IMG/VR virus record: IMGVR_UViG_3300012683_000005
Span: 1-46,890 of that record
Source of the DNA: a virus
DNA: 46,890 nt
Strand: one strand, 5' to 3'
Below, piece by piece: positions 1 through 46,890 of the stretch. Position 1 is the stretch's first letter; every line of letters begins with the position of its first letter. A model generated the notes under the pieces. That model worked only from the letters and a program-made list of their open reading frames with translations, was not told where the DNA came from and searched no databases. The position numbers and the translations under genes were made by a program.

Positions 1-123
1 CCTTTTTCTCTACCTTTTGTCTCATGACTTCTCCTGTTGATTAAACTTTCTTCCCTGTGCGCTTGCGCTTGAGAGCGGCGGCCCCGTGCACTCGCATTTT
101 ATGCACCACAGTTTCATCGCCAC
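1..123. repeat. Terminal direct repeat, left copy
   Basis: Bases 1-123 are identical to bases 46768-46890. An exact end repeat of this odd length is typical of an assembler k-mer overlap on a circular map, so the molecule is circular or circularly permuted with about 46,767 unique bp. A genuine packaged terminal repeat is less likely because both copies cut through genes. This copy holds the first 25 bases, on the minus strand, of the gene at 46595-46792, and the 3' part of the gene at 41-256. Confidence 0.95.
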
Positions 124-256
124 CCCTCGGATGCTGGTTTGCCAACTTTTGTGATGCATATACCGCTTGTATGTCGTGTCCCTCATAGTCGTAATGATAG
201 GTCACGAGATAAACGTAACGGCGATTCGCCCGCAAGGTCTTGGCGGAGGCGGTCAT
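41..256 (-). CDS. Small conserved-type phage protein, 71 aa
   Basis: Unknown function. The middle of the protein (YVYLVTYHYDYEGHD, then a stretch ending ASQKLANQH) resembles small phage proteins in which a hydrophobic strand is followed by an acidic Tyr-rich turn. The C-terminus is very basic (KRKRTGKK). I chose the ATG at 256 because it overlaps the stop of the upstream gene as ATGA. A GTG at 292 would add 12 residues inside that gene. On the circular map the next leftward gene is 46595-46792, so this gene lies inside a long leftward operon. Its 3' part is repeated at the right end of the window. Confidence 0.7.
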   Translation of the reverse strand: MTASAKTLRANRRYVYLVTYHYDYEGHDIQAVYASQKLANQHPRGGDETVVHKMRVHGAAALKRKRTGKKV

Positions 257-429
257 GCTGGCATGTGCTCGGTGATGAGATTTAGCACGCACTCACGCAG
301 ATCCTCAATGTCCCTAACGAAAATTTCTCCGCCGAATCTCCTTGCTTCTGGCTCATCGCTGTCAGCAAGATGGTACTTCACCGTCCAACCATTTTCGAGC
401 TTGCGGAATTTCAGATTGTCTAGAGTCAT
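253..429 (-). CDS. Small acidic protein, 58 aa, unknown function
   Basis: A short ORF starting MTLDNLKFRKLENGWTVKYH and ending LITEHMPA. The start ATG at 429 overlaps the stop of the upstream gene (ATGA) and its own stop overlaps the next start (ATGA). This coupling on both sides is the main reason to accept it. The N-terminal half alternates hydrophobic and charged residues (strand-like), and the C-terminal half looks helical and acidic. No family recognised. Confidence 0.7.
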   Translation of the reverse strand: MTLDNLKFRKLENGWTVKYHLADSDEPEARRFGGEIFVRDIEDLRECVLNLITEHMPA

Positions 430-836
430 GGTCCGTTATCCTCCGTCGCCGGCTGGGCGAGCTTGGCTTCCTTGTCGGGCGGGGCGACGGGGCGGATACG
501 TAGGCACTCGCATTCACCGCCAGTGGAAGGGTCGCGTGTCATGCCAACAAAGATGGTGACACGCTTGTTCACCCACCCTTCGACGAAGTTCCCATAAAGT
601 GCGGCCACCGTCTTGGAGTTTGTCTTGTTCATTATCATGCCGCGCTCTTTCCCAGCGAAATACAGTATTGGCTTGCGACTTTTCCGTCCACCCATCGCGG
701 TGAGTTCTCCGCCGACGACCTTGCTAATCGTTACCGTGATGTCGCGCCCCTGTAAATCGAAGGCGCCGATGTAATCACGGTCGAATAGTGTCCTGAAATC
801 CGTACCGTGACGCTCAACAACTTTTGTCTCAGACAT
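426..836 (-). CDS. Conserved phage protein next to RecE-like nuclease, 136 aa
   Basis: It starts at the ATG at 836, overlapping the end of the nuclease gene by 8 bases. The sequence (motifs HGTDFRTLFDRDYIGAFDL, TVTISKVVGGEL, GNFVEGWVNKRVTIFV) matches a type of phage hypothetical protein that I associate with neighbours of PD-(D/E)XK recombination nucleases. It looks like a small beta-rich domain with a Pro-rich tail. Function is not established. A role as DNA-binding partner of the nuclease is inference from position only. No RecT/Beta-type annealing protein is seen in the window, so this gene deserves attention as a partner candidate. Confidence 0.8.
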   Translation of the reverse strand: MSETKVVERHGTDFRTLFDRDYIGAFDLQGRDITVTISKVVGGELTAMGGRKSRKPILYFAGKERGMIMNKTNSKTVAALYGNFVEGWVNKRVTIFVGMTRDPSTGGECECLRIRPVAPPDKEAKLAQPATEDNGP

Positions 837-1575
837 TGTCGTCTCCGAATATCAATTCTGGTTCTTCCTCCGGCACCGTCAGCGGCACCACGCAGGAAAC
901 GTAAGGGGGCCACGCCTGCGATGCTTCGGCCACTTTCAGCCGCTCGGCCCACAGGCACAGGAGCTTCTCGCCCACTTCGAGCGCCTTCTCGTCTACGCGG
1001 AATACCGTTACCGGGTGCGGCTCATTCGCTTCGACGCAGACGATGAAACAGTCAAGAATGGTACTTTCAAGGCCCAGCACCGCGCCCATCTGCTCCATTC
1101 GCATCTGCGCGTGATAGTGCATCCGCAGCGCGTGCCAGCCGAACTGCGCCGGATCGGCAGATGGCGCGGTCTTCAGTTCCGTCACAAAGTCGGCCCCGCG
1201 CACGTCCGGCGTCGAGCGGCAGTCTAGGCCCATCCAGCGGAATAGGAGCGTTTCCTCAACTGCGCCTTTCAGGTACGGCTCGGCGAGCTTGCACTCCTTG
1301 ACAGCCTCGGCCATGCGCTGCGCCTTTGCATACTCGTCGCGTGTCAGGATTTCATAATCCTGGTGCAGCGCGGCGAAGGCTTCATACTCCTTGCCGCGAC
1401 GAACTGGGCCCGGATAGCCGATGACCGGATGCGTGCCGAAGACGATGGAGTGAACGGCGGTGCCGCGCTCCATTGCAGTCGTCGTATCGGCCTCGGCACC
1501 GGAACGGGCGTGCAGGCCGTGCATGGCAGAGCGGCCGTAGGCGCGTAAATGGCTGAATCGGACAGGATCGCTCAC
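829..1575 (-). CDS. RecE-like PD-(D/E)XK exonuclease, 248 aa
   Basis: Predicted DNA exonuclease of the exodeoxyribonuclease VIII (RecE)/YqaJ-like PD-(D/E)XK group. In this family it degrades duplex ends to expose single strands for annealing. Visible motifs: His42 (GTAVH), Glu108 in EETLLFRW, Asp124 in STPD, the E-x-K signature Glu133-Leu-Lys135 (VTELKTAPSA), and a helix with HYHAQMRMEQM. I chose the GTG at 1575 because an upstream start would run deep into the preceding gene; TAGGG lies just before it. The preceding gene stops 4 bases upstream. Length fits a stand-alone nuclease domain. The assignment to this superfamily is firm, the exact substrate is inference. Confidence 0.85.
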   Translation of the reverse strand: MSDPVRFSHLRAYGRSAMHGLHARSGAEADTTTAMERGTAVHSIVFGTHPVIGYPGPVRRGKEYEAFAALHQDYEILTRDEYAKAQRMAEAVKECKLAEPYLKGAVEETLLFRWMGLDCRSTPDVRGADFVTELKTAPSADPAQFGWHALRMHYHAQMRMEQMGAVLGLESTILDCFIVCVEANEPHPVTVFRVDEKALEVGEKLLCLWAERLKVAEASQAWPPYVSCVVPLTVPEEEPELIFGDDNV

Positions 1576-1579
1576 GGCC

Positions 1580-1774
1580 CTAATCCCAACAGTACGAGCA
1601 CGTACAATGCGCCCGCTTGCCAGATTCGCAGCCGCCGGATGCCTTATGGCTCGGGGCGAATACATCGACGGGAAGCCGCTCGGATTCGTAGAACTCGCGG
1701 CAGCCCGGACAGTTCGGGTCGAGGAGTCCTTCGCGCTCCCAGCGCAGGATCATTGCGGCGCGGGATTCGGCCAT
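1580..1774 (-). CDS. Small zinc-binding protein, 64 aa
   Basis: Starts at the ATG at 1774 inside the end of the upstream gene. Residues form a helical start (MAESRAAMILRWEREGLLD) followed by cysteine pairs: CPGC, then CESGKRAHCTCSYCW. This could bind one or two zinc ions. Function unknown. Such small zinc proteins are common in phage early operons. It stops 4 bases before the nuclease start, suggesting translational coupling. Confidence 0.7.
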   Translation of the reverse strand: MAESRAAMILRWEREGLLDPNCPGCREFYESERLPVDVFAPSHKASGGCESGKRAHCTCSYCWD

Positions 1775-1995
1775 GGTTTATCCCGCTCGGCCAGCATGGC
1801 GTCGGCGAATTGGTAAAGGCGTCTGGATGCCTCAGTGAATTCGGCCTCACTGCTCGGACGCAGCCCCATATCGCTCATGAGCCCAGTCAACGCCGCAGCG
1901 GCAAAGAAATCACGCAGGGACATGCCTGCCGCTGGCTGCTCTAACGCACGCTTATCAATTGTGCCAGGAAACGCCGGTCCGCCATCGTTCCTCAT
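1750..1995 (-). CDS. Conserved phage protein (GPAFP / GMSLRDFFAAAAL type), 81 aa
   Basis: The protein begins NDGGPAFPG and contains GMSLRDFFAAAALTGL, a combination I recognise from many small phage proteins of unknown function. The rest is helical with an acidic segment (SSEAEFTEASRRLYQFAD). A strong ribosome-binding site (GGGGGAGAA) lies just before the ATG at 1995. The start overlaps the stop of the preceding gene (ATGA) and the 3' end overlaps the next gene by 25 bases. Confidence 0.8.
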   Translation of the reverse strand: MRNDGGPAFPGTIDKRALEQPAAGMSLRDFFAAAALTGLMSDMGLRPSSEAEFTEASRRLYQFADAMLAERDKPWPNPAPQ

Positions 1996-2150
1996 TTCTC
2001 CCCCTTCGCCGCCTCGATCTGCGCTGCAGCTTCGCGCACCTGCTCGATGGGCTGCTCAAGCTCGGCTGAGGTGAACTGGCGCTTCACGGGCAGGTTATGC
2101 TCGATGGCATACGCTTCGTTGATTAGCTGGATTTGGCGGAAAAAGTCCAT
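1992..2150 (-). CDS. First gene of leftward operon, 52 aa
   Basis: Unknown function. The sequence MDFFRQIQLINEAYAIEH is followed by a Lys/Glu-rich helical tail ending AAKGEK. I chose the ATG at 2150 because AAAGGAG lies 6-7 bases upstream. An in-frame GTG-type extension to 2270 would run through the presumed control region. Its stop overlaps the next start (ATGA). As first gene it sits directly downstream of the 2151-2296 regulatory segment. Confidence 0.7.
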   Translation of the reverse strand: MDFFRQIQLINEAYAIEHNLPVKRQFTSAELEQPIEQVREAAAQIEAAKGEK

Positions 2151-2296
2151 CGGCGCTCCTTTGGTTGATGGCGAATGGTGCGCCAGTCGTTGCTTACCTG
2201 TCAAGCGCCTTTTGCAAATATATTCCCGACTCTGTGAAATCATAGGCTTGCGATTTTGCTTGACAGGCAAGGCGTCGTAGCCGACACTTCGCCTCG
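2151..2296. promoter_or_regulatory. Divergent intergenic control region with inverted repeat
   Basis: This 146-base gap separates leftward and rightward early operons. It holds a 12-base inverted repeat with one mismatch: TTACCTGTCAAG at 2194-2205 and CTTGACAGGCAA at 2259-2270. Each arm contains TTGACA reading outward, but I see no good -10 box at 16-18 bases from either. For the leftward operon, CTGTCA followed 16 bases later by TATGAT on the minus strand is a weak alternative. Operator arms or promoter parts are both possible. Confidence 0.4.
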
Positions 2297-2452
2297 ATGA
2301 ACGCGCCCATTCCCAAAGCAGTCCGAGCCGCTATGAGCCGCTACGGCAGACTTGGCGGTCACGCGAGGATGAAGAAACTTACACCCAAGCGTCGCATAGA
2401 GATTGCGCGGATGGGCGCTAGAGCGCGGCAGGCAAAGCGGAACGGCTCATGA
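2297..2452 (+). CDS. Small basic protein, 51 aa
   Basis: First rightward gene. The sequence starts MNAPIPKAVRAAMSRYGRLG and continues with GGHARMKKLTPKRRIEIARM. It is very basic, with Gly-Gly-His/Ala-Arg repeats like those in small phage and stress-type proteins that may contact nucleic acid. The ATG at 2297 is the first in frame and its stop overlaps the next gene's start (ATGA). Function unknown. Confidence 0.6.
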   Translation: MNAPIPKAVRAAMSRYGRLGGHARMKKLTPKRRIEIARMGARARQAKRNGS

Positions 2453-2682
2453 GCGATGCGCTAGTCAGGATGGCAGCGTACCTGATCCAAGCCGAGCCCT
2501 GGAAGCCCGACCGCGCAACCGCCGCGCAGATCAGGCGATGCAGCGCGTGCAAGTCGTGGAAGGCGGCCGACGATTTCTCTCCGCAAGATCATTTGTGCCG
2601 CCCATGCCGCAAGGAGCTGTCGCGGGCCAATCGCAAGCGTAAGGACGGCAGGAGGACTGCGCAGGGGCGGTGGAGTGCGTGA
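2449..2682 (+). CDS. Small zinc-finger protein, 77 aa
   Basis: Contains CSACKSW followed 17 residues later by CRPCRKE, a C-x2-C ... C-x2-C zinc site of the kind found in phage and HNH-associated zinc ribbons. The Lys/Arg-rich C-terminus (SRANRKRKDGRR) fits nucleic-acid contact. No HNH catalytic motif is present, so I do not call a nuclease. The start ATG overlaps the preceding stop and its stop overlaps the next ATG (TGATG). Confidence 0.65.
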   Translation: MSDALVRMAAYLIQAEPWKPDRATAAQIRRCSACKSWKAADDFSPQDHLCRPCRKELSRANRKRKDGRRTAQGRWSA

Positions 2683-2909
2683 TGAGGAGAACGAAGTCGC
2701 CTAAATGGAAAATGACTGATTGGCAAGGTTTGCCCGCCCGTTCCAGTCGGCGCAAGACAAAACGTTTCGCTATCCACAAAAAGAATCCAGCGGGGTCCAA
2801 AATCGGATTTCACGGTGGCGAGCTAAGTGTCGCAGCGTTCAACAGGAACAATCCATTCCCCGTCAGGGACTATGCCGAATATCTGCGTAGGCTCGGCATC
2901 AATGCCTAG
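2682..2909 (+). CDS. Small basic protein, 75 aa, unknown function
   Basis: I chose the ATG at 2682 because it overlaps the upstream stop as TGATG. A GTG at 2670 would add four residues. The N-terminal half is rich in Lys, Arg, Ser and Trp (SPKWKMTDWQGLPARSSRRK), and the C-terminal end (FPVRDYAEYLRRLGI) looks helical. No family recognised. Confidence 0.55.
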   Translation: MRRTKSPKWKMTDWQGLPARSSRRKTKRFAIHKKNPAGSKIGFHGGELSVAAFNRNNPFPVRDYAEYLRRLGINA

Positions 2910-2961
2910 CTTCCCCAAATCCCGCCGCGATCAGCTTGCAGAGGCGAGGGCCGATGAATAG
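2902..2961 (+). CDS. Possible 19-aa coupling ORF
   Basis: A tiny ORF (MPSFPKSRRDQLAEARADE) whose ATG overlaps the end of the preceding gene and whose stop lies inside the start of the next. It may only serve translational coupling or be chance. There is no independent evidence of a product. Confidence 0.2.
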   Translation: MPSFPKSRRDQLAEARADE

Positions 2962-3355
2962 ACGGGAATTTTTGCAGGCGATTCTCGCGGCTGGTGTTGC
3001 GCCCTATGTCTCGACGGCGGCTGGCGTGCTCATGCCCGTTCGGAAGCGTGCAATTTGGCTGTGGGGCGATGGGTATCATGACGACACCGAAGCGTTACAA
3101 GCGTTGTTTGACGGACTCCCTGTCAAGAACGTCGGCCTTGCAACGGCACACAATGTCGGCGGTCATATTCACCTATCAAGAGGGCATTTTCTAATAACTT
3201 CCACTATATTCATGGCCTCGAACTCGAACTCCGTCGTGCGGGATTCGTATTTCAAGTGCAATTTTCAAAACGGACCAGCGTTCGCTGTCGGGGAGGGCTC
3301 GAAAAATATCTTGCTGCATTCAAATGTGATTCTTACGCCGGGCCATTCGGTATGA
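2954..3355 (+). CDS. Tat-leader, pectate-lyase-like N-terminal fragment, 133 aa
   Basis: The N-terminus MNRREFLQAILAAGVAPYVS matches a twin-arginine export leader (RR-x-F-L then a hydrophobic stretch). After it, WLWGDGYHDDTEALQALFD has the GDG-x-x-DDT-x-A-hx-x pattern that opens the right-handed beta-helix of pectate-lyase-like proteins, followed by GGHIHLSRGHFLITSTI, a typical first coil. Complete members usually run to several hundred residues. Here the protein ends after about 100 residues of mature sequence, so it is either a natural minimal form or a truncated gene. GAGG precedes the ATG at 2954, and the stop overlaps the nuclease start (ATGA). Tat export from an early phage operon is unusual. 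Confidence 0.65.
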   Translation: MNRREFLQAILAAGVAPYVSTAAGVLMPVRKRAIWLWGDGYHDDTEALQALFDGLPVKNVGLATAHNVGGHIHLSRGHFLITSTIFMASNSNSVVRDSYFKCNFQNGPAFAVGEGSKNILLHSNVILTPGHSV

Positions 3356-3831
3356 GCCAACGCTTCCGCGACCAGAAGGCGACAGCGCGCGCCGCCAACG
3401 AATGGACCCACCTCATGTTTGCACCCGACAAGCCGCCGCAGATCGTGTACCCGCCCGAGAAGCCGAAGCGGGTGCGCCATGCACCAGACCCGAACGCGCC
3501 GCCGCTTGAGCGCGATGTGCTGAAAGCAGTTTGGAAGTACCTCGCGCACCACCCCCGCGTCGCTTGGGTCACAAGGCTGAACAGCGGGACAGTGATGGCT
3601 GACTTCGGAAAAGATGGCGTGCATCCCTTGCGGATGAACTACAAACGCGGTATATCTGACCTCGTTGGGCAACTCAAGACAGGGCAATTCCTAGCCTGCG
3701 AGTGCAAACGGGAGGGCGCTGCCCTGATGGACCATCAGCGCGAATTCCTTAATGAAGTGTTGCGGAACCACGGCGTGGCGTTCGTCGCCCGCTGCGTTGA
3801 GGACGCGGAGAAGGCACTAGCTGCACCGTAG
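3352..3831 (+). CDS. VRR-NUC domain nuclease, 159 aa
   Basis: Predicted PD-(D/E)XK nuclease of the VRR-NUC family, typically acting on branched or repair DNA structures. Catalytic-looking residues: Glu53 (PLERDVLKAV), Asp103 in KRGISDLVGQL, and Glu117-Cys-Lys119 (FLACECKREG), followed by the helix DHQREFLNEV and GVAFVARCVEDAEKAL, all in family order. The ATG at 3352 overlaps the upstream stop; an ORF extension upstream lies in the Tat gene and is rejected. Position just before the helicase suggests a role in replication or recombination. The fold is firm, the substrate is inference. Confidence 0.9.
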   Translation: MSQRFRDQKATARAANEWTHLMFAPDKPPQIVYPPEKPKRVRHAPDPNAPPLERDVLKAVWKYLAHHPRVAWVTRLNSGTVMADFGKDGVHPLRMNYKRGISDLVGQLKTGQFLACECKREGAALMDHQREFLNEVLRNHGVAFVARCVEDAEKALAAP

Positions 3832-3848
3832 TAACCCAGGAGGGGCGC

Positions 3849-4127
3849 ATGACAACCGCATCCTTAGCCGCCGCAATTCTCCCGCGCGTTCATGCGGCGT
3901 TGCTGCGCGGGGAGGCGGGGGCGATATGGAGGGTAGCTGATCGGCATACTCGCAGCTTATGGGCTGCGCTCGCGCACTGCGACTCCGGAACCTGCCCGCC
4001 ACTGCCGTGGGAGGAGCTTACGGACGGGCAGCGAGTCAGGCTCGCTACTGCGCCGGGGGTGATGATTAGCTTCTTGCGGAATCTGAGCGAGTTGGCCTCC
4101 GATGCGACTCCAAACGTGATACCTTGA
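3849..4127 (+). CDS. Small helical protein, 92 aa, unknown function
   Basis: AGGAGG lies 6-7 bases before the ATG at 3849, one of the best ribosome-binding sites in the region. The protein is Ala/Leu-rich and helical at the N-terminus, has one Cys pair (HCDSGTC), and no recognisable domain. It lies between the VRR-NUC nuclease and the helicase in the same direction. Confidence 0.65.
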   Translation: MTTASLAAAILPRVHAALLRGEAGAIWRVADRHTRSLWAALAHCDSGTCPPLPWEELTDGQRVRLATAPGVMISFLRNLSELASDATPNVIP

Positions 4128-4212
4128 CTTAACCGGGAAAAGCGCGCCGCGCCTGGGTGTGGCCTTACCCATACCCTACCGGCCTTTTAATTCCAGCCTG
4201 TAAGGAGGCTTG

Positions 4213-6303
4213 TTGCAGGAATCTCTACCCGTCCTCGTCAGCCGCTTTACGTCCCTCAAGCAGAATGGGGCGGAAGCGCATGGGAAGTGCCCGTTTCACG
4301 CGGACGAAGGAGAGTCGCTGCGCGTTGGCGACACTTGGCGCTGCGTCGCCTGTTGTGAGCAAGAGATTAACGGCACTGACGGGATCGGGTTCCTCATGTC
4401 GTGGAGCGGCTGCTCAAGGGCCGAGGCCGAGCATCAACTGAGCAACGGCGGCTTGCCCGAGGTCATTCCGATCCAGGTTCCGCCGCTCAAGAAGCTACCG
4501 TTTTGGGGCGGGCCCTTCCTCAACAAGATGCCCGACGCACGAGTCTGGATCCATGATAGCGGCGTGGAAGGGGTGCACGCCGGGCGCGACTTTTACCCCA
4601 TGCGCGTGCATCTCGGCATCACCTACAAAGCCGACCTGAGCGACGTTTCCCAACTCACCCAGCCCAAGCTACGTGAGTGCATACTCCTCCCCCGCAACGT
4701 CGAGTCCAGCCTGGAGCGCATGGACGCCCTCGCGGCTGCGCTGTACGCTGCGGGGCACAAGGTCGTCAAGTGGATTGACCCGCGCGGGCAGGAGGATAAC
4801 TGGGCGTGGCCACTTGGAATGGGGAAGGACGAGGCGGTCAAGTTTGCCAAGAAGCATGTACTGACGTACCCGAACAACGCTGCGCCGCAGGAAAACGAGG
4901 CTAGAGTACCTAGCGTCGCCCTAGCCGGACCGATGCCAGCCCCGGCCACCAACGCTCCTGCGACCGCAGCACCCCCCAACGCCGCCCCCGACCCGGCTCC
5001 CGCGTCCCCCTCCTCTTCGCAGGGGCTGGACCGTGGGGCGGCTTCAGATACCCCCAAGGACTCGCTAGGACCGCGCTTGGAGCGCAAACGGGGCAATGGA
5101 CAAGCTGGGCCACCTCTAACGCCCTCAGAACGCGCCAGCGCCTATGCCGAGGCGACCAAGGCCGAGCTTCTGGGGCGGATTGTGTCGTGCAAGGCGTCCT
5201 CCATCACCCTCCGGGCCACTGATTGGCTCTGGCCGGGCAAGATACCGCTCGGGGAGATATGCGTTATCCAAGGTGACCCAGGCTTGGGCAAGTCGCAGAT
5301 CACGGCTTCCCTTGCTGCCATTATTACGACAGGCGGGCAGTGGCCGGTCACGCGGGAACAGTGCAAGGTTGGCAGTGTCATTATCCTGTCAGCCGAGGAC
5401 TCGATGGCTAAAACCATCGTTCCACGCCTCGCAGCCGCGGGTGCGGATCTTGAGCGCGTCACCATCCTGCAGGCGATCAAGCATGAGCACGGCACGCGCG
5501 GCTTTAGCCTCTTGGCCGATATGCTCGCTCTGGACACGCTCCTGGGGGAGGAGGATAACCCGATGGCGGTGATCGTGGACCCGATCTCGGCCTATCAGGA
5601 CACGGTCGGCATGGGCGTCAAGCAGCACGACAGCCACAAGAATACGGACGTGCGGTCCCTCCTGCGCCCAGTGTCGGAGCTCGTGGACCGCCGGAACGTG
5701 ACCATGATCCTTATCAACCACCTAACCAAGGGGACGGGACGGGCGATCACGCGCGGGCAGGGGAACATGGCCTTCGTCGCCGGTCCGCGCGCCGTGTGGC
5801 AGGTTTCCAAGGACAAGGACGATCCCCGCAAGCGCCTGTTCCTCCCGGTCAAGAACAATCTTGCCGACGACAGCGAGGAGACAGGGCTATCGTTCGGCGT
5901 CGAGGCGATTGACCTGGGGACGGACGCGCAAGGCAAGCCGATCAGGACGAGCCGGATCATGTGGAATGACGAGCGGGTGACGATCACAGCCGACGAAGCC
6001 GCTGGCTACGACTCCCTAACGCAGGATGAGCGCGGAAGCGTGGCCGATGCCGAGGAGTTCCTGCGCGACGCACTAGGCCACGGCCCAGCCAAGGTCAAGG
6101 ATGTAGAGCGCCTGGCAAAGCTCTCGGGGCACAGCTCGGCAACGCTTGGGCGCGCAAAGCGAGCGATGCAAGTCAAGTCGGTGCGGGAAGGCTTCGGCCC
6201 TTCGGCAATCTGGTACTGGAAGCTGCCCGCTACTTCTGGAGCGGAGGGGATGGAAGAGCTGGAAGAGCAGGAACCTCCGCCTCGCTGGGACGATCCGCGT
6301 TAG
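4213..6303 (+). CDS. CHC2-type zinc finger plus RepA-like helicase with C-terminal winged-helix-like domain, 696 aa
   Basis: Predicted replication protein. Residues 5-80 form a DnaG-like zinc finger (CPFH at 26-29, CVAC at 44-47). Residues about 80-220 are unassigned, with no clear TOPRIM motif. A Pro/Ala-rich linker follows (about 230-290), then a RecA-like AAA_25/RepA helicase core: Walker A GDPGLGKS at 354-361, Walker B near 454 (MAVIVDPISA), and ILINHLTKG. The last about 70 residues (605-672) form a separate domain ending FGPSAIWYWKLP that recurs as the free-standing protein at 7755-7994. TTG at 4213 is chosen because AAGGAGG lies 4 bases upstream; TTG at 4210 is too close. The gene overlaps the convergent gene 6230-6436. 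Helicase call is strong; priming activity is unproven because no TOPRIM is visible. Confidence 0.88.
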   Translation: MQESLPVLVSRFTSLKQNGAEAHGKCPFHADEGESLRVGDTWRCVACCEQEINGTDGIGFLMSWSGCSRAEAEHQLSNGGLPEVIPIQVPPLKKLPFWGGPFLNKMPDARVWIHDSGVEGVHAGRDFYPMRVHLGITYKADLSDVSQLTQPKLRECILLPRNVESSLERMDALAAALYAAGHKVVKWIDPRGQEDNWAWPLGMGKDEAVKFAKKHVLTYPNNAAPQENEARVPSVALAGPMPAPATNAPATAAPPNAAPDPAPASPSSSQGLDRGAASDTPKDSLGPRLERKRGNGQAGPPLTPSERASAYAEATKAELLGRIVSCKASSITLRATDWLWPGKIPLGEICVIQGDPGLGKSQITASLAAIITTGGQWPVTREQCKVGSVIILSAEDSMAKTIVPRLAAAGADLERVTILQAIKHEHGTRGFSLLADMLALDTLLGEEDNPMAVIVDPISAYQDTVGMGVKQHDSHKNTDVRSLLRPVSELVDRRNVTMILINHLTKGTGRAITRGQGNMAFVAGPRAVWQVSKDKDDPRKRLFLPVKNNLADDSEETGLSFGVEAIDLGTDAQGKPIRTSRIMWNDERVTITADEAAGYDSLTQDERGSVADAEEFLRDALGHGPAKVKDVERLAKLSGHSSATLGRAKRAMQVKSVREGFGPSAIWYWKLPATSGAEGMEELEEQEPPPRWDDPR

Positions 6304-6436
6304 CCTTCTGCTTTCGCAGCACCCGATAGACCGATCCTGGCAGCACGCCGGCTTCCTTTGCCGCCCGGTGCGCGTTCACGCCCCGCCCATGCAGCCGCAG
6401 GGCTTCCTTCATCTCGGCTGAGCGTTTAGCGCCCAT
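6230..6436 (-). CDS. Small helix-turn-helix protein, 68 aa
   Basis: The N-terminal 45 residues (GAKRSAEMKEALRLHGRG, then NAHRAAKEAGVLPGSVYRVL) look like a homeodomain-type helix-turn-helix as in small phage regulators and transposase-like N-termini. The tail is Pro/Ala/Leu low-complexity and lies entirely antisense to the Glu-rich end of the helicase gene (74-base tail-to-tail overlap). Thus the tail sequence is probably constrained by the other strand. The ATG at 6436 lies within the last codons of the preceding reading frame, so translation is likely coupled. Confidence 0.65.
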   Translation of the reverse strand: MGAKRSAEMKEALRLHGRGVNAHRAAKEAGVLPGSVYRVLRKQKANADRPSEAEVPALPALPSPPLQK

Positions 6437-6710
6437 GTTTGGCGAGGAGGGCTAGTGCGTCCTCTAAAATTGCGTGCCCAGGATGCGAAGGAGCGCCTTG
6501 AAGGTACGCTTGCGCCATTGCAAGCACAGGGCGGAGCGCCTCGACCAGCTCCCTGTTCTGCGAGGCGAGGGCATCGCGTTCGGCTTCGAGTCCTTAGTGC
6601 TTCGTCGCGTTGCAGAACTGGCACCCGCCGGGAATGCCATGCTCGCAGGCGTAATACTGCGTTGTGCGCTCATGCTCTCCCGCGCGGGGCTTTGCGTTAG
6701 GGGCGGTCAT
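6426..6710 (-). pseudogene. Reading frame split by an in-frame TAA (38 + 55 codons)
   Basis: From the ATG at 6710 (GGAGAG upstream, ATGA overlap with the preceding stop) a 38-residue protein runs to a TAA at 6594-6596. It ends with a zinc-like motif: YACEHGIPGGCQFCNATKH. The same frame continues without a break for 55 codons (GLEAERDALASQNRELVEAL ... LAKHGR) to a second TAA at 6426-6428, where the next gene's ATG overlaps. The second half looks like a genuine coiled-coil but has no good start codon near its beginning; GTG or ATG occur only 24-27 codons in. Either the gene is newly interrupted, or both parts are made, or the stop is read through. Confidence 0.55.
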
Positions 6711-6949
6711 GGTTGCTCTCCGAGTTCATGCAGGAGTGCCCGGGCTTTGCGGAAGCAATCTGCTTCTTCCTCGCCCTCTTGCCATGAAGGATTGTCTGGT
6801 TGCCAGGCCGAAACTTCATCGATCATATAGCGTAGCGTTTCAATCAGCTTCGCCCGGTCTCGCCGGAGAATCCCCATATCATGACTGAGCACCTTCATTT
6901 GCACTTCACCAGCCACCCTTAGCGGCGTCGCTGCTTTGCGGTTACTCAT
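6707..6949 (-). CDS. Small helical acidic protein, 80 aa
   Basis: Unknown function. The sequence begins SNRKAATPLRVAGEVQMKVL and contains a long helical segment (LRRDRAKLIETLRYMIDEV) and an acidic stretch (WQEGEEEADCF). I chose the second ATG of an ATGATG pair at 6949, about 4 bases after GGAGG. An alternative start at 6985/6982 also has AGGAG and would add 11-12 residues encoded by the 37-bp repeat. The stop overlaps the next start (ATGA). Confidence 0.6.
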   Translation of the reverse strand: MSNRKAATPLRVAGEVQMKVLSHDMGILRRDRAKLIETLRYMIDEVSAWQPDNPSWQEGEEEADCFRKARALLHELGEQP

Positions 6950-6983
6950 CATCCCTCCCGTTTGCCTTGCGTTGGAAATCATC
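6947..6983. repeat. 37-bp direct repeat, copy A
   Basis: Identical to 7696-7732. On the minus strand each copy carries the GGGAGGGATGATG initiation region of a leftward gene and could encode ISNARQTGGMM upstream of it. The bases on either side differ. A duplication of a translation start region is the simplest view. Confidence 0.9.
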
Positions 6984-7007
6984 ATTCTCTCCTGTCGGTC
7001 GAGCGGG

Positions 7008-7229
7008 TTAAAGTTCTAGTGCTTTCTCATAGGCACGAATTCTAGCTATGCTCCAATTTCGATAGCCGCGTTCGAGGTCGCAAATATAGGGAGCGCTCAC
7101 TTTCATACGGACTGCCATCGCCCGAAGCGAAAGGAATCGAGCCTGTCTAGCCGCCCGGGCCGCCGCTCCAGTTTCCTTATGCTGAATCTGGATTGTTTTG
7201 ATGAGCTTTATTACTGCAATTGTTTTCAT
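7008..7229 (-). CDS. Cro/C1-type (XRE) helix-turn-helix regulator, 73 aa
   Basis: Residues about 27-73 contain a Cro/C1-like HTH: ARQARFLSLRAMAVRMKVSA, then PYICDLERGYRNWS, close to the family pattern R-x-x-LR-x-x-A-x-x-x-G(V)S-x-x-x-I-S-x-(L/I)ERG. The N-terminus (MKTIAVIKLIKTIQIQHKET) is hydrophobic and basic, unlike a typical XRE start. ATG at 7229 overlaps the stop of the preceding gene (ATGA). As the only clear Cro/C1-like protein in the window, it may bind operators in 7995-8400, but this is inference. Confidence 0.75.
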   Translation of the reverse strand: MKTIAVIKLIKTIQIQHKETGAAARAARQARFLSLRAMAVRMKVSAPYICDLERGYRNWSIARIRAYEKALEL

Positions 7230-7468
7230 TTTAGTCCGCGTCGGGCGAGAGCATCAATGTCTGCCAGTTCAAGCCGCTGTCGGCCTTTTATGTATTGGAC
7301 TGCGTTTGCGTGACATTCTTCGCCAGTTTTCCCGCTAACTCGCACCGCGCTTTTTGGATCGAGATACACTTGCGCTTCGAATGGTCCGGCGATTTTGGAT
7401 TGCCACGGCGCGCTGATGGTCCACCCGTCATGCTTGCTTATACCCAGCCAAGGGCGGGTTGAGGTCAT
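7226..7468 (-). CDS. Small protein, 80 aa, unknown function
   Basis: Starts at the ATG at 7468 (GGAG about 7 bases upstream) overlapping the preceding stop. Sequence features: TSTRPWLGISKHDGWTISAP at the N-terminus, a central strand-rich region, and a basic end (YIKGRQRLELADIDALARRG). It resembles a small beta-rich phage protein but I cannot name a family. Confidence 0.6.
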   Translation of the reverse strand: MTSTRPWLGISKHDGWTISAPWQSKIAGPFEAQVYLDPKSAVRVSGKTGEECHANAVQYIKGRQRLELADIDALARRGLK

Positions 7469-7698
7469 GACTTTCTCCGGTCGCTCTCGACAAGGACGGA
7501 AAGACTCGCAATTCGGAATCGGCGTTCTTTCGCGTCGCACACCTCATCTTTGTAGCTGGGTAAATTGGCAGTCCAACAGCTGCAACTCTCGCAAATATAT
7601 ACCCCCCTTCCGAAGCCCGGCTTCCAATCGTGCTGGACGGCGCGGTTCCCCTGCGAACTACGAGGCTCGTTCGAATGATCCCCTATAGCTCTGTCCAT
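7465..7698 (-). CDS. Small Cys-rich protein, 77 aa
   Basis: Contains VYICESCSCWTANLPSYKD followed by CDAKERRFR, which may form a zinc ribbon (C-x2-C-x-C ... C). I chose the ATG at 7698, about 4 bases after GGAGG. An in-frame ATG at 7731 would add the ISNARQTGGMM peptide of the 37-bp repeat but lacks a ribosome-binding site. The stop overlaps the next start (ATGA). Function unknown. Confidence 0.6.
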   Translation of the reverse strand: MDRAIGDHSNEPRSSQGNRAVQHDWKPGFGRGVYICESCSCWTANLPSYKDEVCDAKERRFRIASLSVLVESDRRKS

Positions 7699-7732
7699 CA
7701 TCCCTCCCGTTTGCCTTGCGTTGGAAATCATC
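7696..7732. repeat. 37-bp direct repeat, copy B
   Basis: Exact copy of 6947-6983, again placed over the start of a leftward gene (7465-7698). Confidence 0.9.
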
Positions 7733-7754
7733 CCCGGTGGAGCGACCGGTGGCG

Positions 7755-7994
7755 CTAGATTCCAGCATCCCTCACCGGCAACTGCCAATACCAGACAGCG
7801 CCAGGTCCAAACCCAACTCGCACAGACTCCACTCCGAGCAGCGCTTTGGCACGCCACAAAGTAGCCTTGTTGTGCCCTGCCGCTTCCGCCAAGCTAACAA
7901 GCTCGGCTGCAGGTGCGCGACCATACTTGAGCGCAGAAGTCAGCCAAGTCGTGAGCAAATCCCGAGGCATCGTGTGAGGTTGAGGGCCTTCCAT
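7755..7994 (-). CDS. Stand-alone copy of the helicase C-terminal domain; probable DNA-binding regulator, 79 aa
   Basis: The whole protein after about residue 10 aligns with the C-terminal domain of the helicase at 4213-6303. In the last 26 aligned residues (RAKALLGVESVRVGFGPGAV and following) 17 are identical, and GH-x-x-ATL-x-RAK is shared. The fold looks like a winged helix (AELVSLAEAAGHNKATLWRA as helix-turn-helix). It is the first gene of the leftward regulatory operon. A TTGACA-17-TATTCT promoter places the transcript start at about 7995, directly at the ATG at 7994, so the message may be leaderless. An internal ATG at 7970 is the alternative. Likely roles: autoregulator or competitor of the helicase at shared sites (inference). 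Confidence 0.75.
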   Translation of the reverse strand: MEGPQPHTMPRDLLTTWLTSALKYGRAPAAELVSLAEAAGHNKATLWRAKALLGVESVRVGFGPGAVWYWQLPVRDAGI

Positions 7995-8001
7995 AAGACA
8001 T

Positions 8002-8030
8002 AGAATAGTACATGAATGTTCGCGTGTCAA
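8002..8030 (-). promoter_or_regulatory. Leftward promoter TTGACA-17-TATTCT
   Basis: On the minus strand the -35 TTGACA covers 8025-8030 and the -10 TATTCT covers 8002-8007, with exactly 17 bases between. The predicted start (about 7995) coincides with the ATG of the 7755-7994 gene. This gives the best -35/spacer combination in the intergenic hub. Confidence 0.65.
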
Positions 8031-8046
8031 GTGCATTTGAATGCAC
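8031..8046. promoter_or_regulatory. 16-bp palindrome next to the leftward -35 box
   Basis: GTGCATT-TG-AATGCAC is a perfect inverted repeat with 7-base arms. It directly abuts the -35 box at 8025-8030, the place expected for an activator or autoregulator dimer. Confidence 0.5.
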
Positions 8047-8065
8047 CTGAGTGCGCTCATACCCT

Positions 8066-8249
8066 ACCACACAATGGGATTGGTACACTATGCGCAGAAC
8101 CATACCATAGTGTATCAACCATACGGAACTGATACACAATGAGTAACCACTTGTACCATATACATAAAACTACTACTACTACTACATAGTGTGCCTTTTC
8201 CTACGCGTGAGAGCCTTAGTGTGTCAATGAGGGTGATTGGAACACTATG
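8066..8249. repeat. Cluster of 11-bp repeats (iteron- or operator-like)
   Basis: Six sites fit GRNACACTATG in either orientation: 8082-8092 (+, GGTACACTATG), 8106-8116 (-, GATACACTATG), 8131-8141 (+, GATACACAATG), 8185-8195 (-, GGCACACTATG), 8215-8225 (-, GACACACTAAG) and 8239-8249 (+, GGAACACTATG). A weaker copy lies at 8066-8076. The core ACACTATG is exact in four of them. Centre-to-centre spacings of 24, 25, 54, 30 and 24 bases are irregular, with two adjacent inverted pairs. The stretch 8142-8190 between sites 3 and 4 is AT-rich and includes a run of ACT triplets. Confidence 0.75.
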
Positions 8250-8322
8250 CAGGCCCTGTCAGCAGTCGCATCCACCCCCTCGGCCGATCATGCTGCGCTG
8301 CGGGATTGGAGGGTTGGTGAGC

Positions 8323-8331
8323 TGTGCATAA
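8323..8331 (-). promoter_or_regulatory. DnaA box (TTATGCACA)
   Basis: The minus strand reads TTATGCACA, a full match to the DnaA consensus TTATNCACA. It lies 74 bases right of the last 11-bp repeat. A single 9-mer can occur by chance, but the setting supports it. Confidence 0.45.
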
Positions 8332-8358
8332 CTCCGGTATTGACATGTGGATCACTTC

Positions 8359-8387
8359 CTGACAGGCGCTTTTCAGGCAAATAATAT
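8359..8387 (+). promoter_or_regulatory. Rightward promoter CTGACA-17-TAATAT
   Basis: -35 CTGACA at 8359-8364 and -10 TAATAT at 8382-8387 with 17 bases between, each one base off the sigma-70 consensus. It points at the terminase and late genes, with a long leader of about 260 bases before the first start at 8657. Confidence 0.6.
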
Positions 8388-8392
8388 CCACA
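8384..8392 (+). promoter_or_regulatory. DnaA-like box (ATATCCACA)
   Basis: One mismatch to TTATCCACA. It overlaps the -10 region of the rightward promoter, so binding there could link replication and late transcription. Confidence 0.35.
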
Positions 8393-8656
8393 GGTGAGCG
8401 CAAGCGGCTGATTATACGTGCACATCAGCGCGTTTGCCGCATATGGTCATTGTGTCAAATTGTATGGATATCAATGCGTTAGCACGAAACAGCGCGAAAC
8501 TGACGATTGCGCGGCCTGCAGCGCTAAACGCCAGGGTCAAATAGACCGGGGTGGGTGGCAGCGTACCCCGCGGTTTCGGGCTCGCGCTGGAGCGGTGGGG
8601 CCTCTGCACACGATTTTCCTCGCGTCCAAAAATTTTCCGGTCTAGAATCGCGCGGG
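8393..8656. other. Non-coding leader upstream of terminase genes
   Basis: 264 bases with no supported gene. Short ORFs exist in several frames but have no ribosome-binding site or coupling. Near the end, CCAAAAATTTTCCGG (8627-8641) contains an AT palindrome just before the small terminase gene, a place where packaging sites often lie; this is only a positional suggestion. Confidence 0.4.
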
Positions 8657-9124
8657 ATGGGCAAGGTAGCGACGGACAGGGTAGCGCGGTATCTCGCGGT
8701 GATCGAGCGGGAGCGTGAGACGCTGGAGGAACTGGCGGTTCGCGTGGCCGAAGGTGAGAGTTTGGCTGCGGTGTGCAAGTCGTGGGACATTCCTGCTGGG
8801 CGATTTGGAGCGTGGATAGCCTCGGATCCGCGACGCCGAGACATTTACGAGGGTGCGCGGCAGTTGCGGGCCGATGCGTTGAGTGACGAGGTGCTGGAGA
8901 TCGCGGACGAGAAGGGCGAGGATCACCAGAGGGACGCGCTGCGGATCAGGGCGAGGCAGTGGGCGGCGTCGAAGTGGGACCGCGGGAGGTATGGGGATAG
9001 TGTGGTGGTGCAGCACCAGGGAGAGACGGTCGTGCGGCTGACCTTTGGTGAGCGCACGGTCGCAGAAGAACCTGCGCTGGTGGGGCAATCGAGCGTGGTT
9101 GATGAAGAGGACGTAGGGATTTGA
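8657..9124 (+). CDS. terS: Terminase small subunit, 155 aa
   Basis: Predicted DNA-recognition subunit of the packaging motor. It has the small-terminase arrangement: an N-terminal HTH-like segment (RVAEGESLAAVCKSWDIPAG, then RFGAWIASDPRRRDIYEGAR) and a helical part (ALSDEVLEIADEKGEDHQRD, then RARQWAASKWDRGRYGD) seen in phage small terminases. The ATG at 8657 fits the family start; an upstream GTG at 8555 would add an unrelated segment. Its stop overlaps the large subunit start (TGATG). Confidence 0.85.
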   Translation: MGKVATDRVARYLAVIERERETLEELAVRVAEGESLAAVCKSWDIPAGRFGAWIASDPRRRDIYEGARQLRADALSDEVLEIADEKGEDHQRDALRIRARQWAASKWDRGRYGDSVVVQHQGETVVRLTFGERTVAEEPALVGQSSVVDEEDVGI

Positions 9125-10626
9125 TGGTCGCTCCGCCGCGCATCCGCGAGATCGACGCTCACTTCAAGACGAGCGGGCCGATCCTGGAAACGTACTTGCG
9201 GACCAAATCGAGGCGCGCGTTCATCGAGGGGCCGTTGGGGTCTGGTAAAACGTTCACGAGCGCGATGCGGGCGCTCAAGATCATCACCGAGCAGGCGCCG
9301 AACGCAGAAGGGTTGCGCCGGACGACGGGGTTGGTGACGCGGACGAACTTCACCGACCTGGAAGCCTCCGCTTTGCGCGACTGGCTCGATCTGACCGAGG
9401 GGCGGTTCAAGGGACAGCTGGGGGAATTCAACTGGGCGAGCCCTGCGCACCACGCGCTACGGTTCAAATTGCCAGACGGGACGAAGGTTGAAAGCGATGT
9501 CTACTTCCTCGGACTGGACGATCCCGATGGGGTGAATAAGGTCCGCGGAATGCCGCTCACTTTTGCGTGGCTGAACGAGTGCAAGGACATCCCATTCGGC
9601 CTCATCACCATGATCTACGGCCGCTGCGGGCGCTTCCCGCCGATGCAGGAGGGCGGGCCGACCTGGCACGGGATGTTCGGGGATACGAACATGCCCTATG
9701 CCGGGCACTGGCTGTACGAGTTCGCCGAGAATAAGCACCCGGAGGGGTGGGAGTTCTTCAAGCAGCCGGGCGGATTGCTCAAGCGCGATGGTCACTGGGT
9801 CGAGAACCCGCTCGCCGAGAACCTCGCGAACCTGCCCGCCGGGTACTACTTGGACAAAATGCACGGCGCAGGCGAGGACTGGGTGAGCGTGTTCCTCGGG
9901 GCCAACTACGGGTTCGCGATGGACGGGACGCCGGTCTACCCGGAATACTCCGATTCGTCGCATTGCCGCGAGTTCGATGTTCCACGGGGAACAATCCAGC
10001 TGCGGATTGGCCTTGACTTTGGCAACACGCCAGCGGCAATCATCGGCTGGCGGCTGCCAAACGGGGCGTGGCGCTGGCACTCGGAGGTTGTCACGGACGC
10101 CTTCGGGATCGTGCGCTTTGCAGAGCTTCTGGGAATTCACCTTCGTACCCACTACCGCGACATCCCTATCGCTTCTATCACGGGCGATCCGTCCGGGGAC
10201 GTGATGCAGTCCTCCGATACCGAGGAGCGGGACGTTTTCCGTATCCTCGCCGCGCACGGGATCAAGGCTCAGCCTGCTCCGACGAACGACCCCACGGTGC
10301 GCCGCGAGGTTCCGGCCAAGTACATGAGGATGATGATCGATGGGGAGCCGGGGTTCTTGGTCCACCCGCAGTGCAAAGTAGCGCGCATTGGGCTTGCGGG
10401 CGGGTTCAAGTACAAGAAGCTGCGCGGAGTGCTCGAAGGGATTGTTAGTGCAAAGCGCGACAAGAACATGTACAGTCACTCGGTTGAAGCGGGCGAGTAC
10501 ATGATGCTCGGGGCCGGGGAAGCCAGGATGCTGATGAAGCGCATGGACACGAAACCGAATTCGCGCCGTCGCGTCGAGGTCGCCGATGGCGTCGAGGAAG
10601 AATACTTCGGCATGGAAGGATCGTAG
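9124..10626 (+). CDS. terL: Terminase large subunit, 500 aa
   Basis: ATP-driven packaging motor and headful/cos nuclease. Walker A GPLGSGKT lies at residues 36-43, the Walker B-type acidic residue is Glu152 (TFAWLNECKDI), and the RNase H-like nuclease domain begins with Asp298 in RIGLDFGNTPAAIIG. A later acidic patch is TGDPSGDVMQ. Length fits podovirus-type large terminases. The ATG at 9124 overlaps the small-subunit stop; a TTG one codon upstream is not needed. Confidence 0.95.
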   Translation: MVAPPRIREIDAHFKTSGPILETYLRTKSRRAFIEGPLGSGKTFTSAMRALKIITEQAPNAEGLRRTTGLVTRTNFTDLEASALRDWLDLTEGRFKGQLGEFNWASPAHHALRFKLPDGTKVESDVYFLGLDDPDGVNKVRGMPLTFAWLNECKDIPFGLITMIYGRCGRFPPMQEGGPTWHGMFGDTNMPYAGHWLYEFAENKHPEGWEFFKQPGGLLKRDGHWVENPLAENLANLPAGYYLDKMHGAGEDWVSVFLGANYGFAMDGTPVYPEYSDSSHCREFDVPRGTIQLRIGLDFGNTPAAIIGWRLPNGAWRWHSEVVTDAFGIVRFAELLGIHLRTHYRDIPIASITGDPSGDVMQSSDTEERDVFRILAAHGIKAQPAPTNDPTVRREVPAKYMRMMIDGEPGFLVHPQCKVARIGLAGGFKYKKLRGVLEGIVSAKRDKNMYSHSVEAGEYMMLGAGEARMLMKRMDTKPNSRRRVEVADGVEEEYFGMEGS

Positions 10627-10815
10627 ATGCCGGCGCCCAACCCCATGCTTTCCCCCGCCGCAGTCGATCTTGGGCTTGGCGGTGGCGGCACGCTGCAGCA
10701 GCAGTTGCTAGAAGAGGAACAACGCCGGAAGAAAAAGTTGATGCAGCAGGCGGCGGCGCTCTCTCCCGCAGCACAGGCGCTGTTTCCCAGCATGAATAGC
10801 GGATTCAGCGTGTGA
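10627..10815 (+). CDS. Small protein between terminase and portal, 62 aa
   Basis: Starts directly after the terminase stop and overlaps the portal start (GTGTGA). Sequence: MPAPNPMLSPAAVDLGLGGG, then a Gln/Glu/Arg/Lys-rich helix (LQQQLLEEEQRRKKKLMQQA) and an Ala/Ser-rich end. Similar small proteins commonly sit at this place in podovirus genomes. Function unknown, possibly an assembly or virion accessory factor. Confidence 0.75.
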   Translation: MPAPNPMLSPAAVDLGLGGGGTLQQQLLEEEQRRKKKLMQQAAALSPAAQALFPSMNSGFSV

Positions 10816-12584
10816 CCGATTATAAGCTCCCCGCCAAACCTCGGGAGCTCACAGCTTACGAGCAAGATATAGTCGAAGACTCCCTGCGTGAGTTTGCGCA
10901 GATGCAGACCTACCGGCACACCTTCGCCGCGCACTGGGAGGAGGTCGCGGACCTGATCCTCCCAACTTCGCGCAATACTTTCGAGTACGGCAACTATAAC
11001 TGGCCGGGCACGAAAAAGACCGACCGCCAGGTTGACGCGAACGGGATGATGGCGCTAGCGAAGTTCTCCGCGATCTGCAATTCCCTCCTCACGCCAAAGA
11101 ACATGATGTACCACGGACTGCGCGTGGCCGACGACTACGTGATGAAAGACCGCCCGACGCGAATGTGGCTTGAGCGGAGAACGAAAAAGCTATTCAAGCT
11201 GCGCTATGCTCCGTACTCAGGGTTCGCCGGGTCCATCTCCGACTGTTACACGCAGCTCGGGGCGTTCGGGACCAAGGGTCTTTTCATCGACGAATTCGAC
11301 ACCGCACAGCACCCCTACCAGGTCGGCATCCGCTACCACTCGATCCCGCTCGGCGAGCTTTTCATCCGCAAGAACCATCAAGGGATCGTTGACGGGTTCT
11401 GCCGCTGGTTCCGCCTGACCGCGCTGCAGGCATACCAGAAGTGGGGGCCGGAGAACCTGCCGCAGACCCTGCATGAGCCACTCATTCGCGGCAGCCAGAC
11501 GCTCTACGACTTCCTGCACCGCGTGTGCCCGCGCAATGACTACGATCCAGAGCGCCTCGACTCGCGCGGGAAACCGTGGGCGAGCTACTACGTGGCGTTG
11601 CAGGCGAAAACCCTCCTCTCCGAGGGCGGATATCGCAGGTTCCCCGCCGCGATCTCGACATACGCCTCTGCGCCGGGGGAGATTTTCGGGCGCTCCCCCG
11701 CGATGATGGTGCTCCCAGCTCTCAAGACCCTGAATGCAGAGAAGCGCACGTTCCTCAAAGCCGGACACCGGGCTGCTGACCCAGTGCTCCTTACTGCAGA
11801 CGATGGCGTCGTTGACATGAGTTTGCGCCCCGGCGCCTTGAATAAGGGCGGATGGAGCTTGGACGGAAAGCCTCTCGTCGGCACGCTCCCGGTCGGGAAC
11901 ATCCAGATCAACGAGAAAATGATGGACATGGAGAAGGCGCTGATCGAGGATGCGTTCCTCGTCAACCTTTTCCAGATGGCGCTCAACCTGAAAGACTTGC
12001 CGCAGATGACGGCGACGCAGGTGATCGAGATTACGAACCAGAAAGGTATCCTCCTCGCCCCGACAGTGGGCAACCAGGAGGACGATCTCGGGCACATGAT
12101 CGAGCGGGAACTGGACGTAGCCGAGGCGATAGGTGAGTTCAGGGACGATCCCATGCCTCCACGGCTGCGCGATGCCATGCGTGCCGGGCACAAGATCGAG
12201 CCGATCTACACTTCGCCCCTGTCGCGCGCTATGCGCGCTCAGGAGGCGGCCGGGTTCATGCGCGCGGTGGAGTTCTCCAAGGAACTCATCAACATCACGC
12301 AAGACCCATCGCACCTTGACTGGGCAGACCTCGATGTAGCGATGCCCGAGATGGCTGACATCGCCGGTTCCCCTCCTTCGTGGACCGCTTCGGATGACAA
12401 GATCGCGCAGAAGCGCAAGGCCCGCGCCCAAGCCATGCAGCAGCAGATGAAGGTGCAAGCGATGCCTGCGGAGGCTGCGATGATGAAGGCGCAAGCCGTC
12501 GCCGCGAAAGCGGGTCAGGTTCCCCCTGGGCAGGCTCCGGCTGAAGGCGGACCGCCGCTTGCCAGACAGTTGCAGGGAGCGTAG
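10812..12584 (+). CDS. Portal / head-to-tail connector protein, 590 aa
   Basis: Podovirus-type head-tail connecting protein, forming the dodecameric ring through which DNA enters and the tail attaches. Recognisable segments: HWEEVADLILPTSRNTF near the N-terminus, DRQVDANGMMALAKFSAICN, YTQLGAFGTKGLFIDEF, and APGEIFGRSPAMMVLPALKT, all in the order expected for the family. The last about 70 residues are an Ala/Gln/Met/Lys-rich helical tail (KRKARAQAMQQQMKVQAMPA). GTG at 10812 overlaps the preceding stop. Confidence 0.93.
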   Translation: MTDYKLPAKPRELTAYEQDIVEDSLREFAQMQTYRHTFAAHWEEVADLILPTSRNTFEYGNYNWPGTKKTDRQVDANGMMALAKFSAICNSLLTPKNMMYHGLRVADDYVMKDRPTRMWLERRTKKLFKLRYAPYSGFAGSISDCYTQLGAFGTKGLFIDEFDTAQHPYQVGIRYHSIPLGELFIRKNHQGIVDGFCRWFRLTALQAYQKWGPENLPQTLHEPLIRGSQTLYDFLHRVCPRNDYDPERLDSRGKPWASYYVALQAKTLLSEGGYRRFPAAISTYASAPGEIFGRSPAMMVLPALKTLNAEKRTFLKAGHRAADPVLLTADDGVVDMSLRPGALNKGGWSLDGKPLVGTLPVGNIQINEKMMDMEKALIEDAFLVNLFQMALNLKDLPQMTATQVIEITNQKGILLAPTVGNQEDDLGHMIERELDVAEAIGEFRDDPMPPRLRDAMRAGHKIEPIYTSPLSRAMRAQEAAGFMRAVEFSKELINITQDPSHLDWADLDVAMPEMADIAGSPPSWTASDDKIAQKRKARAQAMQQQMKVQAMPAEAAMMKAQAVAAKAGQVPPGQAPAEGGPPLARQLQGA

Positions 12585-12585
12585 T

Positions 12586-12885
12586 TTGGATTTTGCTGAA
12601 GCCTATTCCCGCGCCGTCGGTTTCCTGCATGCACGCAAGCGCGCGTACTCACTTTGCTTCGGCTCCCCCGTCGGGAACGAAGTGCTCATTGACCTCTCGC
12701 GTTTCTGCCGAGCGGTTGAGACCTGTGTCGTCCCTGGCGACCATGATCGCACACTCGTCCTTGAAGGGCGGCGCGAGGTGTTTTTGCGCATCACCGAACA
12801 CATGAACCTGTCAACCGAGCAGCTCTACGCTCTTTACGACCGCCGTAATATCCAGCAAGCTCCGGTTGCCGAAGATGCAGAGTAG
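12586..12885 (+). CDS. Bbp19-like phage protein, 99 aa
   Basis: It resembles the Bbp19 family named from Bordetella phage BPP-1: LIDLSRFCRAVETCVVPGDH, then RTLVLEGRREVFLRITEHM. The family normally sits beside the portal, as here; its function is not established to my knowledge. The TTG at 12586 is preceded by AGGGAG at suitable distance. The 3' end overlaps the start of the sugar kinase gene by 11 bases, which ties the sugar cassette to the head genes. Confidence 0.8.
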   Translation: MDFAEAYSRAVGFLHARKRAYSLCFGSPVGNEVLIDLSRFCRAVETCVVPGDHDRTLVLEGRREVFLRITEHMNLSTEQLYALYDRRNIQQAPVAEDAE

Positions 12886-13711
12886 CGTTTTCGATCTGAT
12901 CGAATCGGTCAAGGATTTCAAGGTGCTGTTCGTGGGTGACGTGATAATCGATGAATACCATTACGTCAGCTCACTCGGTAAAAGCCCCAAGGAACATTTG
13001 ATTCCGGTGCGGTTCGAGCACAAGGAAGTGTTCGAGGGCGGGGTATTGGCAGCGGCAAAGCATGCCCGCAGTTTTTGCGCTCTCGTTGACATCCACTCTG
13101 TAGGCGCTGGGGTGAGGAAGGTGCGCTACGTTGACCCGCTCTATACGCGGAAATTATTCGAGGTTCACTTCAACGGCCACGGGTTTCCAAAGCGGTCGGT
13201 CGCTGAGGGTTACGATGCGATAGTTGTCGCGGATTTTGGGCATGGAGAGATTCCCGCTCTGCCTGATGGATTTATCGCAGTCAACGCCCAGACCAACTCT
13301 GCCAACATAGGATACAACCTCATCACGAAATACACGCGCGCGGATTACATCGTGATCGACGAGCCGGAAGCGCGCCTCGCCGCCGCTGACCGCGACAGCC
13401 CAATCGAGGAGGTGATCCTGAAACTTGCGAAGGACCGCTGCAATAAATTCGTCGTCACCCATGGCGCTTATGGTGCCGTAGGTTACGACAGCGGCGAGTT
13501 CTACCATGCGTCAGCCTATACCGACCGCATCGTCGATACGATGGGTGCTGGCGACGCTTTCTTTGCAATCACCGCACCCATGGCGAAGCACGGCAGCATG
13601 CAGGATTTGCTCACCATCGGCAATGCTGCCGGAGCAATCAAGACGCAGATCGTCGGGCACCGGGAATCGGTCACCAAGGAGAAATTGGTTGAATTCCTCC
13701 GATCTCACTGA
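12875..13711 (+). CDS. PfkB-family sugar kinase, HldE/RfaE domain I type, 278 aa
   Basis: Predicted ribokinase-fold sugar kinase, closest in pattern to the heptose 7-phosphate kinase domain of HldE (RfaE). Motifs: Gly21-Asp22 in LFVGDVIIDEYHYV, the RfaE-like HLIPVRFEHKEVFEGGVLAA, KVRYVDPLYTRKLFEVHF, and the PfkB signature DTMGAGDAFFA with catalytic Asp227. It lacks the fused adenylyltransferase half of HldE; that activity is encoded separately at 17676-18080. The ATG at 12875 lies inside the Bbp19-like gene; a TTG at 12866 is possible. It is first of a tightly overlapped sugar cassette. Kinase fold is firm; heptose as substrate is inference from motifs and neighbours. Confidence 0.85.
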   Translation: MQSSVFDLIESVKDFKVLFVGDVIIDEYHYVSSLGKSPKEHLIPVRFEHKEVFEGGVLAAAKHARSFCALVDIHSVGAGVRKVRYVDPLYTRKLFEVHFNGHGFPKRSVAEGYDAIVVADFGHGEIPALPDGFIAVNAQTNSANIGYNLITKYTRADYIVIDEPEARLAAADRDSPIEEVILKLAKDRCNKFVVTHGAYGAVGYDSGEFYHASAYTDRIVDTMGAGDAFFAITAPMAKHGSMQDLLTIGNAAGAIKTQIVGHRESVTKEKLVEFLRSH

Positions 13712-14096
13712 GATGGTGCGCGCCGCAAAGCGCGTCTACATCATCGGCAACGGCGGCAGCTACGCGAATGCGATGCACATGTGCAACGATCTTCTAGCGC
13801 GCAACATCAGAGCCTATACGCTCGATCCGGCGACGTTGGTGGCGAATGCCAACGATCACGGCTTCCATAACTCCTTTGCGCGCTGGGTGCTCGTCGTGGG
13901 TGAGCCGGGCGACTTGCTGATCGCGCTCTCGGGCTCCGGCAAGTCGCTCAACATCTTGCTTGCATGCGAAGCGGCCGAGCGTCTGGGAATGACCGTGCAT
14001 AAAATCTTCGGTGCAGAGCGCGGAGAAAACATGCAGCAGGCCGAGGAAGCGCAGATCAAAATAGGGCACGAATTGTGGACGCAGCTAGCCTCATAG
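13689..14096 (+). CDS. SIS-domain isomerase, GmhA-like, 135 aa
   Basis: Predicted sugar-phosphate isomerase. Phosphate-binding loops: YIIGNGGSYANAMH (20-28) and LLIALSGSGKSLNIL, typical of sedoheptulose 7-phosphate isomerase (GmhA), which makes D-glycero-D-manno-heptose 7-phosphate. TLDPATLVANANDHGFHNSF is also GmhA-like. At 135 residues it is shorter than GmhA (about 190), lacking an N-terminal helical part. TTG at 13689 is chosen because AAGGAG lies 7-8 bases upstream; ATG at 13713 is the alternative. A longer upstream extension lies out of frame within the kinase and is rejected. It overlaps the kinase end and the next start. Confidence 0.82.
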   Translation: MNSSDLTEMVRAAKRVYIIGNGGSYANAMHMCNDLLARNIRAYTLDPATLVANANDHGFHNSFARWVLVVGEPGDLLIALSGSGKSLNILLACEAAERLGMTVHKIFGAERGENMQQAEEAQIKIGHELWTQLAS

Positions 14097-14638
14097 CATT
14101 CGAGAACAAGGTCGCCGCGGCGTTCGAGTCGAGAAAGATTCGAGCGCCGATCCATCTTGTCGGCGGGAATGAGGAGCAGCTAATCGAGATTTTTAAAGGG
14201 ATCAAGCGTACCGACTGGGTCCTCTCAACTTGGCGCAGTCACTACCACGCCCTGCTGCACGGTATCCCAGAGAAGCGCGTATTTGACGAAATCCTGGCTG
14301 GGCGCTCGATGATGTTGCATTTCCCGGAGTATCGGTTCATGACGAGCGCGATCATGGGCGGGATGTTATCAATTGCGTGCGGGATCGCCGCCGCGGGTGA
14401 GCGGGTCTGGTGCTTCGTCGGAGATATGGCGGCGTGTTCTGGCGCATTCCATGAGGCTGTTAAATATGCTAGTGGGCATAATCTTCCTGTTGACTTCATG
14501 GTTGAGGACAACGGACTGTCAACCAACACGCCGACAACGAAAACATGGACCGTTGGCGGTTATAAACAAAATGTTCACATACATCACTACGAGCGCACCA
14601 GACCTCACTGCGGCTCCGGGACCTATGTCGCTTTTTGA
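14075..14638 (+). CDS. Thiamine-diphosphate enzyme, E1 alpha-like minimal subunit, 187 aa
   Basis: It resembles the ThDP-binding part of 2-oxoacid dehydrogenase E1 alpha/transketolase N-terminal domains. Motifs in order: IRAPIHLVGGNEEQLIEIFK, WVLSTWRSHYHALLHGIPEK, and the ThDP/Mg site GD-M at 116-118 followed 27 residues later by Asn146 (MVEDNGLSTNTPT). The third residue of the usual GDG is Met. The C-terminus (YERTRPHCGSGTYVAF) matches E1 alpha-like proteins I associate with sugar-nucleotide clusters. It is about half the length of a metabolic E1 alpha. GTG at 14075 overlaps the SIS gene. The cofactor call is strong; the substrate is unknown (a sugar ketol transfer is plausible). Confidence 0.8.
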   Translation: MDAASLIAFENKVAAAFESRKIRAPIHLVGGNEEQLIEIFKGIKRTDWVLSTWRSHYHALLHGIPEKRVFDEILAGRSMMLHFPEYRFMTSAIMGGMLSIACGIAAAGERVWCFVGDMAACSGAFHEAVKYASGHNLPVDFMVEDNGLSTNTPTTKTWTVGGYKQNVHIHHYERTRPHCGSGTYVAF

Positions 14639-15140
14639 CGCCGAAGTCAACAAGTGGATGCGGCGTCTCGCTGAGTTGCCCGAGACGATCTTCGTCGGCC
14701 AGTCTGTCGCTTACGATGGTGCCGCGATCCACGCATCACTCGATGGCGTGCCCATGGAAAAGCGCTTGGAGATGCCGGTCGCAGAGGAATTCCAGATGGG
14801 CTATTGCACTGGGCTTTCCCTTGTCGGGAAGCTCCCGGTGTGTATCTACCCGCGCATGGATTTCATGCTGCTCTGCATGAATCAGCTAGTGAACCACCTT
14901 GACAAACTGATGCTCTATGGGTGGAAACCGAAGGTGATAATCCGCACCACCGTTGGAAAGAAAAAGCCGCTTGACGCCGGTCCACAGCACACGCAGAACT
15001 ACACCGAAGCCTTCCATAAGATGCTGCACACGATCCAAGTGCGCGAGGTGCGCGTGCCGCAGGAAGTAGCATTCGCTTATCAGTTTGCCATCAGCGCGGA
15101 GCGTTCGACGATCATCGTGGAGAACGAATGGAAGCCTTGA
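14625..15140 (+). CDS. Thiamine-diphosphate enzyme, E1 beta-like minimal subunit, 171 aa
   Basis: It matches the pyrimidine-binding half of E1 beta/transketolase: LPETIFVGQSVAYDGAAIHA, EMPVAEEFQMGYCTGLSLVG (with the conserved Glu of the Pyr domain), VCIYPRMDFMLLCMNQLVNH, and KVIIRTTVGKKKPLD. It lacks the transketolase C-terminal domain, so the pair forms only the ThDP core. I chose the ATG at 14625, overlapping the alpha gene by 14 bases; an ORF extension to 14373 is a shadow of alpha, and ATG 14571 is possible. It overlaps the next gene. Together with alpha it should form a heterotetramer (family knowledge). Confidence 0.8.
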   Translation: MSLFDAEVNKWMRRLAELPETIFVGQSVAYDGAAIHASLDGVPMEKRLEMPVAEEFQMGYCTGLSLVGKLPVCIYPRMDFMLLCMNQLVNHLDKLMLYGWKPKVIIRTTVGKKKPLDAGPQHTQNYTEAFHKMLHTIQVREVRVPQEVAFAYQFAISAERSTIIVENEWKP

Positions 15141-15319
15141 GTGTTACCGTTAGATTCGATGAAACTATACCGCCAGAGGCTCAAGGTGTAGCATTGCTCG
15201 AATTCGAGAAACGTCTTAGGGCGCTGACCAAGATGGATGTGCGGGTTTTCAAGGAAAAGATGGGCGACGACCTGAAACGCCGTCGCGAGATGACGCTGGT
15301 TCAAAGGGACAACCTGTGA
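15128..15319 (+). CDS. Small protein of the sugar cassette, 63 aa
   Basis: The ATG at 15128 lies inside the end of the E1 beta gene and the stop overlaps the next GTG start. Sequence MEALSVTVRFDETIPPEAQG, then LRALTKMDVRVFKEKMGDDL with a basic C-terminus. The segment RVFKEKMGDD followed by a Met-Thr-x-x-x-Arg-Asp tail looks conserved-type and may be a partner of the ThDP pair or the radical SAM enzyme. No fold recognised. Confidence 0.65.
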   Translation: MEALSVTVRFDETIPPEAQGVALLEFEKRLRALTKMDVRVFKEKMGDDLKRRREMTLVQRDNL

Positions 15320-16455
15320 GCGCAGCCCTGCCAGAACTCCACGAAAAGATCATCAACCCGAACGAGCTTGAACTCGACGGGACCAAAGTTGGATGGTACC
15401 CGGAACGCATTGCCGCATGGCAGCGCGGAGAGAAGATCGCACCAATCACGATGGACGTAGCCTGGACGCGCAAGTGCAACTACGCTTGCGAATTCTGCTA
15501 TGCCACGATGCAGGCTTCCAAAGGAAAGGAAATAACCCGTGAGATCGCGCTACAGTTTCTTGAGGATGCCGCCGAGATCGGCGTCAAGGGGGTGTCACTT
15601 ATCTCGGATGGCGAGTCTTCGATTGTTCCGTTCTATGCAGAGTCGATTGAGCATGGAGCGAAGCAGGGACTGCAGATTGGAATCGGAACCAACGGAAAAG
15701 TTCTCAAACGCTCAATGCTGGAACGCATACTCCCTCATCTCTCATACCTCCGTTTTAATTTCTCCGGAGGAACCAGGGATGGTTATTCGCGGATTATGGG
15801 CGTCAAGCCGGAGTGGTACGACGTAGTGATCCAGAACGTCCGTGACGCGATGGAGATCAAGCGGCGCGACTCCTTGCCGGTCACGATCAACATGCAACTC
15901 GTATGCGACCCGAAGAACGAATCGGAACTTCTGCCATTCGCCGCACTCGCCGCCAGCATTCGCCCTGATTACGCGATCATCAAGCACTGCGCGGACGACA
16001 TTGACCATACCCTCGGCACCGATTACACGAAATACGCGCTCCTGAACGAGACCTTCGATAAGATCGAGGCGATGGGCGATGCGACATTCAGGGTCATGGT
16101 GAAGCGCGACCGCATGAAAGACGACGGGAAGCGCGATTACGCCAAGTGTTTCGGGCCGCCCTTCATCACGCAGATGTCAGGCAATGGGCTCATCGCCCCG
16201 TGCGGATTCCTCTTCAATGAAAAGTACAAAGCGTTTCACATCGGCAACATATGCGATACTCGCTTCCGTGACTTGTTCCACTCGGATCGCTATTGGGAAG
16301 TCATGCGCTACCTTGCATCCGATGAATTCGATCCACGCTCGCGTTGTGGGCCGAACTGTTTGCAGACGCAGACGAACTCGTTTCTGTTCAAGTACGTGAA
16401 TGGGCAAAAGACTCTGCCCATCGGTAAAGCCCCACATCATCTCGGATTCCTATAG
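15316..16455 (+). CDS. Radical SAM / SPASM enzyme, 379 aa
   Basis: Radical S-adenosylmethionine enzyme: CX3CX2C at Cys54, Cys58, Cys61 (TRKCNYACEFCYATMQ) binds the catalytic 4Fe-4S cluster, and the GGE-like region is seen as LISDGESSIV. The C-terminal about 100 residues carry extra cysteines (YAKCFGPP, APCGFLF, NICDTR, SRCGPNCLQTQ), fitting a SPASM or twitch domain with auxiliary clusters. GTG at 15316 overlaps the preceding stop. SPASM enzymes modify peptides or sugars and alcohols; the setting favours a sugar or glycoprotein step, but the substrate is unknown. Confidence 0.88.
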   Translation: MSAALPELHEKIINPNELELDGTKVGWYPERIAAWQRGEKIAPITMDVAWTRKCNYACEFCYATMQASKGKEITREIALQFLEDAAEIGVKGVSLISDGESSIVPFYAESIEHGAKQGLQIGIGTNGKVLKRSMLERILPHLSYLRFNFSGGTRDGYSRIMGVKPEWYDVVIQNVRDAMEIKRRDSLPVTINMQLVCDPKNESELLPFAALAASIRPDYAIIKHCADDIDHTLGTDYTKYALLNETFDKIEAMGDATFRVMVKRDRMKDDGKRDYAKCFGPPFITQMSGNGLIAPCGFLFNEKYKAFHIGNICDTRFRDLFHSDRYWEVMRYLASDEFDPRSRCGPNCLQTQTNSFLFKYVNGQKTLPIGKAPHHLGFL

Positions 16456-16464
16456 GAGAAATCA

Positions 16465-17304
16465 ATGCCTGATGGCGAACAACAGCAGCAACAGCAGCAA
16501 GCCCCGTGGTATCAGGGCGTAGCAGGCATCGACCAGGAGGTCGTAGGCCACTGGACGAACGCTGGGTGGATCAACAAGAAGCCCGAGGAAATCGCCCTTG
16601 AAGCGACGCGCTCATGGAAGGCGGCAGAGAAGCACGTCGGCGTCCCCTCCGACCAAATCCTCCGCGTCCCGAAGGACATTAAGGACGAGGCAGGTTGGAA
16701 GGCGGTCTGGTCGCGCCTCGGCAAGCCAGCCGAGGCGAAAGACTACGACCTGTCATTGGTAAAGCGCGCAGACGGCACCGCGCTCGATGAGGCAACGGCG
16801 GCTTTTGTGCGCGAGCAGGCGTTCAAGCTGAACATGCCGAAAGATACCGCAGCGGCATTGGCGCAGGAACTTGTCAAGCGCGAGGAAGCGGCTGCATCTG
16901 CGGGAAAGATGGAGCGCGATGCAAAGCTGATCGAGCAGAAGGCCGCGCTCAAGAAAAACTGGGGGCCGAACGAGGCTGCGAATAAGTTCGTCGCCGAGCG
17001 CGCCGCAGCTGCCCTTGGGGTTACGCCGGAAACAGTCGCGGCTCTGGAAGGCGTGATCGGCTATGACAAGATCATGGAGATGTTCCGCTCTATTGGTGAG
17101 AAGATCGGCGAGGACAAGTTCATCCGCAGCGAAGTCCTAGGCGGCAAGGGTGGTCCCATGACGCGCGAGCAGGCGGTGGCGAAGAAAGCCGATCTGATGT
17201 CGGACGCTGTGTGGAAAGACGCCTATCTCAAAGGCGATCAGGCGAAGTTGCGCGAGATGATGGCGTTGAATACCATCATCAGTTCCGGGCAGGTTGCCGT
17301 ATAG
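16465..17304 (+). CDS. Capsid scaffold protein, 279 aa
   Basis: Predicted internal scaffold for procapsid assembly. It starts after TAGGAGAAATCA with a Gln run (MPDGEQQQQQQQAPWYQG), then a segment with WKAVWSRLGKPAEAKDYDL, typical of phage scaffold-like proteins, then long charged helices (AAALAQELVKREEAAASAGK, ERDAKLIEQKAALKKNWG) and an end rich in Met/Lys. Position before the capsid gene agrees. It separates the two parts of the sugar cassette, so these genes share the late transcript. Confidence 0.82.
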   Translation: MPDGEQQQQQQQAPWYQGVAGIDQEVVGHWTNAGWINKKPEEIALEATRSWKAAEKHVGVPSDQILRVPKDIKDEAGWKAVWSRLGKPAEAKDYDLSLVKRADGTALDEATAAFVREQAFKLNMPKDTAAALAQELVKREEAAASAGKMERDAKLIEQKAALKKNWGPNEAANKFVAERAAAALGVTPETVAALEGVIGYDKIMEMFRSIGEKIGEDKFIRSEVLGGKGGPMTREQAVAKKADLMSDAVWKDAYLKGDQAKLREMMALNTIISSGQVAV

Positions 17305-17307
17305 CCC

Positions 17308-17679
17308 TTGCACTACAAGTTCCACGAATCTGCCGACGTATTCGACCAGGGCCGCTCATGGCAGTGGCGGACGATCTACGCATCGATGGGAACCACTCCG
17401 GGTGCGATTGTCATGGCGATGCTCGCAAAGGTGCCCAAGAACGGCCCAGCTTACGGGCAGACCTGCGACATTCTCACCAACGGGATCGTCATCACTCCGC
17501 ATCGCATCGCTGGAAAATGGACTGAGCAGCGGCCTATCGGTAGCATCATCGCGGTGCGCGACAGTATTCGGCGCCTTGCGGATCACTGCAAGCTGACCGA
17601 CAGGGAGCGCGAAGCATTGTTTGAAGAATTGCGCAAGTGGATTCGCAAGGATTACCGGGCGGTTTCGACCATAGAATGA
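17308..17679 (+). CDS. Conserved-type phage protein, 123 aa
   Basis: TTG start at 17308, 3 bases after the scaffold stop. Sequence: MHYKFHESADVFDQGRSWQW, a Gly/Ala-rich middle, then a helical basic end (LTDREREALFEELRKWIRKD). No domain recognised. Its stop overlaps the nucleotidyltransferase start (ATGA). Confidence 0.65.
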   Translation: MHYKFHESADVFDQGRSWQWRTIYASMGTTPGAIVMAMLAKVPKNGPAYGQTCDILTNGIVITPHRIAGKWTEQRPIGSIIAVRDSIRRLADHCKLTDREREALFEELRKWIRKDYRAVSTIE

Positions 17680-18080
17680 GGGTGATTCTCGTCCACGGCA
17701 CGTTTGATCTGCTGCATCTTGGTCACGTCCGTCTATTCAAGGAAGCGGCGAAGCTCGGTCGCGTGGTCGTATCGATCACCGCGGACAAATATGTCACCAA
17801 GCGTAAAACAGTCTTCAGCCAGGACGAGCGCGCAGAGATGATCCGCGAGTGTCGCTCCGTGTCAGAAGTGAGAATCGTGAACGATGCAACCGGGATACCT
17901 GCGATCATGTCCGTTCGTCCGAACATTTACGTTAAGGGCGGCGATTACGGGAGATCGGCTACGGCGGCTCTGCTGGAGGAGAAAAAAGCGGTTGAGAAGA
18001 TTGGCGGCAGCCTGCGCATTATCGAGATGGAACATGAATGGCATTCGAGCGCGCTACTCTCTGGCAGGGCACTCGCATGA
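17676..18080 (+). CDS. Nucleotidyltransferase, HldE/RfaE domain II type, 134 aa
   Basis: Cytidylyltransferase-fold enzyme that couples a sugar phosphate to a nucleotide. Motifs: HGTFDLLHLGHVRLF with HLGH at 14-17, TADKYVTKRKTVFSQDERAE, and PNIYVKGGDYGRSAT, where VKGGDY is characteristic of the HldE adenylyltransferase domain (ADP-heptose synthesis). ISSTEx-type signature is replaced by SSALLSGRALA at the C-terminus. With the kinase at 12875-13711 it makes a split HldE. ATG at 17676 overlaps the preceding stop. Nucleotide (ATP or CTP) and sugar are inference. Confidence 0.87.
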   Translation: MRVILVHGTFDLLHLGHVRLFKEAAKLGRVVVSITADKYVTKRKTVFSQDERAEMIRECRSVSEVRIVNDATGIPAIMSVRPNIYVKGGDYGRSATAALLEEKKAVEKIGGSLRIIEMEHEWHSSALLSGRALA

Positions 18081-18289
18081 CCAATATGCGCAGCAAATCC
18101 TGCTATTGCAAGACCTGCAAGGGAACGTCCTACGTCGTGGCGAATCTTGAGGCAGGTACGATCAAAAGCGTGACCGTGACGCCGCTTTGCCACTGGCCCG
18201 CGAAGTGCCCGGAGGAATTCGTGCGTGGCGTATTCGACCGGCAATTCGGATCGAAGATCATCATTCCGCACCCAGGGGCGCCGTTGTGA
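18077..18289 (+). CDS. Small Cys-containing protein, 70 aa
   Basis: Lies between the nucleotidyltransferase and the glycosyltransferase with overlaps on both sides (ATGA, GTGA). Cysteines: SKSCYCKTCKGTSYVV and CHWPAKCPEEF, possibly a zinc site. No family recognised. Its place suggests a role with the GT41 enzyme (inference). Confidence 0.6.
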   Translation: MTNMRSKSCYCKTCKGTSYVVANLEAGTIKSVTVTPLCHWPAKCPEEFVRGVFDRQFGSKIIIPHPGAPL

Positions 18290-20064
18290 ATAAGAAAGTC
18301 TTGCTTGCGATGTACGCCCTACAGAAGGAAAAACGCTTTGCTGAAATGGAGGAAACGGCGCGGGCCATGACGAAGAAGCGCCCGCGCGATCCGCTTGCTT
18401 GGAGGGCGCTCGGCGTGGCGCTCAAGCTCCAAGGAAAGAATGGACTTGAAGCTTTCCAGCGCGTCGTAAAATTGATCCCGAAGAATGCTGTTTCTCACTT
18501 CCATCTCGGGGTGCAGCTGGAAGGACTCGGGCGCACGCGCGAGGCCATCGCCGAGTACAACAAGACAATCGAGCTGGACCCGAAGTCAGCGGAGGCTTAC
18601 AACAATCTTGGCAACGCCTTGAAAGCGATCATCAAACCCTACGACGCCATGGTCTGCCACCAGAAGGCGATTCACCTAAATCCTGCTTTATCCCAAGGAT
18701 ACATGAACTTAGGTGGTGATTTGCTGGGGATGGGACAGCACGGTAAGGCGGTGGAGTGTTACAAAAAGGTGCTCGAACTCGACCCTGATTTTGTGGAAGC
18801 CTACAGCAATCTGATCTTCGCGCAGGACTTCATGGCGATATTGGACGCGCGCACCCACATCCACGCGCGCCGCGACTGGGCCGAGAACTACGTCGATCAT
18901 CTGTTGCCGGGAGAGCCGGAGAACGATAACGATCCAGACCCCGAGAGGAAACTTCGTATCGGCTACGTCGGAGGGGATTTCAAGGAACATTCTGCTGCGA
19001 GGGTATGGGGATCGATGGTCACCGGATACGACCGCTCGCAGTTCGAGGTCTACTGCTACAACAACAATACGACCAAGGGCGACTCCTACACGAAGCGTTT
19101 CATGGACGCCGCTACTCAATGGCGTGAGATCGGTGCGATGCACGATCTGGATGTCGTGAAGTTGATCCGCGAGGACAAAATAGACATCCTCGTCGATCTT
19201 GCCGGGCATTCCGCCATGAATCGATTGTCGGTATTCGCCTTCCATGCTGCGCCAGTTCAGGTACACGCTTGGGGATACGCGACTGGTACAGGCATGAAGA
19301 AGATGGACTACTTCTTCGCGTGCCAAGGAATCGTGGTCCCTCACGAACGCGAGTTCTTCACGGAGGAAATTATCGATTTGCCATGCGCGGCGGGTTCATA
19401 TTTTCCAGAACCATTCCCGGATGTGAACGAGTTGCCGTTCATCGAAAACCAGATCATCACCTTCGGTTCCCTGAACCGAATGCACAAGGCAACCGATGAA
19501 TGCTATCGGACTTGGGTCGAGGTACTGCGCCGCGTGCCGAACAGCCGGTTCCTGCTGAAAGCGGGGGAACTCACTGATGAAGCCTCTCGCGCGGCTGTGC
19601 TATGGAATTTCACCCGTTCAGGCATCGATGCCGACAGGATCAAGATGCTCGGGGCGACAAAGTGGCATCACCACGTAGGCGCTTACAACCTGATCGACAT
19701 TGCCCTTGACCCGTTCCCACATGGCGGCGGGGTAACTTGCATGGAGGGGCTGATGATGGGCGTACCAGCGGTGACGTTACGCTGGCCTACCTTGGTTGGG
19801 CGTATCTCGGCCGCAATTCAGACCTGCGTCGGGATACCGGACTGGTGCGCCGATACGGCAGACGATTACATCAACATTGCAGTTAAGAAGGCGGCGGATA
19901 TAGAGGGTCTGAAACGCCTGCGCACAGCCCTCCGCGGCATGTTTCTGGCATCACCAATCGGCAACAGCAAAGTTTATGTCGATGCCGTAGAGACTCGCTA
20001 CCGCGAGGTCTGGAACCGCTGGTGCGCAAAGAAAGTGCTTGACACGCGGAGAATAGCAGCGTAG
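18286..20064 (+). CDS. TPR + O-GlcNAc-transferase-like (GT41/SPINDLY) glycosyltransferase, 592 aa
   Basis: Predicted protein O-glycosyltransferase. Residues about 5-185 hold tetratricopeptide repeats (for example AEAYNNLGNALKAIIKPYDA, EAYSNL), which bind protein acceptors. The GT41 GT-B core starts near 222 (KLRIGYVGGDFKEHSAARVW) with the catalytic-type His234, DKIDILVDLAGHS, VQVHAWGYATGTGMKKMDYF, and the Lys401 region NRMHKATDECY matching the nucleotide-contact Lys of OGT. The end DPFPHGGGVTCMEGLMMGVP is the donor-binding loop. GTG at 18286 overlaps the preceding stop. It sits directly before the capsid gene. Family knowledge: GT41 enzymes transfer GlcNAc, fucose or other sugars to Ser/Thr. 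The donor here is probably made by the neighbouring cassette (inference). Confidence 0.9.
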   Translation: MNKKVLLAMYALQKEKRFAEMEETARAMTKKRPRDPLAWRALGVALKLQGKNGLEAFQRVVKLIPKNAVSHFHLGVQLEGLGRTREAIAEYNKTIELDPKSAEAYNNLGNALKAIIKPYDAMVCHQKAIHLNPALSQGYMNLGGDLLGMGQHGKAVECYKKVLELDPDFVEAYSNLIFAQDFMAILDARTHIHARRDWAENYVDHLLPGEPENDNDPDPERKLRIGYVGGDFKEHSAARVWGSMVTGYDRSQFEVYCYNNNTTKGDSYTKRFMDAATQWREIGAMHDLDVVKLIREDKIDILVDLAGHSAMNRLSVFAFHAAPVQVHAWGYATGTGMKKMDYFFACQGIVVPHEREFFTEEIIDLPCAAGSYFPEPFPDVNELPFIENQIITFGSLNRMHKATDECYRTWVEVLRRVPNSRFLLKAGELTDEASRAAVLWNFTRSGIDADRIKMLGATKWHHHVGAYNLIDIALDPFPHGGGVTCMEGLMMGVPAVTLRWPTLVGRISAAIQTCVGIPDWCADTADDYINIAVKKAADIEGLKRLRTALRGMFLASPIGNSKVYVDAVETRYREVWNRWCAKKVLDTRRIAA

Positions 20065-20224
20065 AAGTCGTCCTCGTAACAGTCTCGCTGGCCCCGAAAG
20101 ATCAGGTTGACGGCCCCGAAAGGACAAGCCGCCAACCCCCGGAGGACAAGCCTCAAAGCGAGATACCGCCACCCGCAAGGGCCAAGGCAACCGTGTTTCT
20201 CGGAACTTTTGAGAAGGGTGCCTT
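20065..20224. other. Intergenic region before the capsid gene with 22-bp degenerate repeats
   Basis: Three 22-base units lie at 20090-20111, 20112-20133 and 20134-20155. GGCCCCGAAAG recurs 22 bases apart, and AGGACAAGCC recurs 22 bases apart (20121-20130, 20143-20152). No promoter or terminator is clear. A frame runs through without a start codon. Confidence 0.5.
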
Positions 20225-21157
20225 ATGGCAAATCCAGCCGATGCAGGACTGATACCGCTCTACACCACGCAGTTCTCGACGAACCTCGAACTGCTGCTTC
20301 AACAGATCGGCTCCAAGCTGCGCGGCAAAGTCCGCGAGGGCTTCCACGTAGGCAAAATGGCCTCGCCGATCAACCAGATAGGGTCGATTGTCCTCAAGGC
20401 TCCGACTGGGCGTTTCGCACCGAAAGACCGCACCGACGCCAATTTCGTCAGGCGCTGGGTATTCCCGGCGGAAGGCGAGATCGACCAGCTGATCGACAGC
20501 TTCGACGAGCTGCAGACAATCGCCTATCCAAAATCGCAGTACACGCAGAATGCAGCAAACGCTGTGGGCCGTGGGTGGGACGACGCAATACTCATCGCTG
20601 CCACGGGAACGGCCCAGGTCGGGCAGGACGCCGCCGGGCTCACCTCGGAAACCTTCAACACCACGAACTTTCAGATCACGGCCACGTTCGGGGCTTCCGC
20701 GGCCTCCGGGCTGACGGTAGCCAAGATGATCGAGGCGAAGCGCATCTTCACCCACTTTCACAACGACCTCGACATGGACCCCCCCTGCATGGTCATCGGG
20801 TCCAAGCAGGAATCGGACCTCCTGAACCAAGTTCAGGTCGTGAGCACTGAATACAACGACCGCCCCGTGCTCGTGAATGGAAGGATCAGGCAGTTCCTGG
20901 GCTTCGACATCGTTCTGTCAGAGCGTCTCCCGCAGACGACAGTGAACACCACGCGCGGCGTGCTGACGTTCGTCAAATCCGGCGTGTACCTCGGCATGTG
21001 GAAGGACATCACGAACCGAGTGTCGATCCGGAACGACCTGTCGAGCGAGCCATGGGATCTCTACACGAGCGCAATGTTCGGTGCGACGCGCCTGCAGCCT
21101 GGCAAGGTTCTTCAAATCCTCTGTGCCGATACCACCGGCGCGGACATTACCCCCTGA
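20225..21157 (+). CDS. Major capsid protein, 310 aa
   Basis: Position after scaffold and glycosyltransferase genes, length and composition fit a podovirus HK97-fold major capsid protein. Segments: PLYTTQFSTNLELLLQQIGS at the N-terminus (no long pro-region visible), FAPKDRTDANFVRRWVFPA, TVAKMIEAKRIFTHFHNDLD, QFLGFDIVLSERLP, WKDITNRVSIRNDLSSEPW, and FGATRLQPGKVLQILC, a pattern common at the C-terminus of capsid proteins in such phages. The start has AAGGG upstream. Confidence 0.87.
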   Translation: MANPADAGLIPLYTTQFSTNLELLLQQIGSKLRGKVREGFHVGKMASPINQIGSIVLKAPTGRFAPKDRTDANFVRRWVFPAEGEIDQLIDSFDELQTIAYPKSQYTQNAANAVGRGWDDAILIAATGTAQVGQDAAGLTSETFNTTNFQITATFGASAASGLTVAKMIEAKRIFTHFHNDLDMDPPCMVIGSKQESDLLNQVQVVSTEYNDRPVLVNGRIRQFLGFDIVLSERLPQTTVNTTRGVLTFVKSGVYLGMWKDITNRVSIRNDLSSEPWDLYTSAMFGATRLQPGKVLQILCADTTGADITP

Positions 21158-21166
21158 GGAGCCGAC

Positions 21167-21820
21167 ATGGAACAGCTCAAATCCAACACAGTCACCAATC
21201 TCGACGCAACGCCGATCATCACGGCCACGACCGGCGAGGGCAATCCTGGCTACCTCAAGGCGAATAGCGATACCATCGCCCCAACGAGCGCGGTCGCCCA
21301 GTTCGCTACCTACCGGCTCGCGCGCTTCCCGACGGACGCGAAGGTCAAGCACGTCTGGTGCTACACCAGCGGCCTGGAAGCGCAGACCACGGCCACCGCA
21401 TCGCTGGACATCAACGTTTCCTTCTCGGACTCAACCGTGGATGGAACGCAGTCGATCCTGCAGGCGACCATTCCTTCGAACAAGCACGACGGCACGAGCC
21501 TCTTGTTCCAGGGAACGACCGGTTATTCGACTGGATACACGAACTCCGGCACGGGGAACAAGATATTCGGATCGGCGCTCCTGCAGGGCGTGGCCGGGGT
21601 CGTCAAGTACCAGGAAGTCACCTTCCTGAATACCACGGCCTCTCAGGGCTTCTTCCCCGCCAACCGCGAGGACAACCTGTGGAACGTGTTCGGGTTCACG
21701 AACTCGCAAAGCGTCGCGCAGGACCCTGGCGGCGCCTTCGACATCTTCGTGGTTGTCGCCGCAGCCCTCACCACGGCCGCCGCCGGGATCATCGGTGTCG
21801 AGGTCGATTTCGTGGCATAG
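21167..21820 (+). CDS. Capsid-adjacent structural protein, 217 aa
   Basis: GAGGAG lies just before the ATG at 21167. The protein is Thr/Ser/Ala-rich with repeated strand-like segments (ATASLDINVSFSDSTVDGTQ, SLLFQGTTGYSTGYTNSGTG) and a hydrophobic end (VVVAAALTTAAAGIIGVEVD). By place it may be a decoration or minor head protein. No family recognised. Confidence 0.7.
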   Translation: MEQLKSNTVTNLDATPIITATTGEGNPGYLKANSDTIAPTSAVAQFATYRLARFPTDAKVKHVWCYTSGLEAQTTATASLDINVSFSDSTVDGTQSILQATIPSNKHDGTSLLFQGTTGYSTGYTNSGTGNKIFGSALLQGVAGVVKYQEVTFLNTTASQGFFPANREDNLWNVFGFTNSQSVAQDPGGAFDIFVVVAAALTTAAAGIIGVEVDFVA

Positions 21821-21825
21821 CCGCC

Positions 21826-22041
21826 ATGGCCGACAACTTCATCGGCATCAACCGCGGAGCTCTGGATGACGTTCCGTCCAGCATCACGGTCGGGTCGTCC
21901 ACTGGCTCCAAAGACATCGAGTTGCGCGTTGACACTGGCAAAGGAACGACCCGTCAGGATGTCATCAAGGCGCTGGAGGCGATCAGGAGTTACATCCTGA
22001 GCAACGGATACCAATCCGCGGCGAACCTACCGCCGAACTGA
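21826..22041 (+). CDS. Small structural-region protein, 71 aa
   Basis: Begins MADNFIGINRGALDDVPSSI and ends with a helix (RQDVIKALEAIRSYILSNGY). The ATG at 21826 lies 5 bases after the preceding stop, and its stop overlaps the next ATG. Small proteins of this kind often lie between capsid and tail genes. Function unknown. Confidence 0.65.
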   Translation: MADNFIGINRGALDDVPSSITVGSSTGSKDIELRVDTGKGTTRQDVIKALEAIRSYILSNGYQSAANLPPN

Positions 22042-22331
22042 TGAACGTCACCGAGAGCGTTCTTTTCACGAGCGCTGCGCCAGGTGCATTCCCGCTCAAG
22101 GGCGGGCGGTATCTTTTCAGCGTCACGGCGACTTTCGGCGGCGGCAGCGTCGCCCTGCAGGGTCTGCTCCCAGATGGGACCACCTTCGCTACAGTACCTG
22201 ATGTCGCCGGGAACGCCGTGTCGCTGACCGCAGCGGGCTGGAAAACGGTGGACCTCACACCGGGTCAATACAAAGTAACCATCGTCACAGCGACCTCTGT
22301 TCTGGCAAACGCCACCTCGGTTCCGGTGTAG
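22041..22331 (+). CDS. Beta-rich structural protein, 96 aa
   Basis: The sequence alternates hydrophobic strands and turns (GGRYLFSVTATFGGGSVALQ, GLLPDGTTFATVPDV, LTPGQYKVTIVTATS), as in small beta-sandwich virion proteins. The start overlaps the preceding stop (TGATG-type). Function unknown; a head-tail or decoration role is possible. Confidence 0.65.
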   Translation: MNVTESVLFTSAAPGAFPLKGGRYLFSVTATFGGGSVALQGLLPDGTTFATVPDVAGNAVSLTAAGWKTVDLTPGQYKVTIVTATSVLANATSVPV

Positions 22332-22355
22332 AATCGCTGCGGCAAGGAGCCGCAC

Positions 22356-22772
22356 ATGGCAACACCGTTTCCGATTGTACTGCCTGCAGGTTCAGTCCTC
22401 GGCAGACTCGCGCTGACGGCTGGGGATGCCGAATCGATCCCAATCTCCCAACTCGCGGCGGCGCTCTCCGCTCTGCTGCAATTCACCCCAGTTACCGCGA
22501 CCGGGGCAACCTATGCTCCGGCGGCAACCGATACCTGCATCATCGCCAATGCCTCTGTCACGCAGACGGTCACGCTGCCATCGGCGGCGACATACCCAGG
22601 CAGGCAGATTCTTTACCGAACCATCGCTGCCTTCACGGTCGTATCTGGATCATCGAACGTGGTGCCGCTTGTCGGAGGTGCCGCTGGGACAGCTATCCTC
22701 GCTGGTACTGCAGGGAAATGGGCTTTGCTCATATCGGACGGCACCAACTGGCAGATCATGGCGAGTAACTAG
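22356..22772 (+). CDS. Virion protein with fibre-type N-terminal motif, 138 aa
   Basis: AAGGAG precedes the ATG at 22356. Residues 5-36 (FPIVLPAGSVLGRLALTAGD, then ESIPISQLAAAL) are closely similar to the N-terminus of the fibre-like protein at 38032. The shared pattern is LPA-x-x-V-x-GRLA-x-TAG-x-AE-x-(I/V)PI. The rest is beta-rich (TATGATYAPAATDTCIIANA, ASVTQTVTLPSAATYPGRQI). The N-terminal motif probably anchors these proteins to the virion. Confidence 0.7.
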   Translation: MATPFPIVLPAGSVLGRLALTAGDAESIPISQLAAALSALLQFTPVTATGATYAPAATDTCIIANASVTQTVTLPSAATYPGRQILYRTIAAFTVVSGSSNVVPLVGGAAGTAILAGTAGKWALLISDGTNWQIMASN

Positions 22773-22775
22773 ACC

Positions 22776-24050
22776 GTGCCGTTCCTCTCCCCAGTCGATA
22801 TCGGTAACCGCACCTGCCAGCAATGCGGGGTAACTCGCATCTCCGACTTCACCGAGGACTCCCTGCAGGCTGGCGAGATATCGTTCTGCTACGACAAGCT
22901 GCGTCAGGTTGAACTCAGGCGCAATACGTGGCGTTTCGCCATCCGCAAAGCTGTCATGCGGCCGATTGATAGCACGACGAAGTTCCTGAAACCTACGCTC
23001 TGGGCAAGTACCACGACCTATGCATGGGGCGCCATCGTCATAGATACATCTGGTTATTTGTGGCAGTCACGGGCACCGGACAATCTGAACAACTCACCCG
23101 GCAACTCAACCCAATGGGAGGCGTACTGCGGCCCGCTCACTATCACCCCATACGACACAACGAATACGACCGGATACTTCGCCGGAGAACTCGTCTACGA
23201 GACACCTGGTGATGGCACCTACAAGGTCTACCTGTCTCTCGTTAGCGATAACGCCGTTGATCCAAGCACATCCTCAAGCTGGGATGCAACGGTGACGTAT
23301 TCCGCTGACCAGATCGTGAAGGTATCTTCGACCTACTACGTAAGTTTGATCGACTTCAACCTGAACCAGAACCCGGCGAGCGCGCCCGCTCTTTGGGCGG
23401 TTGGAACGACCTACTCTCTGGGAGCGTCTGTCGGTGGATCCGATGGCACGATCTATACCTCCATCGCTGGCGGAAACGTCGGCCACAATCCAGTGCTGAC
23501 GACAGGATTCTGGACGAACACCGGTGTGCTGAATCCGTGGACGACAGTCAACCCATTCGGGACAGCCGGTAATACATGGCTTCAGGTAGCGGTTGCAATC
23601 GATGACCTTCCCATCCTATATCCGCTCTCCTCCGGGCCATCGATGCAGTCCACCGCGCGCAACGTTTTCCGCCTGCCTGCGAACTACCTGCGAACAGCGC
23701 CGCAAGACCCGAAGGCTGGTTCGGTATCATTCCTCGGCGCTCCTACAGGGCTCATGTACAAGGACTGGAATTTCGAGGGCGACTTTATCGTATCGCGCGA
23801 GCCATTCCCCATCGTTCTGCGCTTTGTCGCAGACATCATCGATGTGCGTAGCATGGACCCGATGTTCTGCGAGGGGCTTGGAGCGCGTATAGCTTTCGAG
23901 ATCGTAGAGCGCCTCACGCAATCGACCGCGAAGCGTGCTGGTATCCAGGCGGCGTATAACAAAGCAATTGGCGATGCGCGCACGGTGAATGGAATTGAAA
24001 CCGGGCCGACAGAGCCGCCCGAGGATGATTACATTACGTGCAGAATCTGA
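22776..24050 (+). CDS. Tail tubular protein A-like (T7 gp11 type), 424 aa
   Basis: The first about 70 residues (FTEDSLQAGEISFCYDKLRQ, VELRRNTWRFAIRKAV) and the last about 130 (RNVFRLPANYLRTAPQDPKA, DVRSMDPMFCEGLGARIAFE, then IVERLTQSTAKRAGIQAAYN) match the tail tubular A family that forms the tail ring below the portal. Between them (about 75-280) is an extra beta-rich insert with repeated Trp-x-x-x-x-Tyr-x-x-Gly patterns (LWASTTTYAWGAIVID, LWAVGTTYSLGASVGG), like carbohydrate-binding-type modules. GTG start at 22776. Confidence 0.85.
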   Translation: MPFLSPVDIGNRTCQQCGVTRISDFTEDSLQAGEISFCYDKLRQVELRRNTWRFAIRKAVMRPIDSTTKFLKPTLWASTTTYAWGAIVIDTSGYLWQSRAPDNLNNSPGNSTQWEAYCGPLTITPYDTTNTTGYFAGELVYETPGDGTYKVYLSLVSDNAVDPSTSSSWDATVTYSADQIVKVSSTYYVSLIDFNLNQNPASAPALWAVGTTYSLGASVGGSDGTIYTSIAGGNVGHNPVLTTGFWTNTGVLNPWTTVNPFGTAGNTWLQVAVAIDDLPILYPLSSGPSMQSTARNVFRLPANYLRTAPQDPKAGSVSFLGAPTGLMYKDWNFEGDFIVSREPFPIVLRFVADIIDVRSMDPMFCEGLGARIAFEIVERLTQSTAKRAGIQAAYNKAIGDARTVNGIETGPTEPPEDDYITCRI

Positions 24051-27000
24051 ATGCCGCAGAATACCAATTTTACGCAGTCATCGTTTCTCGGCGGCGAATG
24101 GTCTAAATTCGCTCAAGGGCGGATTGAACTTCCTGCATACAAGACCGCACTGAACGTCTGTCGTAATGGCGTGCCCATGGAGGAGGGAACATGGGTGCGA
24201 CGCTCTGGAACGCACTTCGCATCTACCACCCTGAACGGCGCAGCAGGTCGCGTAATGCCTTTTGCATTCGAGCACTCATCGCCGTACATGATGGAGTTCA
24301 CCAACGGGTTTATCCGCATGTACGCTGTTGCTACGCAGACATCCGGACTAAGCGCGCCACTGCCTAATGATTTCAGGTTGGTAACGACAAACGATAATCA
24401 ACAGGTATCGAGTATCTCAACTGCCAATCCTGCCATCGTTCAAACAGGCTCTATTCACCAGTGGATTACCGGCGATCAAGTGCAGTTCCTTTTTGCAAGC
24501 ACAGTAAATGCAGCCTTTACGCCACTCTTGCGTGCTCGCACATTCAAAATTACAGTCACTGACTCTACGCACTTTTCCATTGCCGATTCGATCACTGGAG
24601 CTGGGATTGACGGCAGCACACTTGGATGGTCCTCGCCTGCCGCTAATACTGTCATAGCCGTACGCAATCTCGCGCTCGCTACACCTTATACAGCTGGAAC
24701 ATGGGCAGACGTGCGCAAGATACAGGCAGAAAAACAGGCAATCCTACTGCATGGCAGCTTCCCGCCGCGCAATCTGAATGTGGTGAGCGTTCCAACCGTT
24801 AGCGCTTTCGCGGCATTCTCTCTCTCTCAAGTTAATTTCAAAGATGGGCCGTATCTCGATCCGCCGACTGATGGAACGGTGCTTACGCCAGCTGTCGTTG
24901 CTGCGACAAAAGGAACATTGCCCGGCGCTCTTAACTGGAGTGCGATTGCTTGGAATGGCACGGTATTTTGCACTGTTGCTTTTGGCTCTGCCATAGCGGC
25001 TACATCGGTCGATGGCATTACGTGGGTGTCTCGCGTTCTTCCCGTGTCGGCGAATTGGAGTGCAATCGCATGGAACGGAACCGTATTCTGCGCGGTGACG
25101 AATGGTCCTTACGATGTGAACGGAAATGGATCAACTATTGCCGCAACTTCACCGGACGGGATTACATGGACGCAACGCACACTGTCATCTGCCGGCGCAT
25201 GGGTGTCGATAGCTTGGGACGGAACGAATTTCTGCGTCGTCGGTGGAGGACCGTCAGGAACGCCATCTGCGGATGTGATGACTTCTCCTACAGGAACAAC
25301 TTGGACAACCCGCACAGGTGCACTCCCGCAACAGTTAGGAATAGAGTCGCTCTGGAGCGCCGTTAACTCGAACGGTTCAGGATTATTTGTAGCACTTTCT
25401 CACGCTGGTTATGTCTTGGGTTCTCAATTTTCAAATAGTATCGTTGCCACATCTGCGGATCACGGCGTGACATGGACGCAGAGAACTTTTCCGATTACGA
25501 GCCTAATTTCTACTGCCGTAGGATGGAACGGAACAGTATTTTCAGCTATCGGCACAGGACAATTTTCAGCCACTTCACCGGATGGTATCAACTGGACTCA
25601 GAGAACCATGCCATCAGCGCAGGCATGGACGGCCATTGCGGCGAATGGCGCAGGATTATTCACTGCTGTCTCTACGGGATCGGTTTCCGCCACTTCGCCT
25701 GATGGCGTGACATGGACTGCGCGAGCCTTGCCGTTCAGCGCGAGTTGGGACGGTATTGCATGGAACGGGACAGTATTTTGTGCGGTTGCCAGCGGCAATA
25801 CGCTCACAGGTGTAAGTACAACCGGTTCCTTTTCCGTTGTGACTTTGACAGCCTCATCGATTGTCTCGATCAACAATGGTTTCGGTTTTTTGAGTACAGA
25901 TGTAGGACGACAGATCAGGCTGCGTTCGGAGCCGCTCGCTTACGTCCCTGCAACCACCTACGCAGCAGGAGACGCCGTACTTTTCAACCTTGTCTATTAC
26001 ACGTCGCTGGTGGGCACCAATACCGGGAATCAACCAGACATTTCTCCGACGAAATGGGCGATTAGCGCAGCTGCCGCAAGATGGACTTGGGGAATAATCG
26101 CCACGGTCGTCAGCCCATCTAATATCACGGTCGCCCTGTCAGGTCTAGACCTGCTTTATCCAACGATCACGATCTATACTTGGCGGCTCGGGGTGTATAC
26201 GAGCACGAATAACGGATGGCCTACATGCGGGGTGTATTACGAAGGACGCATCTGGCTTGCCGGGGCCATCCCTAATCGTGTAGATGCGAGCACCGTAAAC
26301 GGTATCATGCCAACCCAGCTTGATATGACGCCTACGGCAGTAGATGGAACTGTCTCCGACAACAACGGGATCAGCTACACGTTCAACTCCGATGACGTGA
26401 ACCCGATATTCTGGATGGTCGGCACGAAAGCCGGAATCGTCTCTGGTACGCAAGCGGGCGAATGGCTGATCTCCGCCCCAACAACAGGGCCAATCTCACC
26501 GACGAATATCCAAGCGCAACACGGTACGCATTACGGCTGCTCGAACATAGAGCCTGAGCCAACAGAAATAACGATCTCGTTCGTCCAGCGCTTCAACCGC
26601 AAGATACTGGAATACTTCCCCGATGTATTCTCCGGTCGCTACATCGCTCCGAACCTGACGCAGCACGCGAAGCACCTGACGACCACTGGGATCGCCGAGA
26701 TACGCTATCAACAGGAACTCCTGCCTGTCCTGTGGACGCGGTGCCTTGACGGCTCACTCGTTGGCGCGAGTTACAAGCGCAGCAGTCTATTCTCCTCTCA
26801 GCCTCCAGACTTCATAGGTTGGCACCGGCATGACCTTGGGAGCGCGCGTACGCTTGAAAGTATCGCAGTGGGGCCGTCTGCAGATGGGACTCTTGACACG
26901 CTCGCAATGGTTACGAACGGAGCAGATAACATACGCCACGTCGAATTCATGGAGAGCGTCTTTGATGTGGATTCCGATATCACGGCAGGCTGGTTCTGCG

Positions 27001-27635
27001 ATGATGCGATAGTCCCAAGCGGAGGGACCATCGTCGCCGCTGGAGTGAATTCCACGCTCACATTCTATGGCCTCTGGCATCTGAACGGAAAGACCGTGAC
27101 AGTATGGTGTGGCGGAATCGACGTAGGCGACTTCACAGTTGTGAGCGGAGCAGTAACCGTTCCCATAGACAACGATGTGGCGGGGTTATTCACGCATCAA
27201 TACCTTGCCTCGATTTCTTCCATAAGCGCATACGGTTCCAAGGCAACGCTGATTGATGGCCCGTATGGTCGCCTCACTGTTCCAGCGGTTATTGGCTTCA
27301 CCTATACATCGCAGGGACAATGCTTGCGCCCGGACTGGGCGGAAGGAACATCTGGAACTAGCCAAGCGAAGCCAAGCCGCGCCCATCAGCTAGGTGGGCT
27401 GCTCGTCGGATGTCAGGGAATATCTTTCGGAACCAGCTTCGACAAGCTGCATGCGGCGAATTTCAAGACGCCGCGCGGTACTGCGTATACCAACCTGCAG
27501 CTATTCACGGGTGTATATTGGGAAACGTTGGACGACGAGTGGAACTTCGATTCGATGATTTGCTGGCAGATCACTAGACCGTATCCGTCAGCCATCGCAT
27601 CGATTGGCGGCTTTATCCAGACGACGAACCGCTGA
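24051..27635 (+). CDS. Tail tubular protein B-like (T7 gp12 type) with seven-bladed beta-propeller insert, 1194 aa
   Basis: Large nozzle protein of the tail. The N-terminus (FTQSSFLGGEWSKFAQGRIE, NVCRNGVPMEEGTWVRRSGT) and the 700-1000 region (CGVYYEGRIWLAGAIPNRVD, SCTQAGEWLIS-like SGTQAGEWLISAP, FVQRFNRKILEYFPDVFSGR) are typical of this family. Residues about 290-595 hold seven tandem modules of about 40 residues: W-x-x-I-A-W-N-G-T-x-F-x-A-V, then ATS-x-DG-x-TW-x-x-R-x-L (Asp-box-like). Seven copies suggest a complete propeller inserted in the tail protein. Starts right after the previous stop. Confidence 0.88.
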   Translation: MPQNTNFTQSSFLGGEWSKFAQGRIELPAYKTALNVCRNGVPMEEGTWVRRSGTHFASTTLNGAAGRVMPFAFEHSSPYMMEFTNGFIRMYAVATQTSGLSAPLPNDFRLVTTNDNQQVSSISTANPAIVQTGSIHQWITGDQVQFLFASTVNAAFTPLLRARTFKITVTDSTHFSIADSITGAGIDGSTLGWSSPAANTVIAVRNLALATPYTAGTWADVRKIQAEKQAILLHGSFPPRNLNVVSVPTVSAFAAFSLSQVNFKDGPYLDPPTDGTVLTPAVVAATKGTLPGALNWSAIAWNGTVFCTVAFGSAIAATSVDGITWVSRVLPVSANWSAIAWNGTVFCAVTNGPYDVNGNGSTIAATSPDGITWTQRTLSSAGAWVSIAWDGTNFCVVGGGPSGTPSADVMTSPTGTTWTTRTGALPQQLGIESLWSAVNSNGSGLFVALSHAGYVLGSQFSNSIVATSADHGVTWTQRTFPITSLISTAVGWNGTVFSAIGTGQFSATSPDGINWTQRTMPSAQAWTAIAANGAGLFTAVSTGSVSATSPDGVTWTARALPFSASWDGIAWNGTVFCAVASGNTLTGVSTTGSFSVVTLTASSIVSINNGFGFLSTDVGRQIRLRSEPLAYVPATTYAAGDAVLFNLVYYTSLVGTNTGNQPDISPTKWAISAAAARWTWGIIATVVSPSNITVALSGLDLLYPTITIYTWRLGVYTSTNNGWPTCGVYYEGRIWLAGAIPNRVDASTVNGIMPTQLDMTPTAVDGTVSDNNGISYTFNSDDVNPIFWMVGTKAGIVSGTQAGEWLISAPTTGPISPTNIQAQHGTHYGCSNIEPEPTEITISFVQRFNRKILEYFPDVFSGRYIAPNLTQHAKHLTTTGIAEIRYQQELLPVLWTRCLDGSLVGASYKRSSLFSSQPPDFIGWHRHDLGSARTLESIAVGPSADGTLDTLAMVTNGADNIRHVEFMESVFDVDSDITAGWFCDDAIVPSGGTIVAAGVNSTLTFYGLWHLNGKTVTVWCGGIDVGDFTVVSGAVTVPIDNDVAGLFTHQYLASISSISAYGSKATLIDGPYGRLTVPAVIGFTYTSQGQCLRPDWAEGTSGTSQAKPSRAHQLGGLLVGCQGISFGTSFDKLHAANFKTPRGTAYTNLQLFTGVYWETLDDEWNFDSMICWQITRPYPSAIASIGGFIQTTNR

Positions 27636-28081
27636 TGGCAAGCTATCAAACAGCCCTCACCGATGTTGGTGGCGCGGTCACTGATCTCTTTGGCGCAAGG
27701 GCTGCGCGTGCTTCTGTCGGGTCGTATAGCGAAGCAGCGACCATCGCAGAGCAGAGTGCAGCATTCGCCCGTCAGGCTACGGCCATCAAGGGGATGCAAC
27801 TCAATCGGCAGGTGTACCAAGCTCTCGGCAAGGAGCAAGCGCAAGTCGGCGGGGCTGGATTCGCCGCGAGCGGAACGGCACTAGACCTTCTGCGGTCAAG
27901 TTCTGAGCAGGGTGCTTTGACGAAAGCGATCAACGAGGAGCAGGGAACCATCACTTCCAACTCCTATGAGGAACAAGCGATTCAGTTCCGCGGCATGGCG
28001 GATGCAGCGAAGAATAGCGCAAGCGGACAGGAATTGGGGTCAATCATCATGGGCGTTGGTGCTGTAGCGGCCTTAATCTGA
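27635..28081 (+). CDS. Internal virion protein, gp14-like, 148 aa
   Basis: The place after the two tail tubular proteins and the composition (Ala/Gln/Ser-rich helices: EAATIAEQSAAFARQATAIK, YQALGKEQAQVGGAGFAASG, TALDLLRSSSEQGALTKAIN) fit the small internal core protein of T7-like phages, which is ejected into the cell envelope. The ending GSIIMGVGAVAALI is hydrophobic, fitting membrane insertion. The ATG overlaps the previous stop. Confidence 0.78.
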   Translation: MASYQTALTDVGGAVTDLFGARAARASVGSYSEAATIAEQSAAFARQATAIKGMQLNRQVYQALGKEQAQVGGAGFAASGTALDLLRSSSEQGALTKAINEEQGTITSNSYEEQAIQFRGMADAAKNSASGQELGSIIMGVGAVAALI

Positions 28082-29931
28082 TGGCTAACATCACAGAACT
28101 AGACGCCCCTCCTGGCCTGACGATCCAGCCAGATGAACGTGCCGCAACTACGGCGCGAGAAGCTGGGACGACGAAGAACATCTTTGGACGCGAAGCTGGG
28201 CAGGCGATAGGCAGGGGAATCTCCACGGTCGGGGGTCAAATTGGAGCAGAGATCGACCGTCATATCACGGCGCAGGTGATAGGACATGGCGCAGCTACGT
28301 ACTCAGAGATATATAGCAACTTCACCCAACAGTGGAATGAGGTTTCTGGCAAGTCCGATCCGAACGATACCTCGATAGCCCAGGGGTTCAAGGAGAAGAT
28401 TCTAGAGCCAGGAATAGAGAGATTCCTGAAAGCATTCGAGGGTGCGCCAGACAAGGCGCAGGCATGGGCGCAGACCCGTGCGGATGAAATGCGGCAGCAC
28501 TTCTCGGTCAAGCTCAATGCGGATATGTCAACGCGCGCCGGGATTGCGATTCACAAGAATCTCGGCGACCTTGAGCGCAACTACTCCATCGCGGCGGCGA
28601 ATGATCCATCCACACTCGGCCATATCGCCGAGACTATTGATAGCGATGTCAAGGCGCTTGTAGATCGTCCTTACCTCTCCGCATCTGACTCGGCAAAGGT
28701 TGTCAACGAGATCGCGCCTAAATTGAAGCAGCGTGTCGCGCAGGCAGCCTTCGACGGCATGGCGCAGCGCAACCCTGATGAGGCGCTAAAGGCGCTAGAT
28801 CATGGAGACTTCAACGCCTATGCCGATGGAGTTACGCAAGCCCAGTGGCGCAGATATGCTGAAGGTCAGCAGAAGGCGCAACGAGCGCAGGCGGAGCATG
28901 ATGATCTGCTGGCAAAGAAAGACGCTGACGACGTTGCCAATACCGCTCACGATGACTACGTGACCAAAGCATTGAACGGCGTGCGCATGGGCGACTACCA
29001 GAATGATCCGCGCTTGGCCGGATATGGAGCGAAGAAAGAGAACCTCAGAACGCTACAGCACACACTTGTTGCTCGCGCCAGAGAGAATTCCGAAAACACA
29101 CCGCACCCTGTCGAGTGGCGGAAACTCCTGAGCGATCTGCATGACACGCAGGTCAATGACCCGAACAACATCAGCGACAAACCGATATGGGACTTGTTCA
29201 AGGACGGTAAATTAAGCAAGACTGAACTCGGCTCCGCGCTCTCGATATACAACAGCATTGACAAGCCGATTGAGCGAACCATTGTCGCGCAGATGAAGCG
29301 CGTAGAAGCGTTTGCAGCCAAGAGTTTCGAGAGTCAGGCGTTGAACATGATGAACCCGCAGGGGTATGCTGATGCTCTTAACCGATTCGAGTTGGAAGGT
29401 CGGGAGAAAATCAACGAGACAAAGGCGAAGGGCGAAGATATCACGCCTCTAATCGATCCGCGCTCCAAGAATTACGTGTTCTCGAACGAGAGGTTCCAGT
29501 CCATGCTGCCGCCGATCAAGGCTGCTGTCGGAGATCAGGCAGCCGCAGTCAGGCGCGAAAGTGTTGACCTAGCCTCGGTGACTGCCGATGCAAAGACCGC
29601 CCTTGCTGCTGGAGCGCCTGCGGCGACAGTGAAGGCAAGGTTCAAGGAGATTACGGGCAAAGACTTCGAGGCGGCTCCTGCGGCAGTAGGAGTACCAGCC
29701 AGATTGACCGAACCTCAGTCATACGAGGAATTCGACGCGCAGCAGAAGTCATTGAAGCCAGCAGTAGAGGCAAAGGGCTGGGCATGGGAGCCGGATCGAT
29801 GGACGTATTCTATCGACTCAAATGGACAACTTGAGCGTCAGTTCTCTGCCGGTCGGGAAGCAATCAAGGTGAGATACCCTGGCATTGTAGAAGAACGCAG
29901 GCGCAAGGCCCTTGACAAGGCGAATCGCTGA
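28081..29931 (+). CDS. Internal virion protein, gp15-like, 616 aa
   Basis: Long, almost entirely helical and charged (RADEMRQHFSVKLNADMSTR, LARARENSENT-type repeats, LNRFELEGREKINETKAKGE), in the gene order position of the T7 gp15 core protein that forms part of the ejected trans-periplasmic channel. N-terminus LDAPPGLTIQPDERAATTAR is typical for such proteins. No enzymatic motif seen. ATG overlaps the previous stop. Confidence 0.75.
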   Translation: MANITELDAPPGLTIQPDERAATTAREAGTTKNIFGREAGQAIGRGISTVGGQIGAEIDRHITAQVIGHGAATYSEIYSNFTQQWNEVSGKSDPNDTSIAQGFKEKILEPGIERFLKAFEGAPDKAQAWAQTRADEMRQHFSVKLNADMSTRAGIAIHKNLGDLERNYSIAAANDPSTLGHIAETIDSDVKALVDRPYLSASDSAKVVNEIAPKLKQRVAQAAFDGMAQRNPDEALKALDHGDFNAYADGVTQAQWRRYAEGQQKAQRAQAEHDDLLAKKDADDVANTAHDDYVTKALNGVRMGDYQNDPRLAGYGAKKENLRTLQHTLVARARENSENTPHPVEWRKLLSDLHDTQVNDPNNISDKPIWDLFKDGKLSKTELGSALSIYNSIDKPIERTIVAQMKRVEAFAAKSFESQALNMMNPQGYADALNRFELEGREKINETKAKGEDITPLIDPRSKNYVFSNERFQSMLPPIKAAVGDQAAAVRRESVDLASVTADAKTALAAGAPAATVKARFKEITGKDFEAAPAAVGVPARLTEPQSYEEFDAQQKSLKPAVEAKGWAWEPDRWTYSIDSNGQLERQFSAGREAIKVRYPGIVEERRRKALDKANR

Positions 29932-32900
29932 TGGGCGCATTCGATGATCTGATCCCTGCTAGCGCAGGCGCATTCTCCGATCTCGTCCCACGCCGGGAAC
30001 CCGCGGGCGGTATCTGGGATGCGCTTGTCGCTGGGGGGCAACGCTCTGCCACGGGGCTGCTGCTGCGTGGCAAGTTGCCTGATGTGGTACTCGATCCTCA
30101 TCATGCATCATGGTACGAGCAAGCTCTTGGGAGCGTTGCCGAAGTCAGTTCCGACATCGTTCCAGCTGTGGCCGGAGCTGTTGCTGGTGGCCTCGGCGGT
30201 CGCGCCGCTGGCGGTAACGTTGGGCAGCTTCTTGGGACTGGAGCGGGCATGATGGCAGTCCCTACAGCAATCCGCGAATCCCTGACACGCGCTTATCAAA
30301 CAGGTGAAGCGGACAGCAGCATGGACTTTTTGGCGCGTTCCCGTATCGCTATCAAAGGCATGTCGGAACCTGATGTACTCAAGGCGACGGGGAAGGCTGC
30401 CTTGGTTGGCGCCGCCACTCTGGGTATGGGCAGACTCTTCGCCCCCCTCGGCCGAGTTGTCCAAGCTGGGGCAGAGGTCGGAACTATGACTGTCGCTCCA
30501 GCCGCTCTTGAGGGTCATCTGCCCGAGCCGCAGGACTTCGTGAACGCTGCAATAGTGGTAGGCGGGATGAAGGTAGCCGGGCATGTGGCTGCGAAACTCA
30601 CCAATATCTACGCCAAGACAGGTAAGGCTCCGGAGGAAGTTCTAGCGGATGCCAAGATCGACCCGACAATCACCGAGGATTTGAAGGCGGCAGGAACCGA
30701 AATCCCGCGCGCCTACCGCCCACTCGCAGCAGAGGAGAATGCCCGTGCCGCTGTACCCGATCCGAGCAAAGCGCAAGCCGTGGCTGAGAGCCCATTCGCC
30801 GAGGTTCCACAAGCTCAAGGCGAGCCGACCAAACCAACGCACGTCAATTACAACTACATCAATACGACACCAGAGGTGGACGGTGCATTAGCGCGCCTAT
30901 CGAATATCTACGAGCAGGAGATTCAAGGCGAGCGTCGCGGAACTGTACCGCGAGAGCAGACCTACGCAGAGGCCGGTGACATCCTGAACCGCATGACCGG
31001 CGGAGACGATGTGGATGTGAAGTCCATGCGTGGCGGACTTGAAACAGATCACGCACTCGGAGCGCGTATCCTTGCGAAGAAGCAACTTGCCATCGGCGCT
31101 GCTGAAGACATGATGAGGACTCGCGGTGAGTACCTACAGCAGGGCACGCCAGAGGCGAAGCTGCAATACCTCGCATCCATCGAGCGCACGGCTACGATAC
31201 TGTCTAACTTCCTCGGCGAACGCGCTGAGATCGGGCGGGCTTTGGAGATACTCAAGACAACGAAGAATGACAGCGAGCGTCTGCGGCAGATACAGCAACT
31301 CGTCGATACGTACAAGAAAGACCCGGATCAGTTGGCGATTGCGATGGGAATGATGGATGAGCCTGGGGCGATGCTGCGAGCGGCGCGCGCTGCAATCGAA
31401 CCTACGAAGTGGGACAAGTTCGTCGAATACATCAAGGCTGGCTGGGTGTCAGGTCCGTGGACACACGCCGCGAACCTTGGCGGCAACGCAGCTTTCATGG
31501 CAATGCGCCCGGTTGTCGAACAGGTCGCCTCCGCTCTTGGAGCGCTGCGTGGAAGTGACCGAGTTACGATGATGCAGCCTCTTGCCCGCGTCATCGGCAA
31601 CATCAACGGCGCTTGGGAAACGATGAAGCTCGCGGCAAAGATATACGAGCTTGAGGGGCCGAAAGGTGTTGCCCTTGCTGCATGGCGATCCGGTGAGAAG
31701 TCGCAGAAGGCAGAGGCGTCGCAAGGGGCCATTTCCGGGAAATGGGGCGAGGTTGTGCGCTCATCCTTCCGTGTGCTCGGGGCCGAGGATGCGCTATTCA
31801 AGACGTTCAATGAACGCGGCGAACTTTACTCGCGTGCTGCCAAGACGGCGACCGAGGAAGGCCTATCGCCTCTGTCGCGTGAATACTGGAACAGGGTTGG
31901 CGATCTCGTATCAAATCCAACAGCTGCTGACCTTGAGGCCGCTACTTCTGCTGGATTGCGAATGACCTTCAATATGCCGCTCGGTGACTTGGGGCGTGCA
32001 GGGCAGACGTTCATCAAGGCGTGGAAGCTGCAACTCCTCGCACCATTCACTCAGACACCAGGGAACATAGCGAAGGAAATGATCCGTCTGACGCCGCTCG
32101 CTCCGTTCATCAAAGAGTGGCGCGAGGCATACGCTCAAGGCGGTGCGGTGCGTGATAAGGCGGTATCTGAACTCATGGTCGGATCGTCAATCATGGCGGG
32201 CACCATTGCCCTATTCATGGCTGGCAAGATCACCGGCAGTTCAATAGATCAGAAGGGGCGCCGCAATGTATCTGCGGCGGCTGGCGTTCAACCTACTAGC
32301 ATAGAGATCAATGGCACTTGGTATGACTACTCTCGTTTGCAGCCGGTCGGAACGATGATCGGGTTGGCTGCTGACATCGCAAATGTCTGGGATAAGCTGG
32401 ACGAGGGCGAGCAGGATAAGGTGCCGAAGATACTTGCAACGGCTTTTGCCAATGCGATCACGAACCAGACAATGCTCCAGGGATTGACCATGTTCGTGCG
32501 TGCTCTCTCAGAACCGCAGCAATTCTTCCCACGTCTTGCACAAAGCTACACGGCATCGCTGATCCCATTCAGCGGATTATCGCGGCAAACTGCTGCAGCA
32601 CTCGACACGGAGCAGCGCAGGATCGACGGCATCAGGGATGCGGTCTACAACACAGTGCCGAAGCTGCGCGAGACTCTCCTCCCGCAGATCAATGTCCTGA
32701 CCGGAGAGCCGCTGCAGGAGAAGGAGCGTTTCCTCGGGCAAAAGACGACAACAGAATCGCAGGACAAGGTGCTGTCCGAAGCCGAGCGTCTCGGCCTATC
32801 CATCCCCGGTGCTCCAGGCAAACTGCATATCGGGAAGCTCACTGGCAAGATTGGCGACGTACCGCTGACTCCTGAGCAGCAGAACAAGTTTTCCGAGACA

Positions 32901-33104
32901 GCAGGAAAACTCGCTCATCAGATCATGACGCCACTGGTTGAAAGCCCAGCTTGGGATTCGATGAAGGATGCGGCTAAGAAGCAGATTTATAAGAAAGTCT
33001 TTGCTCGTGCGCGTAAGATGGGCGCAGCAATGGCCCTTCCGGGTGAGGACCGCGCTGCTCTTGCTCAAGGGATAGCCGATCAATTCGTGGAGCAGCTGCA
33101 ATGA
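29931..33104 (+). CDS. Large internal virion protein, gp16-like, 1057 aa
   Basis: Largest of the three internal core proteins. The N-terminus has twin copies of a short motif (GAFDDLIPASAG, GAFSDLVPRREP). Gly/Ala-rich hydrophobic stretches (AVAGAVAGGLGGRAAGGNVG, AGMMAVPTAI; SSIMAGTIALFMAGKITGSS) may insert in membranes. A central segment GPWTHAANLGGNAAFMAMRP is typical of large phage ejection proteins. I see no lysozyme or transglycosylase signature like that of T7 gp16, so local cell-wall opening, if any, would depend on other proteins. Confidence 0.78.
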   Translation: MGAFDDLIPASAGAFSDLVPRREPAGGIWDALVAGGQRSATGLLLRGKLPDVVLDPHHASWYEQALGSVAEVSSDIVPAVAGAVAGGLGGRAAGGNVGQLLGTGAGMMAVPTAIRESLTRAYQTGEADSSMDFLARSRIAIKGMSEPDVLKATGKAALVGAATLGMGRLFAPLGRVVQAGAEVGTMTVAPAALEGHLPEPQDFVNAAIVVGGMKVAGHVAAKLTNIYAKTGKAPEEVLADAKIDPTITEDLKAAGTEIPRAYRPLAAEENARAAVPDPSKAQAVAESPFAEVPQAQGEPTKPTHVNYNYINTTPEVDGALARLSNIYEQEIQGERRGTVPREQTYAEAGDILNRMTGGDDVDVKSMRGGLETDHALGARILAKKQLAIGAAEDMMRTRGEYLQQGTPEAKLQYLASIERTATILSNFLGERAEIGRALEILKTTKNDSERLRQIQQLVDTYKKDPDQLAIAMGMMDEPGAMLRAARAAIEPTKWDKFVEYIKAGWVSGPWTHAANLGGNAAFMAMRPVVEQVASALGALRGSDRVTMMQPLARVIGNINGAWETMKLAAKIYELEGPKGVALAAWRSGEKSQKAEASQGAISGKWGEVVRSSFRVLGAEDALFKTFNERGELYSRAAKTATEEGLSPLSREYWNRVGDLVSNPTAADLEAATSAGLRMTFNMPLGDLGRAGQTFIKAWKLQLLAPFTQTPGNIAKEMIRLTPLAPFIKEWREAYAQGGAVRDKAVSELMVGSSIMAGTIALFMAGKITGSSIDQKGRRNVSAAAGVQPTSIEINGTWYDYSRLQPVGTMIGLAADIANVWDKLDEGEQDKVPKILATAFANAITNQTMLQGLTMFVRALSEPQQFFPRLAQSYTASLIPFSGLSRQTAAALDTEQRRIDGIRDAVYNTVPKLRETLLPQINVLTGEPLQEKERFLGQKTTTESQDKVLSEAERLGLSIPGAPGKLHIGKLTGKIGDVPLTPEQQNKFSETAGKLAHQIMTPLVESPAWDSMKDAAKKQIYKKVFARARKMGAAMALPGEDRAALAQGIADQFVEQLQ

Positions 33105-33337
33105 GCGATCTGGCAGATATGCTTCTGGAGGCAGAGCAGGAGGCTGCGGCAGAAGCAGAGGAACGGCAGGTCGTGGCCTCGCAGCTTGCTGAACTTAGCA
33201 CCAAGATTGCGGAACTATCTGCAGCAATCGAACGCCTAGCGCAGCTAGCGGCAGTCAAGGCCGGTGCACGCAAAGTGAGCGTGACGGTTACCGGGCGTGA
33301 TGAAAATGACCGCATCAAGAGCTTCACGGTGAACTGA
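33101..33337 (+). CDS. Small coiled-coil protein, 78 aa
   Basis: Heptad-like acidic helix (LADMLLEAEQEAAAEAEERQ, LAELSTKIAELSAAIERLAQ) with a basic beta-like tail (ARKVSVTVTGRDENDRIKSF). Overlaps genes on both sides by 4 and 1 bases. A tail or fibre connector is possible. Function unknown. Confidence 0.7.
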   Translation: MSDLADMLLEAEQEAAAEAEERQVVASQLAELSTKIAELSAAIERLAQLAAVKAGARKVSVTVTGRDENDRIKSFTVN

Positions 33338-34035
33338 TGACCACGTTAGTCCAGCACAAGCTTGGCGAGACCGCTCTGAATCAGGCGACGGTCGCGATTA
33401 CTGTCTCCTCTACGGGGGCGGGGAATCTAGGGGTTGTTGGCGCAGGGAATACTGGGACTCTCACAGTCTCCGGAGTTGCTGACAACGCCGCTGGCGGGTC
33501 CAGCATTTATACACAAGTCCCGGGCGCCACATTTAACGGTACTGCCAACGACAAGGGTGATGTTTGGGCGTGTACATCGTTAAAGGCAGGCGCAACGACC
33601 GTAACGATCACATACTCGGCTGCCGACACCTCGATCAAGGATGGCTGGTTCTACGAGGTTAGCGGACTCACCAGTCCTGTCACTGACGGTATCAATGCCC
33701 TCTCTGCGCAAACTGGGGCTGGGGACAGTTCCGACACCGGCGCGCCTGTCACCACGACAGCGACAGACGGGTTCATCTTTGCTCTGATAATAACAAGCAA
33801 CAGCATCACTCAGAACCCGAAGACTGGCAACGAATTCACCTCTGGCGGCGACATACAGCCAACCACAGGCAATGCCGTGTGCACGCTCATTTCCACGACC
33901 GCCGTCACGCATACGCCAGTCTGGTTGGATAACGCCGCAGGAGCTACTTTTGGAGCTGCCACAGTGGCGTTTAAGGCAGGCGGCACCGGATTCCCCGGAC
34001 TCCTGAGCGTTCCTGTTACATTGGTTATAGTGTGA
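33337..34035 (+). CDS. Beta-rich Thr/Ser/Gly-rich virion protein, 232 aa
   Basis: Sequence rich in Thr, Ser, Gly, Ala and Val with regular strand patterns (ATVAITVSSTGAGNLGVVGA, GTLTVSGVADNAAGGSSIYT, TSIKDGWFYEVSGLTSPVTD). It resembles jelly-roll or Ig-like phage surface proteins. Overlaps the preceding stop. It is first of the fibre-type genes. Confidence 0.7.
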   Translation: MTTLVQHKLGETALNQATVAITVSSTGAGNLGVVGAGNTGTLTVSGVADNAAGGSSIYTQVPGATFNGTANDKGDVWACTSLKAGATTVTITYSAADTSIKDGWFYEVSGLTSPVTDGINALSAQTGAGDSSDTGAPVTTTATDGFIFALIITSNSITQNPKTGNEFTSGGDIQPTTGNAVCTLISTTAVTHTPVWLDNAAGATFGAATVAFKAGGTGFPGLLSVPVTLVIV

Positions 34036-34036
34036 C

Positions 34037-35581
34037 ATGGTCGACAATGTAATCGTCACACCGAGCGCAAGCTACACCGTAGCTGCTGAGGATATCGGCG
34101 CCAGCGTAGAGGTCCAGCGCGTCAAGATAGTTCTCGGCACCGTCGATGTCGATGGCGGGAATGTCGGAACAACGAACCCGATGCCGATCAGTGGTACGGT
34201 CGCCGTGCCAGCCGGACTCTCGGTATCAGCGCAAGTCAGCGGAACGGTAACGGTTGCTGCTGGCTTATCAGTATCCGCCGTAGTTTCAGGTACGGTAACT
34301 GCCGCTGTTCCTGCCGGGCTATCAGTGTCTGCTGTTGTAAGCGGCACAGTGACGGCGGTTGTGACGGGTGCGGTAAGTATTTCTGCCATGCCCGCAGTCT
34401 CAATTTCAGTGAGCGCCGTGCTCGGGACAGTGGTAACGGTTCTAGGAACTGTCGCTGTCAATGTCGTTGCGGGTGGGGCAGCCCCAGGAACTACAGCGGC
34501 TACGCAATCTGCGATCAGCGGTCAAGTAGTGTGGCTTGCGCCGACGCAGACTGTTACCGCAACGGTGAATACTATTGCTGCCGGATTCTCTGTCCAGGCG
34601 CTAGTTACTGGACCAGTAAGCATCTCGGCAATGCCAGCTGTGTCAATCTCCGTCTCGGCCGCCTTGGGAACGGTGATAACGATCCTCGGAACCCAAGTCG
34701 TGTCAGTGGTTCCCGGTGTGTCGGTGAACGCACTGGTGACAGGCGTTGTAAGCGTATCCGTTCTCCCAGCGGTATCCATTTCGGTGTCGGCAGCACTTGG
34801 AACAGTCATCACGATACTCGGCACGCAAGTTGTCAGTGTGGTTCCGGGTCTTTCAGTGTCGGCACAAATTTCTGGCGTAGTCAGTGTATCGGTCCTACCC
34901 GCTGTTTCGATATCGGTTAGCGCGATACTAGGAACAGTAGTAACCGTTCTTGGCACGGTATTGGTTTCGCAGGCCGGACTAGTTTTCACGACCGCCATTC
35001 CGACAGTCACAGCAACCGGGCCTATCTTCTGGCTTGCCAATACTGTGACAGTCACGGTGACGGCGACGGTGACTGGATCGCTCATCATCTCCGGCATTGC
35101 TCCGGCGACAACCGCGTTGGTGTCTGGCAATACTGGGATGCCGGTATGGCCTGGGACGCCACCATATGCGGCTGTTCTAATCGCTGTTACTTCAACCGCA
35201 TTGGCAAGTGGGGCTGCTACGCTGTTGATGACCGTATGGACTGGTGCTGCTTTAGCAACCGCTGCGGCTAGTTTTTATGTAGTGCCAGCTGGGAAACAGT
35301 TGCGCGTTCTATCGTTGGGATTGGTGATGCACAACTCGATCACCACGACGCCAGTTCTGGCCTTCGCTGCCGTGTTACAAACAGCAGGCGCACCAGCCAT
35401 TTCGGCTACTACTCCACAAGCAATACGCGTTGCTGCAGCTATAGCAACGACAGGTATATTTGCCTCTGGCATCGCTCAAGGGCAGCAAGATATTGCGGCA
35501 GGCGTATCAGTCGGTATGCTGGCCTCCATGAACACCACTGGTAATATAGATTCAATCGTGGCCGTGGGATATTTATTCTAG
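34037..35581 (+). CDS. Val/Ser/Ala/Thr repeat protein, fibre-like, 514 aa
   Basis: The N-terminal about 50 residues are a normal domain. Residues about 55-115 repeat (P)AGLSVSA-x-VSGTVT four times. Residues about 115-330 repeat a longer unit (PAVSISVSA-x-LGTV-x-T-x-LGT, then VVPGLSVSA-type) four or five times. A C-terminal domain (about 360-514) follows, which may trimerise or bind. The repeats are very regular in protein sequence but differ in codons, so selection acts on the peptide. Such regular strand repeats suggest a beta-helix or fibre shaft. Ser is spaced regularly next to Val/Ile, a good acceptor context for O-glycosylation; the second GT41 gene lies 313 bases downstream of its stop. 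Confidence 0.75.
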   Translation: MVDNVIVTPSASYTVAAEDIGASVEVQRVKIVLGTVDVDGGNVGTTNPMPISGTVAVPAGLSVSAQVSGTVTVAAGLSVSAVVSGTVTAAVPAGLSVSAVVSGTVTAVVTGAVSISAMPAVSISVSAVLGTVVTVLGTVAVNVVAGGAAPGTTAATQSAISGQVVWLAPTQTVTATVNTIAAGFSVQALVTGPVSISAMPAVSISVSAALGTVITILGTQVVSVVPGVSVNALVTGVVSVSVLPAVSISVSAALGTVITILGTQVVSVVPGLSVSAQISGVVSVSVLPAVSISVSAILGTVVTVLGTVLVSQAGLVFTTAIPTVTATGPIFWLANTVTVTVTATVTGSLIISGIAPATTALVSGNTGMPVWPGTPPYAAVLIAVTSTALASGAATLLMTVWTGAALATAAASFYVVPAGKQLRVLSLGLVMHNSITTTPVLAFAAVLQTAGAPAISATTPQAIRVAAAIATTGIFASGIAQGQQDIAAGVSVGMLASMNTTGNIDSIVAVGYLF

Positions 35582-35589
35582 GAACTATC

Positions 35590-35895
35590 ATGCCGTGGAC
35601 AACAGAAGGAAGGAAAGTCAATCCCCTCTCTGGCGCTCTTCTAGCCGATACTGGGCCACTCAGCCCAGGCGGTGCCATGAATTTTGTAGTAATTGGTTCA
35701 TCGACCGTTGTTGGCTTTGTCGCTCTACAACTCAGGGATTCTGCCAATCAGAATACGGTCACAGACCATTACATTAACTTGAGCGATCCTATCCATATGA
35801 AATTCGAGAATATGTCCTTCGGTGAAGGACAACGATTTAGAATCGTTGTTGATCTTGCAATCGTCGGCTCCATTCAAGCGGGGATACTTTACTGA
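35590..35895 (+). CDS. Small beta-rich protein, 101 aa
   Basis: Strands such as MNFVVIGSSTVVGFVALQLR and FRIVVDLAIVGSIQAGILY suggest a small beta-sandwich. It lies between the repeat fibre and the second GT41 gene with a one-base overlap to the latter (TGATG). Function unknown; a fibre cap or lectin-like domain is possible. Confidence 0.65.
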   Translation: MPWTTEGRKVNPLSGALLADTGPLSPGGAMNFVVIGSSTVVGFVALQLRDSANQNTVTDHYINLSDPIHMKFENMSFGEGQRFRIVVDLAIVGSIQAGILY

Positions 35896-37568
35896 TGAGC
35901 CAGCCTTACATCATCGTTCCGCCATCAGGCTCAGATCAGGCAGACGAATGGGTCAAGCTCGGCGTTAATGCACAAGTCGAAGGGCGCCTCCCGCAAGCGC
36001 AGCAGCACTACCAGCAGGCTTTGCGCCTTGATCCGCGCCACGCGATTGCCACGCAGAATCTTGCCATCGTATTCGCGCAGTCCAGTCTCATCAACGAGGG
36101 ACTACTCACAATCGAGCGTGCGGCCATGATGGATGGCGTGCATGCAGTCATTCAGCGCAACTGGGCACTGATGGCTCTTGAGGCAGATCAGATAGACGCA
36201 GCCCTTGCTGCTGGACACAGGGGCGTCGAGATGAAGCCCAACGCAGAGACTCGGCTTGCCTTGGCAATGGTGCTCTCAACTGCCGGTCGTCCGCAGGAAG
36301 CCATACCGCTCTACAACGACATGCTGCGCGAGGACCCTAAACATCCTTCAGCCGGGCCGAACGCCTGCTTCGTGCAGACGCTTACGAACGCCACGCCGAA
36401 GGAACTCTTTGAGCAAAGGAAGAAATGGTACGACGCGAACCGATATACTGGGACGGTCGATCCGCATCGTAATGCCAAGACCGAGCGCACGCTGCGGATA
36501 GGCTATGTCGGTGGTGATTTCAAATGTCACAGTGCGGCGATGATTTTCGGGAACGTTCTCCTGCACCACAGCAAGGACTTCGAGATATACCTGTATGCGA
36601 GCCTTCCGTGCGACGCTGACAAGGACGCACAGACGAAAAAATACAAATCAATCGGCACCTGGCGTGACATCGAGAAGCTGACCGATGAGCAGGCCGCGGA
36701 ACAGATCAGAGCCGATAAGATCGATATCCTGGTTGACTTGGCTGGGCACACGAACGGTGGTCGCCTAACACTTTTCACGCGGAAGCCTGCTCCGATCCAA
36801 TGCACGGGCTGGGGCTTCGCTCACGGCACAGGCTGTTCCGAGATCGATTACTTCTTCGCAGACCCTATCGCTGTTCCTGTTGAGGAGCGCGAGTTCTACG
36901 CGGAGAGGATATGGGACCTACCCTGCATTGTGACCTATGACTCGCCGATTGATTACAACCTCTCGGCAAAGTCAATGCTGCCGTACCACAAGAACGGGTA
37001 CATTACTTTCGGCTCCTACGCTCGCTACGAGAAGCTTTCTGACGAATGCCTCGCCACGTTCGCCGAGATCATGCGCCGCGTGCCGGATGCTCGTCTAGAG
37101 TTCAAGGATCACGGTTTCAAGCGGCCGTATTCGATCAAGCGCGTCCTGTCTGCCATGCAGGATGTCACGCCAGAGCGGCTGCTCTTTTCTATCGCCACCA
37201 GCCACCCGGAGCACATGCAGACCTATCAACAGGCTGACCTGATCCTAGACCCGTTCCCGCATACCGGCGGAGTGGTCGGGATGGAGCAACTCTACATGGG
37301 CGTGCCGATGGTGACGCTCTACGGCACTCAGGCGTCCGGGCGCTCGTCCAGTTCTGTGCTGACTGCTATGGGACATGGAGACTGGATCGCAAAGACGCGC
37401 GAGGAATATGTCGAGAAGGCTGTAGCGATGGCAAACGACATCCCAATGCTCACGAAAGCACGCAAGACGCTTCGAGATGAACTGCTTGCATCGCCGGTGG
37501 TGAAAGACTACGCTCTCGCGGTCGAAGCCGCCTACAAGGAGATGTGGCGTGCATGGATCAGTAAATGA
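35895..37568 (+). CDS. Second TPR + GT41 glycosyltransferase, 557 aa
   Basis: Predicted protein O-glycosyltransferase, paralogous to 18286-20064. TPR-like helices occupy about residues 12-165 (AEGRLPQAQQHYQQALRLDP-type: VEGRLPQAQQHYQQALRLDP, MVLSTAGRPQEAIPLYNDML). The GT41 core has RIGYVGGDFKCHSAAMIF with catalytic-type His212, DKIDILVDLAGHTNGGRL, IQCTGWGFAHGTGCSEIDYF, Lys380 (ARYEKLSDEC), and DPFPHTGGVVGMEQLYMGVP. It differs clearly from the first copy outside motifs. It sits among fibre genes, so its likely substrate is a tail or fibre protein (inference). Start overlaps the preceding stop. Confidence 0.9.
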   Translation: MSQPYIIVPPSGSDQADEWVKLGVNAQVEGRLPQAQQHYQQALRLDPRHAIATQNLAIVFAQSSLINEGLLTIERAAMMDGVHAVIQRNWALMALEADQIDAALAAGHRGVEMKPNAETRLALAMVLSTAGRPQEAIPLYNDMLREDPKHPSAGPNACFVQTLTNATPKELFEQRKKWYDANRYTGTVDPHRNAKTERTLRIGYVGGDFKCHSAAMIFGNVLLHHSKDFEIYLYASLPCDADKDAQTKKYKSIGTWRDIEKLTDEQAAEQIRADKIDILVDLAGHTNGGRLTLFTRKPAPIQCTGWGFAHGTGCSEIDYFFADPIAVPVEEREFYAERIWDLPCIVTYDSPIDYNLSAKSMLPYHKNGYITFGSYARYEKLSDECLATFAEIMRRVPDARLEFKDHGFKRPYSIKRVLSAMQDVTPERLLFSIATSHPEHMQTYQQADLILDPFPHTGGVVGMEQLYMGVPMVTLYGTQASGRSSSSVLTAMGHGDWIAKTREEYVEKAVAMANDIPMLTKARKTLRDELLASPVVKDYALAVEAAYKEMWRAWISK

Positions 37569-38035
37569 GTTTGCTGCTCCTATTACGACCGCGCGGGGTT
37601 GCTGGACCTCCGCAGCCGCCATCCATCGTCAGCTTTGCGCCTCCATCTGGGCCAATCGGAACGATGGTCGTGCTCACCGGATCGAGTTTCACTGGCGCCA
37701 CGGACGTATCGTTCAACGGTGTGCCAGCACTCTCGTTCAATGTCGATGCCGATTCGCAGATCACCGTCACGGTTCCATTTGGTGCGACCGACGGGCTGAT
37801 CTCCGTCACCAATCCAATCGGGACCGGGTTCTCGGCAACTCCATTCGATGTAACGGTTCCAGTCGTCGTGGTTCCACCTCCGCCTGTCTTCACCGGAGCT
37901 GGCGGTATAACGGAGTGGCACATCCAGATACCGCAGTTGCCAAAGAAAAGGAAGGTCATCTTCAGCCGCAATGTGGAAAATCAGGACCGAGACGACATCG
38001 AGGACATCATGCGGTTACTGGATGACGAGCTATGA
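37565..38035 (+). CDS. IPT/TIG-domain virion protein, 156 aa
   Basis: Residues about 20-98 form an IPT/TIG Ig-like fold (SFAPPSGPIGTMVVLTGSSF, TGATDVSFNGVPALSFNVDA, SDGLISVTNPIG-type end). This is followed by a Val/Pro-rich linker (VTVPVVVVPPPPVF) and a basic C-terminal region. Ig-like domains of this type decorate phage tails and fibres and can bind surface glycans. ATG overlaps the GT41 stop; the end overlaps the next gene. Confidence 0.78.
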   Translation: MSLLLLLRPRGVAGPPQPPSIVSFAPPSGPIGTMVVLTGSSFTGATDVSFNGVPALSFNVDADSQITVTVPFGATDGLISVTNPIGTGFSATPFDVTVPVVVVPPPPVFTGAGGITEWHIQIPQLPKKRKVIFSRNVENQDRDDIEDIMRLLDDEL

Positions 38036-39267
38036 CTACGGGCGTGCCTGACTTTCCCGTTACCCTTCCAGCCAAGACTGTTGTCGGCAGGCTGGCCTCG
38101 ACAGCTGGTCCAGCAGAGGCCGTTCCAATTGCAGCGCTATCTGCTGCATTGACAGACCCATTAACGGTCACAACTTTGCATGTTGGTCCGCAGACAGGAT
38201 GGACGGCGTTCGAAAAAGCAGCATTTGTAGATACGGCGGAAAACTTCTTCGGTGCTACAAATTTGCCCTTGCTCGGGCTAACGCAGACCAATTACTTTCA
38301 GTTCCTTGGGCATGACGACAGCAATACAGTTCCTAACATAGTCTCGACCTACGCGGTTCTGACTGACAATCATGCGGCAGGTACAAGGGCCTCCTCGGTC
38401 GGATTCGAGGGAGATATTTTCCACACCGGAGCCGGTACTACGACTGGAGAAGCTGGAGTTATCGGGTTTGCGCAGATCGATGCTGGGGTAGTCGGCGATC
38501 AGCTCGGCGTGCAGGGGCAGGCAAAAATCACCGGAGGCTCCGTAACGCGCTCTGCCGCCGTCTACGGCATCAGTGTGATGACAGGTGGTGCGGCAGTCAA
38601 TACTTACGCCGGGTTGTTTGCCGGTCCAGCTCATTCAGGCGGCACCGTCACCAACAACTATGGCGTCTACATTGGATATGTCGGTACTGGCGGATCGAGT
38701 ACCAATTATCAGTTCTATACGGAGACCGCTACCAACCCGGTCGTCATTGATAGACAGGGAAACGTAGGAATCCTGAAAGCTGTTCCTACAGTAGCGTTGG
38801 ATGTTGTAGGGCAGATGAATATTACGAGTTCGATCTCAATAGCCTCTGGTGGTCAATTAGTTGGTGCTGCTGGTTCTAGTGCGGCGCCCACTGCAGCAAA
38901 CAGCGCGATCAATTTGAATTCAGCCGGAACGGCAGCAAATTATGCTGGAATTTTCTTCAACGGCAGCACCACCTACAATACATTTTTTGGCCGCGTACCA
39001 ACCGCCCTCTCCGGGGTTAACGACGGTGTTGGTTTCGTGGCAGGCGGAGTCCTTACGGCTCTATATACGAATACTGGCCTGACGCTGACCGGAACTTTTG
39101 GATGTAACGGAGCTACCACGCAAGCAGCCTCCACGGGTTATGGAACTCCGACCAACGGCGCGAAGCAGGCGAGCTTCGACGCTACTGCAATCACGCTTCC
39201 CAATCTAGCAAAGGCGACCGCGCAACTGATAATCGACCTGAAAGCCATCGGGTTTCTGGCGGCATAA
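38032..39267 (+). CDS. Tail fibre-like protein, 411 aa
   Basis: N-terminal anchor-like segment (FPVTLPAKTVVGRLASTAGP, AEAVPIAALSAAL) similar to the start of the 22356 protein. The middle resembles fibre shafts (DTAENFFGATNLPLLGL, YGVYIGYVGTGGSSTNYQFY, VVIDRQGNVGILKAVPTVAL), and the end DLKAIGFLAA is a short helix as seen at the C-termini of phage fibre proteins. By order it is a likely receptor-binding or fibre protein. Confidence 0.78.
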   Translation: MTTGVPDFPVTLPAKTVVGRLASTAGPAEAVPIAALSAALTDPLTVTTLHVGPQTGWTAFEKAAFVDTAENFFGATNLPLLGLTQTNYFQFLGHDDSNTVPNIVSTYAVLTDNHAAGTRASSVGFEGDIFHTGAGTTTGEAGVIGFAQIDAGVVGDQLGVQGQAKITGGSVTRSAAVYGISVMTGGAAVNTYAGLFAGPAHSGGTVTNNYGVYIGYVGTGGSSTNYQFYTETATNPVVIDRQGNVGILKAVPTVALDVVGQMNITSSISIASGGQLVGAAGSSAAPTAANSAINLNSAGTAANYAGIFFNGSTTYNTFFGRVPTALSGVNDGVGFVAGGVLTALYTNTGLTLTGTFGCNGATTQAASTGYGTPTNGAKQASFDATAITLPNLAKATAQLIIDLKAIGFLAA

Positions 39268-39443
39268 TGGACACAAAGACGAACGCATTTATCAACGTTC
39301 TGGCGCAACAGCGCAATCAGGCTCTCGATGCGGTGGCATCAACGCTGGCAGACCTAGCTGTTGTCAGGGAAGAACTCAACGCGGCCAAGGCAAGGATCAT
39401 TGAACTTGAGAAGCCACCCGAGACACCGCTTGCAGGCGCATAA
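39267..39443 (+). CDS. Small coiled-coil protein, 58 aa
   Basis: Short ORF starting at the overlap TAATG with the fibre gene. Sequence: TKTNAFINVLAQQRNQALDA, then LAVVREELNAAKARIIELEK, a clear charged helix. A fibre accessory or chaperone is possible. Function unknown. Confidence 0.65.
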   Translation: MDTKTNAFINVLAQQRNQALDAVASTLADLAVVREELNAAKARIIELEKPPETPLAGA

Positions 39444-39473
39444 TGGGAGCAACTTTAGCGAGGTTCATATGAG

Positions 39474-39755
39474 ATGGAAAATAACGGAAACGGTTTCAAA
39501 CGCATCGGTGGTGCGGTTGGCATCATTGCCGCTTTGGGTGGGTCTGGAAGCTGGGTCATAAATAAGTTCGATGATATCAATCGAACCTTCGCCGCTCGTA
39601 ACGAACGCATTACCGTGCTGGAATACAAGCTCGAAGCGATGGAGAAGTACGTCAACTCCAAAAGTGAGGACCGTTATACTGGCAAGGACGCCACTCGGGA
39701 TAAGGCTGATCTGATGCGGCGCATTGAAGAACTTGAGAAAAGGAGAAATAAATGA
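39474..39755 (+). CDS. Membrane-anchored coiled-coil protein of lysis region, 93 aa
   Basis: Residues about 12-28 are a hydrophobic segment (GGAVGIIAALGGSGSWVI), followed by a basic and then acidic helix (RNERITVLEYKLEAMEKYVN). Topology resembles small phage lysis accessory or holin-like proteins. ATG at 39474 is in frame; a nearby ATG at 39470 is in another frame. Stop overlaps the next ATG. Confidence 0.62.
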   Translation: MENNGNGFKRIGGAVGIIAALGGSGSWVINKFDDINRTFAARNERITVLEYKLEAMEKYVNSKSEDRYTGKDATRDKADLMRRIEELEKRRNK

Positions 39756-40012
39756 AAGCATCAATAGGAAGAATTGTAATTGTTCGCACGATTCAGGATT
39801 TCAATGGTTCACACTTCCATCCGGGGATCATTACTCGCGCATGGAGCGATACGATGGTCAATGTCAAGGTGCTGCCTGATTGCGGAGCGCCGTTCGATTC
39901 AACGAGCGTCACCCTGTATGCCACGCAGGCTGAAGGAGAGGCGGCTGGACTCTCCGTCTTTGCGCACTGGCCGGTTATCGTTCCAGCTTCCGGCCCCGGC
40001 GAAGAACGTTGA
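39752..40012 (+). CDS. Small beta-rich protein, 86 aa
   Basis: KASIGRIVIVRTIQDFNGSH and GIITRAWSDTMVNVKVLPDC form strands as in small SH3-like phage proteins that I have seen near lysis genes. No named family. Overlaps on both sides. Confidence 0.65.
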   Translation: MKASIGRIVIVRTIQDFNGSHFHPGIITRAWSDTMVNVKVLPDCGAPFDSTSVTLYATQAEGEAAGLSVFAHWPVIVPASGPGEER

Positions 40013-40389
40013 GATGGTTAGCGTCACTCCTTCTTGTAAGCGTATTCGTTCGCTTCTGCGGAGCGCTGACGCTATCGAAGTTTGGCGGCTATTCATGGCA
40101 AGCATGGTTCTACATCCTAGGTGGTTACTGGGAAGCCATGCTCTGCGGATTGCTGCTCACGTTCGTGCGGGACTATTTCGCCCGTGCGGCGCTGTGGATC
40201 GGCATTGCAGAGGGTGTAAAGAACTCAACATGCCGACTGCTGATAAACGACATCATGCTAGTCCCGAAAGACCAGGACTTGTGCGATTACGTTTCTGGCT
40301 TCCAAACTGCCGCACCTTTCACTGGCCTATACCTTTTCATCATTCTCGTGGCGATGGGACAGCACTGGCTGTGGGGTTCGCGTTCGTGA
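40009..40389 (+). CDS. Multi-pass membrane protein, 126 aa
   Basis: TTG start at 40009 overlaps the preceding stop. Three hydrophobic segments: RWLASLLLVSVFVRFCGAL, YILGGYWEAMLCGLLLTFV, and GLYLFIILVAMGQHWLWG. The middle has a soluble loop (EGVKNSTCRLLINDIMLVPK). Location in the lysis region suggests a holin-related or inner-membrane protein. No family recognised. Confidence 0.6.
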   Translation: MRWLASLLLVSVFVRFCGALTLSKFGGYSWQAWFYILGGYWEAMLCGLLLTFVRDYFARAALWIGIAEGVKNSTCRLLINDIMLVPKDQDLCDYVSGFQTAAPFTGLYLFIILVAMGQHWLWGSRS

Positions 40390-40493
40390 TCGGCGGGCAG
40401 GAGATATGCCATCTGGCAAGCCCGTTGGCCTCAATCCTCGTAATGGTCGCTGCCTGTTGCGCCGGGTGGGTGGCCTATGGTCAAGGAGCGTGA
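40386..40493 (+). CDS. Tiny membrane protein, 35 aa
   Basis: GTG at 40386 overlaps the previous stop (GTGA). The sequence ICHLASPLASILVMVAACCA with GWVAYGQGA is one hydrophobic helix. The stop lies in the next gene's start region. It may be a small lysis regulator; the coupling is the main evidence. Confidence 0.5.
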   Translation: MIGGQEICHLASPLASILVMVAACCAGWVAYGQGA

Positions 40494-40875
40494 TGCGATA
40501 CCGATTACGCAGAAGGACGGGATCTGGCCTCGCGCTGTCCGCATTCTGGAGAACGCATGGCAGGGCCGGTGGAACGATCATGAACGGCGCTTGCAAGCCG
40601 TAGAGCAGATCCAGGCCGATGACCTCACTTCGTGGCGCGGTACGGAAAGGAGACAGAGTGGAGTCGCATTCTCGGATGAACAGAGGCGTCAGATCAATGA
40701 TGCTGTGGCAACGACATTCGGAGCCCTTATCACTGGTGACGCTTTCAACGGGCGAGTTGATACTCGGATCAAGGAGAACAAAGGGCGCAGTGCTCTTACG
40801 TTCCTTATATGGCTGGGTATGGTCCTCGGTGGAGGCATCATCGGAGTGCTTATCACAAATTATTTCAAACACTAG
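40477..40875 (+). CDS. Tail-anchored membrane protein, 132 aa
   Basis: A soluble, charged N-terminal part (RILENAWQGRWNDHERRLQA) is followed at residues about 105-130 by one transmembrane helix (LTFLIWLGMVLGGGIIGVLI). Such C-terminal anchors occur in phage lysis or superinfection proteins. Function unknown. It overlaps the tiny gene before it. Confidence 0.65.
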   Translation: MVKERDAIPITQKDGIWPRAVRILENAWQGRWNDHERRLQAVEQIQADDLTSWRGTERRQSGVAFSDEQRRQINDAVATTFGALITGDAFNGRVDTRIKENKGRSALTFLIWLGMVLGGGIIGVLITNYFKH

Positions 40876-40888
40876 GACTGGAGCAAAC

Positions 40889-41113
40889 ATGAGACTCGCC
40901 ATCGCTCTACTCGCCTTCATCGCCCTGTCCGCGTTCGCAGCAGAGGATCCGAAAGATGCCAAGATCAGAAAGGACTGCGAGGCCAAGGGAGACGCCGCCG
41001 TAGCCAAGGCGACGGTTAAATCCCCCGTCGATGTCGTGCACATCAAGAACGATGAAGTTGCCAAATGCCTGCGCGCTGCGGGCAAGGCAACCGGGCCTAT
41101 CCGTGCGAAATGA
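40889..41113 (+). CDS. Small exported protein, 74 aa
   Basis: Signal peptide MRLAIALLAFIALSAFAAED with likely cleavage after AFA. The mature about 56 residues are Lys-rich with two cysteines (Cys30, Cys60) that could form one disulfide. GGAG precedes the ATG at 40889. It may act in the periplasm during lysis or exclusion. No family recognised. Confidence 0.7.
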   Translation: MRLAIALLAFIALSAFAAEDPKDAKIRKDCEAKGDAAVAKATVKSPVDVVHIKNDEVAKCLRAAGKATGPIRAK

Positions 41114-41349
41114 CCGATTTCTACCTGCCGAGAAAAGCGCGCAGCGATACACGCCCTTACAAGCTGACGCGGTTTCAGGTGGACATCTTGCAAAGATTGG
41201 CTAATGGCGAGCGCTTCAAGCAGATGACTACGCCCAAGTGCGACATAGCACGCATCGGGCAAATGGCGTATGAGATTCGCACGAAGATGGGCGCTGAGAC
41301 TACCGTGGAAGCGGTTGCCATAGCGCTACGCATAGGGATAATCGAATGA
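41110..41349 (+). CDS. LuxR/GerE-type HTH protein, 79 aa
   Basis: Residues 19-79 match the GerE-type HTH: LTRFQVDILQRLANGERFKQ, then IARIGQMAYEIRTKMGAETT and VEAVAIALRIGII, which parallels the LuxR pattern LT-x-x-E-x-x-VL-x-x-x-A-x-G ... V-x-x-H ... A. It lacks any receiver or ligand domain. ATG at 41110 overlaps the preceding stop. A regulator within a lysis cassette is uncommon; it may time lysis. Confidence 0.75.
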   Translation: MTDFYLPRKARSDTRPYKLTRFQVDILQRLANGERFKQMTTPKCDIARIGQMAYEIRTKMGAETTVEAVAIALRIGIIE

Positions 41350-41798
41350 ATTTAGCCGATATCCGTGACCAATTAATCCGCGACGAGGGGTTGCGATTGA
41401 AGCCATATACGGATACATCGGGGAAACTGACTATCGGCATTGGCAGGAATCTCACAGACAAGGGAATTTCGCGTGCTGAAGCGATTGCGCTTCTGGACAA
41501 TGACATTGCGGAACACTCAGCATTACTCGATAAGTACCTCCCTTGGTGGGGACAACTTGATGATGCGCGGTCCACGGCTCTACTGAACATGGCATTCAAT
41601 ATGGGAGTCGGACCCTCGGATGAACAACCTACGGGGAAGCTGCTCAATTTCCACGATACCCTCAAGGCATTTCAGGGTGGCGACTATAATGTTGTAGCGA
41701 ATCATCTTTCCGTTTCCTTGTGGGCGAAGCAAGTTGGGGAAAGAGCTACGAGAATTATCGCCACGATCCGAGGTAACTCTACAGGAGATATCGCATGA
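41346..41798 (+). CDS. Endolysin, T4-type lysozyme (GH24), 150 aa
   Basis: Muramidase cleaving peptidoglycan. The catalytic triad spacing E-x8-D-x5-T is exact: Glu14, Asp23, Thr29 (IRDEGLRLKPYTDTSGKLTI). LLNMAFNMGVG and the C-terminal VGERATRIIATIRG are family features. No signal peptide, so it needs a holin for release. ATG overlaps the previous stop; the end overlaps the holin-type gene. Confidence 0.95.
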   Translation: MNLADIRDQLIRDEGLRLKPYTDTSGKLTIGIGRNLTDKGISRAEAIALLDNDIAEHSALLDKYLPWWGQLDDARSTALLNMAFNMGVGPSDEQPTGKLLNFHDTLKAFQGGDYNVVANHLSVSLWAKQVGERATRIIATIRGNSTGDIA

Positions 41799-42019
41799 TA
41801 AAGCTCGTTGACGACGTAAAATCCGCATGGCGATGGTTCTCAACATGGCTGATAGCCGTGTCCGGAACGCTCATTATCGCCTACGAGAATTTCCCGCAGC
41901 TCAAGGAGTATGTGCCGGACAAGTGGTTCCATACCATCATGGGGATCATGCTCGCGCTGATCTTCCTCGGACGCATCGTCAAGCAGGCTCCTCCCGTCCC
42001 TCCTGCGGTCCAGCCCTGA
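41795..42019 (+). CDS. Holin, two transmembrane segments, 74 aa
   Basis: Two hydrophobic helices (FSTWLIAVSGTLIIAY and TIMGIMLALIFLGRIV) with a short loop NFPQLKEYVPDKWF and a Pro-rich basic tail, as in small phage holins. It lies immediately after the endolysin with overlaps both sides. Confidence 0.82.
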   Translation: MIKLVDDVKSAWRWFSTWLIAVSGTLIIAYENFPQLKEYVPDKWFHTIMGIMLALIFLGRIVKQAPPVPPAVQP

Positions 42020-42450
42020 TGGATCTGGCCGGCCTAGGCTCTCTCTTTGATTTCGGCGGGAAGCTGATTGATAGGCTTATTCCCGACCCCACCAAGAAGG
42101 CAGAAGCGGCCCTAGAACTGGCGAAACTCCAGCAATCCGGGGACCTAGCCAAACTCGCCGCAGAAACGGACCTACTCAAGGGGCAACTCGACATCAACAA
42201 GATCGAGGCTGCTTCGACCAATTGGTTCGTGGCTGGATGGAGACCTTGCATCGGCTGGATATGCGGTTTGGCCTTGGGTTATGTGGCTGTAATCGACCCC
42301 ATAGCACGCTTCATTGCCCTCACGATGGGCTACAAGGGCCTATTTCCGGTGATTGATACCTCCATCACCATGCAAGTGCTCCTAGGGCTTCTAGGGCTCG
42401 GAGCCATGAGAACCGTGGAGAAGGTCAAGGGAGCAGAAGGTAACCGATGA
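42019..42450 (+). CDS. Phage holin-like (3TM family type), 143 aa
   Basis: N-terminal amphipathic part (GKLIDRLIPDPTKKAEAALE, then LAKLQQSGDLAKLAAETDLL), then WRPCIGWICGLALGYVAVID and FPVIDTSITMQVLLGLLGLG as membrane helices. This arrangement matches the 3TM phage holin family. A second holin-type gene beside the 74-aa one may modulate timing. Confidence 0.85.
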   Translation: MDLAGLGSLFDFGGKLIDRLIPDPTKKAEAALELAKLQQSGDLAKLAAETDLLKGQLDINKIEAASTNWFVAGWRPCIGWICGLALGYVAVIDPIARFIALTMGYKGLFPVIDTSITMQVLLGLLGLGAMRTVEKVKGAEGNR

Positions 42451-42472
42451 TGCCAATTTTGGCAGTAACGCC

Positions 42473-42676
42473 CTGAGCAAACCCGGCCCCAAGCGTTCAG
42501 GTCTTGGACCGTGCGGTCATTGCGGAAACTGGATGCCCCCGGCACGATGGATCGAAAGGATGCCCCATGCGCTTAACGAGCTTGTTTGCCCTCGCTGCTA
42601 TAGTAGGCACATGGACAGGGAACGCAGGGGCCGAGCCGCTTGCCTCAGTCAACAACCTGAACCCGCTAACGTCTAG
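42473..42676 (+). CDS. Possible zinc-ribbon ORF lacking a normal start
   Basis: A frame open from 42410 to the TAG at 42674 encodes GPCGHCGNWMPPARWIERMP and then ALNELVCPRCYSRH, a convincing C-x2-C ... C-x2-C ribbon. It has no ATG, GTG or TTG before the first Cys pair; CTG at 42473 is the nearest option. It overlaps the first 110 bases of the FN3 gene. It may be a remnant, a frameshift product of the holin gene, or chance. Confidence 0.3.
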   Translation: MSKPGPKRSGLGPCGHCGNWMPPARWIERMPHALNELVCPRCYSRHMDRERRGRAACLSQQPEPANV

Positions 42677-43610
42677 CGCCAAGTTCGAGGCACGGATCGC
42701 ACCGCTAGACGCAAGCGGCAATCCCATCGACGCGCTCAGGGTACAGGCTGCGTGGACATTCCAGCAGCAGAGCATCACGGCCACGATCCCCGCCTCGAGC
42801 ACGCCATACACCTTTACTGGCGTCGAGATCCTGTACTCGGTATATGCGGGCACAGGGATAAAGCCGAAATACTCAGGCGGCTTCACCCAAGCGCAGGCGA
42901 GCAGGAGCGTCCCGGCGGGCATCCCCCTCCTTTGCGTCTATACCGCCCCGATCCTGACGGATGGGGACCTGACCTGCACGCCGACCCCTGATGCTGTTCC
43001 TCCGAGCGTCCCTGGCCCACTCCTCGCAAGCGTGGCAGGCATCAGCACGATCAACCTCATCTGGGGCGTGGCGACAGACAATGTGGGCGTGACGGGGTAC
43101 GGCGTAGAGCGCTGCCTCGGGGGTGCGTGCACGGCAGCCTTTGCGCTGATCGGCAACACCGCGGGCGCGGCTTACAGCGACTCGGGGCTAGCCTCTGGGC
43201 AGGCGTACACCTACCGGGTGAGGGCGAACGATGCGGCCAACAACTTCGGGCCGTACTCCAACCTTGCGAGCGCGACAACGCTGGTCCCACCGCCTCCGCC
43301 GCCACCCCCTCCGGTCTGTGTCCGCATCCCGCCCGTGTCGCCTACGGCAGGAGAGGTGCTCGACTTCACCGCGAAGATGACCGACAGCTCGGGGGCCGTG
43401 TGGACGATAGCGCCGCGCGTGCTCGGCTCGGATACCGCTGTAGGTCAGGTCACACTCAAACGTAACGGCGTGACCCAGTTCGGCGGGATCGAGTACGCGT
43501 ATATCAAGGGTACGTCACCCGTCTGCGTCGCTGACTTCAAGAGCGGGCCCGGAGTTTCGTGTTGGAACGGGACTGGATGGGGCTTCGTGGGGGGCGCGGC
43601 GGGGTGCTAG
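42567..43610 (+). CDS. Exported fibronectin type III protein, 347 aa
   Basis: Signal peptide MRLTSLFALAAIVGTWTGNA (cleavage near GNAGA). Residues about 25-145 form an unassigned beta domain. Residues about 148-245 form an FN3 domain (INLIWGVATDNVGVTGYGVE, then YSDSGLASGQAYTYRVRAND). A polyproline linker (VPPPPPPPPPV) follows, then a C-terminal beta domain. AAAGGA precedes the ATG at 42567. An exported FN3 protein after lysis genes is odd for a virion part; it may act at the host surface or be a moron-type gene. The gene ends in a 4-base tail-to-tail overlap with the leftward operon. Confidence 0.8.
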   Translation: MRLTSLFALAAIVGTWTGNAGAEPLASVNNLNPLTSSAKFEARIAPLDASGNPIDALRVQAAWTFQQQSITATIPASSTPYTFTGVEILYSVYAGTGIKPKYSGGFTQAQASRSVPAGIPLLCVYTAPILTDGDLTCTPTPDAVPPSVPGPLLASVAGISTINLIWGVATDNVGVTGYGVERCLGGACTAAFALIGNTAGAAYSDSGLASGQAYTYRVRANDAANNFGPYSNLASATTLVPPPPPPPPPVCVRIPPVSPTAGEVLDFTAKMTDSSGAVWTIAPRVLGSDTAVGQVTLKRNGVTQFGGIEYAYIKGTSPVCVADFKSGPGVSCWNGTGWGFVGGAAGC

Positions 43611-43897
43611 GCTGATTGCATCTTCGCCACGCATTCGACGATGGCGCGGTTGAGGTCGGCATTCAGGACACAGAGATTATAAGTGAACGCGCTGCGTTCT
43701 CCGGCAGCATTAGCAGCCCCGATGCACAGATCAAACCTCTTCACCAGCGCCATTGCCTGCGTGTCGTCCTCAAGGGGACGATAGATATCAGACCCGCGCG
43801 CAGTTTCGATGCAGACTGGCAAGCTGGTATCGTCTGGATAAACGAGCTTGAACCCCATTGCCCGCGCGCACGCCTTCACCATCTCAAGATCACTCAC
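43607..43897 (-). CDS. Phage protein of leftward operon (MALVKRF type), 96 aa
   Basis: GTG at 43897 follows AGGAAGG and overlaps the preceding stop. Sequence: SDLEMVKACARAMGFKLVYP and PLEDDTQAMALVKRFDLCIG, a combination I know from phage early proteins of unknown function. Last gene of the leftward operon on the circular map; it meets the late operon tail to tail. Confidence 0.75.
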   Translation of the reverse strand: MSDLEMVKACARAMGFKLVYPDDTSLPVCIETARGSDIYRPLEDDTQAMALVKRFDLCIGAANAAGERSAFTYNLCVLNADLNRAIVECVAKMQSA

Positions 43898-44190
43898 ACC
43901 TTCCTCCCATAAACAATCCTCGGCACCCTCACGCATTTGCGCACCCATACGCTCTTGATGATCGCCCCGGAGGAGTCGCGCTCATCGAAGCGCATTGCGA
44001 GAGTGAAGCCGGTTTGACAGAGTGGGTGCAGCAGCGTGAAGGGTGCTGCGACCGCAGGCGTTGCAATCCTGTCCTCGGGCGAGCGTGCCGATAGCGGCTG
44101 TCCAGCACCGTGGCTTACAGGCATCTGCGTCGCAGCATTGACATTCTCGCACATCAGCGCGAGGAGGAGGAGGAGGAGTCTAATCTGCAT
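43894..44190 (-). CDS. Small exported protein, 98 aa
   Basis: MQIRLLLLLLALMCENVNAA is a signal peptide with likely cleavage at VNA. The mature part (FTLLHPLCQTGFTLAMRFDE, GAIIKSVWVRKCVRV) is beta-rich with two cysteines. ATG at 44190 overlaps the preceding stop; a TTG at 44202 is less likely. Exported protein in an early operon could affect the cell envelope. Function unknown. Confidence 0.65.
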   Translation of the reverse strand: MQIRLLLLLLALMCENVNAATQMPVSHGAGQPLSARSPEDRIATPAVAAPFTLLHPLCQTGFTLAMRFDERDSSGAIIKSVWVRKCVRVPRIVYGRKV

Positions 44191-44536
44191 ATTCGAATTC
44201 AATTCTCGTCACTAGCCAATTCGGCTGGCAGGGGCGATTGACGACGCAGAAATGAGCAACGAAGTCGAGAGGATTTAGCCCTGGATATCCTTCCTTCGTA
44301 CATTCGCTAGCACCGTATCCAGTTTCGTATAAGCGCATTAGAGGTTCGCGCCGAACGTCAAGGACCAAGATTTCTCGGATGGCCTTCATCTTCTCACCCT
44401 TCTTCAGACCTTGACCTTTCTCTACGCCGCGCAGCATCGTCCCAGGTTTTAACCATTCCCAGCCCAGTCGTCGAGTGACTGTCTTGGTGCCTGCGCGCAC
44501 CTGATCCTTCGTCATCATGAAACTGATGTTTCTCAC
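44180..44536 (-). CDS. ASCH-domain-like protein, 118 aa
   Basis: The pattern ISFMMTKDQVRAGTKTVTRR, then LGWEWLKPGTMLRGVEKGQG and a later VVNRPCQPNWLVTRIEFEY is typical of phage ASCH-like (PUA-related) domains, which are thought to bind RNA. GTG at 44536 overlaps the preceding stop (GTGA). It overlaps the next gene. RNA or nucleotide binding is family inference. Confidence 0.75.
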   Translation of the reverse strand: MRNISFMMTKDQVRAGTKTVTRRLGWEWLKPGTMLRGVEKGQGLKKGEKMKAIREILVLDVRREPLMRLYETGYGASECTKEGYPGLNPLDFVAHFCVVNRPCQPNWLVTRIEFEYAD

Positions 44537-44655
44537 GTCATCATCAACCCAAGAATACACGCCGCCGCAATGAAGCACAGCGCGAGCTTAGACTGCCAAC
44601 GCGTAGAGGACAGCCGAGCTAGGCGTTCTCGCGCGGAAATGGCGTCGTTGGTCAT
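44533..44655 (-). CDS. Small membrane protein, 40 aa
   Basis: A short basic helix (NDAISARERLARLSSTRWQS) then one transmembrane helix (LALCFIAAACILGLMM). ATG at 44655 overlaps the stop before it and its stop overlaps the ASCH gene. Coupling and membrane pattern are the evidence. Confidence 0.55.
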   Translation of the reverse strand: MTNDAISARERLARLSSTRWQSKLALCFIAAACILGLMMT

Positions 44656-44747
44656 GCGCGGTCCTTTTCCGAGGCCGCCAAGCAGAACAAGATTGGCAAT
44701 CCCATTACCAAGGAAAACAGTATGATGAAATAAATTGTTATAGTCAT
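44652..44747 (-). CDS. Tiny membrane protein, 31 aa
   Basis: TITIYFIILFSLVMGLPILF, then a charged end (ASEKDRA), forms one membrane helix. GGAGAGG lies before the ATG at 44747. The stop overlaps the next start. Confidence 0.5.
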   Translation of the reverse strand: MTITIYFIILFSLVMGLPILFCLAASEKDRA

Positions 44748-44769
44748 CACGCCTCTCCAATGGCGTCGG

Positions 44770-45135
44770 TCATGGGCGGGACTTGAGAGCTGCGTCGATG
44801 GCATCGTCAGTTCTGAGCGATTCCTGCTCGTCTGGTGTAGGATTGCCGTCAGCAACTAACCGCTCAACATCCTCGATTGCGAGCAGATTGCGAATGAACC
44901 AATATCTCGCCGCGTCCTTCTCCATCGCTCGTGTCTCCGGCGTAGAAGGCGCATGTCCGTGAGCCGCTAATGTGGCCTTAAGTGCGATGTTCTCCTCCTG
45001 CGACTGGGCGAGGCGGCGTTCGAGGGAGCGGGCATGTTCTTTGTATTCACGGCACCAATAGCGTGTTTCTGCCACGGTATGATGTCTTTCGCCTTTAGCA
45101 AGCGCATCCGTCTCCGGCGTATCTGACTCTGTCAT
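44770..45135 (-). CDS. Conserved-type phage protein, coiled coil plus DAARYWF motif, 121 aa
   Basis: ETDALAKGERH at the start, a coiled coil (EHARSLERRLAQSQEENIAL) and EKDAARYWFIRNLLAIEDVE are common in small phage proteins of unknown function. ATG at 45135 overlaps the preceding stop. The first 35 residues may contain a small domain with one Cys. Confidence 0.72.
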   Translation of the reverse strand: MTESDTPETDALAKGERHHTVAETRYWCREYKEHARSLERRLAQSQEENIALKATLAAHGHAPSTPETRAMEKDAARYWFIRNLLAIEDVERLVADGNPTPDEQESLRTDDAIDAALKSRP

Positions 45136-45671
45136 GGCTTCCTCCCTTCGGCTTCGGCGGCGGCGGCAAGCACTTCGCCCAGCTTCCTGAGCGCGATTAC
45201 TAATACTTGGCGTTCGTTGTCGGTGAACTGAATTGGCTGCGCTATGCCGAAGCGATTATTAAACTGAGAGAGGAAGCGATCCACCATCTTGTCCAGTGTC
45301 GGCCTACCCTCCGCCACCCTAGCGGGCGCGTGCTGGAGGGCGCGGATGGCTGCGGCGCGATTGCGTAGTTCATTCTGACAAGGCCACCCGTAGGAATTAC
45401 TCTCACACACCTTCGCTGCCTCCTCCAGCGCGGCAGACCTTGCTGCGAGCGCGTTAAGTTCAGCAATTCGTATCCTCGTATCCGCCTCCTCGCGCACAGA
45501 TTCGAGGGAGAGAGCGCGGGAATGGTCGTCCAGATAGGTCAACGCCATGTTTCCTATTTTTCTCTCAAAATCTGTTCGCGCATCCGCATAAGTCCAATAA
45601 CTGATGGAGTCACTCGTCAGCTTCATCTCCGCCTCCTTTCTCGTCAGTGCGTCATCGGCCATATTGGTCAT
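45132..45671 (-). CDS. Helical phage protein, 179 aa
   Basis: Mostly helical and charged (YLDDHSRALSLESVREEADT, then AARSAALEEAAKVCESNSYG) with two Cys (AKVCESNSYGWPCQNELRNR). The motif AALEEAAKVCE ... LRNRAAAIRAL is common in phage proteins of unknown function. ATG at 45671 has GGAG upstream and overlaps the stop before it. Confidence 0.72.
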   Translation of the reverse strand: MTNMADDALTRKEAEMKLTSDSISYWTYADARTDFERKIGNMALTYLDDHSRALSLESVREEADTRIRIAELNALAARSAALEEAAKVCESNSYGWPCQNELRNRAAAIRALQHAPARVAEGRPTLDKMVDRFLSQFNNRFGIAQPIQFTDNERQVLVIALRKLGEVLAAAAEAEGRKP

Positions 45672-45766
45672 GCGAGGTCTCCGTCGTCCGACCAGTAACT
45701 AAGTTCTTCGTCCGCCGCGTCCTCGGGGCTGTCTGTATAGTCATGCTCCCCAGCTCGGACGCACAT
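45668..45766 (-). CDS. Small acidic protein, 32 aa
   Basis: MCVRAGEHDYTDSPEDAADE, then LSYWSDDGDLA. The stop overlaps the next ATG. Very acidic composition suggests a DNA mimic or inhibitor, but this is only a guess from charge. An in-frame stop lies about 10 codons upstream, which limits the start. Confidence 0.5.
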   Translation of the reverse strand: MCVRAGEHDYTDSPEDAADEELSYWSDDGDLA

Positions 45767-45776
45767 CCAAGCGTCA

Positions 45777-45899
45777 TCAGGGTGGACCCCCGCGCTTTAC
45801 CATCTGCGCGACATATCGCCCCATCCAGGCTTCCTCCGCTGTCGGCATGGGCATCGGACCAGCGCCGCCACCTAGAACCGGAGGTTCGTCATCGGCCAT
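45777..45899 (-). CDS. Small protein, 40 aa
   Basis: Sequence ADDEPPVLGGGAGPMPMPTA followed by a helix with AWMGRYVAQMVKRG. The ATG at 45899 lies within the end of the preceding gene. It reads like a minimal helix with a flexible Pro/Gly N-terminus. Function unknown. Confidence 0.5.
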   Translation of the reverse strand: MADDEPPVLGGGAGPMPMPTAEEAWMGRYVAQMVKRGGPP

Positions 45900-46125
45900 C
45901 GGGGCGGGCTTTCAGTAGCAAGTCGTTGTGCAAGTCTTTCCATCCGAGTATCCAGAATGGAACGTACTCGCTGAATATGTTTGGTACGGCGTTCGCCGAG
46001 GCCAAGACATGATCTGGTAGTTCGTGTGTTTCTCCAGTAGGAATGCCGCCTATGGTCGTATTGATCTTCGTCCCCTTCGGAAGAGGCTTATTGTCCGCGA
46101 ACAGTTCCCATATCTCACGTTGCAT
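45889..46125 (-). CDS. Small phage protein, 78 aa
   Basis: ATG at 46125 has GGAGAAGAAGC before it and overlaps the preceding gene by 11 bases. Sequence: QREIWELFADNKPLPKGTKI, then GGIPTGETHELPDHVLASAN, then a C-terminal helix. No family recognised. An N-terminal extension to 46224 is a shadow of the upstream gene. Confidence 0.6.
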   Translation of the reverse strand: MQREIWELFADNKPLPKGTKINTTIGGIPTGETHELPDHVLASANAVPNIFSEYVPFWILGWKDLHNDLLLKARPDGR

Positions 46126-46312
46126 GCTTCTTCTCCCTCTTGTCCTTCGCTGCGGCGTGGGCGGCGCAGGCGGCTTCAAGCTTGCGGGCGAGGAGATGGT
46201 TATTGACGATATTACCCTCTCCAAAGAAGAAACCGCCCGATACCTTGAACCATCTCATCGCCGCCCGCTCCATCCTCTGCAGCGTGCTCTGGCTCTTGCG
46301 GGGAGAGGTCAT
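46115..46312 (-). CDS. Small basic protein, 65 aa
   Basis: MTSPRKSQSTLQRMERAAMR, then WFKVSGGFFFGEGNIVNNHL, and a Lys/Ala helix at the end (HAAAKDKREKKHAT). ATG at 46312 overlaps the previous stop (ATGA). Function unknown. Confidence 0.6.
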   Translation of the reverse strand: MTSPRKSQSTLQRMERAAMRWFKVSGGFFFGEGNIVNNHLLARKLEAACAAHAAAKDKREKKHAT

Positions 46313-46575
46313 CTCGGCTCCTTCGCGCCAGGCGGGGTGGCTTTATCTCTGTCATATGCGCGACGAAGTGCGCTCTCAGTGGGCAAGTCGGCGAACTCTT
46401 TACCTTGGAAATCCTTTAGGCAATTATCGTGACCAAAGAGCGTCTGCGCGCAACCGTCGATGGTGAACGATTTGACTCTCTTTCCGAGCAGAATCTCTAG
46501 GAGAAACGGCTTTCCGCAAAGCGCGCATTCGCCAAGACTTCCGCCCAGTCCTGGCATTCCGAACCTGTCGCTCAC
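46309..46575 (-). CDS. Small zinc-binding protein, 88 aa
   Basis: GECALCGKPFLLEIL, then IDGCAQTLFGHDNCLKDFQG, give a C-x2-C ... H-x2-C zinc site. GTG at 46575 has AGGGAGGAG upstream at good distance; an upstream ATG at 46656 would overlap the previous gene by 60 bases. The stop overlaps the next start. Confidence 0.65.
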   Translation of the reverse strand: MSDRFGMPGLGGSLGECALCGKPFLLEILLGKRVKSFTIDGCAQTLFGHDNCLKDFQGKEFADLPTESALRRAYDRDKATPPGAKEPR

Positions 46576-46594
46576 CTCATCTCCTCCCTGTGCG

Positions 46595-46792
46595 CTAGCC
46601 AAGCCTGCGTGTGACTTCTGCCAGTTCGCGTTCCAGAGCGGCACGTTGCTTAGCAAGGCGAGATTTGTCCCGCTGACCGTTCAGCCACCGCGTAATCACG
46701 TAGCGAGACTCCATCGAGCCATGCTTGCGCTGCAAGGCATCAAGCTGCCTGAACATGGCCTTCACCACCTTTTTCTCTACCTTTTGTCTCAT
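46595..46792 (-). CDS. Small basic coiled-coil protein, 65 aa
   Basis: RQKVEKKVVKAMFRQLDALQ, then a helical Arg/Lys/Glu-rich tail (KQRAALERELAEVTRRLG). AGGAG lies 6-7 bases before the ATG at 46792, inside the terminal repeat. On the circle it follows the gene at 41-256. Function unknown. Confidence 0.68.
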   Translation of the reverse strand: MRQKVEKKVVKAMFRQLDALQRKHGSMESRYVITRWLNGQRDKSRLAKQRAALERELAEVTRRLG

Positions 46793-46890
46793 GACTTCTC
46801 CTGTTGATTAAACTTTCTTCCCTGTGCGCTTGCGCTTGAGAGCGGCGGCCCCGTGCACTCGCATTTTATGCACCACAGTTTCATCGCCAC
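46768..46890. repeat. Terminal direct repeat, right copy
   Basis: Exact copy of bases 1-123. It includes the start of the gene at 46595-46792 and the 3' end (from 46808) of the gene annotated at 41-256. Confidence 0.95.

Follow-up and report, generated by a model that had tools for sequence, protein, structure and literature searches.

A recurrent sugar-donor cassette with GT41-type transferases among phage head genes: a candidate route to O-glycosylated virion proteins

To our knowledge, the glycosylation of phage virion proteins is known from only a few cases. GT41 enzymes form a family of protein glycosyltransferases, one of which, SPINDLY, is a protein O-fucosyltransferase. As regards sugar donors, GmhA, the HldE kinase and the HldE adenylyltransferase carry out steps of ADP-heptose synthesis, and the substrates of DesII and BlsE are sugar nucleotides or nucleosides. 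In mycobacteriophages, capsid and tail proteins carry glycans and the glycosyltransferases are phage-encoded (Freeman et al. 2023, cited in PMC11256854 and PMC12619734). We found no description of a phage GT41, or of the cassette analysed here, in the open-licence literature.

The window, meaning the whole stretch of 46,890 nt analysed here, is the viral record IMGVR_UViG_3300012683_000005. In its late operon the genes of a sugar cassette lie on the + strand, with consecutive starts and stops overlapping or abutting, and are interleaved with head genes. The features are as follows.

12875-13711, +: PfkB-family kinase, HldE domain I-like (PF00294 56.7 bits; TIGR02198 54.8 bits, cutoff 345; GAGD)
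13713-14096, +: short GmhA-like SIS isomerase, 127 aa (SIS_2 41.6 bits; TIGR00441 gmhA 74.7 bits, cutoff 209)
14075-14638, +: ThDP enzyme alpha subunit, E1_dh type, shortened, 187 aa (PF00676 54.1 bits; N-terminal half of phrog_34187)
14625-15140, +: ThDP enzyme beta subunit, pyrimidine-binding domain only, 171 aa (PF02779 26.6 bits; C-terminal half of phrog_34187)
15128-15319, +: sm, a 63-aa protein upstream of rSAM (recurrence at viral rSAM loci; homology to a bacterial rSAM partner)
15316-16455, +: radical SAM/SPASM enzyme, rSAM (PF04055 47.5 bits, PF13186 22.5 bits; CxxxCxxC)
16465-17304, +: head gene at the scaffold position (phrog_3742, a PHROG of unknown function, 77.8 bits)
17308-17679, +: p8, a conserved phage protein (present in relatives L002, L003 and L012)
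17676-18080, +: nucleotidyltransferase (NT), HldE domain II/HldC-like (PF01467 65.5 bits; TIGR02199 83.3 bits, cutoff 181.5; HxGH, KGGDY)
18077-18289, +: small Cys-containing protein, kept adjoining GT41a (relatives in L012 and L094-L098)
18286-20064, +: GT41a, a TPR array followed in name by its GT41 catalytic domain, preceding the major capsid gene (PF13844 148 bits; best PDB match SPINDLY)
20225-21157, +: major capsid protein, candidate acceptor (phrog_3437 166 bits)
21167-21820, +: Ser/Thr-rich protein, candidate acceptor (follows the major capsid gene in relatives too)
34037-35581, +: q514, Ser/Thr/Val-rich repeat protein, candidate acceptor of GT41b (S+T content; found with GT41b in other phages)
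35895-37568, +: GT41b, second TPR-GT41 (PF13844 149 bits; 34% identical to GT41a)

Family searches and intact catalytic motifs (GAGD, GNGGS, GDx..EDN, CxxxCxxC, HxGH with KGGDY, and DFxxHS with LDPFPHGGG) bore out the gene families that the initial annotation had assigned between 12875 and 20064. The capsid gene, which it had placed inside this interval, lies just downstream, and the genes found inside are the one at the scaffold position and p8. The second TPR-GT41, at 35895-37568, had been overlooked. The start of the kinase is the ATG at 12875, with a TTG at 12866 as a possible alternative.

We consider it probable (roughly 0.6) that this is a mobile cassette making an unusual nucleotide-activated sugar, which the GT41s would attach by O-linkage to Ser/Thr residues of virion proteins as the particles assemble. 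The cassette recurs, with its gene order shuffled, in dozens of divergent phages, which is the co-occurrence that the initial annotation had proposed to look for. At 54 distinct viral rSAM loci we found sm in 49, ThDP genes in 49, NT in 43, the kinase in 41 and SIS in 40, compared with none, seven and four for sm, kinase and SIS, respectively, at 75 ThDP loci lacking rSAM. In named phages the cassette had no match at the DNA level. Purifying selection acts on the genes, with dN/dS values of 0.02-0.21 against their closest relatives wherever dS was computable; rSAM had the lowest, rSAM and GT41a both fell at 0.02-0.05, and the rSAM and GT41 genes were more conserved than the capsid gene. Recurrence in divergent phages together with purifying selection indicates that the cassette is more than a chance assembly.

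Both transferases combine a TPR array with a Glyco_transf_41 domain scoring well above the curated cutoff of 25 bits, and their catalytic motifs (the His of DFxxHS, the aligned Lys and LDPFPHGGG) align with those of SPINDLY, the closest solved relative of GT41a. Full-length GT41 was present in 11 of 48 rSAM records versus none of 48 control records and, conversely, 13 of the 18 GT41-bearing records of 20 kb or more carried rSAM. Named phages yielded no full-length GT41. The transferases are also linked to structural genes: three head lineages have GT41 next to their major capsid gene, and the GT41b clade (100/100 support) is accompanied by the Ser/Thr-rich q514 gene.

Since 37 of the 48 rSAM records show no full-length GT41, other users of the sugar, or other transferases, are conceivable. 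This is one reason to consider that it is destined for LPS or capsule on the host surface, for instance to block superinfection, or for glycans built by other transferases, with GT41 acting separately. In the cyanophages S-SM2 and P-TIM68, related ThDP, kinase, NT and SIS genes form part of larger glycan clusters that also contain other glycosyltransferases, and the bacterial versions of the cassette resemble surface-sugar clusters. However, the present cassette is interleaved with head genes, its two GT41s are the only glycosyltransferases recognised in the window, and GT41 and rSAM are associated across records, so that we regard a host-surface destination as unlikely.

The position of the genes suggests that an O-linked sugar would be carried by virion proteins. 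Ser and Thr make up 24% of q514 in the window and 23-35% in its relatives, none of which was found among named phages; its C-terminal alignment is highly variable. The protein at 21167-21820 matches no Pfam family. Ser/Thr-rich fibres may be so for structural reasons. Attachment of the sugar to phage DNA, as a means of evading restriction, is highly improbable, because the GT41 family modifies proteins and adjoins capsid genes, and because the record contains no thymidylate-synthase homologue. This idea draws on the existence of phage glycosyltransferases that decorate DNA (cited in PMC12619734).

Which sugar is made is suggested in part by the kinase, SIS and NT proteins, whose best family matches are heptose families. 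The SIS protein, which lacks the N-terminal part of GmhA, has phosphoheptose isomerases as its best PDB matches, and together with NT it resembles solved GmhA and HldC-type enzymes. All the family matches, however, fall far under their equivalog cutoffs (see the feature lines above), and 'heptose' therefore denotes family resemblance only. No match to the GmhB phosphatase or to HldD/NAD-epimerase was found anywhere in the record, in agreement with the absence noted initially. A plain ADP-heptose pathway, in which the host supplies GmhB and HldD and GT41 attaches ordinary heptose to protein, would accommodate this absence as well as the family matches. It is nevertheless rather improbable: beyond the low scores, it leaves unexplained the most regular members of the 54 viral loci (ThDP, rSAM and sm), for which we know of no role in ADP-heptose synthesis, and the bacterial kin of the cassette neighbour aminotransferases and epimerases. 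Thus, of the heptose-like donor and protein transfer first proposed for this locus, the genetic linkage of a sugar-donor cassette to a protein O-glycosyltransferase is supported, while the identity of the sugar as heptose was not borne out.

The ThDP genes, initially described as split halves, proved to be a normal two-subunit arrangement of E1-type alpha and beta. Both match a single fused family, phrog_34187, and they carry GDM..EDN in alpha and PVAEE in beta (the latter providing the activating Glu by analogy); the Transket_pyr match of beta lies just below its cutoff of 27 bits. A broken gene was rejected, as other cassette phages, and bacteria too, as a rule encode alpha and beta separately. 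At the 54 viral rSAM loci the ThDP enzyme was E1-type in 31, ALS-type in 16 and never both, so that the two types replace one another (P about 1e-8, without correction for relatedness). Bacterial relatives of the phage SIS, ThDP and sm proteins are much longer, and the activity of the phage versions is therefore not assured.

The rSAM protein matches PF04055 and PF13186 above cutoff and has Cys 54, 58 and 61 plus a C-terminal Cys. Its AF2 model (pLDDT 88) has DesII and BlsE as best PDB folds, with the RiPP maturases SkfB and SuiB close behind and PqqE also listed. A relationship to the prokaryotic viperin (pVip) defence was rejected, since only residues 50-149, the radical SAM core, match, at 43 bits against an NCBIfam cutoff of 180. 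The partner, sm, shows homology to the C-terminal end of a bacterial protein, an unannotated rSAM partner of about 380 aa with an IscU-like middle domain, which disfavours sm as a RiPP precursor. Bacterial rSAM neighbourhoods contain NT-kinase fusions, SIS, E1-type ThDP genes, epimerases and DegT aminotransferases. That rSAM and sm form a RiPP-like pair modifying a peptide or protein independently of the sugar genes is quite improbable: SPASM enzymes do include peptide maturases, as the fold list illustrates, and a small protein does precede rSAM, but the top folds are DesII and BlsE, sm matches the bacterial partner rather than a precursor peptide, and the pair is steadily linked to kinase, SIS, NT and ThDP genes.

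Under the favoured virion-glycosylation reading, the ThDP carboligase would use a 2-oxo acid and an aldose phosphate to build or extend a ketose phosphate, which the SIS protein would convert to an aldose phosphate, and the kinase would phosphorylate C1. A host phosphatase may then remove the distal phosphate and the HldE-II-like enzyme form an NDP-sugar, which rSAM, helped by sm, could edit by radical chemistry (epimerisation, dehydration or similar). GT41a would transfer the product to head proteins, and GT41b to a Ser/Thr-rich tail or fibre protein.

A bolder version, which we hold tentatively and think somewhat doubtful, is that this is a widespread undescribed pathway whose ThDP-extended, rSAM-edited NDP-sugar is not known from any host and is O-linked to capsid and Ser/Thr-rich fibres by paired GT41s, with rSAM needing a tiny adaptor that is a reduced form of a bacterial IscU-like partner. 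Should the favoured glycosylation reading hold, many phages in the environment would bear a chemically undescribed sugar coat, with consequences for adsorption, immune recognition and the evasion of defences. It would also make two enzyme parts that have yet to be characterised accessible to assay, namely rSAM together with its adaptor and a minimal ThDP carboligase. The cassette points to specific acceptors, and a sugar coat on the virion is directly testable.

Compared with known systems, the locus shares phage-encoded transferases with the mycobacteriophages, but here these are TPR-GT41 enzymes accompanied by donor-synthesis genes, including ThDP and rSAM, and the glycosylation is a predicted one. 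Like the ADP-heptose pathway (GmhA, HldE, GmhB, HldD), it brings together GmhA-like, HldE-I-like and HldE-II-like families, although GmhB and HldD are missing, ThDP, rSAM and sm are added, and scores stay below equivalog level. With SPINDLY and OGT it shares the TPR and GT41 domains and the His and Lys motifs; unlike them, the phage GT41s have a short TPR array, are phage-borne and lie by capsid genes. Desosamine synthesis (DesI/DesII) offers the best rSAM fold match and a parallel to the bacterial loci with DegT nearby, whereas identity to DesII is 15% and DegT lies near only one of the 54 viral rSAM loci. S-SM2 and P-TIM68 likewise group ThDP enzyme, carbohydrate kinase, nucleotidyltransferase and phosphoheptose isomerase genes, but there the ThDP enzyme is fused, epimerases and other glycosyltransferases are added, and the genes lie outside the head operon; profiles detected no canonical rSAM, sm or GT41 in the stretches of these phages examined.

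The window spans an entire IMG/VR virus record (46,890 bases). Its late region, as delimited by gene and family searches, reads as a single + strand unit from 8555 to about 39,300, running from the small and large terminase through a portal-position head-tail adaptor (phrog_332), the cassette genes and the major capsid protein (phrog_3437) to the tail genes. Pfam, PHROG and NCBIfam searches matched the gene names given in the initial annotation, and motif inspection found the cassette and GT41 enzymes intact in their motifs.

Cassette and glycosyltransferase genes of the window
12875-13711, +, kinase (Pfam/PHROG/NCBIfam)
13713-14096, +, SIS protein, short and GmhA-like (Pfam/PHROG/NCBIfam)
14075-14638, +, ThDP enzyme alpha (Pfam/PHROG/NCBIfam)
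14625-15140, +, ThDP enzyme beta (Pfam/PHROG/NCBIfam)
15128-15319, +, sm, a 63-aa protein
15316-16455, +, radical SAM enzyme, rSAM (Pfam/PHROG/NCBIfam)
17676-18080, +, nucleotidyltransferase, NT (Pfam/PHROG/NCBIfam)
18077-18289, +, small Cys protein
18286-20064, +, TPR-GT41, GT41a (Pfam/PHROG/NCBIfam)
35895-37568, +, second TPR-GT41, GT41b (34% identity to GT41a)

Neighbours from the kinase through the rSAM gene (12875-16455) abut or overlap, and two head-region genes lie between the rSAM and NT genes. A GTA_holin_3TM protein (41827-42450) adjoins a phage lysozyme (41346-41798).

The same grouping, which the initial annotation had left to be sought in other phages, was present there. In the viral records compared, which are metagenomic and in many cases fragments, relatives of ThDP alpha were encoded in 234 stretches, and the sm and rSAM queries matched 14 and 62 loci. 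When the rSAM loci were collapsed at 90% identity to 54 and partners counted within 9 kb, sm and a ThDP enzyme were each found in 49, NT in 43, the kinase in 41 and SIS in 40, with a gene order that differed between loci. Among 75 control ThDP loci without this rSAM, sm was found in none, the kinase in 7 and SIS in 4. The grouping is not due to chance. Against close relatives, dN/dS was well below 1 for each gene, and lower for rSAM (0.02-0.03) and GT41a (0.05) than for capsid (0.08) and portal (0.10), the ratios being rough because synonymous sites are near saturation.

In 16 of the 54 rSAM loci the E1-type pair gives way to a full-length ThDP enzyme of the ALS/POX type, and the two never occur together (P about 1e-8, with loci treated as independent despite their relatedness). 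Since they substitute for each other in this way, the ThDP step seems to be required, and two distinct enzyme types can fill the role; their interchangeability in turn suggests that the step decarboxylates a 2-oxo acid and includes a carboligation. Cassettes of the ALS/POX type include L088, L090, L091 and L092. The phage ThDP alpha has 187 aa, against 334 aa in a bacterial counterpart.

The closest solved structures to the AlphaFold2 model of rSAM (pLDDT 88) were DesII (E about 1e-15) and BlsE, with RiPP maturases ranking just after. Because DesII and BlsE, which act on sugar nucleotides or nucleosides, lead the list, a sugar substrate is favoured by the model, not proved. At least 265 bacterial genome stretches encode rSAM relatives of about 50% identity; in the 80 over which neighbourhoods were counted, the kinase was nearby in 57, ThDP alpha in 52, ThDP beta in 45 and SIS in 36, along with epimerases and DegT aminotransferases. 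The sole bacterial kinase tested (L145) is fused to an NT domain. A contig of a Rhizobiales MAG (L126, CAIZGQ010000073.1) encodes an rSAM at 66% identity together with kinase, SIS, ThDP and sm genes, which may hint at the host.

In 61 of these 80 bacterial loci (L126-L205) we found a partner family that matches no Pfam entry; the protein is about 380 aa long or split in two pieces and is mostly encoded directly 5' of rSAM. The middle domain of its model (pLDDT 89) resembles IscU/SufU scaffolds, which account for nearly all matches listed, at modest E-values. Phage sm aligns to the final ~50 residues of this partner and, given that shared C-terminus, is best read as its surviving C-terminal segment. 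That sm is instead a peptide substrate of rSAM is disfavoured by the same match to a larger protein.

As for the sugar, the proposed heptose-type pathway held in the family resemblance of the kinase, SIS and NT but not in their scores, which fall under the equivalog cutoffs, and the name heptose would apply by resemblance only. GmhB and an NAD-epimerase, said initially to be missing, were looked for in the window record and neither was found.

Full-length GT41 was present in 11 of 48 rSAM viral records versus none of 48 ThDP-only records (Fisher P 0.0005); conversely, rSAM was present in 13 of 32 GT41 records, and in 13 of the 18 of 20 kb or longer. SPINDLY is the closest solved relative of GT41a. 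GT41 adjoins the major capsid gene (phrog_3437) in the window's lineage; with HK97-type heads it lies between protease and capsid gene (L118, L120), upstream of the capsid gene (L117) or on the protease side, the sole side visible (L114), and in L115 it is near a phrog_283 capsid gene. Since most rSAM phage records show no GT41, the sugar may in those phages serve different transferases. A TPR protein without a GT41 domain stands beside a GT2 glycosyltransferase at L088:8081-10571 and L090:11342-14237, a possible alternative transferase pair.

GT41b belongs to a separate clade (support 100/100) whose members, including the one in the window, are encoded close to q514. This long repeat protein is rich in Ser, Thr and Val, with Ser+Thr at 23-35% and hardly any Arg. 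In the window q514 (34037-35581) is shortly 5' of GT41b, the two together covering 34037-37568, a pairing repeated across the clade. q514 was found in 12 of the 54 rSAM loci and none of the 75 controls, the window's own copy lying beyond the 9 kb limit and outside the 12. One record (L125 and L237) holds two GT41b copies amid cassette genes and q514. q514 and the capsid proteins encoded beside GT41 are the best candidates for acceptors of the predicted glycosylation.

Cyanophages S-SM2 and P-TIM68 also have relatives of the ThDP, kinase, NT and SIS genes, there set within larger glycan clusters. Mycobacteriophage capsids and tails bear glycans (Freeman et al. 2023, as cited in PMC11256854 and PMC12619734). 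In the open-licence literature we found no description of a phage GT41 or of this cassette.
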